Positions 1-40,158 of a stretch of DNA of 40,158 nucleotides are shown here, one piece after another. The notes beneath the pieces are model-generated. The model did not search any database. It was not told the origin of the DNA and saw nothing but the letters and a program-made list of their open reading frames with translations. Both the position numbers and the translations under genes were made by a program. Each line of letters opens with the position of its first letter. The stretch's first letter is position 1. This stretch comes from Caulobacteraceae bacterium (GTDB lineage Bacteria > Pseudomonadota > Alphaproteobacteria > Caulobacterales > Caulobacteraceae): positions 1 to 40,158 of the forward strand of contig JAQGIW010000214.1 in assembly GCA_028290905.1 (NCBI GenBank), given 5' to 3'.

Positions 1-3000
1 CCCGCGGCCGGCGACGCCCCGTGCCGGCGGGCGCGGCGGGCCCAGGCCGGTCGCCAGAGGGCGAGGATGATCGCCGGCAGGGCGAAGAGCACGCCCAGGG
101 TCGAGGTTGCCAGGCCTCCCAGGATGACGATGGCCATGGGCCCCAGGATCTCGCGTCCCGGCTCGCCGGCCTGCAGCGCAAGCGGCGCCAGGGCGAGGGC
201 CACCATGAGGGTGCTGATCAGCACCGGCGCCAGCCGCTCGCGCGCGGCCAGGGTGACCGTCTCCAGCGACCAGGGCGCCCGCCTGCCGAGCACCCGTTCC
301 TCCAACTCCGCGAACAGCAGGATCGCGCCGCGCATGGAGAGGCCGAAGAGGGCGACGAAGCCGACGACCGCCCCCAGCGACAGCACCCCGCCCATCAGCG
401 CCACGGCCGCCGCGGCCCCGATCAGGGAGAACAGGGTCGAGGCCAGGATCAGCGCCCCGGTGCGCCCGTCGAAGGCGACGGCGAGCACCCCGAAGATGAG
501 GAACAGGGCCAGGACATAGTCGACCAGCAGGCTGTTGCCCGACCCTTCGTCGACCTCTCCGGGCGCGCCGAATTCGAAGAAGGCGCCGGGCGGCGGCGTT
601 ACGTGTTGCGCGATCGCCCGGCGCGCACGGCGGGTGAAGCCGGCGAGGTCCCTCGGACTGGCCGTCACGACCTCCCGCCGCAGGCCGGCGTCATGGGCAA
701 TCACGGCCCGGTCGTCGGTGAGATAGACATCGGCCACCGCTTTCAGTGGCACGGAAACGCCCGACGCGGACCGCAGCAGCAGATCGCCTACCGCCTCCGG
801 GTCGCGCCGCAGGGATTGCTGGGCGCTCACCGCCAGGTCGACGACCCGGCCGCCCTCGTAGATCTGGGCCACCCGCTCGCCCGCGAAGGCGGCCTGGACG
901 GTGGCGAGGATGTCGGCCGACGAGAGCCCGAACAGCGCCAGCCGCTGGAACTGGATGTCCGCCCGCACCACCGGCGCGCGGGGCGGATTGTCCACGCGCA
1001 CCTCCCGCGCGTCGGGCAGGGCGCCGATCGCCGCGGCGATGCGGCCGGCGGCGAGGTCCACGGCGTCGAGATCCTGGCCGTAGACGCTGACCTGGAACGG
1101 CGCGCCCGGCCGGTCGCCGAGCCGCAGGTTGTCGAAGCGCGAGGTGACGGTGGGGGCGAGGCCCGGGAAGGCGCGCAGCCGGTCCAGGACCCGTCCGGCG
1201 ATGCGCCTCTGCTCCGCCGAGCCGAGGCCGGGCGCCAGGGCCAGGTCGAAGACGCTGCGCTCGGGCCCCCAGCTGTCGTCGCCTGTGGGGTCGCGGCCGA
1301 TCCGCTGGCTGATCGACCTGACGCCGGCCAGCGGCGCCACGGCGGCGGCGATCCGCTGGCCGAAGTCCCGCGACACCGCCAGCGAAGAGGAGGGCGGCCC
1401 GCTCACCTGGGCGACCAGCTGGCCGTCCGGCACGGTCGGGGTGAGGGCGGCGGGGAAGGTGAGCAGCGCCGCGACCGCCACCGCCGCCAGGACCGCCGAC
1501 ACCGCCATCACCGCGCGCCGCCGGGGGCAGAATCGCGAGAGCCACCGCCCGTGCGCCGCCTTCAGGCGGGTCAGCCCAGGGGAATCCGGGGAGGGGCCCA
1601 CGTGCCGCAGGAACAGCAGGCAGAGCGCCGGCGTCACCACCACGGCCACCACCAGCGACGCCAGGGAGGCGACGATGACGGCGGCGGCCAGGGGGATCAG
1701 CAGCGCCCCCTGCGCGCCCTTCAGGAAAAGGATCGGCGCCAGGGCCACGATGACCGCCAGGGTGGCGTAGATCACCGGGCCGCGCACCTCCAGCGAGGCG
1801 GCGCGAACGGCCTCGGCGCGCGACCCCCGCTGCGCCTCGGCGTCCCTCAGGTTGGCGAGGATGTTCTCCATGTCGATCGCCGCGTCGTCGATGACCACCG
1901 CCAGCCCGACGGCGAGGCCGCCCAGGGTCATCGCGTTCAGCGTCATCCCCAGCGCCTTGAGGGCCATGGCGGCGGCCAGCAGCGAGAGAGGGATGCTGAT
2001 CATGGAGATCAGCATGGCCCTCGGGTCTCGCAGGACGACCAGCAGGGCGAGGACGATGAGGCCTGCGCCGATGGCGAGATCCAGGGCGACGCCCTTCAGG
2101 GCGGTGGTCGCGAATGTGGCCGGCCGGTCGAGACCGGTCCGGATGGTGACGCCCTGGGCGGCGAGCGCCGGAGCCAGGTCGGCCAGCGCCTTCTCCACGG
2201 CGTGGGTGGTGCGCAAGGGGTTGGCCCCATACTGCCGGGCGATATCCACGAGGACGCCGGGCTGGCCGTTGATCAGGGCGTCTCCCGACGCGGGCGCGGG
2301 AGCCTCGACCACGTCGGCTACGTCGCCGATGCGCACGGGCGCGACGCCGGAGACCTGGATCTGGCCGGCCGCCACGTCCTCCTTGGTGAGCGCCTGGCCG
2401 TGGGGCTCGATCTCGACCCGCTGGGAATCGGTGTCGATGAACCCGGCCCCGGCGACGCCGGTCGCACGCCGCGCGGCATTCAGGATGTCGAGGAAACCCA
2501 GGTCGCTGTCGGAGAGATCGGCCGGCCGGGCGCGCACCTCGATGCGCCGGGTCTGGCCGCCGTAGACCGCCACCCGGGCGACGCCCGCGGCGGCCAGCAG
2601 CCGCGGGCGGACGGTCCACTGGACCACGTCGCGAAGCGCCATGGGGTCGAGCCTGGCGCTGGTGAAACCGATCTCCAGGACCAGGGCCCGGCGTGGCGTG
2701 AGGGGCGCGAGGCGCGGCGGCGAGACGCCGTCCGGCAGGGCGCCGGCGACGCTCGACAGCCGCTCGGCGATCCCCTCGCGCACCCGGTAGGGCTCGGCGC
2801 CCGGCGCGAAGCGGATGGTGATGACGGAGAGGCCCTGCACCGATTCCGAATGCACGGCCGCGACCCCCGCCGCGCCGATCAGGAGAGTCTCGATCGGCCG
2901 CGTGACCAGGTTCTCCACCTGCTCGGCGACCAGTCCCGGCGCCTCGGTCTGAATGGTGGTCTCGGCGGGGGCGAGCTCGGGCAGGAGATCGAAGGGGATG

Positions 3001-3098
3001 TCGCGAACCCACAGCGCGCCGCAGACCAGGAACCACAGGCAGGCCCAGGCGATCAGCCGGGGCCTCTCCAGGGACCAGCGGACGACCGCCGCCAGCAT
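1..3098 (-). CDS. RND efflux pump permease (CzcA/CusA-like), 3' end outside window
   Basis: Inner-membrane proton-driven pump of the RND superfamily, the motor of a tripartite efflux system. The frame is open from ATG at 3098 to the left edge, about 1032 residues, close to the usual 1020-1050, so only the last few residues are missing. The N-terminus begins MLAAVVRWSLERPRLIAW, a typical first membrane helix, followed by the periplasmic motif IPFDLLPELAPAE. The TM4 charged motif VIDDAAIDMEN lies near residue 399-409, where RND proteins carry their proton-relay Asp residues. Its form is closer to heavy-metal (HME) than to multidrug (HAE1) pumps, but the substrate cannot be read from sequence. 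It starts 2 nt after the adaptor stop codon, so it is the last gene of the operon. The long open frames on the opposite strand are GC-bias shadows. Confidence 0.9.
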   Translation of the reverse strand, partial: MLAAVVRWSLERPRLIAWACLWFLVCGALWVRDIPFDLLPELAPAETTIQTEAPGLVAEQVENLVTRPIETLLIGAAGVAAVHSESVQGLSVITIRFAPGAEPYRVREGIAERLSSVAGALPDGVSPPRLAPLTPRRALVLEIGFTSARLDPMALRDVVQWTVRPRLLAAAGVARVAVYGGQTRRIEVRARPADLSDSDLGFLDILNAARRATGVAGAGFIDTDSQRVEIEPHGQALTKEDVAAGQIQVSGVAPVRIGDVADVVEAPAPASGDALINGQPGVLVDIARQYGANPLRTTHAVEKALADLAPALAAQGVTIRTGLDRPATFATTALKGVALDLAIGAGLIVLALLVVLRDPRAMLISMISIPLSLLAAAMALKALGMTLNAMTLGGLAVGLAVVIDDAAIDMENILANLRDAEAQRGSRAEAVRAASLEVRGPVIYATLAVIVALAPILFLKGAQGALLIPLAAAVIVASLASLVVAVVVTPALCLLFLRHVGPSPDSPGLTRLKAAHGRWLSRFCPRRRAVMAVSAVLAAVAVAALLTFPAALTPTVPDGQLVAQVSGPPSSSLAVSRDFGQRIAAAVAPLAGVRSISQRIGRDPTGDDSWGPERSVFDLALAPGLGSAEQRRIAGRVLDRLRAFPGLAPTVTSRFDNLRLGDRPGAPFQVSVYGQDLDAVDLAAGRIAAAIGALPDAREVRVDNPPRAPVVRADIQFQRLALFGLSSADILATVQAAFAGERVAQIYEGGRVVDLAVSAQQSLRRDPEAVGDLLLRSASGVSVPLKAVADVYLTDDRAVIAHDAGLRREVVTASPRDLAGFTRRARRAIAQHVTPPPGAFFEFGAPGEVDEGSGNSLLVDYVLALFLIFGVLAVAFDGRTGALILASTLFSLIGAAAAVALMGGVLSLGAVVGFVALFGLSMRGAILLFAELEERVLGRRAPWSLETVTLAARERLAPVLISTLMVALALAPLALQAGEPGREILGPMAIVILGGLATSTLGVLFALPAIILALWRPAWARRARRHGASPAA

Positions 3099-3100
3099 GA

Positions 3101-4117
3101 TCAGGAGGCCGCGCCGGAGTCATGCATAGTGTGCTCCGATTCAGCCAGCGAACGTATGCCGTTCGCCGCCATCGGAGCACCGGGCAGGCTCTGCTCCGCG
3201 GTGAAGAGCGCCGCCGCCCCCCGGGTCACCACCTCGTCCCCGGGCGAAACGCCCTTGGGGACGAAGAAACCGTCAGCCTGGGGAACCGGGCTCTCGAGCA
3301 GCCGCCGCTCGAACACGCCAGGTCCCGCGCGCACATAGACCCAGTCGGATCCCTTGAACCGGATGATCGCGGGGCGGGGAACGAGGACACCGGACTGGGC
3401 GGTCCGGGTCTCGATGTGGGCGCTCTGGGTCAGGCCCACCGAGAGCAGGATGGCGCTTGGACCCGTAACCTCGACGATCAGGCCCGAAGACTGCAGGCGC
3501 GGCTCTGCCGCCCGCGCCGGCCCGAGGACGACGCCGGCCGCCGAGCCGTCGCCGATGTCGACCTTGACCGCGCGAGCCCCGGCCTGCCCCTCGTCGTTGT
3601 GGGTGTCGACGTGCACCAGGGCGATCTTCCCGGCCGCGAGGCCGCGGACCAGCCGCGCGCGCGCGGCGGCGCTCATCCTGGCCACCCCCGGTCCCCACTC
3701 CAGTCCGACCCGGCGGCGAAGGATCCCGACCTTCAGGGCGTCGGACCGCGCCTGGGCCACCGCCGCCTCGACGTCCTTCTGCGAGACGCCGCCGTCCGCG
3801 GCGTGCAGGGCGCTCGCCCGGGTCGCTTCGGCGCCGGACGCGGCGGCGGCCGCCTCGGCGGTGGCCAGGTCCGTATCCAGCTGAACCAGTGGCTCGGGAT
3901 CGAGCACCTTGGCGAAGGCGTCGACCTCGGCGGCCCGGTGGGTCAGGGTCATGGTCCGGGTGGCGACGCCCAATTCGCGCTGGACGGCCGGGCTCAGCCG
4001 CACGCCGGCCGCGGAGGCGGGGCCGCCCCAGGGCGCCAGGCTCAGGAGGGCGAGGATGAGGGTGAGAAAGGCGGGCGCACCGCGCCGCTGGCGGCTAGTG
4101 GTGCAAATCAAACACAT
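3101..4117 (-). CDS. RND periplasmic adaptor (membrane fusion protein)
   Basis: Periplasmic adaptor linking the RND pump to the outer-membrane factor, 338 residues, shorter than the usual 370-420. A signal peptide is visible at about residues 9-36 (RQRR n-region, Leu/Ala-rich core, cleavage near PASAAG). The middle has the alpha-hairpin region (about 75-135, Ala-rich, with GGVSQKDVEAAVAQARSDAL), followed by beta-barrel and membrane-proximal segments (LVPRPAIIRFKGSDWVYV, SPGDEVVTRGAAALF). The lipoyl half-motifs are degenerate, in keeping with its short length. The first seven codons (M-C-L-I-C-T-T) lie inside the palindromic repeat at 4095-4220, so the present start codon may have come from that element; a TTG two codons further in is an alternative. 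The RBS is weak (GGGGATTGG). Confidence 0.82.
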   Translation of the reverse strand: MCLICTTSRQRRGAPAFLTLILALLSLAPWGGPASAAGVRLSPAVQRELGVATRTMTLTHRAAEVDAFAKVLDPEPLVQLDTDLATAEAAAAASGAEATRASALHAADGGVSQKDVEAAVAQARSDALKVGILRRRVGLEWGPGVARMSAAARARLVRGLAAGKIALVHVDTHNDEGQAGARAVKVDIGDGSAAGVVLGPARAAEPRLQSSGLIVEVTGPSAILLSVGLTQSAHIETRTAQSGVLVPRPAIIRFKGSDWVYVRAGPGVFERRLLESPVPQADGFFVPKGVSPGDEVVTRGAAALFTAEQSLPGAPMAANGIRSLAESEHTMHDSGAAS

Positions 4118-4220
4118 GAGTCCAATCCCCGCGGTTCAGAATGCACCACAAGATTCAAAGCCTTGTGGTGCGTTCGGCGCCTCTCGGGGTGGGTTCGAGG
4201 CGTCTGATTCGCACCACTAG
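4095..4220. repeat. 126-bp nested palindromic element (MITE/REP-like)
   Basis: Outer arms 4095-4110 and 4205-4220 match at 15 of 16 positions as an inverted repeat, both ending in CTAG, with weaker complementarity continuing inwards for about 15 nt. An inner perfect hairpin has arms 4143-4152 (GCACCACAAG) and 4162-4171 (CTTGTGGTGC) with a 9-nt loop. The word GTGGTGC or its complement therefore occurs four times (4098, 4143, 4165, 4211) in alternating orientation, so either one long cruciform or two side-by-side hairpins can form. One end supplies the TAG stop of the outer-membrane factor gene and the other contains the first codons of the adaptor gene. No transposase is present. Confidence 0.75.
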
Positions 4221-5713
4221 GCCTTGTCACGCCAGCCCCCTCCCAGCGCCTGGAAAAGGGCGACGGTGTCGGCATAGCGGGCGCCGCGGGCCTGCGACAG
4301 CGTGAGGCGGGCCTGGCGGTCGGCCGCTTCGGCGCCCAGAACCGGCAGGATGCCCACCTGGCCGTACTCGAAGGCGTTCCGCGCCAGCCGCAGCGATCGC
4401 CCGGCCGCCGTCGCCGCCGCGTCGGCGTGCTTCAGGGCTTCCGCGTCGTCGACGATGGCCTGCAGCACGTCCGCGGTGTTCTGCAGGGCCGTGAGCACGG
4501 CGCTGCGATATTGCGCCTTGGACTGGTCGAACGCCGCCTCCGCCGCCCTCTGCCTGTGGCGCAACGCTCCGGCGTCGAACAGAGTCTGGGCCACCCCGCC
4601 GCCGACCGACCAGAAGGCGTTGCCGTTGGAGAACAGGGTGTCGATGCGGGTCGAGGCGCCGCCCGGAACGGCTGAGATCAGGAAGCTGGGCAGCCGGGCC
4701 GCCGTGGCCACCCCCACCTGGGCCGAGGCGGCGTGCAGATTGGCCTCCGCGGCCCGCACGTCCGGACGCTGGCGCACGAGCTCGGAGGGTAGGCTGACCG
4801 GCAGCTCGACCGGCAGCGACAGGTCGTTGATTCTCGGCCGATCCGCGGGCGCCAGGGAGGGCCCACGGCCGAGCAGGGTCGCCAGCAGATCCCGCTGCTG
4901 GTCGATCTGCCTCTGCAGCGGCGGCGCCAGCTGCCGCGCCTGCTCCAGCGTGGTCTGAGCGGCCGCCACGTCCGCCGTCGACGCCTCGCCGATCCGCTGC
5001 TGGCGCTGGGTCACCTCGAGCGTGCGGCGGTCGGCCTCGATCACCCCCAGGGTCTCGTCCATCTGGCTGTCGAGGCTGGCCAGCTGGATCACCGCGTTGG
5101 CGACGTTGACCGTCAGCGTCAGATAGACCGCCTGGGTGAGGAAGCGCTGGTTGTCGGCCTGGGCCGCCGTGGACTCGATCTGGCGGCGAACGCCGCCGAA
5201 CACGTCCGGGACGTAGGCGATGTCGAACTGGGCGGTATAGAGCCCGTAGCTCTGGGCGTTGTTGGCGAGGAGCGGGGCGATGGTTTCGGAATTGTGAGCC
5301 CGCACGGCGTTGGCGGCCAGCTCCACGGTCGGGAACAGGGCGGCGCGCTGGGCCAGGTAGAGTTCGCGGGCCTGCTTCAGCGCCGCCTGGGCCGAGGCGA
5401 GATCGGCGTTGGCCTTCAGCGCCTCGTCCTCGAAGGCGTCGAGCCGGGGAGAGCCGAACAGGGTCCACCACCGGCCTTCGACCGGCGCGCCCTGGGCGAA
5501 CCGTTGCGAGATGTCGCCGCCGCGCGCATCGCCCCGGCCGGCCGAAGCCGTCCGGGCGGGCAGCGGGGTCGGCGTATAGCCCTCGACCGCCGGCGCGGCC
5601 GGAGTGTGGAAGTTCGGTCCCACCATGCACCCGGCAAGGCCGCCCGCCGCAGAGACCCACACAAGGGCGCCCGCGAAACGGCCGACGCGCCGGAACGGCA
5701 TTCTATGATCCAC
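4217..5713 (-). CDS. Outer-membrane efflux lipoprotein, NodT/OprM family
   Basis: Outer-membrane channel of the tripartite pump, 498 residues, normal for the RND outer-membrane lipoprotein (NodT) family. A lipoprotein signal is clear: a basic n-region, a hydrophobic core and the lipobox LAGC at about residues 26-29, followed by MVGPNFHTPAAP, the classical opening of this family. Two OEP repeats follow, with long coiled-coil Ala/Gln-rich stretches (ADLASAQAALKQARELYLAQR near 100-120; DVRAAEANLHAASAQVGVATAARLP near 315-340). It is the first gene of the operon outer-membrane factor - adaptor - RND pump on the minus strand. The stop codon TAG is formed by the CTAG terminus of the palindromic element. 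ATG at 5701 is an alternative start with the same lipobox. Confidence 0.92.
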   Translation of the reverse strand: MDHRMPFRRVGRFAGALVWVSAAGGLAGCMVGPNFHTPAAPAVEGYTPTPLPARTASAGRGDARGGDISQRFAQGAPVEGRWWTLFGSPRLDAFEDEALKANADLASAQAALKQARELYLAQRAALFPTVELAANAVRAHNSETIAPLLANNAQSYGLYTAQFDIAYVPDVFGGVRRQIESTAAQADNQRFLTQAVYLTLTVNVANAVIQLASLDSQMDETLGVIEADRRTLEVTQRQQRIGEASTADVAAAQTTLEQARQLAPPLQRQIDQQRDLLATLLGRGPSLAPADRPRINDLSLPVELPVSLPSELVRQRPDVRAAEANLHAASAQVGVATAARLPSFLISAVPGGASTRIDTLFSNGNAFWSVGGGVAQTLFDAGALRHRQRAAEAAFDQSKAQYRSAVLTALQNTADVLQAIVDDAEALKHADAAATAAGRSLRLARNAFEYGQVGILPVLGAEAADRQARLTLSQARGARYADTVALFQALGGGWRDKA

Positions 5714-6049
5714 GCGAGTGTTCGATCACGACCTGTCTTCTCGGATCAACAGAATGAGGCGACTGCAAAGCCGGTTTCGGGTTGAACGCGGCGCCGATGA
5801 AGACGATCCATGGCGCCCGGGACGAGGACCGAAAGCCGGCGCCCGCGTATCGGGGCTCTCCATCACGCTCCCTCATCCGCCGCCCGCGGCCGTATAATCG
5901 CCCTCGACTATGCCCCGATTCGAGGGGCGCACATCGGCGCGCCCAGACCTCTCCGCGCCCCGCGCCCGGCGTTGCGCAAGGGGCGGGTATTTGCAACAAA
6001 TCGGATGGGCCGGCGTTGAGGCCGGGGGTTCCCACACTGGGGAAGCGAT
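5714..6049. other. 336-bp divergent intergenic region between efflux operon and cfa-like gene
   Basis: No convincing gene; the short open frames here show no recognisable domain. It should hold the promoters of both the efflux operon (minus) and the methyltransferase gene (plus). TATAAT at 5893-5898 is a perfect -10 hexamer on the plus strand but lacks a recognisable -35 at the right distance. Just after it lies an inverted repeat, CCCTCGA (5901-5907) and TCGAGGG (5920-5926), which could be an operator overlapping the transcription start. No regulator gene is adjacent. Confidence 0.4.
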
Positions 6050-7264
6050 ATGCTGCACAGTCGTCTGGAAAGGCTCGTGCGCGTTGGGCATCTCTGGGTT
6101 ACCTATCCGAATGGCAAGACGGGTCGCTACGGCGATGGAACAGGCCCCAGGACCGTCGTGCATCTTACATATCGTGGGCAACGTCGGCTGATCCTGGGCC
6201 CGCAACTCGGGCTCGGCGAATCATACATGGATGGCGACCTCGAGTTGCTGGAGGGCGGCTTCTGGGAGCTGATGGAAATCATCGGCCGCAATCAGGCGGC
6301 CCCGCCGTTCGGGACCGGCCCTGTCTGGCGAACCATCTATGCGGTCGAGCGGCTCCTGCATCAGTGGAACGACCGCACCACGGCTCGCCGCAACGTACGG
6401 CGCCACTACGACCTCTCCTCGGAGTTCTACGGGCGCTTCCTGGACAAGGACATGCAGTACTCGTGCGCCTATTTCACCGATCCGGGCATGACGCTCGAGG
6501 CGGCCCAGGCGACGAAGAAGGCGCACCTGGCGGCCAAACTCGCCCTCTCTCCCGGCCAGAGGGTGCTGGACATCGGCTGCGGCTGGGGAGGCCTCGCCAT
6601 CGAACTGGCCCGCCAGCACCAGGTCGAGGTCGCGGGGATCACCCTGTCGACTGAACAGGTGGCCTTCGCCAGCGACCGCGCCGAAGCGGCGGGCCTGGCC
6701 GACCGCGTGAAGTTCGACCTGACCGACTATCGGGACGTGCAGGGACAGTTCGACCGGATCGTCTCGGTGGGCATGCTCGAACATGTCGGGGCGCCGAACC
6801 TGGAGGCCTATTTCGCCCAGGTGAGCCGGCTCCTGGCCGTCGACGGCCTCGCCGTCGTCCACGCCATCGGCAACCGCACCCCGCCCCGCGTCGCCCAGCC
6901 TTTCATCCGCAAGCACATCTTCCCCGGCGGCTACATCCCCTCGCTCTCCCAGGTCACCGCGGCGGTGGAGAACGTCGGCCTGTGGATCACCGACATCGAG
7001 ATCCTCCGCCTGCACTATGCCGAGACCCTTCGGCATTGGCGCCTGCGTTTTCTAAGGGAGCGGGAGGCGATCGCGGCGCTGTACGACGAGCGATTCTGCC
7101 GTATGTGGGAGGTCTACCTCTGCCTGAGCGAACTCGCCTTCCGGTACCTGAACTGCATGGTTTTCCAATTGCAACTGGCCAAGCGCGTCGACGCCGCCCC
7201 GTTGACCCGCGACTACATCTACAGGCAGGATTTCGACGAAATGAGTCTGCCTCGGCGTGCGTGA
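6050..7264 (+). CDS. cfa: Cyclopropane-fatty-acyl-phospholipid synthase-like methyltransferase
   Basis: SAM-dependent enzyme of the CFA synthase family, which adds a methylene or methyl group across the double bond of membrane phospholipid acyl chains; 404 residues, the family norm. The SAM motif I VLDIGCGWGGLAIELA is at about 172-187. Residues that match the E. coli active site in spacing are visible: Cys139 in YSCAYF, Glu244 in MLEHVG, His271 in VVHAIGN and Tyr323 in LRLHYAETL. The RRHYDLSSEFY segment before the core is also typical. ATG at 6050 has a good RBS (GGGGAAG, 6039-6045). The downstream glycosyltransferase follows with a short gap, suggesting one transcript and a role in envelope lipid modification (inference). 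Confidence 0.88.
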   Translation: MLHSRLERLVRVGHLWVTYPNGKTGRYGDGTGPRTVVHLTYRGQRRLILGPQLGLGESYMDGDLELLEGGFWELMEIIGRNQAAPPFGTGPVWRTIYAVERLLHQWNDRTTARRNVRRHYDLSSEFYGRFLDKDMQYSCAYFTDPGMTLEAAQATKKAHLAAKLALSPGQRVLDIGCGWGGLAIELARQHQVEVAGITLSTEQVAFASDRAEAAGLADRVKFDLTDYRDVQGQFDRIVSVGMLEHVGAPNLEAYFAQVSRLLAVDGLAVVHAIGNRTPPRVAQPFIRKHIFPGGYIPSLSQVTAAVENVGLWITDIEILRLHYAETLRHWRLRFLREREAIAALYDERFCRMWEVYLCLSELAFRYLNCMVFQLQLAKRVDAAPLTRDYIYRQDFDEMSLPRRA

Positions 7265-7328
7265 CATCCGAACTGAGATAGAAGTGCCCGGTCGTCGGAC
7301 GGCCGCGACCCAACGGGGAGAGTTCGAC

Positions 7329-8138
7329 GTGCCAGGCATTTCCTGCATCGTGTGCGCCTACAACGAGGCCGACCGCATCGAAGAGGTGCTGCGGACCCTC
7401 GACGGCCACCCGGCTCTGGCGGAGGTGATCGTCGTCGACGACGGGTCCACCGACGACACCCGGGCCATCGTCGAGGCCCATCCCGCCATCCGCCTGGTGT
7501 CCTACGCGGTCAACCAGGGAAAGACCTACGCCATGAGCCGCGGCATCACCGCGGCGGTCGGCGAGCACCTGATGTTCCTGGACGCGGACCTGGCGGGTCT
7601 CGGGCCGCGGGAGATCGACCTCCTGGCCGCCCCGATCGCCAGCGGCCGGGCCGACGTCAGCATCAGCCTGCGCAGCAACAGCCTGGGCGTCTACCGCCGC
7701 CTGGGGCTGGACTTCGTCTCGGGCGAACGGGTGATTCCGGCGTGGCTCGTGCGCGACCAGGTGGAGACCATGGCCGACCTGCCGCGTTGGGGCGGCGAAA
7801 CCTTCATCAACCAGCTCGTGATCGCCGCCAACCTGGATATCGAGGTCGTCTATTGGGCAGGGGTGGCCAACACCCGCAAGCACGACAAGGTGGGCGCCTT
7901 GCGTGGCCTCGTCGGCGATCTCAGCATGATCAACGATGCGCTCCAGATCCTCTCGCCGCTGGGCCTCCTGCGCCAGAACGTGCGGTTGCTGAGGCTCGTT
8001 CGCGGATCGCGTCGGACCACCGCGATGGGCGGATCGGGCTTCGCGCCCTGGCTGCTGGGAACGCCCGCCACGCGCTCTGCCCTGGCGCGCAGCAGGGCCG
8101 GCCGCCGCTTGGAGCGGGGCCGCGACTTCAGGCGATAA
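7329..8138 (+). CDS. Family 2 glycosyltransferase
   Basis: GT-A fold glycosyltransferase of about 269 residues. It opens with ISCIVCAYNEADRIEEVL, then VIVVDDGSTDDT (nucleotide binding, about 35-45) and the metal-binding LDAD near 84-87. No transmembrane anchor is evident, so it probably acts at the cytoplasmic face. The acceptor is unknown. I chose GTG at 7329 because GGGGAG lies 8 nt upstream. A GTG at 7257 in the same frame overlaps the preceding gene and lacks an RBS. Close linkage to the cfa-like gene suggests both act on membrane or envelope lipids, but this is inference. Confidence 0.82.
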   Translation: MPGISCIVCAYNEADRIEEVLRTLDGHPALAEVIVVDDGSTDDTRAIVEAHPAIRLVSYAVNQGKTYAMSRGITAAVGEHLMFLDADLAGLGPREIDLLAAPIASGRADVSISLRSNSLGVYRRLGLDFVSGERVIPAWLVRDQVETMADLPRWGGETFINQLVIAANLDIEVVYWAGVANTRKHDKVGALRGLVGDLSMINDALQILSPLGLLRQNVRLLRLVRGSRRTTAMGGSGFAPWLLGTPATRSALARSRAGRRLERGRDFRR

Positions 8139-8221
8139 GCGCCCCGCAGGGGGAACATCGCGTCCGGTCGGGACGTTGATCGGTCAGCCGGCCGAGGTCG
8201 GCCGCGACACGATGCCTTGGG

Positions 8222-8536
8222 ATGGACGGGATGGCGCGCGTGCAGAACATCCGCGGCGGGGGGCCAAGCGACGGACCCCATCTCGGGACTGATGAGGCGC
8301 GGCAGGCCAGCCGGACTGGATTCATGTGGCGCGTCCTGGCCCTCAGCCTTGTTTTCGGCGTGCTCGTGGTGCTCGGCGCCTGGCTCTGGGCCGAGGCGAG
8401 GCATCCTCCCAGGCCACCGGGCGAGGGCGCCCAGGTCCGCGTCGTCGCGCCGCCCCGCGCGGGGCCGCCGCCAGCCAAGGCGCCCCCCGATCAGGTGGTC
8501 CGCCCGTCGCCTCAGGGCCATGACACCGGCACGTAA
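8222..8536 (+). CDS. Small single-pass membrane protein, Pro-rich tail, hypothetical
   Basis: A 104-residue frame with a polar start, one clear membrane helix at about residues 36-57 (WRVLALSLVFGVLVVLGAWLW) and a basic, Pro-rich tail (PPRPPGEG, PPPAKAPP). The topology suggests an inner-membrane anchor with a periplasmic or cytoplasmic disordered tail. I do not recognise the family. The start could also be ATG at 8231. It lies alone between the glycosyltransferase and the TonB receptor gene. Pro/Ala-rich composition is common in GC-rich non-coding frames, so only the membrane helix argues for a real gene. Confidence 0.4.
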   Translation: MDGMARVQNIRGGGPSDGPHLGTDEARQASRTGFMWRVLALSLVFGVLVVLGAWLWAEARHPPRPPGEGAQVRVVAPPRAGPPPAKAPPDQVVRPSPQGHDTGT

Positions 8537-8537
8537 T

Positions 8538-8557
8538 CGATTGCCCGTGATCAATCG
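8538..8557. promoter_or_regulatory. Inverted repeat upstream of TonB receptor gene
   Basis: CGATTG (8538-8543) and CAATCG (8552-8557) form a perfect 6-bp inverted repeat with an 8-bp spacer, about 130 bp before the receptor start and directly after the preceding small gene. This is an operator-like geometry; no binding protein can be named. Confidence 0.3.
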
Positions 8558-8686
8558 CGAGGCGCCGCGTGACAAATCGGTGACGGCGGCGCATTGGCGT
8601 GCCGCGCGATGCGCACGGCGGCTTTAGGCTGGCGCTCCGACGCGATTCGAACGGCAAAAGCCGTCGACCCACCACGGGGAACTGCA

Positions 8687-11293
8687 TTGAAACCACACCG
8701 CGCCACGCGCGCCCTCTTGGCCAAGGGTGTCTCCAGCCTTGCTCTGGCGCTGGCGGCGACGCTGCCCGGCGCCGCCTGGGCGGCGGACGCCGATCAAGCC
8801 GCCGCGCCTTCCGGGACCGGCCCGATCAGGACGGCGCCGACGGAGGTCGGCGAGGTGGTGGTCAACGGCATCCCCTTCCGGGAGACGGTGCTGCCGACGA
8901 GGCTGTCCTCGAACTCGGTCTACGGCCTGGACCTCAACGTGATGGACACGCCGCGCAATACGACGCTGCTCTCCACGACCCAGCTCGAGACCCTGAACAT
9001 CCAGGATCCGCGCGCCTTCTCCTACCTCACCGCCAGCAGCTACAGCGACAGCTCCTTCGGCACCCCGAACATCCCGCGCATTCGCGGCCAGTACGCCGAC
9101 GTCTTCTACAACGGCATGCGCTTCTCGTTCACCCAGAACGGCTATGGCGCGCCGCCCAACTTCGACGACCTGGACACCATCAGCATCACCAAGGGCCCGG
9201 CCAGCGTCGTCGACGGCCCGGGACCCGGCGCGGGCGGCCAGGCGGACTTCATCACCAAGCGGCCCAGTCTCACCCACTGGGTGGAGTCCGCCTCGGCCTC
9301 CTTCGATACGGTGAGCAACCGCCGCTGGACGCTGGACGTCGGCGGCCCGATCATTCCCGACGTACTGGGCTTGCGGATCAGCTATTCCGGCGAATACAGC
9401 GACAGCTATTTCTACAAGCATTACCTGCACAAGAACGCCGTCTATGGCGCCCTGCGCTGGACGCCCAACAACCAGTACCAGCTCGATTTCAACTTCGAGG
9501 TCAATTCCCAGCAGTATATCGAGAACGTCGGCGTCAACCGGGTCAATCAGAACCTGATCGACAACAATCAGTACCTGCAGGGCGCGCCGTCGGGCGAGCT
9601 GTTCTCCACTCTGATCGGCTTCGGCTTCCCGCTGCAGGTCGGCTCGCCCGGCAACCCCTATTCGCCGGTCACGCCGATCCTGACCGAGGTCACGCTTGCC
9701 GGAACCAGGCCGCTTGATCCGCGCATCACGATCGACCAGGCGCCCGGCGTGTTCTCCCAGGCCCTGTCGTTCAATCTGCAGCTGATCCAGTCCTATCGCC
9801 TGAGCCCCGACACCACGATCGAGGACAACGCCTTCTTCGCCTACCAGGACAGCGAGAACCGGGAACCCTACTATTACGCCGACGCCTCCCTGGGATCGTG
9901 GTCGTTCGAGAACCGGGCCGACATCAAGACCCATTTCACGTTCTCGCTCCTGGGACTGGACATCAAGAACGAGATGATCGCCGGGGCGACCTTCCGTTTC
10001 GCCCACGTCAACTACATCAGCGACTTCAGCGCCGAGACGCCCGGCGTCTTCGACCTGACCGGCGCCCCGAACCTGTGGGTCTGGGACAACGCCGTCCAGA
10101 TCGCCTTCGCCGACGCCTTCCCCTACCAGACCTCGTTCGGCCACCAGCAACTCGGAGTTCCCGGGCGAGACAGCGTCAGCCTTGGCAACGACGGCGTCTC
10201 CGACCTCTTCGACACCGGCTTCTTCTTCCAGCACCGCATGGAGGTCACGCCGCAGTTCAGCGTGCTCTACGGCGGACGGATCGATCTGGTGCAGGACCAC
10301 TCCTTCGACCCCCTCGGCGGGCCGGTGTGCGGAAACTGCTTCACCCACGTCTACAATCAGCCCAACGTCCCCCTGCCGCAGAGCCACACCACCGGCGTCT
10401 ATGGCCTGGGCAACGGCAACCTCAGCCTCGTCTATCGGCCCAAGCCCTGGGTGAGCGGCTACATCACCTTCGACTTCACCCAGAGCGAGAATTCCAACGG
10501 CGGGGAGGGCGGGATCAACGCCTTCCTGCAGGTTCCCGACCACGTACTGCTGCGCTCGGACAGCTACCTCTACGAGGCCGGGCTGAAGTTCAACCTGCTG
10601 AACAACAAGCTGTTTGTCGGCCTGGCCGGTTTCGACCAGAAGCGCGACCTGCCCACCGGCGCCGGCGGCAACCAGTTCTCCCACGCCAACATCCGCGGCG
10701 TGGAGGTCGAGGCCAACTACCAGCCCACCCGCAACCTGTTCGCCACCGCCGGCTACTCCTACATCGTCACGACGCTGAACAAGCCGGCCGGCTTCTACAA
10801 CTATCCCGCCGAACCGGGGCTCAACGTGGATGGCGCGGGCCTCTTCACTGTCTTCACGCCGGGGCAGAAGTTCAACGACCCCGGCGTCCCCCAGCACGTC
10901 TTCAACTTCCTGGGCAACTACAAGTTCGACAACGGGATCGGCTTCCGCTTCGGGGTGCAGGTCACAGGGCCCATCGAGACCACCACCTCGGGCTTCATCG
11001 ACGTCAATGCCTCGAACCTGGGCGGATTCCTGGGCCAGCCGCTCGTCCCGCAAAGCATCTCCAGCACCGCCAACGCCAACGGTATCGCCTACTACCACTC
11101 GCCGGTCATCCCTTGGCAGTACACGATGAACGCTTCGGTGTTCTACCAGTGGAGTCACTACACGCTGACCTTCTCGGTCTACAACTTCACCGACCAGATC
11201 AACTGGGAATCGGCGCCGGCCTTCTACGGCAACGACTTCCTGGTCCGCAGCGACCCGCGCACCTTCGAGATCCGCCTTCAGGCAAAGTTCTGA
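8687..11293 (+). CDS. TonB-dependent outer-membrane receptor
   Basis: Outer-membrane 22-strand barrel receptor for energised uptake of a large substrate, 868 residues from the chosen start. TTG at 8687 is preceded by GGGGAA with 5-nt spacing, and the product then starts MKPHRATRALLAKGVSS with a signal peptide ending PGAAWA at about residue 32. The next segment has a TonB-box-like EVGEVVVNG, then a plug domain (IRGQYADVFYNGMRF; ISITKGPASVVDGPG; GGQADFITKRPS). The barrel ends in the C-terminal aromatic signature IRLQAKF. The plug resembles siderophore-type receptors, but no ligand can be assigned. It converges on the SARP-type regulator gene, a possible control partner. An in-frame GTG upstream gives a longer N-terminus without a better RBS. 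Confidence 0.9.
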   Translation: MKPHRATRALLAKGVSSLALALAATLPGAAWAADADQAAAPSGTGPIRTAPTEVGEVVVNGIPFRETVLPTRLSSNSVYGLDLNVMDTPRNTTLLSTTQLETLNIQDPRAFSYLTASSYSDSSFGTPNIPRIRGQYADVFYNGMRFSFTQNGYGAPPNFDDLDTISITKGPASVVDGPGPGAGGQADFITKRPSLTHWVESASASFDTVSNRRWTLDVGGPIIPDVLGLRISYSGEYSDSYFYKHYLHKNAVYGALRWTPNNQYQLDFNFEVNSQQYIENVGVNRVNQNLIDNNQYLQGAPSGELFSTLIGFGFPLQVGSPGNPYSPVTPILTEVTLAGTRPLDPRITIDQAPGVFSQALSFNLQLIQSYRLSPDTTIEDNAFFAYQDSENREPYYYADASLGSWSFENRADIKTHFTFSLLGLDIKNEMIAGATFRFAHVNYISDFSAETPGVFDLTGAPNLWVWDNAVQIAFADAFPYQTSFGHQQLGVPGRDSVSLGNDGVSDLFDTGFFFQHRMEVTPQFSVLYGGRIDLVQDHSFDPLGGPVCGNCFTHVYNQPNVPLPQSHTTGVYGLGNGNLSLVYRPKPWVSGYITFDFTQSENSNGGEGGINAFLQVPDHVLLRSDSYLYEAGLKFNLLNNKLFVGLAGFDQKRDLPTGAGGNQFSHANIRGVEVEANYQPTRNLFATAGYSYIVTTLNKPAGFYNYPAEPGLNVDGAGLFTVFTPGQKFNDPGVPQHVFNFLGNYKFDNGIGFRFGVQVTGPIETTTSGFIDVNASNLGGFLGQPLVPQSISSTANANGIAYYHSPVIPWQYTMNASVFYQWSHYTLTFSVYNFTDQINWESAPAFYGNDFLVRSDPRTFEIRLQAKF

Positions 11294-11300
11294 ACGATGG

Positions 11301-11325
11301 CTCCCTCCCCACTTCGGGGAGGGAG
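11301..11325. terminator. Bidirectional terminator hairpin
   Basis: CTCCCTCCCC (11301-11310) and GGGGAGGGAG (11316-11325) form a perfect 10-bp stem with a 5-nt loop in the 36-bp gap between the convergent TonB receptor and regulator genes. There is no long T-run on either side, so termination strength is uncertain. Confidence 0.65.
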
Positions 11326-11329
11326 GCTC

Positions 11330-13648
11330 TCATGTGAAGATCGAAGCGCCGGCGGCGCCTGGGGCGGCCGGCGCGCGCACGGCGGCTTTGAAGTCGTAGC
11401 CAAGGGCCGGGTCGTCGACGCAGTCGGGCCACTGGTCGGTGGCGAGCCAGTATTGGCACAGCTCCAGCCGCCGGCAGAACGCGATGAAACGGCGGTCGCG
11501 GCGCATGGCGGACCAGATCGGATCGAACCAGACCGGTCCAACGTCGGCGCCGCCGAACTGTCCTCCGGGCTCGAAGAGGTGGTCGAGCGAGACCCTCTCG
11601 AGGATGTCGTAGCACGCGTCGACGGCGCCCCGGACGCTCAGCCAGCCCAGATCGCGCAGCGGCGCCCGACCGTGCGCGCCGATCCGCTCGCGCAGTTCGG
11701 CGAGCTTCGCCTGCGTGTCGGCCGCCGTCCAGCGCCGGCGCCGGCGGCTCTCTTCCAGCAGGCTCTCGATGGCGGCGTCGTAGGCGCGCGTGGCTTCGCC
11801 GCTCCGGGCGATCCGATCGACCCGCGCCCAGTCCTCGAAATCGATGGCGTGGCTGATGGCGAAGGTCTTGAGGATGCCGTTGGAGGGCCACCTGAGCCGA
11901 TGGCGATCGAAGGCGGCGTTCGATTCCTCGCGTCGCCCCGCCTTGGCCAGGAGCGAGGCGTGATTGGCGGCGGTCAAGGGCGTCAGGGGGTCCAGGGCGT
12001 AGGCCTCGGCGGCATACTGGCAGGCCAGGCGATTGCGTCCGACGGCGTGCAGCCGGGTGCTCAGGGCGAGCAGCAGGCGGGCGTCGTTCGGGGCGGCGGC
12101 CAGGGCCTCGGTCAGGCGGCTCTCGGCCTCGCGATAGGCGCCGCAGAGCGGATAGAAGAGGGCGTCCTGCAGGGCCTCGAATCCCTTGATCTCCGGATCG
12201 AGCGCCCGCGCCGTGGCCGAGGTCCGGGTCACCCGCTCCTGGAGTTCGCGGAAAGATGGCGAGCCGGCTCCCCATACCGCCTCGACCGCGTAGGTCAGGG
12301 CCAGGGCGCTCCAGGCGTCCGCGAAGTCGGGGGCGCGCCTGACGACCTCCTCGAGGAGCTTGGCGTCGAAGTATAGACGCCTGGGCGAGCGCTGGCGCGC
12401 GCGGAACCAGAGATCGAGGGTCTCAGGATCCAGTGGCGCGCTGCGCGGCCCCGGCGCGAAGGCGGCCTGCATGGCGGCGGCCACCGATTCGGCGATCTCG
12501 TCCTGCAGCACGAACACGTCGGTCAGGTTGCGGTCGAAGCTGCACGCCCACGCGACCGTATGGCTCAGGCACTCCGTCAAATGGGCCGAGACCCGCACGT
12601 GCTCGCCGCTGCGACGCACCGAACCGTCGAGAACGTGCGTCGCTCCCAGTTGCGCCCGCACTCTCGGCGAGGCCTTCTCGGCGCCGCGCAGGGCGAAGCT
12701 CGATCCCCGCCCGACCACCTTCAGATCCGTGGCGCGCGTCAGGCGGGTCAGGATCTCCTCGGACAGGCCCTCGGAAAAGAAGTCCATGTCGCGGTCGGGA
12801 GAGAGGTTGTCGAAGGCCATCACCGCGAGAAGCTGGTCGAAGCTCGGCGGGGAGAGCGGATCGGGCGGCGACGGGCGCGAAGGGGCCTCCGCCGGCCTGG
12901 TCGCCGGCGCGGACCCCGCCAGCGCCTCCCGGGCCGCCGGCCCGGGCGATACGCCGAACTCGCGCTTCAACTCGGTCTCCAGCGCGTGGAAACGGCGGTG
13001 GGCCGCCGCCGTCGCACCCAGGGTGACATCCGCCCGGATGGCCAGTGACGCGACGGCCTCGTCGAGCGGATCGCGGCGAAGGTAGGCGTCGGCGAGGTCG
13101 CGGACCCTGGCCCAGGATCCCGCCGCCTGCAGCCGCGACAGGTGAGCCATCACTCCGGCGGCGATCGCCTGGTCGAGGCGCACGCGCGTCTGGTCGAGCC
13201 AGTCGCGGTACAGGCCGCCGAACTCGAGGTCTTCCAGAAGCAGGGTCGCGCCGAGGGCGTCGAGAAGGGCGCGCGCCGGCTCGGGGTCGACATCGGCGAG
13301 CGCCCGTTCCAGTTCGGCCACATCGCAGTCATGGCGGCCGCGGATGAGCGCGACATGGGTCCGCTCGATCGACAACAGATCGAGACCCGCCGCCGTCGTG
13401 ACGACTTTCAGTTCGACGAGGCATTGGCGCAGGCTGGCCCGCGCCTGGGACTCCCCGCGGTCGCTCCACAGCAGGCCGCACAGGCGTTCGCGGGTGGCGG
13501 CGTTCTCAGGCGTCAGGGCCAGGTAGGCGAGGATGGCGCGGGCGCGGCGGCTGACGATGGAAACCGGCTCGCCGCGGGCCCCCGTCAGCCGGAATTCTCC
13601 GACCAGACGCAGTCGCGCGGTGAGGTAAGAAGGTTCGGCGTCGGCCAC
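11330..13648 (-). CDS. SARP/BTAD-type transcriptional regulator with TolB-like and TPR domains
   Basis: 772-residue one-component regulator. Residues about 10-100 form an OmpR/SARP-like winged helix (LVGEFRLTGARGEPVSIVSRRARAIL is its opening strand region). About 105-250 is a bacterial transcriptional activation domain of helical repeats (LRRDPLDEAVASLAIRADV). A Pro-rich linker follows at about 250-275. A TolB-like N-domain runs from about 280 (VMAFDNLSPDRDMDFFSEGLSEEIL), and TPR-like repeats extend to the C-terminus (EAESRLTEALAAAPNDARLLLAL). This architecture is common in Caulobacterales and Sphingomonadales; the ligand is unknown. It reads towards the TonB receptor. I found no nucleotide-cyclase signature despite the similarity to cyclase-associated TolB-like domains. 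Confidence 0.85.
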   Translation of the reverse strand: MADAEPSYLTARLRLVGEFRLTGARGEPVSIVSRRARAILAYLALTPENAATRERLCGLLWSDRGESQARASLRQCLVELKVVTTAAGLDLLSIERTHVALIRGRHDCDVAELERALADVDPEPARALLDALGATLLLEDLEFGGLYRDWLDQTRVRLDQAIAAGVMAHLSRLQAAGSWARVRDLADAYLRRDPLDEAVASLAIRADVTLGATAAAHRRFHALETELKREFGVSPGPAAREALAGSAPATRPAEAPSRPSPPDPLSPPSFDQLLAVMAFDNLSPDRDMDFFSEGLSEEILTRLTRATDLKVVGRGSSFALRGAEKASPRVRAQLGATHVLDGSVRRSGEHVRVSAHLTECLSHTVAWACSFDRNLTDVFVLQDEIAESVAAAMQAAFAPGPRSAPLDPETLDLWFRARQRSPRRLYFDAKLLEEVVRRAPDFADAWSALALTYAVEAVWGAGSPSFRELQERVTRTSATARALDPEIKGFEALQDALFYPLCGAYREAESRLTEALAAAPNDARLLLALSTRLHAVGRNRLACQYAAEAYALDPLTPLTAANHASLLAKAGRREESNAAFDRHRLRWPSNGILKTFAISHAIDFEDWARVDRIARSGEATRAYDAAIESLLEESRRRRRWTAADTQAKLAELRERIGAHGRAPLRDLGWLSVRGAVDACYDILERVSLDHLFEPGGQFGGADVGPVWFDPIWSAMRRDRRFIAFCRRLELCQYWLATDQWPDCVDDPALGYDFKAAVRAPAAPGAAGASIFT

Positions 13649-13747
13649 CCGCAGTCATGCCCCTAACAGGTCGCGCGCCGCGGAGGCAGGCTCGGCGATC
13701 CGGCGGCGCACTCTAATTTGACGTCGGGCGCGGGGAAAGGGGTGTGC

Positions 13748-13785
13748 GGAGCCTGACGATTCCGCAAGGAAATCAGTCAGGCTCC
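13748..13785 (-). terminator. Terminator-like hairpin after urcA-like gene
   Basis: GGAGCCTGAC (13748-13757) and GTCAGGCTCC (13776-13785) are perfectly complementary over 10 bp; inner GATT/AATC pairing can extend the stem with one bulge. It lies between the UrcA gene stop (13814) and the regulator start (13648), both on the minus strand, so it probably ends the UrcA transcript. Confidence 0.5.
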
Positions 13786-13813
13786 GATCCAGGGTTCGGC
13801 GGAGGTCGCCGGA

Positions 13814-14176
13814 TTACCGGCCGGAGGTGACCGCGACGTTCATCGGCCGCGACTGCCCGCCATTCGCCGCCACCCTGGCGCTGTCGAGCTGGCCGAGCGC
13901 CCGGTCGGTGACCGAGGTCATGCAGCTCTCGTAGGCGCGCGACGCGCCGAACATCCACTTGTCGGGCTGGGAGCCGCAGATCTGGCGCGCCGCCTGGGTG
14001 ATGCGGACGACCATGATCTTATGGCCGGCGTCGCTGTTCAGATCGATCCCCTCGTACGAGACCTTCACGGAGACGTCGTCGGCGGAGGGCGTGGCGGCCG
14101 AGGCGGAGGAAGCGCCGGCGGCGAAGCCGATGGCGGCGATGGCGCCGAGGGCGGTGATGGTGGTCTTGATGGACAT
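13814..14176 (-). CDS. UrcA family exported protein
   Basis: 120-residue secreted or periplasmic protein. The signal peptide covers about residues 1-27 (MSIKTTITALGAIAAIGFAAG, cleavage near SASAATP). The mature part shows the UrcA pattern: VKVSYEGIDLNSDAGHKIMVVRI, then two Cys residues about 18 apart (QICGSQ and YESCMT) that probably form a disulfide, and RALGQLDSARVAA. UrcA proteins are small, of unknown function, and concentrated in Caulobacterales and Sphingomonadales, which supports the taxonomic guess. The start has a weak upstream GGAG (GGGAGCAGACT). It lies downstream of the AMP nucleosidase gene on the same strand, after a 153-bp gap with a palindrome, so it is probably transcribed separately. 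Confidence 0.85.
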   Translation of the reverse strand: MSIKTTITALGAIAAIGFAAGASSASAATPSADDVSVKVSYEGIDLNSDAGHKIMVVRITQAARQICGSQPDKWMFGASRAYESCMTSVTDRALGQLDSARVAANGGQSRPMNVAVTSGR

Positions 14177-14319
14177 AGTCTGCTCCCGTCTTATTGGTTC
14201 TGCCGGTCCGGGCGGTGGTTCGGGATGAACTTTCGTCCGGCTGGCGAGGAAACCAATGAGCCTGTGGCCGTCAGCGGAAGTCGGGAACAGCCGTGAGCCG
14301 ATCGTGAATTGATGGCTAA

Positions 14320-14336
14320 TCGGTGAAATTCACCGA
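14320..14336. promoter_or_regulatory. 17-bp perfect palindrome at the amn stop codon
   Basis: TCGGTGAA - A - TTCACCGA is a perfect 8+1+8 palindrome. It spans the last codons and stop of the AMP nucleosidase gene and lies about 145 bp upstream of the UrcA start. The one-base spacer suits a dimeric repressor site better than an RNA hairpin, although a 5-bp stem with 7-nt loop is possible. Confidence 0.4.
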
Positions 14337-15778
14337 AAAGGCGGCTCGTCGAAGCTGCGCAGCTTGCGGGAGTGCAGTCGCGGGCCTTCCTGGCGCAGAA
14401 GGTCCATGGTGGCGATGCCGATGCGCAGGTGCTGCGAGATCGCCCGCTCATAGAAGGCGTTGGCCTGGCCGGGCAGCTTGATCTCGCCGTGCAACGGCTT
14501 GTCCGAGACGCACAGCAAGGCGCCATAAGGGGTGCGGAAGCGGTAGCCCTGGGCGGCGATGGTGCCGCTTTCCATGTCGATGCCCACGGCGCGGGACTGG
14601 TTGAAGCGCAGCGCGCTGTGGCTGTAGCGCAGCTCCCAGTTGCGGTTGTCGGTGGTGACGATGGTGCCGGTGCGCAGGCGCTTCTTTAAGCTGTCGCCGC
14701 TTTCGCCGGTGACCTGCTCGGCGGCGCGCTGCAGGGCGATCTGCACCTCGGCGATGGCGGGGACGGGGATCTCCGGCGGCAGGACATCGTCGAGCACGTG
14801 GTCGTCGCGCAGATAGGCGTGGGCCAGCACATAGTCGCCGATCGTCTGAGTGGAGCGCAGCCCGCCGCAGTGGCCGATCATCAGCCAGGCCTCAGGCCGC
14901 ATGACCGCCAGGTGGTCGGTGATGGTCTTGGCGTTGGAGGGGCCGACGCCGATGTTGATCAGCGACACCCCCCGCCGCCCGGGCGCGATCAGGTGGTAGC
15001 CGGGCATCTGGTGCTTGCGCCAGGCCGAGGCGGCCACCGCGTCCGAGACGTTCAGGGTGTCCCTGGTGATCACCGCCCCGCCGGCGCAGACGAGGGCCTG
15101 GTACGGCGTTCCCGGCCGGCGCAGCTCCTCGGCGCCCCAGCGCACGAACTCGTCCACATAGCGGTGGTAGTTGGTGAACAGCACATAGGACTGGACGTGG
15201 TCGGCCGCCGTCCCCGTGTAGTGGGTGAGCCTCGCCAGGGAGAAGTCGGTGCGTGGGCCGTCGAACAGGGCCAGCGGCCGTTCGCCCCGATCCGGCGCCC
15301 AGAAGCCGTCGGCGATCTCATCGCCGATCGAGGCCAGTTCGGTGGCCGGGAAATGGTGGCCGATCTCGGCGGCCGTCAGGTCGGCGACGTCGAGATCGAT
15401 GGAGCCGTCGAGGACATAGGGAAAGGGGATGTCCTGGCCGGAGGGCGACACCTCGGCCTCGATCTCGAAATCGCCCAGCAACAGGGAAAGCTGTTCGGTC
15501 AGGTAGTCGCGGAACAGGTCCGGCCGGGTGATGGTGGTCACATAGACCCCTCCCTGGCTGAAGCGGGCGAAGGCGCGCGGCAGGCGCGGCGCCGGCCCCT
15601 TGGCGACATAGGTCAGGCGCAGCGCCGGGTAGGCGTAGGCGCCGGCGGCGCGCGCGGCCGGATCGGGCGGGGCGCGGGTGGCGAGGAAGGCCTTGAGGTC
15701 CGCCCTCAGGGCAGCGACGTTCTTGCGGTACAGGGTCTCCAGGCGCCCCACGATCGCGCCGGCGTTGGTCTCGCTCAT
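14330..15778 (-). CDS. amn: AMP nucleosidase
   Basis: Cytoplasmic enzyme that hydrolyses AMP to adenine and ribose 5-phosphate; 482 residues, close to the usual 480-490. The N-terminal AMP nucleosidase domain (about 1-180) is followed by a phosphorylase-like catalytic domain: INIGVGPSNAKTITDHLAVMRP, then AWLMIGHCGGLRSTQ (phosphate-site glycine loop), RFNQSRAVGIDMESGTIAA (the MES purine-nucleoside motif) and LLCVSDKPLHGEIKLPG. The start ATG at 15778 gives MSETNAGAIVGRLETLYRKN. It follows the adenine/adenosine deaminase gene by 56 bp on the same strand, so the two are probably one operon: its product adenine would be the substrate of the upstream enzyme. Confidence 0.93.
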   Translation of the reverse strand: MSETNAGAIVGRLETLYRKNVAALRADLKAFLATRAPPDPAARAAGAYAYPALRLTYVAKGPAPRLPRAFARFSQGGVYVTTITRPDLFRDYLTEQLSLLLGDFEIEAEVSPSGQDIPFPYVLDGSIDLDVADLTAAEIGHHFPATELASIGDEIADGFWAPDRGERPLALFDGPRTDFSLARLTHYTGTAADHVQSYVLFTNYHRYVDEFVRWGAEELRRPGTPYQALVCAGGAVITRDTLNVSDAVAASAWRKHQMPGYHLIAPGRRGVSLINIGVGPSNAKTITDHLAVMRPEAWLMIGHCGGLRSTQTIGDYVLAHAYLRDDHVLDDVLPPEIPVPAIAEVQIALQRAAEQVTGESGDSLKKRLRTGTIVTTDNRNWELRYSHSALRFNQSRAVGIDMESGTIAAQGYRFRTPYGALLCVSDKPLHGEIKLPGQANAFYERAISQHLRIGIATMDLLRQEGPRLHSRKLRSFDEPPFR

Positions 15779-15834
15779 CAGCCCTTGTAGCGCCGCCCGT
15801 TCCTGACGTCACGGCGACGTGGCCAGCTTCATGG

Positions 15835-16845
15835 TCAGAGTCTCTCGCCTTCGGTGAACGCCTCCACCGCAGCGACATGGCGGGTGATTTCGGCCGCGGG
15901 CAGGAACGAACCCAGGAAGCTGTTGCGCGCCAGGGTGACCAGATCCTCCCGGCTGAGCAGGGGCGCGACCGCGCGGTAGTTGTCCGCGACGTAGCCGCCG
16001 AAATAGGCGGGGTCGTCGGAATTGACCGTGGCGCGGAGGCCGAGCTTCAGCATCCGGCCTATGGGGTGGTCGGCGATCGCATCCACGACGCACAGCCGCA
16101 GGTTGGAGAGCGGACAGACCGTCAGGGTCATGGCCTCGCGGGCGAGGCGGTCGACGAGGGCGGGGTCCTCCAGGGCGCGGTTGCCGTGGTCCACTCGATC
16201 GATGTGCAGCAGGTCCAGGGCCTGGCGGACGTAGTCGGGCGGACCCTCCTCGCCGGCGTGGGCGACCCGCCTCAGACCCCTCTCCCCGGCGGCGGCGAAC
16301 ACGCGGACGAACTTCTCCGGCGGATGGCCGACCTCGGAGGAATCCAGCCCCACGCCGGCGATCCGGTCCAGCCACGGCTCGGCCGCGCGCAGCGCAGCGA
16401 AGGCGTCCTCCTCGCTGAGGTGGCGCAGGAAACACAGGATCAGCCTCGCGGTCAGGCCATGCCGCTCCCGCGCCGCCGCCAGGCCGGCCAGCAGGCCCTC
16501 GGCGACCACCGAAAACGGAATGCCCCGGGCCGTATGAGTCTGGGGATCGAAGAAGACCTCGGCGTGGACCACCCCGTCGGCGGCGGCGCGCGCGGCGTAG
16601 GCCAGGGCGAGGTCGCGGAAATCCTCGTCGGTCCGCAGCACCTCGGCCCCCTGGTAATAGAGGTCGAGGAAGTCCTGCAGGCGCGTGAAGCTGTAGGCCG
16701 CCCGCAGCGCCTCGACGCTCGCGAACGGCAGGGCCACGCCGTTCCGCCGCGCCAGGGCGAACATCATCTCCGGCTCGAGGCTGCCCTCGATATGGATGTG
16801 CAGCTCGGCCTTCGGCAGGCCGACGATGAACGCGTCGAGATCCAT
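15835..16845 (-). CDS. Adenine deaminase (adenosine-deaminase-like, type 2)
   Basis: Zn-dependent amidohydrolase, 336 residues. Metal and catalytic residues are visible: His16 and His18 in ELHIHIEG, His196 and Glu199 in VAHAGEEG, His220 in RVDHGNRALED, Asp277-Asp278 in VNSDDPAYFGGY. The SSEVGHPPEKF and TVCPLSNLRLCV segments resemble the bacterial subgroup known from Pseudomonas to prefer adenine over adenosine. Adenine to hypoxanthine plus ammonia is therefore the favoured reaction, though adenosine deamination is not excluded. The context supports adenine: AMP nucleosidase, which makes adenine, is directly downstream, and a base permease is divergent. No strong RBS is seen before ATG 16845; a long inverted-repeat element ends 10 nt upstream of it, so its leader is unusual. 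Confidence 0.85.
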   Translation of the reverse strand: MDLDAFIVGLPKAELHIHIEGSLEPEMMFALARRNGVALPFASVEALRAAYSFTRLQDFLDLYYQGAEVLRTDEDFRDLALAYAARAAADGVVHAEVFFDPQTHTARGIPFSVVAEGLLAGLAAARERHGLTARLILCFLRHLSEEDAFAALRAAEPWLDRIAGVGLDSSEVGHPPEKFVRVFAAAGERGLRRVAHAGEEGPPDYVRQALDLLHIDRVDHGNRALEDPALVDRLAREAMTLTVCPLSNLRLCVVDAIADHPIGRMLKLGLRATVNSDDPAYFGGYVADNYRAVAPLLSREDLVTLARNSFLGSFLPAAEITRHVAAVEAFTEGERL

Positions 16846-16855
16846 GAAGAGAGTC

Positions 16856-16942
16856 TTTTATCCGCAGATGACGCAGATGTCGCAGATAGGGCGATGGCCC
16901 CCCTCCGCTGTCTGCGTCCATCTGTGTCATCTGCGGATAAAA
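16856..16942. repeat. 87-bp long inverted-repeat element (CCGCAGATGACGCAGA type)
   Basis: Arms 16856-16886 and 16911-16942 are near-perfect inverted copies (about 29 of 31 aligned positions with one gap) separated by 24 nt. Each arm is internally repetitive: variants of GCAGATG recur every 8-10 nt. It lies in the divergent gap between the deaminase and permease genes, only 10 bp before the deaminase start and about 58 bp before the permease start. From memory, similar repeats are scattered in many GC-rich Gram-negative genomes. It could form a long hairpin in the deaminase leader transcript. Confidence 0.75.
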
Positions 16943-17000
16943 CATACTTTGGCCCCGCGGCCGGATGGCGCCGCGAGAGAGGTCGGCTAAGCATGGCCTC

Positions 17001-18317
17001 ATGCTGGAACGAGTCTTCGCCCTGCGGGCGCACGGGACGACGGTGCGGACCGAGGTGTTCGCCGGGTTCACCACCTTCCTGACCATGGCCTACATCGTCG
17101 TCGTCAACCCGGCGATCCTCGGCGAGGCGGGGATGCCTGTGGCCGGGGTTGCGGCCGCCACCTGCCTGGCCGCGGCCTTCGGCTCGATCCTGATGGGCCT
17201 GCTCTCCAACACGCCCCTGGCGCTCGCCCCCGGCATGGGGATGAACGCCTACTTCACCTACACGGTGGTCAAGGGCCTCGGCGTTCCCTGGGAGACGGCG
17301 CTAGGCTGCGTGTTCCTCTCCGGCGCCGCCTTCCTGGTCCTCACCCTGGTGGGGGCCCGGCGGATGATCGTCGACGCCATCCCGCGCTCGCTGTTCTCGG
17401 CGGTGGCCGGCGGGGTCGGGCTCTTCATCGCCTTCATCGGCCTGAAGAACGCCGGCGTCATCGTCTCCAACCCCGCCACCTCGGTGGGCCTGGGCGATTT
17501 GACCACCCCCACGGCGGCCCTCTCGCTCGCCGGCCTCCTGCTGATCACCGCCCTGCAGGCGTGGAAGGTCAAGGGCGCCATCCTTATCGGCATCCTCGCC
17601 GTCGCCGCCGCCGGCTGGGCGCTCGGCCTCGCCCATCTGGCGCCGGGGGCCTACAGCCTGGCCGCCCTGTCGGCCACGGCGTTCAAGCTGGACATTCCCG
17701 CGGCCCTGAACCTCAAGGGGAACCTCGGCGTCACCCTGGCCGAGATCGTCTTCGTCTTCCTGTTCGTCGACCTCTTCGACAACGTCGGCACCCTGGTGGC
17801 GGTGACCAAGAAGGCCGGACTGGTGGCCAAGGACGGCTCCATCCCGCGCCTCAATCGCATCCTGCTGGCCGATTCGGCCGCCGCCATGGTCGGCGCGGTG
17901 GCGGGGGTGAGCACCGTGACCAGCTACATCGAGAGCGCCGCAGGGGTGGCGGAGGGTGGACGCACGGGGCTCACCAGCGTGGTGGTGGGGATCCTCTTCC
18001 TCGTCGCCCTGGTGTTCGCGCCCCTGGTCCAGGCGATCCCGACGGCCGCCACCGCGCCCGCCCTGATCCTGGTCGGGGCCCTGATGATCGGCGCCCTCAC
18101 CGAGGTCGACTGGGCGGACCCGGGGGTCGCGGTCCCGGCTTTCCTGACCGTGATCACTATCCCGCTCACCTATTCCATCGCCAACGGCCTGGCCTTCGGC
18201 CTCACCAGCTACGCAGCGCTCACGCTGCTGCGTGGCCGGGCGCGGGCCAAGGACTGGCTGCTGTTCCTGCTGGCCGGGCTGTTCGTCGCCCGGTTCATCT
18301 ATCTGGCCAAGGGATAG
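17001..18317 (+). CDS. NCS2 family purine base permease (AzgA-like)
   Basis: Inner-membrane proton symporter for purine bases, 438 residues. The opening MLERVFALRAHGTTVRTEVF followed by AGFTTFLTMAYIVVVNPAIL is diagnostic of the AzgA-like branch of NCS2 (guanine/hypoxanthine/adenine permeases). Many hydrophobic helices follow, including LALAPGMGMNAYFTYTVVKG and the conserved LFVDLFDNVGTLVAVTKKAGL and SAAAMVGAVAGVSTVTSYIESAAG. ATG at 17001 matches the family start; an in-frame ATG at 16965 would add 12 residues, with no better RBS. It is divergent from the deaminase-amn pair and precedes the exported NUP gene on the same strand, placing it as the uptake step of a purine salvage locus. Confidence 0.93.
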   Translation: MLERVFALRAHGTTVRTEVFAGFTTFLTMAYIVVVNPAILGEAGMPVAGVAAATCLAAAFGSILMGLLSNTPLALAPGMGMNAYFTYTVVKGLGVPWETALGCVFLSGAAFLVLTLVGARRMIVDAIPRSLFSAVAGGVGLFIAFIGLKNAGVIVSNPATSVGLGDLTTPTAALSLAGLLLITALQAWKVKGAILIGILAVAAAGWALGLAHLAPGAYSLAALSATAFKLDIPAALNLKGNLGVTLAEIVFVFLFVDLFDNVGTLVAVTKKAGLVAKDGSIPRLNRILLADSAAAMVGAVAGVSTVTSYIESAAGVAEGGRTGLTSVVVGILFLVALVFAPLVQAIPTAATAPALILVGALMIGALTEVDWADPGVAVPAFLTVITIPLTYSIANGLAFGLTSYAALTLLRGRARAKDWLLFLLAGLFVARFIYLAKG

Positions 18318-18356
18318 GCTTCGTCGATCAATTCCATCAGGGGTTGATGGTGAGCC

Positions 18357-18543
18357 TTTTCAATTTCACCACCAAGCTCACCAAGAACACCAGGGTGCTC
18401 CGCTGAAATCGCTCCGTCCTGCCAGCTCTCCTCGACATCGTTTTTTGCGCTTCGCGCGCGACAATAGTCCAAGGAATGCCGAAGCCGGGCGATGTCGGAC
18501 CGGACCCTTGGTGTTCTTGGTGAACTTGGTGGTTCAATTCAAA
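18357..18543. repeat. 187-bp inverted-repeat element (CCACCAAG/CACCAAGAACACC type)
   Basis: Core arms 18369-18392 and 18509-18532 match as inverted repeats at 23 of 24 positions, with weaker pairing on both sides out to about 18357 and 18543. The 116-nt centre contains a T6 run and GCGCTTCGCGC. Because of the arms, both strands read short frames with HQ-x-HQEHQG and VFLV-x-LVV peptides, which I regard as artefacts rather than genes. It separates the permease gene (stop 18317) from the NUP gene (start 18576). Confidence 0.72.
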
Positions 18544-18575
18544 GGCAGGGCAGAGCCGGGGGTTCGAGTTTGTCG

Positions 18576-19682
18576 ATGAAAGAAAGCGTCCGCCGGCGCG
18601 GGGTCCCGGTAAGGTGGGCGACGGCGGCGCTGGCGGCGCTGTGCACGCTGATCGCCGTCCCCGCCGGGGCAGCCGGCCGGGCGGCGAAGCCGATCGAGGT
18701 CAGGGTCGTGGTGATCACCACCTGGGAGGTGATCCGCGACGGCAAGGACCTGCGCGGCGAGCTCTACGCCTGGCGGACGAAATGGCCGCTGACCACCGAG
18801 CTGCCGTTCCCCGCCGGCGTCCATCCTCTGCTCTATGATCCGAAGCGCCATGTGCTGGCGATCCTCACCGGCATGGCGACCGCGCGCGCGTCGGCCTCGA
18901 TCATGGCCCTGGGCCTCGATCCGCGATTCGACCTCAGCCGCGCCTACTGGGTCCTCGCCGGCACGGCGGGGGTCGATCCCAAGGTCGCCTCGGCCGGTTC
19001 GGCGGCGTGGGAGCGCTATGTGGTGGACGGGGATCTCGGCCAGGAGGTCGACGGCCGCGACATTCCCCCGGACTGGTCGACCGGCATCCTGCCCAACGCC
19101 CGCACGACCCCCTTCGCCGAGCCCCCGCCGCCGGCCCGGAGCGACGACGGCGCCAACGCCTACGCCCTCAACCCGGCCCTGGTCGGCTGGGCCTATGCGA
19201 TGACCCGCGGCATCAAGCTGCCCGACGACGCCGCGCTGGCGCGGGCGCGCGCGCCCTACGCCGGACCAGGCGCGGCGCCGCCGTTCGTCCTGGAGAGCGA
19301 CGGCCTGATGTCGTCGCGCTTCTGGTACGGGCCGCACATGACGGACTGGGCCGAGCGCTGGGTGCCCTACTGGACCGGGGGCAAGGGTGTCTTCGCCATG
19401 TCGGCCGAGGAGGACACCGGCGTCATGCAGGCCCTGACCTTCCTCAGCGGGGCCGGTCGGGCGCGGCTCGATCGCGTGCTGATGCTGCGGGCCGGCAGCG
19501 ACTATGTGGTCGCCCCACCCGGCATGAGCGCGGCCGAGCAGATCGCCCGGCAGGCCAAGGAGGGCCTTCCCGCCAATCGCCAGGCCCTGGAAGCGCTCTA
19601 CGCCGTCGCCTCGCCCGTGGTGCGGGCCCTCGCCGACGGCTGGGCCCGTACCCGCGACACCACGCCGGCCGCCGCCCAATAG
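18576..19682 (+). CDS. Exported NUP family protein (purine nucleoside permease/phosphorylase-like)
   Basis: 368-residue protein with a Sec signal peptide (MKESVRRRGVPVRW, then a hydrophobic core ending AVPAGAAGRAA at about residue 34), so it acts in the periplasm or outside. The mature part matches the NUP family, named from a yeast purine nucleoside permease but built on a nucleoside-phosphorylase-like fold: VRVVVITTWEVIRDG, LTGMATARASASIMALGLDPRFDLSRAYWVLAGTAG (shown in two parts: LTGMATARASASIMALG and DPRFDLSRAYWVLAGTAG), DIPPDWSTGILPN, FAMSAEEDTGVMQAL and VLMLRAGSDY. The likely role is extracytoplasmic cleavage of nucleosides to bases for the neighbouring NCS2 permease (inference). ATG 18576 is preferred because an earlier ATG at 18492 lies in the repeat; TTG at 18570 is also possible. 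Confidence 0.82.
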   Translation: MKESVRRRGVPVRWATAALAALCTLIAVPAGAAGRAAKPIEVRVVVITTWEVIRDGKDLRGELYAWRTKWPLTTELPFPAGVHPLLYDPKRHVLAILTGMATARASASIMALGLDPRFDLSRAYWVLAGTAGVDPKVASAGSAAWERYVVDGDLGQEVDGRDIPPDWSTGILPNARTTPFAEPPPPARSDDGANAYALNPALVGWAYAMTRGIKLPDDAALARARAPYAGPGAAPPFVLESDGLMSSRFWYGPHMTDWAERWVPYWTGGKGVFAMSAEEDTGVMQALTFLSGAGRARLDRVLMLRAGSDYVVAPPGMSAAEQIARQAKEGLPANRQALEALYAVASPVVRALADGWARTRDTTPAAAQ

Positions 19683-19788
19683 AACCGCCGCGAAACGAAC
19701 CTATATGGGCTTCAGACGTTGGTGCGGATTGGCGCCACGCCCGCGAAGTGACGGCGACGCTGTCGACAACATGGGGAGTTGATCAGCC

Positions 19789-20196
19789 GTGGCCAGCAAC
19801 GATCCGCGCCAGTGGATGTGGGACGAGGCCCTGGACGCGCTCGCCCGGGCCGAGCGCCTGCATCGCCAGCTCTTCCAGGCTCCCGTCGGCCAGGCCCGCC
19901 GCCCGCGGTGGGAGCCGCCGATCGACGTCCTGGAAACCGATCAGGAGGTGGTGGTCATCGCCGCCCTGCCGGGGGTTCCGGAAGAAACCCTCAGGGTGGG
20001 GATCGACGGCGCCGCGCTGGTGCTGGCGGGTGAGCGGCCGCCGCCCAAGGAGCTGCACACCGCCGTCATCCATCGCCTGGAACTGCCCCAGGGACAGTTC
20101 GAGCGCCGGATACCCTTGCCACCCGGACGCTACGGCGAGGTCCGCCATCGCACCGAATGCGGCTGCCTTATCATCCGTCTACGGAAGGTCCGGTGA
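19789..20196 (+). CDS. Hsp20/alpha-crystallin family small heat-shock protein
   Basis: 135-residue ATP-independent holdase chaperone of the cytoplasm. The alpha-crystallin domain covers about 45-132: PPIDVLETDQEVVVIAALPG, ETLRVGIDGAALVLAGER, FERRIPLPPG and the terminal strand GCLIIRLRKVR. The C-terminal I-x-I/V tail motif of many small heat-shock proteins is absent or reduced to LIIRL. The start is GTG at 19789, with GGGGAG 10 nt upstream. The stop TGA is followed after 1 nt by the ATG of the Lon gene, so the two are translationally linked. Pairing a holdase with a AAA+ protease suggests hand-over of unfolded clients (inference). I could not identify a convincing heat-shock sigma promoter in the 106-bp gap upstream. 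Confidence 0.88.
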   Translation: MASNDPRQWMWDEALDALARAERLHRQLFQAPVGQARRPRWEPPIDVLETDQEVVVIAALPGVPEETLRVGIDGAALVLAGERPPPKELHTAVIHRLELPQGQFERRIPLPPGRYGEVRHRTECGCLIIRLRKVR

Positions 20197-20197
20197 A

Positions 20198-22618
20198 ATG
20201 AGCGCCGACACGGCCGATCCCCAGCAGGTGGAACCGGCGAACCCCACCGCCGCTCCGTCGCCGCCCTCGGACGCCTTTATCGTCGTTCCGGTGCGCAACA
20301 TGGTGTTGTTCCCCGAGCTGGTCACGCCGATCACCATCGGCCGGCCGACCTCGATCGCCGCCGCCCAGCAAGCCGTGCGCGACCAGCGGCAGATCGTCGT
20401 CGCCCTGCAGCGCGACCCGGAGAAGACCGAGGTCGGGCCGGGGGACCTCCACCCCATGGGCGTGGTGGCGAACATACTGCGTTACATCACGGCTTCGGAG
20501 ACCGAACACCACGTCGTCTGCCAGGGCGTGCAGCGATTCCGCATCGGCGAATACGTGCCGGGTTGGCCCTTCCCGGTGGTGCGCGGCCTGCACATTCCCG
20601 AACCCGCCGACGCGGGGACCGAGGTGGAAGCCCGTTTCCTCAACCTCAAGCAGCAGGTGCTGGAGATCCTCGACCTGATCCCGCAGGTCCCGCCGGGCCT
20701 TCGCGAAATGGTGGCGGCGATCAACCGCGCGGGCGTGCTGGCCGACGTCGCCGCCGCCTACATGGACATCACCCCGGCTGAAAAGCAGGAGATCCTGGAG
20801 ACGGTCGACTTGGTCCCGCGCCTCGACGCCATCGCGCGGCTGGTCGGCCACCGGCTGGAGGTCCTGCGCCTGTCGAAGGAGATCGGCGCCCAGACCCAGG
20901 CCACCCTCAGCGAGCGCCAGCGCCAGGCGGTGCTGCGCGAACAGCTGGCCGTCATCCAGAAGGAGCTGGGCGAGGACGGAGGACAGGCAGAGATCGCCGA
21001 ACTGGCCGAGGCCATCGACAAGGCGGGGATGCCCGAGGAGGTCGCCAACCAGGCGCGCAAGGAGCTGGCCCGGCTGCGCCGCATGCCCGACGCCTCGGCC
21101 GAGTACGGCATGATCCGCGGCTACCTCGACTGGCTGATCGAGCTGCCCTGGGCCGCGCCGCCGCCGCCCGACATCGACATCGCCGAGTCCCGGCGCATCC
21201 TGGACGAGGACCATTTCGGCCTGGAGAAGATCAAGACCCGCATCCTCGAATTCCTGGCGGTGCGCAAGCTGGCGCCGGAGGGCAAGGCGCCCATCCTGTG
21301 CTTCGTCGGGCCGCCGGGGGTGGGCAAGACCTCGCTCGGCCAGTCCATCGCCCGGGCGATGAAGCGCAAGTTCGTCCGCGTCAGCCTGGGCGGCGTCCAT
21401 GACGAGGCGGAGATCCGCGGCCACCGGCGCACCTATGTCGGCGCGCTGCCCGGCAACATCATCCAGGCGATCCGCAAGGCCGGCGCCCGCGACTGCGTGA
21501 TGATGCTGGACGAGATCGACAAGCTCGGGGCCGGCATCCAGGGCGACCCCTCCGCCGCCATGCTCGAGGTGCTCGATCCCGAACAGAATTCGACCTTCCG
21601 CGACAACTATCTGGCGGTGCCCTTCGACCTGTCGCGCGTCGTCTTCATCGCCACCGCCAACATGCTGGATTCGATCCCCCCGCCGCTGCGCGACCGTATG
21701 GAGATCATTTCCCTGGCCGGCTACACGGCCGGCGAAAAGCTGCAGATCGCCCGCCGCTTCCTGCTGCGCCGTCAGCTCGAGGCCAACGGGCTGCGCCCCG
21801 ACCAGGCCGCGATCAGCGACGAGGCGCTGATGGTGATCATCGAGGCCTACACCCGCGAGGCGGGGGTGCGCTCGCTGGAGCGCGAGATCGGACGCGCCCT
21901 GCGCCACGCCGCCATGGAGATCGCCGAGGGCCAGGCGACCCATGTGGCCTTCGACGCCGCCGACATCCCGGCCGTGCTGGGTCCGCCCCGCTTCGAGCGC
22001 GACGTCGCCATGCGCACGTCGGTGCCCGGCGTCGCCACCGGCCTCGCCTGGACGCCGGTCGGCGGCGACATCCTGTTCATCGAAGCGGCCAAGACCCCCG
22101 GTAACGGCCGCCTGATCCTCACGGGCCAGCTCGGCGAGGTGATGAAGGAGAGCGCCCAGGCGGCGTTGAGCCTGGTGAAGGGCCACGCCGCGCCGCTCGA
22201 TATCGCCGACACCGACTTCAACAGGATCGACATCCACGTCCATGTGCCCGCCGGGGCCACGCCCAAGGACGGCCCGAGCGCCGGCGTCGCCATGTTCATG
22301 GCCCTGGCCTCCCTGCTGACCGGCCGCACCATCCGCAGCGACACCGCCATGACCGGCGAGATCAGCCTGCGCGGGCTCGTCCTGCCGGTCGGGGGCATCA
22401 AGGAGAAGGTGGTCGCCGCCGCCGCCGCCGGCGTCACCCGGGTGATGCTGCCGGCCCGCAACCGCCGCGACTACGACGACGTCCCAGAGGAAGCCCGCAA
22501 GCAGCTCGAGTTCGTCTGGATCGAGCGCGTCGAGGAAGCCGTCGCCGCCGCCCTCAACCCCCCGCCCATGGCCGACGAACCCGCCCTGACGGCGTTCACC
22601 GGGCCGCTGGACCAGTAG
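20198..22618 (+). CDS. lon: ATP-dependent protease Lon
   Basis: 806-residue AAA+ serine protease degrading damaged and regulatory proteins. An N-terminal substrate-binding domain (about 25-220, starting FIVVPVRNMVLFPELVTPI) leads into a coiled-coil segment (ETQATLSERQRQAVLREQL region near 230-260). Walker A GPPGVGKT is at 371-378, Walker B VMMLDEID at 434-441. The proteolytic domain has catalytic Ser694 in KDGPSAGV and Lys737 in GGIKEKV. The first 25 residues are a Pro/Ala-rich extension. ATG at 20198 lies 1 nt after the hsp20 stop. The usual alphaproteobacterial housekeeping lon sits beside clpX, so this hsp20-linked copy is probably a second Lon; that is inference from context. Very long open frames on the opposite strand here are shadows. 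Confidence 0.94.
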   Translation: MSADTADPQQVEPANPTAAPSPPSDAFIVVPVRNMVLFPELVTPITIGRPTSIAAAQQAVRDQRQIVVALQRDPEKTEVGPGDLHPMGVVANILRYITASETEHHVVCQGVQRFRIGEYVPGWPFPVVRGLHIPEPADAGTEVEARFLNLKQQVLEILDLIPQVPPGLREMVAAINRAGVLADVAAAYMDITPAEKQEILETVDLVPRLDAIARLVGHRLEVLRLSKEIGAQTQATLSERQRQAVLREQLAVIQKELGEDGGQAEIAELAEAIDKAGMPEEVANQARKELARLRRMPDASAEYGMIRGYLDWLIELPWAAPPPPDIDIAESRRILDEDHFGLEKIKTRILEFLAVRKLAPEGKAPILCFVGPPGVGKTSLGQSIARAMKRKFVRVSLGGVHDEAEIRGHRRTYVGALPGNIIQAIRKAGARDCVMMLDEIDKLGAGIQGDPSAAMLEVLDPEQNSTFRDNYLAVPFDLSRVVFIATANMLDSIPPPLRDRMEIISLAGYTAGEKLQIARRFLLRRQLEANGLRPDQAAISDEALMVIIEAYTREAGVRSLEREIGRALRHAAMEIAEGQATHVAFDAADIPAVLGPPRFERDVAMRTSVPGVATGLAWTPVGGDILFIEAAKTPGNGRLILTGQLGEVMKESAQAALSLVKGHAAPLDIADTDFNRIDIHVHVPAGATPKDGPSAGVAMFMALASLLTGRTIRSDTAMTGEISLRGLVLPVGGIKEKVVAAAAAGVTRVMLPARNRRDYDDVPEEARKQLEFVWIERVEEAVAAALNPPPMADEPALTAFTGPLDQ

Positions 22619-22822
22619 GCGGGGCGTACCCTCGGGGTCTGTCAGCCCGCTCTTGTCCGCGTTCGGGTTGCCCGGGCGGCGCCAATTGGGGCGGAGCGTC
22701 GAGAGTCGGGACGTTCCATCGCCGATTTGTATTTCTAGACGCGTGTGGGGGTTGCAATCTGGCCCAGATGGTGTCTGAATGTTGGCGCTGGGCGTGCCGG
22801 TGCGCTGGGAAAGGGGCCTAAA

Positions 22823-23464
22823 ATGCATAAGATGTCGAAATTACTCGCTAGTGCGACAATCGCTCTGGCGGCGCTGGTCGCGGCCTCAAGCGCGAGCGCC
22901 CTCGTCAACGGCAATATCCTCATCACGGTCGATGAGAATGGCCACGGAACCATCAACGGGTTCTTTGGGCCGCAGCCGCTTCCTTCAGCGCTTCAGAACG
23001 ACCCGGGCCCCGGCGGCCTGAACAACGTCCTGACCTATGACATGCTGAACCCGCCCGGCCTGGTGGCGGGCGACGTGCTGTTGCAGGACGGCCCCGGCGG
23101 CCCAATCTTGGATGTGCTGCGGTTCAACCCCCAAGAGGTCGGCCCCGCCGGCGGCACGGGGAGCCTGCTGTTCTACTCCGACAACATCGACGGCTTCGAC
23201 TCTCTCGGCGACACAGCCGGGCCGCCCGGGCTTTTGTACGCTAACAACATCACGATCCCGGAGGTCGGCGCCGAAGGGTTCAACGGCGCGATCTACACGC
23301 CGGTGGCCGGCCAGCCTGGATTCGTCGCCGGCGCCGGCGCGCCGGTCGAATACGTCTTCATCAGCGACTCCGTGCCCGAGCCTGCGGCCTGGGCCCTGCT
23401 GCTCCTGGGCGTCGGCGCGGTGGGCGCGGCGCGGCGGTCGCAACGCAAGACGGTCCTCGCCTAG
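22823..23464 (+). CDS. PEPxxWA-CTERM sorting domain protein
   Basis: 213-residue exported protein. The signal peptide is MHKMSKLLASATIALAALVA, cleaved near ASSASALVNG. The mature region is Gly/Pro/Asp-rich, with no recognised domain. The C-terminus has the tripartite sorting signal: VPEPAAWALLLLGVGAVGAA (PEPxxWA plus membrane helix) followed by a basic RRSQRK tail. This signal type is recognised by an exosortase/archaeosortase-like enzyme; none is encoded in this window. ATG 22823 is preceded by AAAGGGG, a usable RBS. A strong terminator follows at 23493. It stands alone between lon and the PhyH operon. Function is unknown; surface or matrix material is typical of the class. Confidence 0.85.
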   Translation: MHKMSKLLASATIALAALVAASSASALVNGNILITVDENGHGTINGFFGPQPLPSALQNDPGPGGLNNVLTYDMLNPPGLVAGDVLLQDGPGGPILDVLRFNPQEVGPAGGTGSLLFYSDNIDGFDSLGDTAGPPGLLYANNITIPEVGAEGFNGAIYTPVAGQPGFVAGAGAPVEYVFISDSVPEPAAWALLLLGVGAVGAARRSQRKTVLA

Positions 23465-23492
23465 CCTCGTCGGCGGGTTCGAAAGAACGGCA

Positions 23493-23525
23493 GGCCCCGC
23501 GTCCAGGCGCGGGGCCTTGTCGTTG
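23493..23525 (+). terminator. Rho-independent-like terminator
   Basis: GGCCCCGCG (23493-23501) pairs perfectly with CGCGGGGCC (23508-23516), with a 6-nt loop, followed by TTGTCGTTG. It lies 29 bp after the PEPxxWA-CTERM gene stop and points the same way. Confidence 0.8.
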
Positions 23526-23576
23526 CGCCCGCCACCCATTGCGACCTTCCCAAGGTCCGCTTTCAGGGCGCCAGCG

Positions 23577-23771
23577 ATGACGGGGCTCAGCCCTGCGAGC
23601 GTCTCGGCCTGGGATGTGGCCGACCCCGAGGCCTTCCTCAGCCGCGAGATGGCGCGCCTGTTCCACCATGGCGTTCCCGAGCCGATCATCACCTGCCATC
23701 GCCTCAAGGTGCGGCGGTTCAGCGGGTTTATGCAGACCCGGCGGCGGTGCAGTCACAACGTTCGAGGGTGA
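23577..23771 (+). CDS. Doubtful small open frame or gene remnant
   Basis: 64 codons from ATG at 23577. The first part, MTGLSPASVSAWDVADPEAF and LSREMARLFHHGVPEP, has protein-like composition for this genome, whereas the end becomes Arg/Cys-rich (QTRRRCSHNVRG) as in non-coding frames. No domain is recognised and no strong RBS precedes it. It could be the 5' fragment of a decayed gene whose remainder is lost downstream. Low confidence that it is expressed. Confidence 0.2.
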   Translation: MTGLSPASVSAWDVADPEAFLSREMARLFHHGVPEPIITCHRLKVRRFSGFMQTRRRCSHNVRG

Positions 23772-23919
23772 CCCGAAGAGGGTCGCCACGGTCAAGCACG
23801 AGGCGACTTTCGACGTAGAGGCGACGACCGGCAGATCGGAGTGTGGTTCCGTCCGCGGTTGAGCCGGGCGAGCCCCTGATCGCCTTCGCCGCGTCGCAGA
23901 AGCGGCTGATCGCTCGCCC

Positions 23920-24471
23920 CTACTCCGCCGCCACCGGCGCAGGCGCCGCTTGGTCCTGCGGTCTCGGCTGGGTGCGCCAGGCGGGGAGCTGGGTCTTCAC
24001 CGTCTCCACGGCCCTTTCCCAGAAGGCGGGATTGGCGGCCAGGAACTTGATGTTGAAGTGATCGGCGTTGCGGAACTCCAGCACTTCGACACCCTCGGGC
24101 CCCGGCACATAGGTGTAGGCCATGTCGGCGGGAACGAAGAAGCCGTCGCCCGCGCCCAGGGTCTCCGAGCCCAGGTGCAGGGAGCCGGCGATGATGTAGT
24201 AGAGGCAGTCGGCGTCGTGCGAGTGGCGAGGCAGGGGGAAGGCGCTCCTGAACCAGGCGTAGGTCAGGCTGAACCCTGGCGTGGAGAAAAGCAGCTTGAC
24301 CGTCTGGCCCTCGTCGATCCCGGCCTCGCCCAGGGCGCCGAAGGTCGCCTCCAACTGCGGGGTGACACCCACCGTATCCATGACGTCGATCTCGGCGAAG
24401 GTCGGCGCGGTCGCACCGCGGTAGATGGCGAACTTGCCGGGCGTTTTGGCTTCGGGGATGGGGGCGGTCAT
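23920..24471 (-). CDS. Cupin domain protein
   Basis: 183-residue single cupin, third gene of the PhyH-PhyH-cupin operon. The beta-barrel is recognisable at about 65-135: RSAFPLPRHSHDADCLYYII, AGSLHLGSETLGAGDGFFVP and AYTYVPGPEGVEVLEF. The metal site is incomplete: motif 1 has His83 and His85 but no following Glu, and motif 2 (PADMAYTY) has Tyr where the third His is expected. It may bind a different metal set, or act as a ligand-binding or isomerase-type cupin. ATG 24471 overlaps the upstream stop as ATGA, implying translational coupling. The extreme C-terminus is Pro/Ala/Gln-rich. The substrate is unknown, presumably the product of the two dioxygenases. Confidence 0.82.
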   Translation of the reverse strand: MTAPIPEAKTPGKFAIYRGATAPTFAEIDVMDTVGVTPQLEATFGALGEAGIDEGQTVKLLFSTPGFSLTYAWFRSAFPLPRHSHDADCLYYIIAGSLHLGSETLGAGDGFFVPADMAYTYVPGPEGVEVLEFRNADHFNIKFLAANPAFWERAVETVKTQLPAWRTQPRPQDQAAPAPVAAE

Positions 24472-25316
24472 TGGCCTGACTCCAGGAGCGAGGGGGGCGG
24501 GGTCGTCCATGGGACGGGCGAGGCGCCGTAGACGAGACCCAGCCCGTCGGCCTTGTACCCTAAAAGGACCAGCATGTCCTCGGATGCGAAGGTGCGGATG
24601 GCGGGATCCAGGGAGAGGAACCAGTTCTCCTGGGCGCGGTAGATGGGCTTGGTGTACCAGGCGAAAACCCCCGCCCGGCGTTGGTCCTGCGTGCGGTTGA
24701 AGCCGGTCTTGTGCCAGACGCGGCTCTCGAAGACGACGATCGAGCCGGCGGGCGCCTCCAGCGGCACGGTGGCGACCTCGCCCTCGTCCGGCCGCGGCGC
24801 GCGGTTGAGCTTGTGGCTGCCGGGGACGATGCGGGTCGCGCCGTTGGCCTCGGTGAAGTCGTCCAGCAACCAGGCGACGTTCATCCCCTGCGGCTCGGCC
24901 GACCACGGCTCGGGCACGAAGATCTGGTCGGCGTGCAGCACCATCTCGCCGCCGCCGGGGCCGGTGATGTTGGCCGAGATGTTGCCGAGCAGGGCCGGCC
25001 AGCCGATCACGGCGCGTACGAAGGCAAGGGCGGTGGGGTGCTCGGCCATGTCCTCGAACACCGGATCGCGGCTGAGCACGTTCCACACCCGCTGGTTGCT
25101 CTCGTCGTGGCCATAGTCGAGGCTGAACTTGCGCTCGCGGCCGCGGGCGCGGTCGTGGGCGGCGGCGCGATACAGCGCCTCGCGGGCCCGCTCCAGGGTG
25201 GGGCCCGAGAGCACCCCGGTCATGACGCACAGGCCGTGCTCGCGGATGTGGGCGAGGCCCTCCTCGACGTCCTTCGCCGGGGGCGGCAGGGCCTGGACGG
25301 TCATTGGCGCATTCAT
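24468..25316 (-). CDS. Phytanoyl-CoA dioxygenase (PhyH) family protein, second copy
   Basis: 282-residue Fe(II)/2-oxoglutarate-dependent dioxygenase. The iron facial triad is visible as His128 and Asp130 in VLHADQ and His202 in VWHKTGFN; Arg213 or Arg214 is the likely 2-oxoglutarate anchor. NGATRIVPGSHK is a further family hallmark. It has exactly the same length as the upstream paralogue and aligns with it throughout, pointing to tandem duplication followed by divergence. ATGA overlaps join it to both neighbours. Family members hydroxylate varied substrates (fatty acyl-CoA, ectoine, halogenated or natural-product scaffolds), so the substrate cannot be named. Confidence 0.88.
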   Translation of the reverse strand: MNAPMTVQALPPPAKDVEEGLAHIREHGLCVMTGVLSGPTLERAREALYRAAAHDRARGRERKFSLDYGHDESNQRVWNVLSRDPVFEDMAEHPTALAFVRAVIGWPALLGNISANITGPGGGEMVLHADQIFVPEPWSAEPQGMNVAWLLDDFTEANGATRIVPGSHKLNRAPRPDEGEVATVPLEAPAGSIVVFESRVWHKTGFNRTQDQRRAGVFAWYTKPIYRAQENWFLSLDPAIRTFASEDMLVLLGYKADGLGLVYGASPVPWTTPPPSLLESGQ

Positions 25317-26161
25317 GACACCCTCACCGGTTCGCGGCGGCCGCCATCGGCCGCGAAGACTTCAGGCGCCAGACCGACGTTGGCCTCGGCCTCGAGGCCC
25401 AGCCAGTGGCGCATCGGCGGATCGAGGGACGCCTGGGTCTGCGCCGACAGAGTGACGTTGTGGTTGACCTGCGGCCGCAGGAACGGCGCGGTGTAGTAGC
25501 CGAACAGCAGCGCCCGGTCCTCGCCTGCGGTGACGTTGGCGCCGGAGGTGTGCCACATGCGCCCCTCCATGGCGATTATGGAGCCGGCCGGGGCCTCGAA
25601 CGGCTGCATCAGCGGCAGCGGATCGCCCGGGACCTGCGAGCGGTCGGTGAAGCGATGGCTGCCCGGCAGGAACAGGGTGGCCCCGTTTTCCAGCCTTACG
25701 TCGGTGAGGGCCCAGATGATGTTCATGGCCCACGGATGTGCCCACGGGCCGGGCATCACCAGGGCCTGGTCGGAATGCACCGGCATCGACTGCGACCCGG
25801 GCCGGGCGATGTTGGCGGTGAAGTTGGAAATCAGGAACTCTTCCCCCAGCAGCGAACGCACCAGGTCGAGCGCCGTCGGGTGGCGGATCAGGTCGCGGAA
25901 CAGCGGGTCGATGTCGAGCAGGTTGAACACCCGCACATTGCTGGCGTTGGGATCCAGCGCCGGCATGTAGGTCGCCAGGCCGCGCCGCTCGCTCTCCGCC
26001 GCCGCGGCCCACAGGTGGTCCAGCGCCTGTGCCGTGCTTTCCTTCGAGAGCACCTCCGGCACGACGCACCAGCCGTCTTCCCTCAGGCGCCGGCGACCCT
26101 CGGCAAGCGTGTTTTCGCCTCGTCGGGCGAGATCCTGCACCTCGGATCGCCGGGCCGTCAT
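25313..26161 (-). CDS. Phytanoyl-CoA dioxygenase (PhyH) family protein, first copy
   Basis: 282-residue Fe(II)/2-oxoglutarate-dependent dioxygenase heading the operon. The triad is His129 and Asp131 in PVHSDQ and His204 in MWHTSGAN, with Arg216 in EDRALLF as the likely co-substrate anchor. GATLFLPGSHRF is conserved. N-terminal helix LREDGWCVVPEVLS matches the family opening. I chose ATG at 26161 because it is preceded by GGAG and gives a normal N-terminus; the frame stays open upstream without protein-like sequence. The stop overlaps the next start by 4 nt. Keeping both copies with intact iron sites suggests two successive oxidations or two related substrates. Confidence 0.88.
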   Translation of the reverse strand: MTARRSEVQDLARRGENTLAEGRRRLREDGWCVVPEVLSKESTAQALDHLWAAAAESERRGLATYMPALDPNASNVRVFNLLDIDPLFRDLIRHPTALDLVRSLLGEEFLISNFTANIARPGSQSMPVHSDQALVMPGPWAHPWAMNIIWALTDVRLENGATLFLPGSHRFTDRSQVPGDPLPLMQPFEAPAGSIIAMEGRMWHTSGANVTAGEDRALLFGYYTAPFLRPQVNHNVTLSAQTQASLDPPMRHWLGLEAEANVGLAPEVFAADGGRREPVRVS

Positions 26162-26214
26162 CGGCGTTTCACTCCGTTGATACCCCGCGCTCGCGCGGCG
26201 CGTATGGGGAGAAC

Positions 26215-26239
26215 TTGAAACACGATATAATTTTGTCAA
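26215..26239. promoter_or_regulatory. AT-rich imperfect dyad upstream of the PhyH operon
   Basis: A 25-bp AT-rich stretch with TTGA at one end and TCAA at the other and partial inner symmetry, 54-78 bp before the PhyH start. On the minus strand it includes TTGACA (26239-26234), a perfect -35 hexamer, but no good -10 follows at 16-18 bp. Such a sequence stands out in this GC-rich DNA and probably carries the operon promoter and an operator. Confidence 0.4.
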
Positions 26240-26281
26240 TGGCTTTTGTGGGGCCCTCGGACTGGGCGGTTGGCGGTAAAT

Positions 26282-26311
26282 CGCGCGCCGCGCCCTGCCG
26301 GGCGGCGCGCG
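26282..26311 (-). terminator. Terminator hairpin after VOC gene
   Basis: CGCGCGCCGC (26282-26291) and GCGGCGCGCG (26302-26311) form a perfect 10-bp stem with a 10-nt loop, starting 8 bp beyond the VOC gene stop. On the minus strand ATTTA follows. It separates the VOC transcript from the PhyH operon promoter. Confidence 0.6.
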
Positions 26312-26319
26312 CAACCGCG

Positions 26320-26787
26320 CTAGTCGGCCATGGCCTCCATGGACTTCTGCACTTCCTCCGGCGTTACGTCACGGACGTGCGTCGCGACGGACCAGAAGTG
26401 ACCGAACGGATCCCGGAACTGGCCGTAGCGGTCGCCCCAGGGCGCGTCCCACATGGGAAGCACAACCTCGGCGCCGGCGGCGACCGCCCGCTCAAGGGCG
26501 GCGTCCGCGTTCCCGACGGACAAATGAAGGACCACCGGCGTTCCCTTCAGCGCCTTGGGACCCAGAGAGCCGTGCTCCGGCATTTCGTCCATGAGGAACA
26601 ATGTCGAGTCGCCGATCTTGAGCGCGGCGTGGACAATCTTCCCATTCGGCCCTTGCAGCCGGCCGCCCTCCACGGCGCCGAGGGCTTTCTTGTAGAATTC
26701 GATGGCGTCTCCGGCCTCCGCGCACACCAGGTGCGGTGTGATCGTGTGCATGCCGTCCGGGACCGGCTTCACGGTAGAACTGGACAT
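26320..26787 (-). CDS. VOC family protein (glyoxalase/PhnB-like)
   Basis: 155-residue vicinal-oxygen-chelate fold protein. The opening TPHLVCAEAGDAIEFYKKALGA and the end WGDRYGQFRDPFGHFWSVATH are typical of the PhnB-like branch, whose members often lack a proven enzymatic activity. The start ATG 26787 has a perfect RBS (AAGGAG, 7-8 nt upstream). It is divergent from the YCII/ECF42 pair. VOC and YCII genes are frequent companions of ECF41/ECF42 sigma factors, so it is probably part of the same regulon (inference). Substrate unknown. Confidence 0.88.
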   Translation of the reverse strand: MSSSTVKPVPDGMHTITPHLVCAEAGDAIEFYKKALGAVEGGRLQGPNGKIVHAALKIGDSTLFLMDEMPEHGSLGPKALKGTPVVLHLSVGNADAALERAVAAGAEVVLPMWDAPWGDRYGQFRDPFGHFWSVATHVRDVTPEEVQKSMEAMAD

Positions 26788-26920
26788 GAGTTGCTCCTTC
26801 CTGAGTGGCGACCTGCGGCGAAGGCCGCGGCTCGTAGGGAAGACGAAGGCTGGGGCGCGCCGCCGACAGGCGCGTTCGAATAAATTCTTCCGGGGTCCGT
26901 CGGTCGGAGGCATCCTCGGC

Positions 26921-26938
26921 CGTCCTGTGTCCAGGACG
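26921..26938. promoter_or_regulatory. 18-bp inverted repeat between VOC and YCII genes
   Basis: CGTCCTG (26921-26927) and CAGGACG (26932-26938) are perfectly complementary with a 4-nt centre, 27-44 bp before the YCII start. It could be an operator for the YCII-sigma operon or a leader hairpin. Confidence 0.4.
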
Positions 26939-26964
26939 TCCATTGGCCGAACGACGGAGCCGCC

Positions 26965-27342
26965 ATGCTGTACGCCATTCTCTGCTACCACGATGAGCAG
27001 TTCGTCTGGTCCTGGACCAAGGAGCAAGAGGCCGCCGTCATCGGGGGACTCAAGGGCGTCCACGAGACGCTGACCCGCGAGGGCAAGCTCGGTCCCTCCC
27101 TGCGCCTGATGCCGACGACCGCCGCGACCACGCTCAGCAAGAGCAAGGATCTCGTGCTCGATGGTCCTTTCGCCGAGACGAAGGAACAGCTCCTCGGCCT
27201 CTACGTGATCGATGTCGACGGTCTCGAGGCGGCGCTTGAGGTGGCGCGCCAGCTGGCGAGGGCCAATCCCGGCGGCAGCTACGAGCTGCGCCCCATCGCC
27301 GCCTACAATCCCGATCCCCGCGAGGCTCCGGTGGCGGGATGA
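26965..27342 (+). CDS. YCII/DGPF domain protein linked to ECF sigma factor
   Basis: 125-residue small protein of the YCII-related, DGPF-motif family. It opens MLYAILCYHDEQFVW and contains LVLDGPFAETKEQLLGLYVI at about 63-82, the defining motif. Other members have ferredoxin-like folds; their function with ECF42 sigma factors is unknown, although they are conserved partners. The RBS is GGAG 7 nt before ATG 26965. The stop overlaps the sigma factor start by 4 nt (ATGA), so the two are co-translated, in keeping with a sensing or effector role beside the sigma factor. Confidence 0.9.
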   Translation: MLYAILCYHDEQFVWSWTKEQEAAVIGGLKGVHETLTREGKLGPSLRLMPTTAATTLSKSKDLVLDGPFAETKEQLLGLYVIDVDGLEAALEVARQLARANPGGSYELRPIAAYNPDPREAPVAG

Positions 27343-28577
27343 ACGACCTGGCCTGGATCGACGGCGCGATCACCGGCGCCCGGCCCCAGGCGGTGGCCGC
27401 CCTGTTGCGCTACTTCCGCGATCTCGGCACGGCGGAGGAGGCGTTCCAGGAAGCGGCGCTTCGCGCCCTGAAGACCTGGCCGCGCAACGGCCCGCCGCGC
27501 GACGCGGCGGCGTGGCTGATCCTGGTCGGGCGTAACGCCGCCCTCGATGGCGTGCGCAAGATGAGCCGCCAAGTCGAACTGCCGCCGGACGATGTCATCT
27601 CAGACCTCGACGACGCGGAGGACCCGCTCGTGGAGCGGCTCGACGGCGCCCACTACCGCGACGACGTCCTGCGGCTGCTGTTCATCTGCTGCCACCCGGA
27701 CCTGCCGGCCACCCAGCAGATCGCGCTGGCGCTGCGGATCGTCTCCGGCCTCACGGTTCCCCAGATCGCCAAGGCCTTCCTGATCGGCGAGGACGCGGCC
27801 GAGCAACGCATCACGAGGGCCAAGGCGAGGATCGCGCGCGCCGACGTGCCCTTCGAGGCGCCTGGGCCGGTCGAGCGCGCCGAGCGCCTGGGCGTGGTCA
27901 TGGCCATGGTCTACCTGATCTTCAACGAAGGCTATTCGGCCGGCGCCGCCGAGCGCAACGCCCTTTGCGACGAGGCGATCCGCTTCGCCCGCCTGCTGCT
28001 GCGCCTGTTCCCGGGAGAGCCCGAGATCATGGGCATGGCGGCCTTGATGCTGCTGCAGCATGGGAGGTTGCCGGCCCGCTTCGATGGCCAAGGCGAGCTG
28101 GTGCTCCTCGACGAACAGGACCGCGCTCTCTGGGACGGCAAGCTCACCGCGGAGGGGTTGGCGCTGCTGGAAAAGGCCATGCGCCACAATCAGCCGGGCG
28201 CCTACCAGGTGCAGGCCGCCATCGCCGCCACCCACGCTCGCGCCGCCCGCGCCGAGGACACCGACTGGGCGGGTATCGACGCCCTCTACGCGGCGCTGGA
28301 GCGGATGCAGCCCTCGCCAGTGGTTACGCTCAACCGCGCCGTGGCCACCGCCAAGGTCAAGGGTCCGGAAGCGGGCCTGGAGATGATCAGTCCTCTGGAG
28401 AACCGCCTCTCCGGCTATTTCTACTACTTCGGGGTGCGCGGCGGGCTTCTGCGGCAGCTCGGCCGCGCGGCCGAGGCCCGCGTCGCCTTCGATCGCGCCA
28501 TCGCCCTCGCCGGAACCCCCGCCGAAGCGGCCCACATCCGCCGTCACCTCGACGCGCTGGCGAAGGAGGGGATCTAG
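27339..28577 (+). CDS. ECF sigma factor, ECF42 type, with C-terminal TPR-like extension
   Basis: 412-residue extracytoplasmic-function sigma factor. Sigma-2 region covers about 10-75 (LRYFRDLGTAEEAFQEAALRAL, then WPRNGPPRDAAAWLILVGRN) and sigma-4 about 105-165 (ALRIVSGLTVPQIAKAFLIG, EDAAEQRITRAKARI). The long C-terminal extension begins with the hallmark VYLIFNEGYSAGAAERNALC and continues as TPR-like helices (ALYAALERMQPSPVVTLNRA). No anti-sigma gene is nearby. ECF42 members are known to depend on the C-terminal extension for activity and to pair with DGPF/YCII genes, exactly as here. The stop codon shares the CTAG tetramer with the stop of the convergent aldehyde dehydrogenase gene. Confidence 0.92.
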   Translation: MNDLAWIDGAITGARPQAVAALLRYFRDLGTAEEAFQEAALRALKTWPRNGPPRDAAAWLILVGRNAALDGVRKMSRQVELPPDDVISDLDDAEDPLVERLDGAHYRDDVLRLLFICCHPDLPATQQIALALRIVSGLTVPQIAKAFLIGEDAAEQRITRAKARIARADVPFEAPGPVERAERLGVVMAMVYLIFNEGYSAGAAERNALCDEAIRFARLLLRLFPGEPEIMGMAALMLLQHGRLPARFDGQGELVLLDEQDRALWDGKLTAEGLALLEKAMRHNQPGAYQVQAAIAATHARAARAEDTDWAGIDALYAALERMQPSPVVTLNRAVATAKVKGPEAGLEMISPLENRLSGYFYYFGVRGGLLRQLGRAAEARVAFDRAIALAGTPAEAAHIRRHLDALAKEGI

Positions 28578-30001
28578 ACGCGCGGAAGGCCCAGCACCGT
28601 CTTCGGCTCGAGGTGCGCCTCAAGGCCGAAGACGCCCATCTCGCGGCCGAGGCCGGATTGCTTGAAGCCGCCGAACGGGGCCAGCGGCTCGTGATAGAGG
28701 CCATTGATCAGGATCCGCCCGGCCGCCAGGTGCGAGGCGACGATGCGCGCCCGGTCGAGATCCGCGGAGATCACATAGGCCTGCAGCCCGTAGGGCGTGT
28801 CGTTGGCGATCTCGATCGCCTCGGCCTCGGTCCGATAGGCGATCACCGACAGCACCGGTCCGAAGATCTCTTCGCGGGCGATCGTCATGTCGTTGGTGAC
28901 ATCGGCGAAGACCGTGGGCCTGACGAAGTAGCCGGCTTCCAGGCCTTCCGGCCGGCCCGGGCCGCCGGTGAGCAGCCTCGCCCCGCCCTCCATCCCCTTG
29001 CGGATATAGCCCTGCACGCGCTCCCACTGCCTCAGGCTCACCATCGGTCCGATCTGCACGGTGGGATCGCTTGGATCGCCGACCTTCACGCTTTCCGCCG
29101 CCGCCTTGATCATCGGCAGGAATTCGTCGAGCCGGGCCTCGGGGACGAGAATTCGGGTCCCGGCGATGCAGGCCTGGCCGCTGTTGCCGAAGCCGGCCAT
29201 GACGGCGAGCGGGACGGCCTGGGCGAAGTCGGCGTCGTCCAGGATCACGGTCGGCGACTTGCCGCCCAGTTCCAGCGTGACCCGTTTCATCGTCTCGGCC
29301 CCGGCGCGCAGGATCGCCTTGCCGACCGCGGTAGAGCCGGTGAACGAGATCTTGGCGATGTCGGGATTGACGCTCAGCTCCGCGCCGACCACCTCGCCGC
29401 GGCCGTTGACCACGTTGAAGACGCCGGGCGGCAGGCCCGCCTCGTGTAGCGCCTCGACCAGGACCTGGGTCTGGATCGCGCTCATCTCGCTGGGCTTGAT
29501 CACGCTGGTGCACCCGGCAGCGATGGCCATGGCGAGCTTGCCGCAGCTGAAGCCGACGTTGCTGTTCCAGGGAGGGATGATGCCGACCACGCCCAGCGGT
29601 TCCATGACCACCTCGGCGTCGTTGATCCTGCGGGTGAAGTCATAGGCCTCCAGCACCTCGGCGGCGTTCTTGAAGGCGCCCATCGCATAGCCGTTCAGCA
29701 TGCGGGCGATCATCACCGGTGCGCCGTATTCCAGCGTCGTCGCGGCGTTCAGGGCCTCCAGCTTCGGCGTCACGGCCGCGTCCAGGCGGCGCAGGAGTTC
29801 GATCCGCTCGGCCTTGCTGGTGCGCGAAAAGGCCGGGAAGGCGCGCTTGGCCGCGGCGATGGCGCGAAGCGTGTCCTCGCGGTCGCCGAGCGTCACCTTG
29901 CCGATCACCCGGCTGTCGGCCGGGTTGATGAGATCGAACACCTCCTCGCCGTGCGGCGCGACAAACTCGCCGTCGATGTAGATGCGGTCAATGATGCGCA
30001 T
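28574..30001 (-). CDS. NAD(P)-dependent aldehyde dehydrogenase
   Basis: 475-residue soluble enzyme oxidising an aldehyde to its acid. The cofactor-binding Lys169 is in SVIKPSEMS, the Rossmann loop is FTGSTAVGK, Glu244 is in VTLELGGKSP and the nucleophile Cys278 in NSGQACIAGTRI. Both catalytic residues are intact. The N-terminus (YIDGEFVAP) is standard. The substrate is not evident. It is divergent from a LysR regulator (96-bp gap with inverted repeats), the usual sign of direct control. Convergent with the ECF42 gene, overlapping by the 4-nt CTAG. Confidence 0.92.
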   Translation of the reverse strand: MRIIDRIYIDGEFVAPHGEEVFDLINPADSRVIGKVTLGDREDTLRAIAAAKRAFPAFSRTSKAERIELLRRLDAAVTPKLEALNAATTLEYGAPVMIARMLNGYAMGAFKNAAEVLEAYDFTRRINDAEVVMEPLGVVGIIPPWNSNVGFSCGKLAMAIAAGCTSVIKPSEMSAIQTQVLVEALHEAGLPPGVFNVVNGRGEVVGAELSVNPDIAKISFTGSTAVGKAILRAGAETMKRVTLELGGKSPTVILDDADFAQAVPLAVMAGFGNSGQACIAGTRILVPEARLDEFLPMIKAAAESVKVGDPSDPTVQIGPMVSLRQWERVQGYIRKGMEGGARLLTGGPGRPEGLEAGYFVRPTVFADVTNDMTIAREEIFGPVLSVIAYRTEAEAIEIANDTPYGLQAYVISADLDRARIVASHLAAGRILINGLYHEPLAPFGGFKQSGLGREMGVFGLEAHLEPKTVLGLPRV

Positions 30002-30057
30002 GTCTCAGTCTCCTTGTGCGGTGAAGCGCATCTAAGGGCGTGGCATTGACCCGATAA

Positions 30058-30084
30058 GCAGGATAAACCTGCATGACGTGATGC
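30058..30084. promoter_or_regulatory. Inverted repeats in LysR-aldehyde dehydrogenase intergenic region
   Basis: GCAGG-ATAAA-CCTGC (30058-30072) is a perfect 5-bp dyad, directly followed by the overlapping GCAT-GACGTG-ATGC (30071-30084). They lie 14-40 bp upstream of the LysR start in the 96-bp divergent gap and are the best candidates for the regulator's recognition and activation sites. Confidence 0.4.
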
Positions 30085-30097
30085 ATGGATCGGGACA

Positions 30098-30991
30098 ATG
30101 AGCCGGCCCAGCCTGGTTGAACTGGACGCCGTGATCGCGGTCGCCCGGCGCGGCGCCTTCCGCGCTGCGGCGCTGGAAATGGGGATGTCCACCTCGGCGC
30201 TCAGTCACGCGGTCGCCAGCCTCGAGGCGCGGCTCGGCGTGCGCCTCTTCAACCGCACGACCCGCAGCGTCTCCCTCACCGCCGCCGGCGAGCAGTTCGT
30301 CGCCGAGCTCGCCCCGGCGCTGATCCAGATCCGCGGGGCAATGGACGCGGCCGGAGCGCACCGGGCGACGCCAAGCGGCGTGCTGCGCCTCAACACCTCC
30401 ATCGGCGCCGCGCGGATGATCCTCGCGCCCGTGATCCTGGAATACCTGCGCCGCTATCCGGAGATGAGCGTCGACCTCGTCACCGAGGGCCGGTTGATCG
30501 ACATCGTCGGCGAGGGCTTCGACGCCGGTATCCGCATCGCCGAGGCGGTGCCGCGCGACATGATCGCGGTCCCGATCGGCGGTCCCTTGAGGTCGGTCAT
30601 CGTCGGCTCGCCGGGCTATTTCGCGGGCCGGTCGCTACCCCAGACCCCCGGAGACCTTCTGTCCCACGAGTGCGTCCGCACCCGCATGGCCAGCGGCGCG
30701 CTCTATCGTTGGGAGTTCGAGCGGCGCGGCGAGCAGGTGGAGGTCGACGTGAAGGGCGCGCTCACACTGGACGAGTCTGGCCTGATGATCGAGGCCGTGC
30801 GCGCCGGGGCCGGAGTCGGCTACCTGTCGGAATGGTCGGTGGGCGAGGACCTCGTGGCCGGCCGGCTGATCCAGGCCCTGGACGACTGGACACCAACCTA
30901 CCCTGGGCTGTGCCTCTACTACCCCGGCCGACGCCATGTCCCGGCCGGGCTGCGCGCGTTCATAGACCTGATCCGCGCGATGGCGCGTTAG
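30098..30991 (+). CDS. LysR family transcriptional regulator (aldehyde dehydrogenase linked)
   Basis: 297-residue LysR-type regulator. The N-terminal winged helix-turn-helix (about 4-62) reads VELDAVIAVARRGAFRAAAL and SALSHAVASLEARLGVRLFN, ending in RTTRSVSLTAAGEQF. The effector domain (about 90-295) contains GVLRLNTSIGAARMILAPVI and VRAGAGVGYLSEWSV. It resembles the CrgA/PecT-like subgroup with RTTRSVSLT after the helix-turn-helix. It is divergent from the aldehyde dehydrogenase gene, its probable target. The effector is unknown. Confidence 0.92.
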   Translation: MSRPSLVELDAVIAVARRGAFRAAALEMGMSTSALSHAVASLEARLGVRLFNRTTRSVSLTAAGEQFVAELAPALIQIRGAMDAAGAHRATPSGVLRLNTSIGAARMILAPVILEYLRRYPEMSVDLVTEGRLIDIVGEGFDAGIRIAEAVPRDMIAVPIGGPLRSVIVGSPGYFAGRSLPQTPGDLLSHECVRTRMASGALYRWEFERRGEQVEVDVKGALTLDESGLMIEAVRAGAGVGYLSEWSVGEDLVAGRLIQALDDWTPTYPGLCLYYPGRRHVPAGLRAFIDLIRAMAR

Positions 30992-31019
30992 CGGACGATC
31001 CGAGCTTTGCCATCGCGCC

Positions 31020-31391
31020 CTAGTGACCCCCCTCGACCCACGGCACGCCGGCGTCGCGGAACGCCTCCGCCAGCGCCGCTTCCAGGTCGATCGCCTCCCA
31101 TCGGCGCAGCGGATTGAGGTGCTCGACGAGCTCCGGCAGCAGGCGGACGCCGAAGCGGCGCACGGCCCCGCTCGCCTTGTACCCGCTCTTGTGCTGATCG
31201 AACCGCAGGTCCGGATCGCGCGACGTCTCACCGACGTACAGGCCCCAGCGGCCAACCCGGCGGCTGTCGTTGAGAAGAACGACATAGACGGAATGCCCGG
31301 CGCCCCTGACCCCTGCCGTAGTGGCCCGCAGCCGCCGCGCGGCCCGTTCCGCGAGCCCGATCCACTCCGGCAGATAGGTGGTGTGACTCAT
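31020..31391 (-). CDS. GIY-YIG nuclease-like small protein
   Basis: 123-residue protein with a degenerate GIY-YIG signature: SVYVVLL (about 34-40) stands for GIY and GLYVGET (50-56) for YIG. Arg63 and His67 in DLRFDQHKSGYKAS and Glu104 in AIDLEAALAEAF are at the positions of the catalytic Arg, the following conserved residue and the metal-binding Glu. The fold is therefore plausible and the active site mostly intact. No DNA-binding domain is fused. It stands alone, convergent with the LysR gene; nearby genes give no clue to function. A larger plus-strand frame over the same bases lacks protein-like sequence. Confidence 0.68.
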   Translation of the reverse strand: MSHTTYLPEWIGLAERAARRLRATTAGVRGAGHSVYVVLLNDSRRVGRWGLYVGETSRDPDLRFDQHKSGYKASGAVRRFGVRLLPELVEHLNPLRRWEAIDLEAALAEAFRDAGVPWVEGGH

Positions 31392-31492
31392 GGGAGGGCA
31401 AGGCTGGACAGGTCTTCGGCCTGTTCTCGCCCTCCGGCGGTTGCACGGCCGTTAACGGCGGGCGCCGTGGCGTTCGGCATCCCCTTGTGGAT

Positions 31493-32620
31493 TCAGACGA
31501 CGAAGTCCCGGGCGAACTGGCGCAGGTCCTCGGCATAGAGGTCCGGCGCCTCCCAGGCCGGAAAATGGCCGCCGCGTGGGAAGACCGTGTAGCGCCGAAG
31601 GTTGTACAGCCGCTCCGCCAGTTCGCGCGGGGGCAGGGCGAGGTCGTGCGGCCAGATTCCCAGGGCGGTGGGCGCGCGCACGAAATCCTCGGCCTTCAAG
31701 GGCGGTCGAAGCCGACTGGCCTCGTAGTAGTAGCGCACTGACGAGCCGATGGTCCCGGTTGTCCAGTATACCATCAGGTTGTCGATCAGCATCTCGGCGG
31801 GGAACACCGAGAGCACGTCGCCGCCGCAGTCGGACCAGGCGCGGAACTTCTCCCCGATCCAGCTGGCCATGCCCGCCGGGGAGTCCGCCAGCGCGAAGGC
31901 CAGGGTCTGCGGGCGCGAGCTCTGAATGGCCTGGTAGCCGCCCTCGTCGCGGTTCCAGATCGCCCCCCGCTCGGCATAGGCGATCTCGTCCGCTGTCGGG
32001 GGCGGGCCAGCGGGCGCGGCCGGCTTGGGGGCGACGCCCGAGACGTGCGCGCCGAGCACCCGCTCGGGATGGCGCAGGGCGATCCGCGTCGCCACCCCCA
32101 AGCCGATGTCGGTTCCCGCCACCACGAACCGCTCATGGCCGATCGCGGTCATCAGCCTGGGAAACAGGTCTGAGGGCTCGACCTGATAGGGTGAGGTCGG
32201 CCGGTCGGAGAAGCCGAAGCCGGGCAGGGCGGGTACCACCACCTCGAACGACGGCTGGCCCTGTGCGAGCAGGGGCGCGAGCCGCTGGTATTCCACGAAG
32301 CTGGACGGCCAGCCATTCATCAGCAGCAGGGGAATAGGCGCCGGCCCTTCGCCTTTGAAGTGCAGGAAGTGGACGCCGTAGCCATCAATCTCGGCGCGGA
32401 AGTGCGGAAGTCGGTTGAGCACCGCGCGTCGCTCGCTCCAGTCGTAATCCTGCGCCCAGTAGCGGGTCAGCTGCTGCAGGAATCCCCGCTCCATCCCTTG
32501 GGACCAGTCGGCCGTGACCGCGTCGTTCCAGCGCGTGGCGTGCAGGCGGCGCCTGAGATCGGCCACTACCTCGGCGTCCCAGGGGATTTCAAACGGAACG
32601 ATCATGGTCGGGTCGCTCAT
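31493..32620 (-). CDS. Epoxide hydrolase (EHN-domain alpha/beta hydrolase)
   Basis: 375-residue epoxide hydrolase of the microsomal-like type. The N-terminal EHN domain (about 8-115) starts IVPFEIPWDAEVVADLRRRL. The core has the oxyanion segment LLLMNGWPSSFVEY (NGWP for HGWP), the nucleophile Asp171 in VAGTDIGLGVATRIA and the catalytic His352 in FPRGGHFPAWEAPD. The reaction is epoxide to vicinal diol; the substrate is unknown. ATG 32620 is preferred over 32623 and 32632 because of its spacing from AGGG, but these differ only by a few residues. Divergent from the chimeric gene at 32711. Confidence 0.88.
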   Translation of the reverse strand: MSDPTMIVPFEIPWDAEVVADLRRRLHATRWNDAVTADWSQGMERGFLQQLTRYWAQDYDWSERRAVLNRLPHFRAEIDGYGVHFLHFKGEGPAPIPLLLMNGWPSSFVEYQRLAPLLAQGQPSFEVVVPALPGFGFSDRPTSPYQVEPSDLFPRLMTAIGHERFVVAGTDIGLGVATRIALRHPERVLGAHVSGVAPKPAAPAGPPPTADEIAYAERGAIWNRDEGGYQAIQSSRPQTLAFALADSPAGMASWIGEKFRAWSDCGGDVLSVFPAEMLIDNLMVYWTTGTIGSSVRYYYEASRLRPPLKAEDFVRAPTALGIWPHDLALPPRELAERLYNLRRYTVFPRGGHFPAWEAPDLYAEDLRQFARDFVV

Positions 32621-32680
32621 CATCCCTAACATCCGCCGAAGTCGTTTTCGACTGTACAGCCGATAAAGCCAAGTTAGTCT

Positions 32681-32698
32681 CGCCCCTCGCCAGGGGCG
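32681..32698 (+). promoter_or_regulatory. Hairpin overlapping the RBS of the chimeric gene
   Basis: CGCCCCT (32681-32687) pairs perfectly with AGGGGCG (32692-32698) around a 4-nt loop. The 3' arm overlaps the GGCGGGGA ribosome-binding region that precedes ATG 32711, so the structure could limit translation. Confidence 0.4.
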
Positions 32699-32710
32699 GG
32701 GATATTGCCG

Positions 32711-33376
32711 ATGAGCGCGATTGACGCCCTGGTCGCGGAAACCCCGCCGGCGCGACGCCAGGGCGACGTCCTCGGCCACCCGCGCGGCCTCATGTACCTG
32801 GTCTTCGCCGAGACTTGGGAACGCTTCTCCTTCTACGGCACGCAGGCGCTCCTGATGCTCGACGTGGGGGCGCTCTTCCTCGCCCTGGCGATCGCCGCTT
32901 CGGCTTCGGCGCAGACCGGGATGAGCCCGGCCGCGCCTGAGGCCAAGGCGCCACCGCCGTGGATCGCCGGGGCATGGCGCCTCATGGGCACGCGCCAGCG
33001 CATGACCGACGGCGCGACGCGGCCCGATCCCGACCTGGGCGCCCACCCTGTCGGCTACATGATGTACGACGCCTCCGGACGGATGTGCACGGTGTTCGAC
33101 AGCGACGAACGGCCGCGCTGGGCCTCCGCGCCCCCGACCGACGCCGAGCTGCGGGCCATGTTCGACCACATGCTCGTCTATTGCGCGCGCTACGAGGTCG
33201 ACGAGTCCAGGGGGTACATCGTCTACCACCTCGAGATCGGCCAGTCGCCGAACACCGCCGGGACCATGCGCGAACGCCGCTTCGAGCGCCTGGGCGACAC
33301 CCTGACCCTCTACCCCACCCCGCTGCCCGCCGGGGTCGTGGAGTGGTCGATCAGCCTGCAGCGCGTCCAGCCCTGA
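32711..33376 (+). CDS. Chimeric protein: POT transporter N-terminus fused to exported lipocalin-like domain
   Basis: 221 residues in two unlike parts. Residues 1-50 (with DVLGHPRGLMYLVFAETWER and FSFYGTQALLML) match the opening of POT/PTR-family peptide transporters up to the end of the first membrane helix. From residue 52, VGALFLALAIAASASAQTG looks like the core of a separate signal peptide, followed by a lipocalin-like domain (about 80-220: WIAGAWRLMGTRQRMTDG, HPVGYMMYDASGRMCTVF, YCARYEVDESRGYIVYHLEI, ERLGDTLTLYPTPLP). The join, near 32860-32866, looks like an in-frame deletion that removed the rest of the transporter and the 5' end of the second gene. GTG at 32864 could start the second part but lacks an RBS. 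The stop overlaps the glycosyltransferase start (TGATG). Confidence 0.75.
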   Translation: MSAIDALVAETPPARRQGDVLGHPRGLMYLVFAETWERFSFYGTQALLMLDVGALFLALAIAASASAQTGMSPAAPEAKAPPPWIAGAWRLMGTRQRMTDGATRPDPDLGAHPVGYMMYDASGRMCTVFDSDERPRWASAPPTDAELRAMFDHMLVYCARYEVDESRGYIVYHLEIGQSPNTAGTMRERRFERLGDTLTLYPTPLPAGVVEWSISLQRVQP

Positions 33377-34452
33377 TGGAGCCGCGGGCGCGTCGGCCCC
33401 TGCGGCTGTTGGCGGTGACCTGGGACGGCGGCGGCAACCTGCCGCCGCTCGTGGGACTGATCGAGGCGCTCGTCGCCGCTGGCCACCAGGTCTCGAGCCT
33501 CGCCCACCGGACCCAGTCCGCCGCGCTCACGGCCGCGGGCGCCCGGGTGTTGGGGTATGATCGCGCGCCGGAGCGGGACGCCGGCGCGCCCGACCCCGGG
33601 GGCTATGAGTGGCTGACCGCCTTCGATGGCGCGGCGGGCGAGGATCTGGCGGCGGCGGCCAGCCAAGTGGCGCCCGATGTCCTCCTGATCGACTGCATGA
33701 TGCCCGCGACGTTGGAGGCGGCCGCCGGCCTAGGACTTCCGGTCGTCGCGCTGGTCCACACGGCATGGCAGACCCTGCGCGACTACCTCGGCGGCGTGTT
33801 CCGCCGCCCCGCGGAGGCGGCGCCCCTGGGCCTGGTGTTCAGCTATCGCAAGTTCCACACCGGCGTGGCGCCGGACAACTTCGTCTGGGTCGGTCCGGCG
33901 CGCGGACACGCAGGGGCGAGCTCGTGGCGCCGCCGCGCACCTGGCCTTCCCCTGGTGCTGGCCAGCCTCAGCACCGCCCAGCAGGGGCAGGCGCCGGTGC
34001 TGCGCAATCTCTGCCAGGCCCTCGCGGCCCTGGACGTCGAGGCGCTGGTCACGGTCGGGCGGGCTTTCGATCCGGCGGCCCTGCCGGCCGGAGGGCGCGT
34101 GAGCCTGGAACGCTCCGTGCCCCATGAACACGTCCTCGGCGAGACCGACCTCCTGATCACCCACTGTGGCCACGGAACGACGATGGCGGCCCTGGGCTTC
34201 GGGGTTCCCATACTGTGCCTGCCGGGGCGGGGCGACCAACCCGCCGTGGCGGCGCGGGTCGCCGGGCTCGGCCTGGGTGAAATCCTCGACACCGGCTCGT
34301 CGCCCGACGCCATGGGCGCGGCCATCATCCGGTTGCTGGCCGACCAGGCGATGCGCGATCGCGCCCGCGCCTTCGCGCTCGAGGTGGGCCGCCACCCCGG
34401 AACCAACCTGGCGGTCGCCCGGATCGAGGCTCTGGCGGCGACCGCCGGTTGA
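33376..34452 (+). CDS. UDP-glycosyltransferase-like (MGT/GT1 family) protein
   Basis: 358-residue GT-B fold glycosyltransferase. The N-terminal half opens LRLLAVTWDGGGNLPPLVGL and EALVAAGHQVSSLAHRTQ, the acceptor domain. The donor-binding half carries the signature LITHCGHGTTMAALGFGVP followed by LPGRGDQPAVAARVAGLGLG. The family transfers sugars to small hydrophobic acceptors such as macrolides, carotenoids or sterols; the acceptor here is unknown. At 358 residues it is shorter than the typical 390-420, with no obvious missing motif. ATG 33376 overlaps the preceding stop by one base, indicating translational coupling to the chimeric gene; larger same-frame starts upstream are out of frame with that gene and not protein-like. 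Confidence 0.87.
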   Translation: MEPRARRPLRLLAVTWDGGGNLPPLVGLIEALVAAGHQVSSLAHRTQSAALTAAGARVLGYDRAPERDAGAPDPGGYEWLTAFDGAAGEDLAAAASQVAPDVLLIDCMMPATLEAAAGLGLPVVALVHTAWQTLRDYLGGVFRRPAEAAPLGLVFSYRKFHTGVAPDNFVWVGPARGHAGASSWRRRAPGLPLVLASLSTAQQGQAPVLRNLCQALAALDVEALVTVGRAFDPAALPAGGRVSLERSVPHEHVLGETDLLITHCGHGTTMAALGFGVPILCLPGRGDQPAVAARVAGLGLGEILDTGSSPDAMGAAIIRLLADQAMRDRARAFALEVGRHPGTNLAVARIEALAATAG

Positions 34453-34486
34453 CCGCGCGAGCGGAGCGCATGCCGCCCCCGTCGTC

Positions 34487-34499
34487 GCTGCTGACGGAA
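34487..34499. promoter_or_regulatory. Candidate WYL-regulator operator, copy 1
   Basis: GCTGCTGACGGAA upstream of the WYL regulator gene matches GCTCCTGACGGAA at 35244-35256 upstream of the NTF2-like gene at 12 of 13 positions. Sharing one word in both control regions of a regulator and its neighbour suggests an autoregulatory operator. Confidence 0.4.
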
Positions 34500-34547
34500 T
34501 TTGTCGCCAGCCTGTGGTAACAGGCCAAGCGAACCCTTGGGTCGGCC

Positions 34548-35261
34548 ATGCCTCGCTCCACTCGCCTTCTTCGCCTGCTGCAGGCCCTGCGCGGCCGGCG
34601 CCATCCCGTCACGGCGGCGCGGCTGGCCGAGGCGCTGGAGGTGTCGGAGCGCACCATCTATCGCGACGTCGCCGACCTGATGGCGCAGGGCGCGCCGATC
34701 AGCGGCGAGGCGGGCGTCGGCTACGTGCTGCGGCCGGGCCTCTTCCTGCCGCCCCTGATGCTGACCGAGGACGAGGTGGAGGCGGTGCTCCTGGGGCTCC
34801 GCTATGTCGACCAGCGCGGCGACGAGGTCTTGAGAGCGGCCGCCGCCGAAGCCCTGGCCAAGATCGGCGCCGTGCTAACGCCCCAGGCGCAGGCGGGCCT
34901 GGCGACGCCGCTGACCATGCCCGGCCCCTCGCCGGCGGCGTTCCCGGACAACGCCACGCCACTCGATGATTTGCGCGCCGCCATCCGCGCCCAGACGAGG
35001 CTCGCCATCGCCTACGAGGACCAGCAGGGGCGGCGCACCGAACGCTTCGTCTGGCCGATCCAGCTCGGCTTCATGGATCGCGCCCGCGTACTGGCGGCGT
35101 GGTGCGAGCTGCGCCAGGATTTCCGCACCTTCCGGACCGACCGGATCGTCGCGGCTGCCGCGGCCGGCCGCTACCCGGCGCGCCGCGCGGACCTGATGCG
35201 CCGCCTGCGCGCCCATCTCGACGCGATGGCGGCGAGCAATGATGCTCCTGACGGAAACTGA
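34548..35261 (+). CDS. YafY-like HTH/WYL domain transcriptional regulator
   Basis: 237-residue regulator. The N-terminal HTH (about 1-62) is TRLLRLLQALRGRRHPVTAA, then LAEALEVSERTIYRDVADLM and the wing GAPISGEAGVGYVLRPG. The WYL region is about 140-205 (AYEDQQGRRTERFVWPIQLG, RVLAAWCELRQDFRTFRTDR); WYL is represented by VLAAWCELR, as in YafY relatives. The C-terminal extension ends RRADLMRRLRAHLDAM. The effector is unknown. The NTF2-like gene follows after 51 bp, a common pairing for YafY-type regulators. Confidence 0.9.
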   Translation: MPRSTRLLRLLQALRGRRHPVTAARLAEALEVSERTIYRDVADLMAQGAPISGEAGVGYVLRPGLFLPPLMLTEDEVEAVLLGLRYVDQRGDEVLRAAAAEALAKIGAVLTPQAQAGLATPLTMPGPSPAAFPDNATPLDDLRAAIRAQTRLAIAYEDQQGRRTERFVWPIQLGFMDRARVLAAWCELRQDFRTFRTDRIVAAAAAGRYPARRADLMRRLRAHLDAMAASNDAPDGN

Positions 35262-35267
35262 CAGGAG
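35244..35267. promoter_or_regulatory. Candidate WYL-regulator operator, copy 2
   Basis: It contains GCTCCTGACGGAA (35244-35256), the near-copy of the word at 34487, within a dyad CTCCTG (35245-35250) and CAGGAG (35262-35267) separated by 11 bp. It overlaps the last codons of the WYL regulator gene and precedes the NTF2-like gene by 46 bp. Confidence 0.4.
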
Positions 35268-35312
35268 GTGGGCGTAGGCCCTTCCAACCCCTGGTTCGAA
35301 GGAAACATCGCC

Positions 35313-35681
35313 ATGCCGAGAGACATCACCGCCGTGTTGCCGCGCGTGATCGCCGACCACATCGCCGCCTGCAACGCCCACGACATCGACGCCTGGATGG
35401 ACACGTTCGCGCCGGACGCCCTCGTCAACGACGTCCAGCGCGAGTTTGACGGCGCCGCGGCGATCCGCGCCTTCGGCGAGAAGGAAATCTTCGGGGACGA
35501 AGTCACCATGGCGGTCGAGAGCGCCTTCGACCGGCACGGCGACATCGCCGTCCACGCCCGCATCGACGGGACCTACGACAAGACGGGCCTGCCCGACCCG
35601 CTGATCCTGAGCTTCTATTTCAGCACCCGCGACGGGCGGATCACCCAGCTCATCATCATCCACAACAAGCCGCAGGGCTGA
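35313..35681 (+). CDS. NTF2-like/SnoaL-like protein
   Basis: 122-residue NTF2-fold protein. The pattern VIADHIAACNAHDIDAWMDT, FAPDALVNDVQREFDGAAAI and REFGEKE-type helix followed by beta strands ending ITQLIIIHNKPQG fits the SnoaL-like/DUF4440-related group, binding small hydrophobic ligands or acting as an isomerase or cyclase. The start ATG 35313 has GAAGGA 9 nt upstream, which decides against the in-frame GTG at 35268. It lies just downstream of the WYL regulator and is probably controlled by it. No catalytic assignment is possible. Confidence 0.85.
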   Translation: MPRDITAVLPRVIADHIAACNAHDIDAWMDTFAPDALVNDVQREFDGAAAIRAFGEKEIFGDEVTMAVESAFDRHGDIAVHARIDGTYDKTGLPDPLILSFYFSTRDGRITQLIIIHNKPQG

Positions 35682-35724
35682 GCCATGATAGGGTGTTTCC
35701 CGGTGAAGACTGGGAAGGCGCCCG

Positions 35725-36258
35725 ATGGACGCGATCGAAGCCATCCATACGCGCAGGTCGATACGCGCCTACACCTCCGAGCCGGTGGACCGCGACCAGA
35801 TCGAGGCGCTGATCTGGGACGCCGCCCAGGCGCCGCCGCCGTTCGCCGGACAGGTCCCGTGGACGTTCAACGTCGTCGAGGGCGCGGCGCGCATCGCCGG
35901 CTTGGGCGAGCGGGCCAAACAGCACGCCAGGGACAACCGGCCGGACGCTCAGTCGGCGGCCTGGGCCGATCGCGAGGACTTCAAGGCCTTCTGGAACGCG
36001 CCGGCCGTGGTGATCATCTCCGGGCCGGTCGAGGACTGCTGTCGGGCCGGTCAGACCCTCCTCATTGCCGCCCACGCCCGCGGCCTGGGCGGCTGTTGGG
36101 TGGGCGCTCCGATGATGTGGCTCCGCACGCCCGAGGCCAAGATCGAGCTCGGCATCCCGCCGGACCTGACGCCGGTGTCCGCGATCTGCATCGGCCATGC
36201 CGCTGAACAGCCCAAGCCACGGGCGCGAGCCCGTCCGCCGGTGATCTGGGCTGGGTAG
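35725..36258 (+). CDS. Nitroreductase family flavoprotein
   Basis: 177-residue FMN-dependent oxidoreductase. The N-terminus AIEAIHTRRSIRAYTSEPVD is the FMN-phosphate-binding RRSIR motif of the family. A second FMN-contacting stretch is AAHARGLGGCWVGAPMM at about 113-130. The C-terminal PPVIWAG replaces the usual K-P-x-x-V end. Typical members reduce nitroaromatics, quinones or enals using NAD(P)H, or act as flavin reductases. RBS GGAAGG lies 8 nt before ATG. It is convergent with the second LysR gene, 14 bp apart. Confidence 0.88.
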   Translation: MDAIEAIHTRRSIRAYTSEPVDRDQIEALIWDAAQAPPPFAGQVPWTFNVVEGAARIAGLGERAKQHARDNRPDAQSAAWADREDFKAFWNAPAVVIISGPVEDCCRAGQTLLIAAHARGLGGCWVGAPMMWLRTPEAKIELGIPPDLTPVSAICIGHAAEQPKPRARARPPVIWAG

Positions 36259-36272
36259 TCCAGCACCGGGGT

Positions 36273-37187
36273 TCAACGCCCTGACGGTCGCGTGCGACCC
36301 ACCCGGAATTTAAGCTCGTCGACCTTGGACAGCAGGGTCTTCAGCAGCGGCGACGTATTGGCCTCGTTGTAGCCGAGCGCCAGGTCGATCGTCGGCGGGA
36401 CGCCGGCGAGGGGCCGGCCGATCACCGTCGGCGGCAGGAGGTTGCGGGCGTAGAGGGGCAGGACGCTCACCCCGCCGGTCGAAGCGACCAGCGAGATCGC
36501 CATGGCGAGGTTCAGCGCCTCGTGGTCCGGCGTCAGGTCGACGCCGACCCGCGCGCCATAGGCGTCGACCACCGCACGCAGGGCGGGAGAATTCGAGTTA
36601 GGCACCCCCACCAGGGTCTGGCCGGCCAGGGCCTCGGGCGGGATGGCGTCTCTCGCCGCCAGCGGATGGTCGGCCGGCATCAGCACGATCAGGGGCTCGT
36701 GCAGCAGGGTCAGGTAGACCACGCCGGGCGTGTTCTTTTCGGGACGCAGGAAGGCGACGTCCAGGCGTCCGCGCATCAGCTCGGCGGCCAGGCTCGGCGA
36801 CTGCTGGCTGGTGATGGTCAGCTCAGTGCTGGAGAGGGATTCCTGCAGGAGACCCACCGCCGGCCCCATCCACTCCATCTCGAAACCGGTCAGGAAGCCG
36901 ATGGCGAAGCTGGCCCTCGGCGGTTGGGCCGCCCGGCGCGCGGCTTCCGCCGCCGCCTCCACCTGTAGGAGCGCGATCCGCGCGTGATCGAGGAACACCC
37001 GCCCGGCCGCCGTGAGCTCTATGCCGCGGGCGTGCCGCTGCATCAGCCTCGCGCCGACCTCGTACTCCAGGTCGCGCATCTGGCGGCTAAGAGAGGGCTG
37101 GGCCGTATGCAGCCGCTTCTCGGCGGCGACCGTCAGGCTCCCCGTCTCGGCGACGGCGACGAAGTAGCGAAGGTGGCGAAGCTCCAT
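36273..37187 (-). CDS. LysR family transcriptional regulator (SDR-linked)
   Basis: 304-residue LysR-type regulator. HTH at about 1-60: MELRHLRYFVAVAETGSLTV, HTAQPSLSRQMRDLEYEVGA and RGIELTAAGRVFLDHARIAL. The effector domain covers about 92-295 (ASFAIGFLTGFEMEWMGPAV, LIVLMPADHPLAARDAI). The HTH resembles the HcaR/BenM/CatM-like subgroup that responds to aromatic compounds, though the effector here is unknown. It is divergent from the SDR gene, with a perfect LysR-type T-N11-A box just before its own start, suggesting autoregulation. Confidence 0.93.
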   Translation of the reverse strand: MELRHLRYFVAVAETGSLTVAAEKRLHTAQPSLSRQMRDLEYEVGARLMQRHARGIELTAAGRVFLDHARIALLQVEAAAEAARRAAQPPRASFAIGFLTGFEMEWMGPAVGLLQESLSSTELTITSQQSPSLAAELMRGRLDVAFLRPEKNTPGVVYLTLLHEPLIVLMPADHPLAARDAIPPEALAGQTLVGVPNSNSPALRAVVDAYGARVGVDLTPDHEALNLAMAISLVASTGGVSVLPLYARNLLPPTVIGRPLAGVPPTIDLALGYNEANTSPLLKTLLSKVDELKFRVGRTRPSGR

Positions 37188-37193
37188 AGAGCT

Positions 37194-37208
37194 ATGCTTT
37201 CAAAGTAT
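37194..37208. promoter_or_regulatory. LysR-type T-N11-A operator box
   Basis: ATGCTTTCAAAGTAT contains the LysR consensus T-N11-A (T37195 to A37207) with dyad symmetry (ATGCTTT/AAAGTAT, one mismatch). It begins 7 bp before the LysR start codon and lies in the 148-bp divergent gap, so it can cover the regulator's own promoter. Confidence 0.6.
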
Positions 37209-37335
37209 GGGTCTGTCGCCAACAAGTCTTACTCGGGGCGATCGATCCTCCCTAACCTCTCATCACCGGCGCGGCAAGCCGCGGGGGCATCATGCCTCCA
37301 GGGTCGACCTCGCGCCGCAACCAAGGAGAAGTCCG

Positions 37336-38082
37336 ATGAACACCCCTGTTGTTCTGATTACCGGCGGCCTGACGGGCATCGGCCACGCCGTCGCCGTCGA
37401 GTTCGCCAAGTCCGGCGCCCGCGTCGTCGTCTCCGGCCGCAGGTCGGCCGAGGGCCTGGCAGTCGCCGCCGAATTGCGCTCCCTGGGCGCCGAGGCGGAA
37501 TTCATCCAGGCCGATGTCCGGCATGACGATGACGTCCGCAACCTGGTCGACCAGACCGTCGCCCGGTTCGGCCGCCTCGACATCGCCGTCAACAACGCCG
37601 GCACCGAGGGCAAGCCCGGGCCGCTCACCGACCAGACCGCCGAGAGCTATGCGGCGACCTTCGACACCAATGTGCTGGGCACGATCCTCAGCCTCAAGCA
37701 CGAGGCCCGGGTGATGGCGGCCCAGGGCGCCGGCAGCATCGTCAACGTCTCCTCGACCTATGGACACGAGGGCGCCGCGGGCGCGGCGGTCTACGCCGCC
37801 AGCAAACACGCGGTGGAGGGCCTGACCAAGTCCGCCGCCCTGGAGTTCGCCAGCAAGGGCGTCCGGGTCAATGCGGTGGCGCCGGGACCGACCGACACCG
37901 GCATGCTCGACCGTTTCACCGGCGGCGAGGACGGCAAGGCCTACATGCGCTCGGTCGTGCCGCTCGGCCGGCTGGCGCAACCGAACGAGCCGGCTCGCGC
38001 CATCGTCTTCATCGCCTCGGACGCCGCGACCTACATCACCGGTCAGGTCCTGAGCGTCGACGGCGGCAAGACCGCCGGCTGA
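37336..38082 (+). CDS. SDR family oxidoreductase (glucose-1-dehydrogenase-like)
   Basis: 248-residue classical short-chain dehydrogenase/reductase. The cofactor loop is TGGLTGIGHAVA (about 9-20), the NNAG motif is VNNAGT (85-90), and the catalytic residues are Ser140 (or Ser139), Tyr153 and Lys157 in VYAASKHAVEG. VDGGKTAG closes the protein. Arg36-Arg37 after the second strand (SGRRS) suggests NADP preference. The perfect RBS AAGGAG lies before ATG 37336. It is divergent from a LysR regulator, its likely controller. The substrate is unknown. Confidence 0.92.
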   Translation: MNTPVVLITGGLTGIGHAVAVEFAKSGARVVVSGRRSAEGLAVAAELRSLGAEAEFIQADVRHDDDVRNLVDQTVARFGRLDIAVNNAGTEGKPGPLTDQTAESYAATFDTNVLGTILSLKHEARVMAAQGAGSIVNVSSTYGHEGAAGAAVYAASKHAVEGLTKSAALEFASKGVRVNAVAPGPTDTGMLDRFTGGEDGKAYMRSVVPLGRLAQPNEPARAIVFIASDAATYITGQVLSVDGGKTAG

Positions 38083-38119
38083 TCCGGCCTATCTCCTTCC
38101 GATCCCTTCCAACCCGTGC

Positions 38120-38144
38120 GCCGGCCGCCGTCGTGGCGGCCGGC
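38120..38144 (+). terminator. Strong hairpin between SDR and GST genes
   Basis: GCCGGCCGCC (38120-38129) pairs perfectly with GGCGGCCGGC (38135-38144) around GTCGT. It starts 37 bp after the SDR stop and ends 12 bp before the GST start, so it may end the SDR transcript or attenuate GST translation. No T-run follows. Confidence 0.5.
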
Positions 38145-38156
38145 TGAGGCGCCCCC

Positions 38157-38804
38157 ATGAACCCGCATGACCTGAAGCTCTATCAATCGGCCGGCTCGCC
38201 CAACGCGCGGCGAGTCCGCATCTTCCTGGCCGAGAAGGGGATCAGCATGCCGATGATCCCGGTGGATCTCGGCGCCAAGGAGCAGTTCTCCGACGCCTAC
38301 GCCGCCATCAACCCGCGCAAGGTGGTGCCGACCCTGGTGCTCGGCGACGGGACCGCGATCGGCGAAGTCCCGGCCATCTGGCGCTACCTGGAGGAGATCT
38401 ACCCCGAAAAGCCGCTTCTGGGCTCGACGCCAAAGGAGAAGGCCCTGGTCGCCATGTGGGAGCGCCGCATGGAGCAGGAGGGCTTCGCGCCGACCATGGA
38501 GGCCGTCCGCAACGCGGCGCCGGGCCTCGCCGGCCGCGCCATCGCCGGGCCGCACGGCTATGATCAGATCCCCGCCCTGGTCGAGCGCGGTAGGAAGCGC
38601 GTCGCCGACTTCCACGCCGACCTGGACGGGCTCCTGGCGGGTCGCCCCTTCGTCGCCGGCGACGCCTTCTCGGTCGCGGACATCACGGCCCGCGTCGCCC
38701 TCGACTTCGCGGCCAAGGCCCTCGACCTGCCGCCGCCCGATGGGGCGGGATCGATCGCACGCTGGTATGCCGCCATCTCCGCCCGGCCGAGCACGGACGC
38801 CTGA
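38157..38804 (+). CDS. Glutathione S-transferase family protein
   Basis: 215-residue cytosolic GST. The thioredoxin-like N-domain (about 1-82) reads DLKLYQSAGSPNARRVRIFL and INPRKVVPTLVLGDGTAIGE, where the VVPTLVL cis-Pro and the following E-x-x-A segment bind glutathione. The helical C-domain (about 90-210) includes RPFVAGDAFSVADITARVAL with the conserved N-capping box Asp. The catalytic residue may be Ser or Asn in the SAGSPNA loop. It follows the SDR gene on the same strand but a strong hairpin separates them. The substrate is unknown. Confidence 0.9.
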   Translation: MNPHDLKLYQSAGSPNARRVRIFLAEKGISMPMIPVDLGAKEQFSDAYAAINPRKVVPTLVLGDGTAIGEVPAIWRYLEEIYPEKPLLGSTPKEKALVAMWERRMEQEGFAPTMEAVRNAAPGLAGRAIAGPHGYDQIPALVERGRKRVADFHADLDGLLAGRPFVAGDAFSVADITARVALDFAAKALDLPPPDGAGSIARWYAAISARPSTDA

Positions 38805-38809
38805 TCTCA

Positions 38810-38830
38810 GGCCGGCGCCCGACGCCGGCC
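38810..38830. terminator. Bidirectional terminator between GST and epimerase genes
   Basis: GGCCGGCG (38810-38817) and CGCCGGCC (38823-38830) form a perfect 8-bp stem with a 5-nt loop that fits exactly in the 28-bp gap between the two convergent stop codons. Confidence 0.65.
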
Positions 38831-38832
38831 CC

Positions 38833-39810
38833 CTAGCGGCCGAGCTCGGCCAGCAGCGCATCGTCGCGCGACAAGTCGAACTGATAGCGCGCGCGGCCCT
38901 CGCGCACGAACCAATCATAGGAATCGCGATAGCCGTCCTCGATCCCGAACCGCGGCGTCCAGTCGATGTCGCGCAGCGCCTTGTCGATCGAGAGGATCGC
39001 CGTCCCCGCCGTTCCTTCGCCCCAGTGCAGCAGGGGAGGGCGCTGCTGGCGGGCGATCTCCATCGGAACCTCGACCACCGTCGCGCTGACCCCCATCGCC
39101 CGCGCCACCAGGTGGACGACGCCGACAATGCTCGTGACCTCCGATCCCGAGACGTTGTAGGCCTCGCCCTTCACCCGGTCGTTGCCGATCAGCGAGGCCA
39201 TCAGGCGGGCGACGTCGAGGGTATGCACCAGCGACAGCGCCGAGAACCCCTCGCCCGGGATCAGGATCGGCCGGCCGGTTTCCAGACGGGCGAACAGGCC
39301 GGGGTCCCGCGTGGCGGCCGGGCTCCGCGGACCCAGGGTGTGGCCCACGCGCAGGATGGTGACCGGCAGGCCCTCGGACTTCCACAGGCCCAGCAGACGG
39401 TCCTCGCACTGCACCTTGCCCACGCCATAGGCGCTGCGCGGATCGGTGTTGTCCGGCGCATGACGCCGAGAGGTCTCGCGCAGGGGCTGGACGTAGCTGC
39501 GCCGGTAGACGGCCTGCGAACTGGTGAAGACGTAGTGCGCGACGCGTCCCCGGAAGAGCCCGATCAGCGGCTCCATGTCGCTCGGTCGATAGGCGGTGTG
39601 ATCGAAGACCACATCGAATGCGTCGCGATGGTCGGCCAGCGCCGCCGTCAGGGCGCCCGGCTGGGTGCGGTCGCAGTGGATCCGCCGCGCGCCCTCCGGC
39701 AGGGGCCCCTCGTGGCTGTTGACCACCGTGACCTCGTGCCCGCGCCTTGCCAGCTCGAACACCAGGTCCAGGCCGATGTAGCGATTGCCGCCCGTGACCA
39801 GCACACGCAT
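38833..39810 (-). CDS. NAD-dependent epimerase/dehydratase family protein
   Basis: 325-residue extended-SDR protein. The nucleotide-binding loop is a variant, VTGGNRYIGLDLVFELARRG at about 5-24. VFDHTAYRPSDMEPLIGLFR, FTSSQAVYRRSY, then the active-site Y-x-x-x-K in SAYGVGKVQCEDRLL are visible; ILRVGHTLGPRSPAATRDPG follows. NGYNVSG-type substrate residues appear as AYNVSGSEVTS. The G-G-N-R-Y-I-G loop resembles the RNA-binding/atypical SDR branch (CSP41-like) as well as bacterial reductases, so a sugar nucleotide substrate is not certain. It is convergent with the GST gene. Confidence 0.88.
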   Translation of the reverse strand: MRVLVTGGNRYIGLDLVFELARRGHEVTVVNSHEGPLPEGARRIHCDRTQPGALTAALADHRDAFDVVFDHTAYRPSDMEPLIGLFRGRVAHYVFTSSQAVYRRSYVQPLRETSRRHAPDNTDPRSAYGVGKVQCEDRLLGLWKSEGLPVTILRVGHTLGPRSPAATRDPGLFARLETGRPILIPGEGFSALSLVHTLDVARLMASLIGNDRVKGEAYNVSGSEVTSIVGVVHLVARAMGVSATVVEVPMEIARQQRPPLLHWGEGTAGTAILSIDKALRDIDWTPRFGIEDGYRDSYDWFVREGRARYQFDLSRDDALLAELGR

Positions 39811-39878
39811 GGGCGCCTCCCTTCTGGTCTATCGCGCCCTCGCTAGCACGATCCCGAGTTCAGCCTTAGGCCATTGGG

Positions 39879-40158
39879 TCAGATCTGCGCCAGTCCGCCG
39901 TCCACGAACACTTCGCTGCCGGTCATGAAACTGCTGTCGTCACTGGCCAGGAACAGCGCCGCGGCGGCGACCTCGTCCGGATCGCCCATCCGGCCCAACG
40001 CTGTCTGTGCGCTCAAGCCAGCCACCATCGCGTCCTTCATTCCGGTCCTTGCGAGACCGTTCATCAGGCCCGGTGTTTCCGTCGGGCCCGGCGACAGGAC
40101 GTTGACCCGGATACCGGTCCCCTTGAGGTCGACCGCCCAGCTGCGCGCGAAATTCCGG
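39879..40158 (-). CDS. SDR family oxidoreductase, 3' part (5' end outside window)
   Basis: Only the last about 92 residues are inside the window; the frame is open to the right edge. FARSWAVDLKGTGIRVNVLS, PGPTETPGL, RMGDPDEVAAAALFLASDDS and FMTGSEVFVDGGLAQI are the classical C-terminal half of a short-chain dehydrogenase, just after the Tyr-Lys active site, which is beyond the edge. The stop is TGA at 39881-39879. No in-window start is proper; the internal Met at 40064 is not the real start. Confidence 0.88.
   Translation of the reverse strand, partial: RNFARSWAVDLKGTGIRVNVLSPGPTETPGLMNGLARTGMKDAMVAGLSAQTALGRMGDPDEVAAAALFLASDDSSFMTGSEVFVDGGLAQI

Follow-up and report, generated by a model that had tools for sequence, protein, structure and literature searches.

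We found that a single open reading frame in the genome of a Caulobacteraceae bacterium joins the start of a POT peptide transporter to an exported lipocalin-like domain. The chimera is confirmed as a feature of the sequence, as the initial annotation of this DNA had described it, and we consider it fairly probable that it is a genuine fusion gene, private to its lineage.

The window, by which we mean the whole stretch of DNA that was analysed (40,158 nucleotides), holds the frame on its forward strand from an ATG at 32711 to a TGA at 33376. The frame encodes 221 residues without an internal stop, and the join between the two parts keeps the frame, as had been claimed; an in-frame TTG lies two codons 5′ of the ATG. 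The chimera and its surroundings have the following layout.

31493 to 32605, reverse strand: epoxide hydrolase, divergent, upstream of the chimera
32681 to 32698, forward strand: perfect 18-nt hairpin, 12 nt 5′ of the start codon (fold of 32670–32740)
32711 to 32860, forward strand: POT transporter head, residues 1–50 (profile, structure-sequence and relative comparisons)
32861 to 32884, forward strand: switch zone, codons 51–58, which may belong to either family (codon and pairwise comparison)
32864 to 32914, forward strand: signal-peptide-like hydrophobic core and ASA-Q cleavage-like site, residues 52–68 (hydropathy)
32966 to 33313, forward strand: Lipocalin_5 domain, residues 86–201 (Pfam)
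33376 to 34452, forward strand: glycosyltransferase with an EryCIII-like C-terminal domain, its start overlapping the chimera stop (Pfam and direct reading)

The starts of the chimera and of the divergent epoxide hydrolase are separated by 105 bp, all of it upstream of the POT start. The hairpin occurs once in the genome (pattern search with up to 1 mismatch), and the fold of 32670–32740 is ordinary for its composition (z = -1.1). A sigma-70 promoter and terminator scan of 32500–33500 found neither; for this organism, the lack of a promoter hit says little. The stop of the chimera and the next start overlap as TGATG, read directly in the sequence, in agreement with the coupling of the glycosyltransferase that had been described.

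Two protein families in one frame

We characterized the head of the chimera by profile, structure and DNA comparisons, all of which bear out its earlier identification as a POT start. The NCBIfam model for oligopeptide:H+ symporters (TIGR00924) matches residues 20–50 (E = 1e-7); because the match spans 31 of 475 profile positions, its 31.4 bits lie far under the whole-family cut-off of 130.2. Four further POT models in NCBIfam match the head more weakly, and sequences of solved POT structures match inside residues 12–56 (best E = 2.5e-6). Compared with POT genes in two genomes of the same genus (G003 and G007; E about 1e-17), the DNA of the head has 78% identity over 110 bp in one case and 79% over 99 bp in the other. 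It contains the ExxER motif (E34-T-W-E37-R38), which we take to be the motif of POT helix 1, and its parent gene is a short POT of the 'WERFSFYG' type.

The chimera lacks both the length of a full transporter (12 or more helices) and a score above the family cut-off, and its POT part is weakly hydrophobic: averaged over 19-residue windows that begin anywhere from residue 21 to 36, hydropathy ranges from -0.04 to 0.41. Residue 44 is Thr, compared to Met in 46/46 POT relatives, which are the best-matching fetched sequences for the head rather than a random sample of the family. The Met-to-Thr change requires one base, and it suggests that the head has lost its role as a transporter.

Pairwise matches to short POT proteins end mostly at residue 50, while a few extend to 53 or 57. 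The residue aligned with position 51 is Tyr in 42 and Phe in 4 of the 46 relatives, compared to Asp in the chimera. Residues 51–57 can be aligned to one POT (L035), from whose gene codons 51–54 differ by one base each, so the switch cannot be placed more closely than codons 50–58. The abrupt change that the initial annotation put at residues 51–52 is thus upheld as a change, and it could fall anywhere in that range.

Signal peptides combine a charged n-region, a hydrophobic core and small residues at positions -3 and -1. A second, signal-peptide-like core had been noted in the chimera, and hydropathy calculations locate it at about residues 52–68 (peak at 54–62, followed by ASA-Q). Residues 45–65 are hydrophobic, and a low-confidence AlphaFold model from the single sequence places a helix at 45–64. 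The putative Sec signal has the core and the ASA-Q site, together with an n-region of about 50 residues, which is an unusual length.

The remainder of the protein is lipocalin-like, as had been proposed. Lipocalin_5 (PF13924) matches residues 86–201 with an E-value of 8e-18 and 65.1 bits against a gathering cut-off of 25, covering model positions 1–118 of 142; no other Pfam family matches the chimera at E = 1, and at that threshold no second member of Lipocalin_5 was found in the genome. The AlphaFold model is mainly made of strands from residue 88, at a poor mean pLDDT of 44.7.

The nearest lipocalin belongs to a family relative (contig C37 of G111) and is 56% identical, its alignment to the chimera beginning at residue 53 or 60 depending on the program. 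It has no transporter start and possibly begins with an ordinary short signal peptide (MRAIWIAGIAGALVLTGSAAQ). A more distant lipocalin (G1051, 41%) has a signal-like start too. Lipocalin-only searches at 1e-10 returned matches in 6/385 genomes of a class sample and in 5/398 genomes of an order sample, the chimera's own genome included in both, and no relative closer than G111 was found in either. Alignment with intact POTs and with lipocalin-like relatives, which the initial annotation had recommended, shows each half matching its own family.

The fusion and its source genes in other genomes

The initial annotation had asked whether many relatives encode the same fused protein. In a search of 390 genomes of the family (up to 7 candidates scored per genome), 8 yielded a match that passes E = 1e-12, and both halves were covered only in the chimera's own genome. 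The seven other matches cover residues 60–221, 76–220, 74–220, 55–191, 2–58, 36–201 and 77–211. Two candidates for a shared fusion were rejected on inspection of their starts: G020 (match 36–201) has an ordinary signal-peptide-like start instead, and G202, matched over 16–210 in an earlier family search, has a lipocalin frame whose start bears no likeness to POT.

No relative with the same fusion was found in 16 genomes of the genus (own included). An earlier family search at E = 0.001 returned matches in 292/299 genomes, as expected because the POT head is common, and none of the matches listed was the same fusion. Among plasmid records, 34 had a match and 0 covered 80% of the query. A single match of 28 residues, from one contig scan, was judged spurious. 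Those parts of the literature on Lipocalin_5 and on bacterial peptide transporter/lipocalin gene fusions that were available to us held nothing relevant.

We searched for the head and the tail apart across 138 loci and found that both match only in 7 copies of the window's own locus. In the remaining 131 loci, the head matches in 78, the tail in 23 and both in 0. Separate but adjacent ancestral genes, which a fusion born by deletion should have left in relatives and for which the initial annotation had advised looking, were thus absent from these 131 loci. The flanks of the head-match loci have a median of about 1.5 kb (7 loci have 3 kb or more on each side) and the loci partly overlap, so this adjacency test is of limited reach and a more distant neighbour could escape it. 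Accordingly, the proposal that a deletion fused two neighbouring genes is left without support.

The surroundings of the source genes were compared using ten proteins of the window against the relatives' loci; among the neighbours, only the epoxide hydrolase and the glycosyltransferase matched. A homologue of the glycosyltransferase (47%) is present in G111 on a different contig from the G111 lipocalin, so that genome does not show lipocalin and glycosyltransferase as a pair. About 5 kb from the G111 lipocalin lies a match to the epoxide hydrolase (36%), which was not accepted as synteny.

Genuine fusion or assembly artefact

The genome is a draft of 317 contigs with a completeness estimate of 96%. 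We queried it with a full-length related POT and recovered the head on the window's contig (C17), a different subtype on C53 (39%), a likely tail on C243 (E = 0.03) and a long POT on C47, whose open frame of 594 residues runs close to the contig end. A query of the other POT subtype added a short C194 remnant, a marginal match on C306 and a weak match to a C182 protein that resembles another major-facilitator transporter. With these queries of two subtypes, no body belonging to the head's POT gene came up in the assembly, which is 96% complete by estimate.

The POT body on C53 (L127, within positions 1–740, reverse strand) is of the WDRISFHG type and corresponds to the L021 query from about residue 198 onwards. 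At about 700–735 it meets the apparent 5′ portion of a truncated PEP-CTERM gene in forward orientation, a join that could be either gene decay or a false assembly join. For the missing first part of this POT, no match was reported in the assembly besides the other POT loci. The starts of C53 and C243 (L127 and L128) share an overlap of exactly 23 nt that lies inside a single POT gene and is perhaps a trace of the assembler's word length. The C17 head and the C53 body are unlikely to be one gene, because the head is WERFSFYG-type whereas the body has 84% identity to a WDRISFHG-type POT.

On C194 (L132, about 4468–4706), a 26-residue POT C-terminal tail adjoins an inverted 47-residue C-terminal remnant of a nitronate monooxygenase. 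A nitronate monooxygenase gene shares a stretch with a POT gene in three genus relatives (L068, L072 and L075), and one sits on C243; the C194 remnant is 79% identical to the C243 gene, compared with 86–90% for three genus relatives' genes over nearly their full length. It is possible that the C194 remnants are the debris of a second POT-nitronate monooxygenase locus. Three of the four POT loci in the genome, C47 being the fourth, are thus cut at odd joins, and such a concentration within one family is better explained by gene decay than by random assembly faults, with the caveats of a small number and a POT-targeted search. In a genus relative (C475 of G011, L076), a POT frame of 151 residues breaks at about 2160–2200, POT-like sequence apparently continuing in another frame; by its sequence, this seems to be a frameshift or a sequencing error.

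A DNA search of the genome with 32606–33376, in which 33 of 296 candidates were scored, returned the locus itself and four imperfect matches of 26–64 bp; the longest of these is to the head of the POT gene on C47. In five other stretches of the genome, exact matches to 32801–32930 reach 14 nt at most, and repeats inside 32300–33700 are short (12–18 nt). A Pfam scan of the 28 other frames in the window revealed no clear second join; its gaps are 3101–4117 (no match), 31020–31391 (partial, under the cut-off) and 8594–11293 (plug domain only). The last of these is an 899-residue frame with a TonB plug domain and without a Pfam match to the receptor barrel.

An assembly artefact, in which the start of a POT gene and a lipocalin locus unrelated to it were wrongly placed on one contig (C53 may be a similar case), is a serious possibility, though we hold it doubtful. 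The draft is divided into 317 contigs, and C53 presents another abrupt join between two truncated genes in opposite orientation; if that join is false, suspicion falls on the one in the window. The 23-nt overlap shows the assembly breaking inside POT genes, the fusion appears in 1/390 family genomes, and the frame would be kept by chance in 1 case in 3. A genuine fusion also has against it that it is known from a single draft genome, that its source genes were seen together in none of the relatives' loci compared and that the repeat check at the join covers 33 of 296 candidates in the genome.

Nevertheless, a false join should leave the remaining POT gene somewhere, and no contig matches it. 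Within the candidates scored and the five stretches compared, no repeat was reported at the join, the 28 other frames lack a clear second join, and residue 44 is changed where all 46 relatives retain Met. The missing POT body, the lack of a reported repeat, Thr44 and the other POT debris in the genome together favour a real event.

Proposed mechanism and comparison with known systems

In the chimera, the first 50–58 codons of a short WERFSFYG-type POT gene continue in frame as the signal-peptide core of a lipocalin-like gene. If the fusion is genuine, the rest of the POT gene would have been taken out by a non-homologous deletion or rearrangement, along with the start codon and the initial signal-peptide residues that the lipocalin gene had of its own. 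What is left of the POT gene would then supply the start codon, the ribosome-binding site and probably the promoter, as well as a long, positively charged n-region. The Sec machinery would recognise the core at residues 52–65 and signal peptidase would cut after residue 67, the last of ASA, so that the mature lipocalin-like protein would be the one made before the event. An internal start at Met49 (32855) or Val52 (32864) would be an alternative path to the same product. The glycosyltransferase would be translated from the chimera message via the stop-start overlap. Judging from these sequence features, the product is likely a precursor with a long n-region that is cut to an ordinary, presumably periplasmic lipocalin-like protein.

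The initial annotation had offered the transporter start as both translation start and membrane anchor. The former is plausible by position, while a permanent anchor appears less likely than a cleavable signal peptide because ASA-Q follows the core. As a sub-case of the genuine fusion, whose probability overlaps with its own, the POT start could have been selected as an uncleaved membrane anchor holding the lipocalin-like domain on the periplasmic side, a functional innovation that we consider quite unlikely. The retained frame, start and downstream coupling fit such an anchor, as do the hydrophobic residues 45–65. However, the cleavage-like site, the weakly hydrophobic POT part and Thr44 all speak against it, and selection is not measurable when no second genome has the fusion.

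A broader account, in which the genome is dismantling its short-type POTs by repeated non-homologous rearrangements (C17, C53/C243 and C194) and one remnant has come to serve a new lipocalin-glycosyltransferase operon as its module for expression and export, is rather unlikely. A genuine fusion would be a small natural example of the start of a decaying membrane-protein gene coming, in one step, to provide translation start and export for an exported protein unrelated to it; the general view would stay as it is. Should the join be an assembly error, its only significance would be as a caution about the draft.

Compared to the POT/PTR2 proton-coupled peptide transporters (TIGR00924, PF00854), the chimera is alike over residues 20–50, a segment with ExxER and the beginning of helix 1, and it lacks everything beyond residues 50–58, or about 90% of a transporter. 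With exported Lipocalin_5 proteins such as that of G111, it shares the domain and the signal-peptide-like core ahead of it; unlike the chimera, the G111 protein can start from a short signal peptide without a POT start. In fusion genes formed by deletion or rearrangement, a 5′ fragment of one gene gives the start for the body of another. The chimera resembles these genes in that a POT 5′ fragment gives the start to a lipocalin body.
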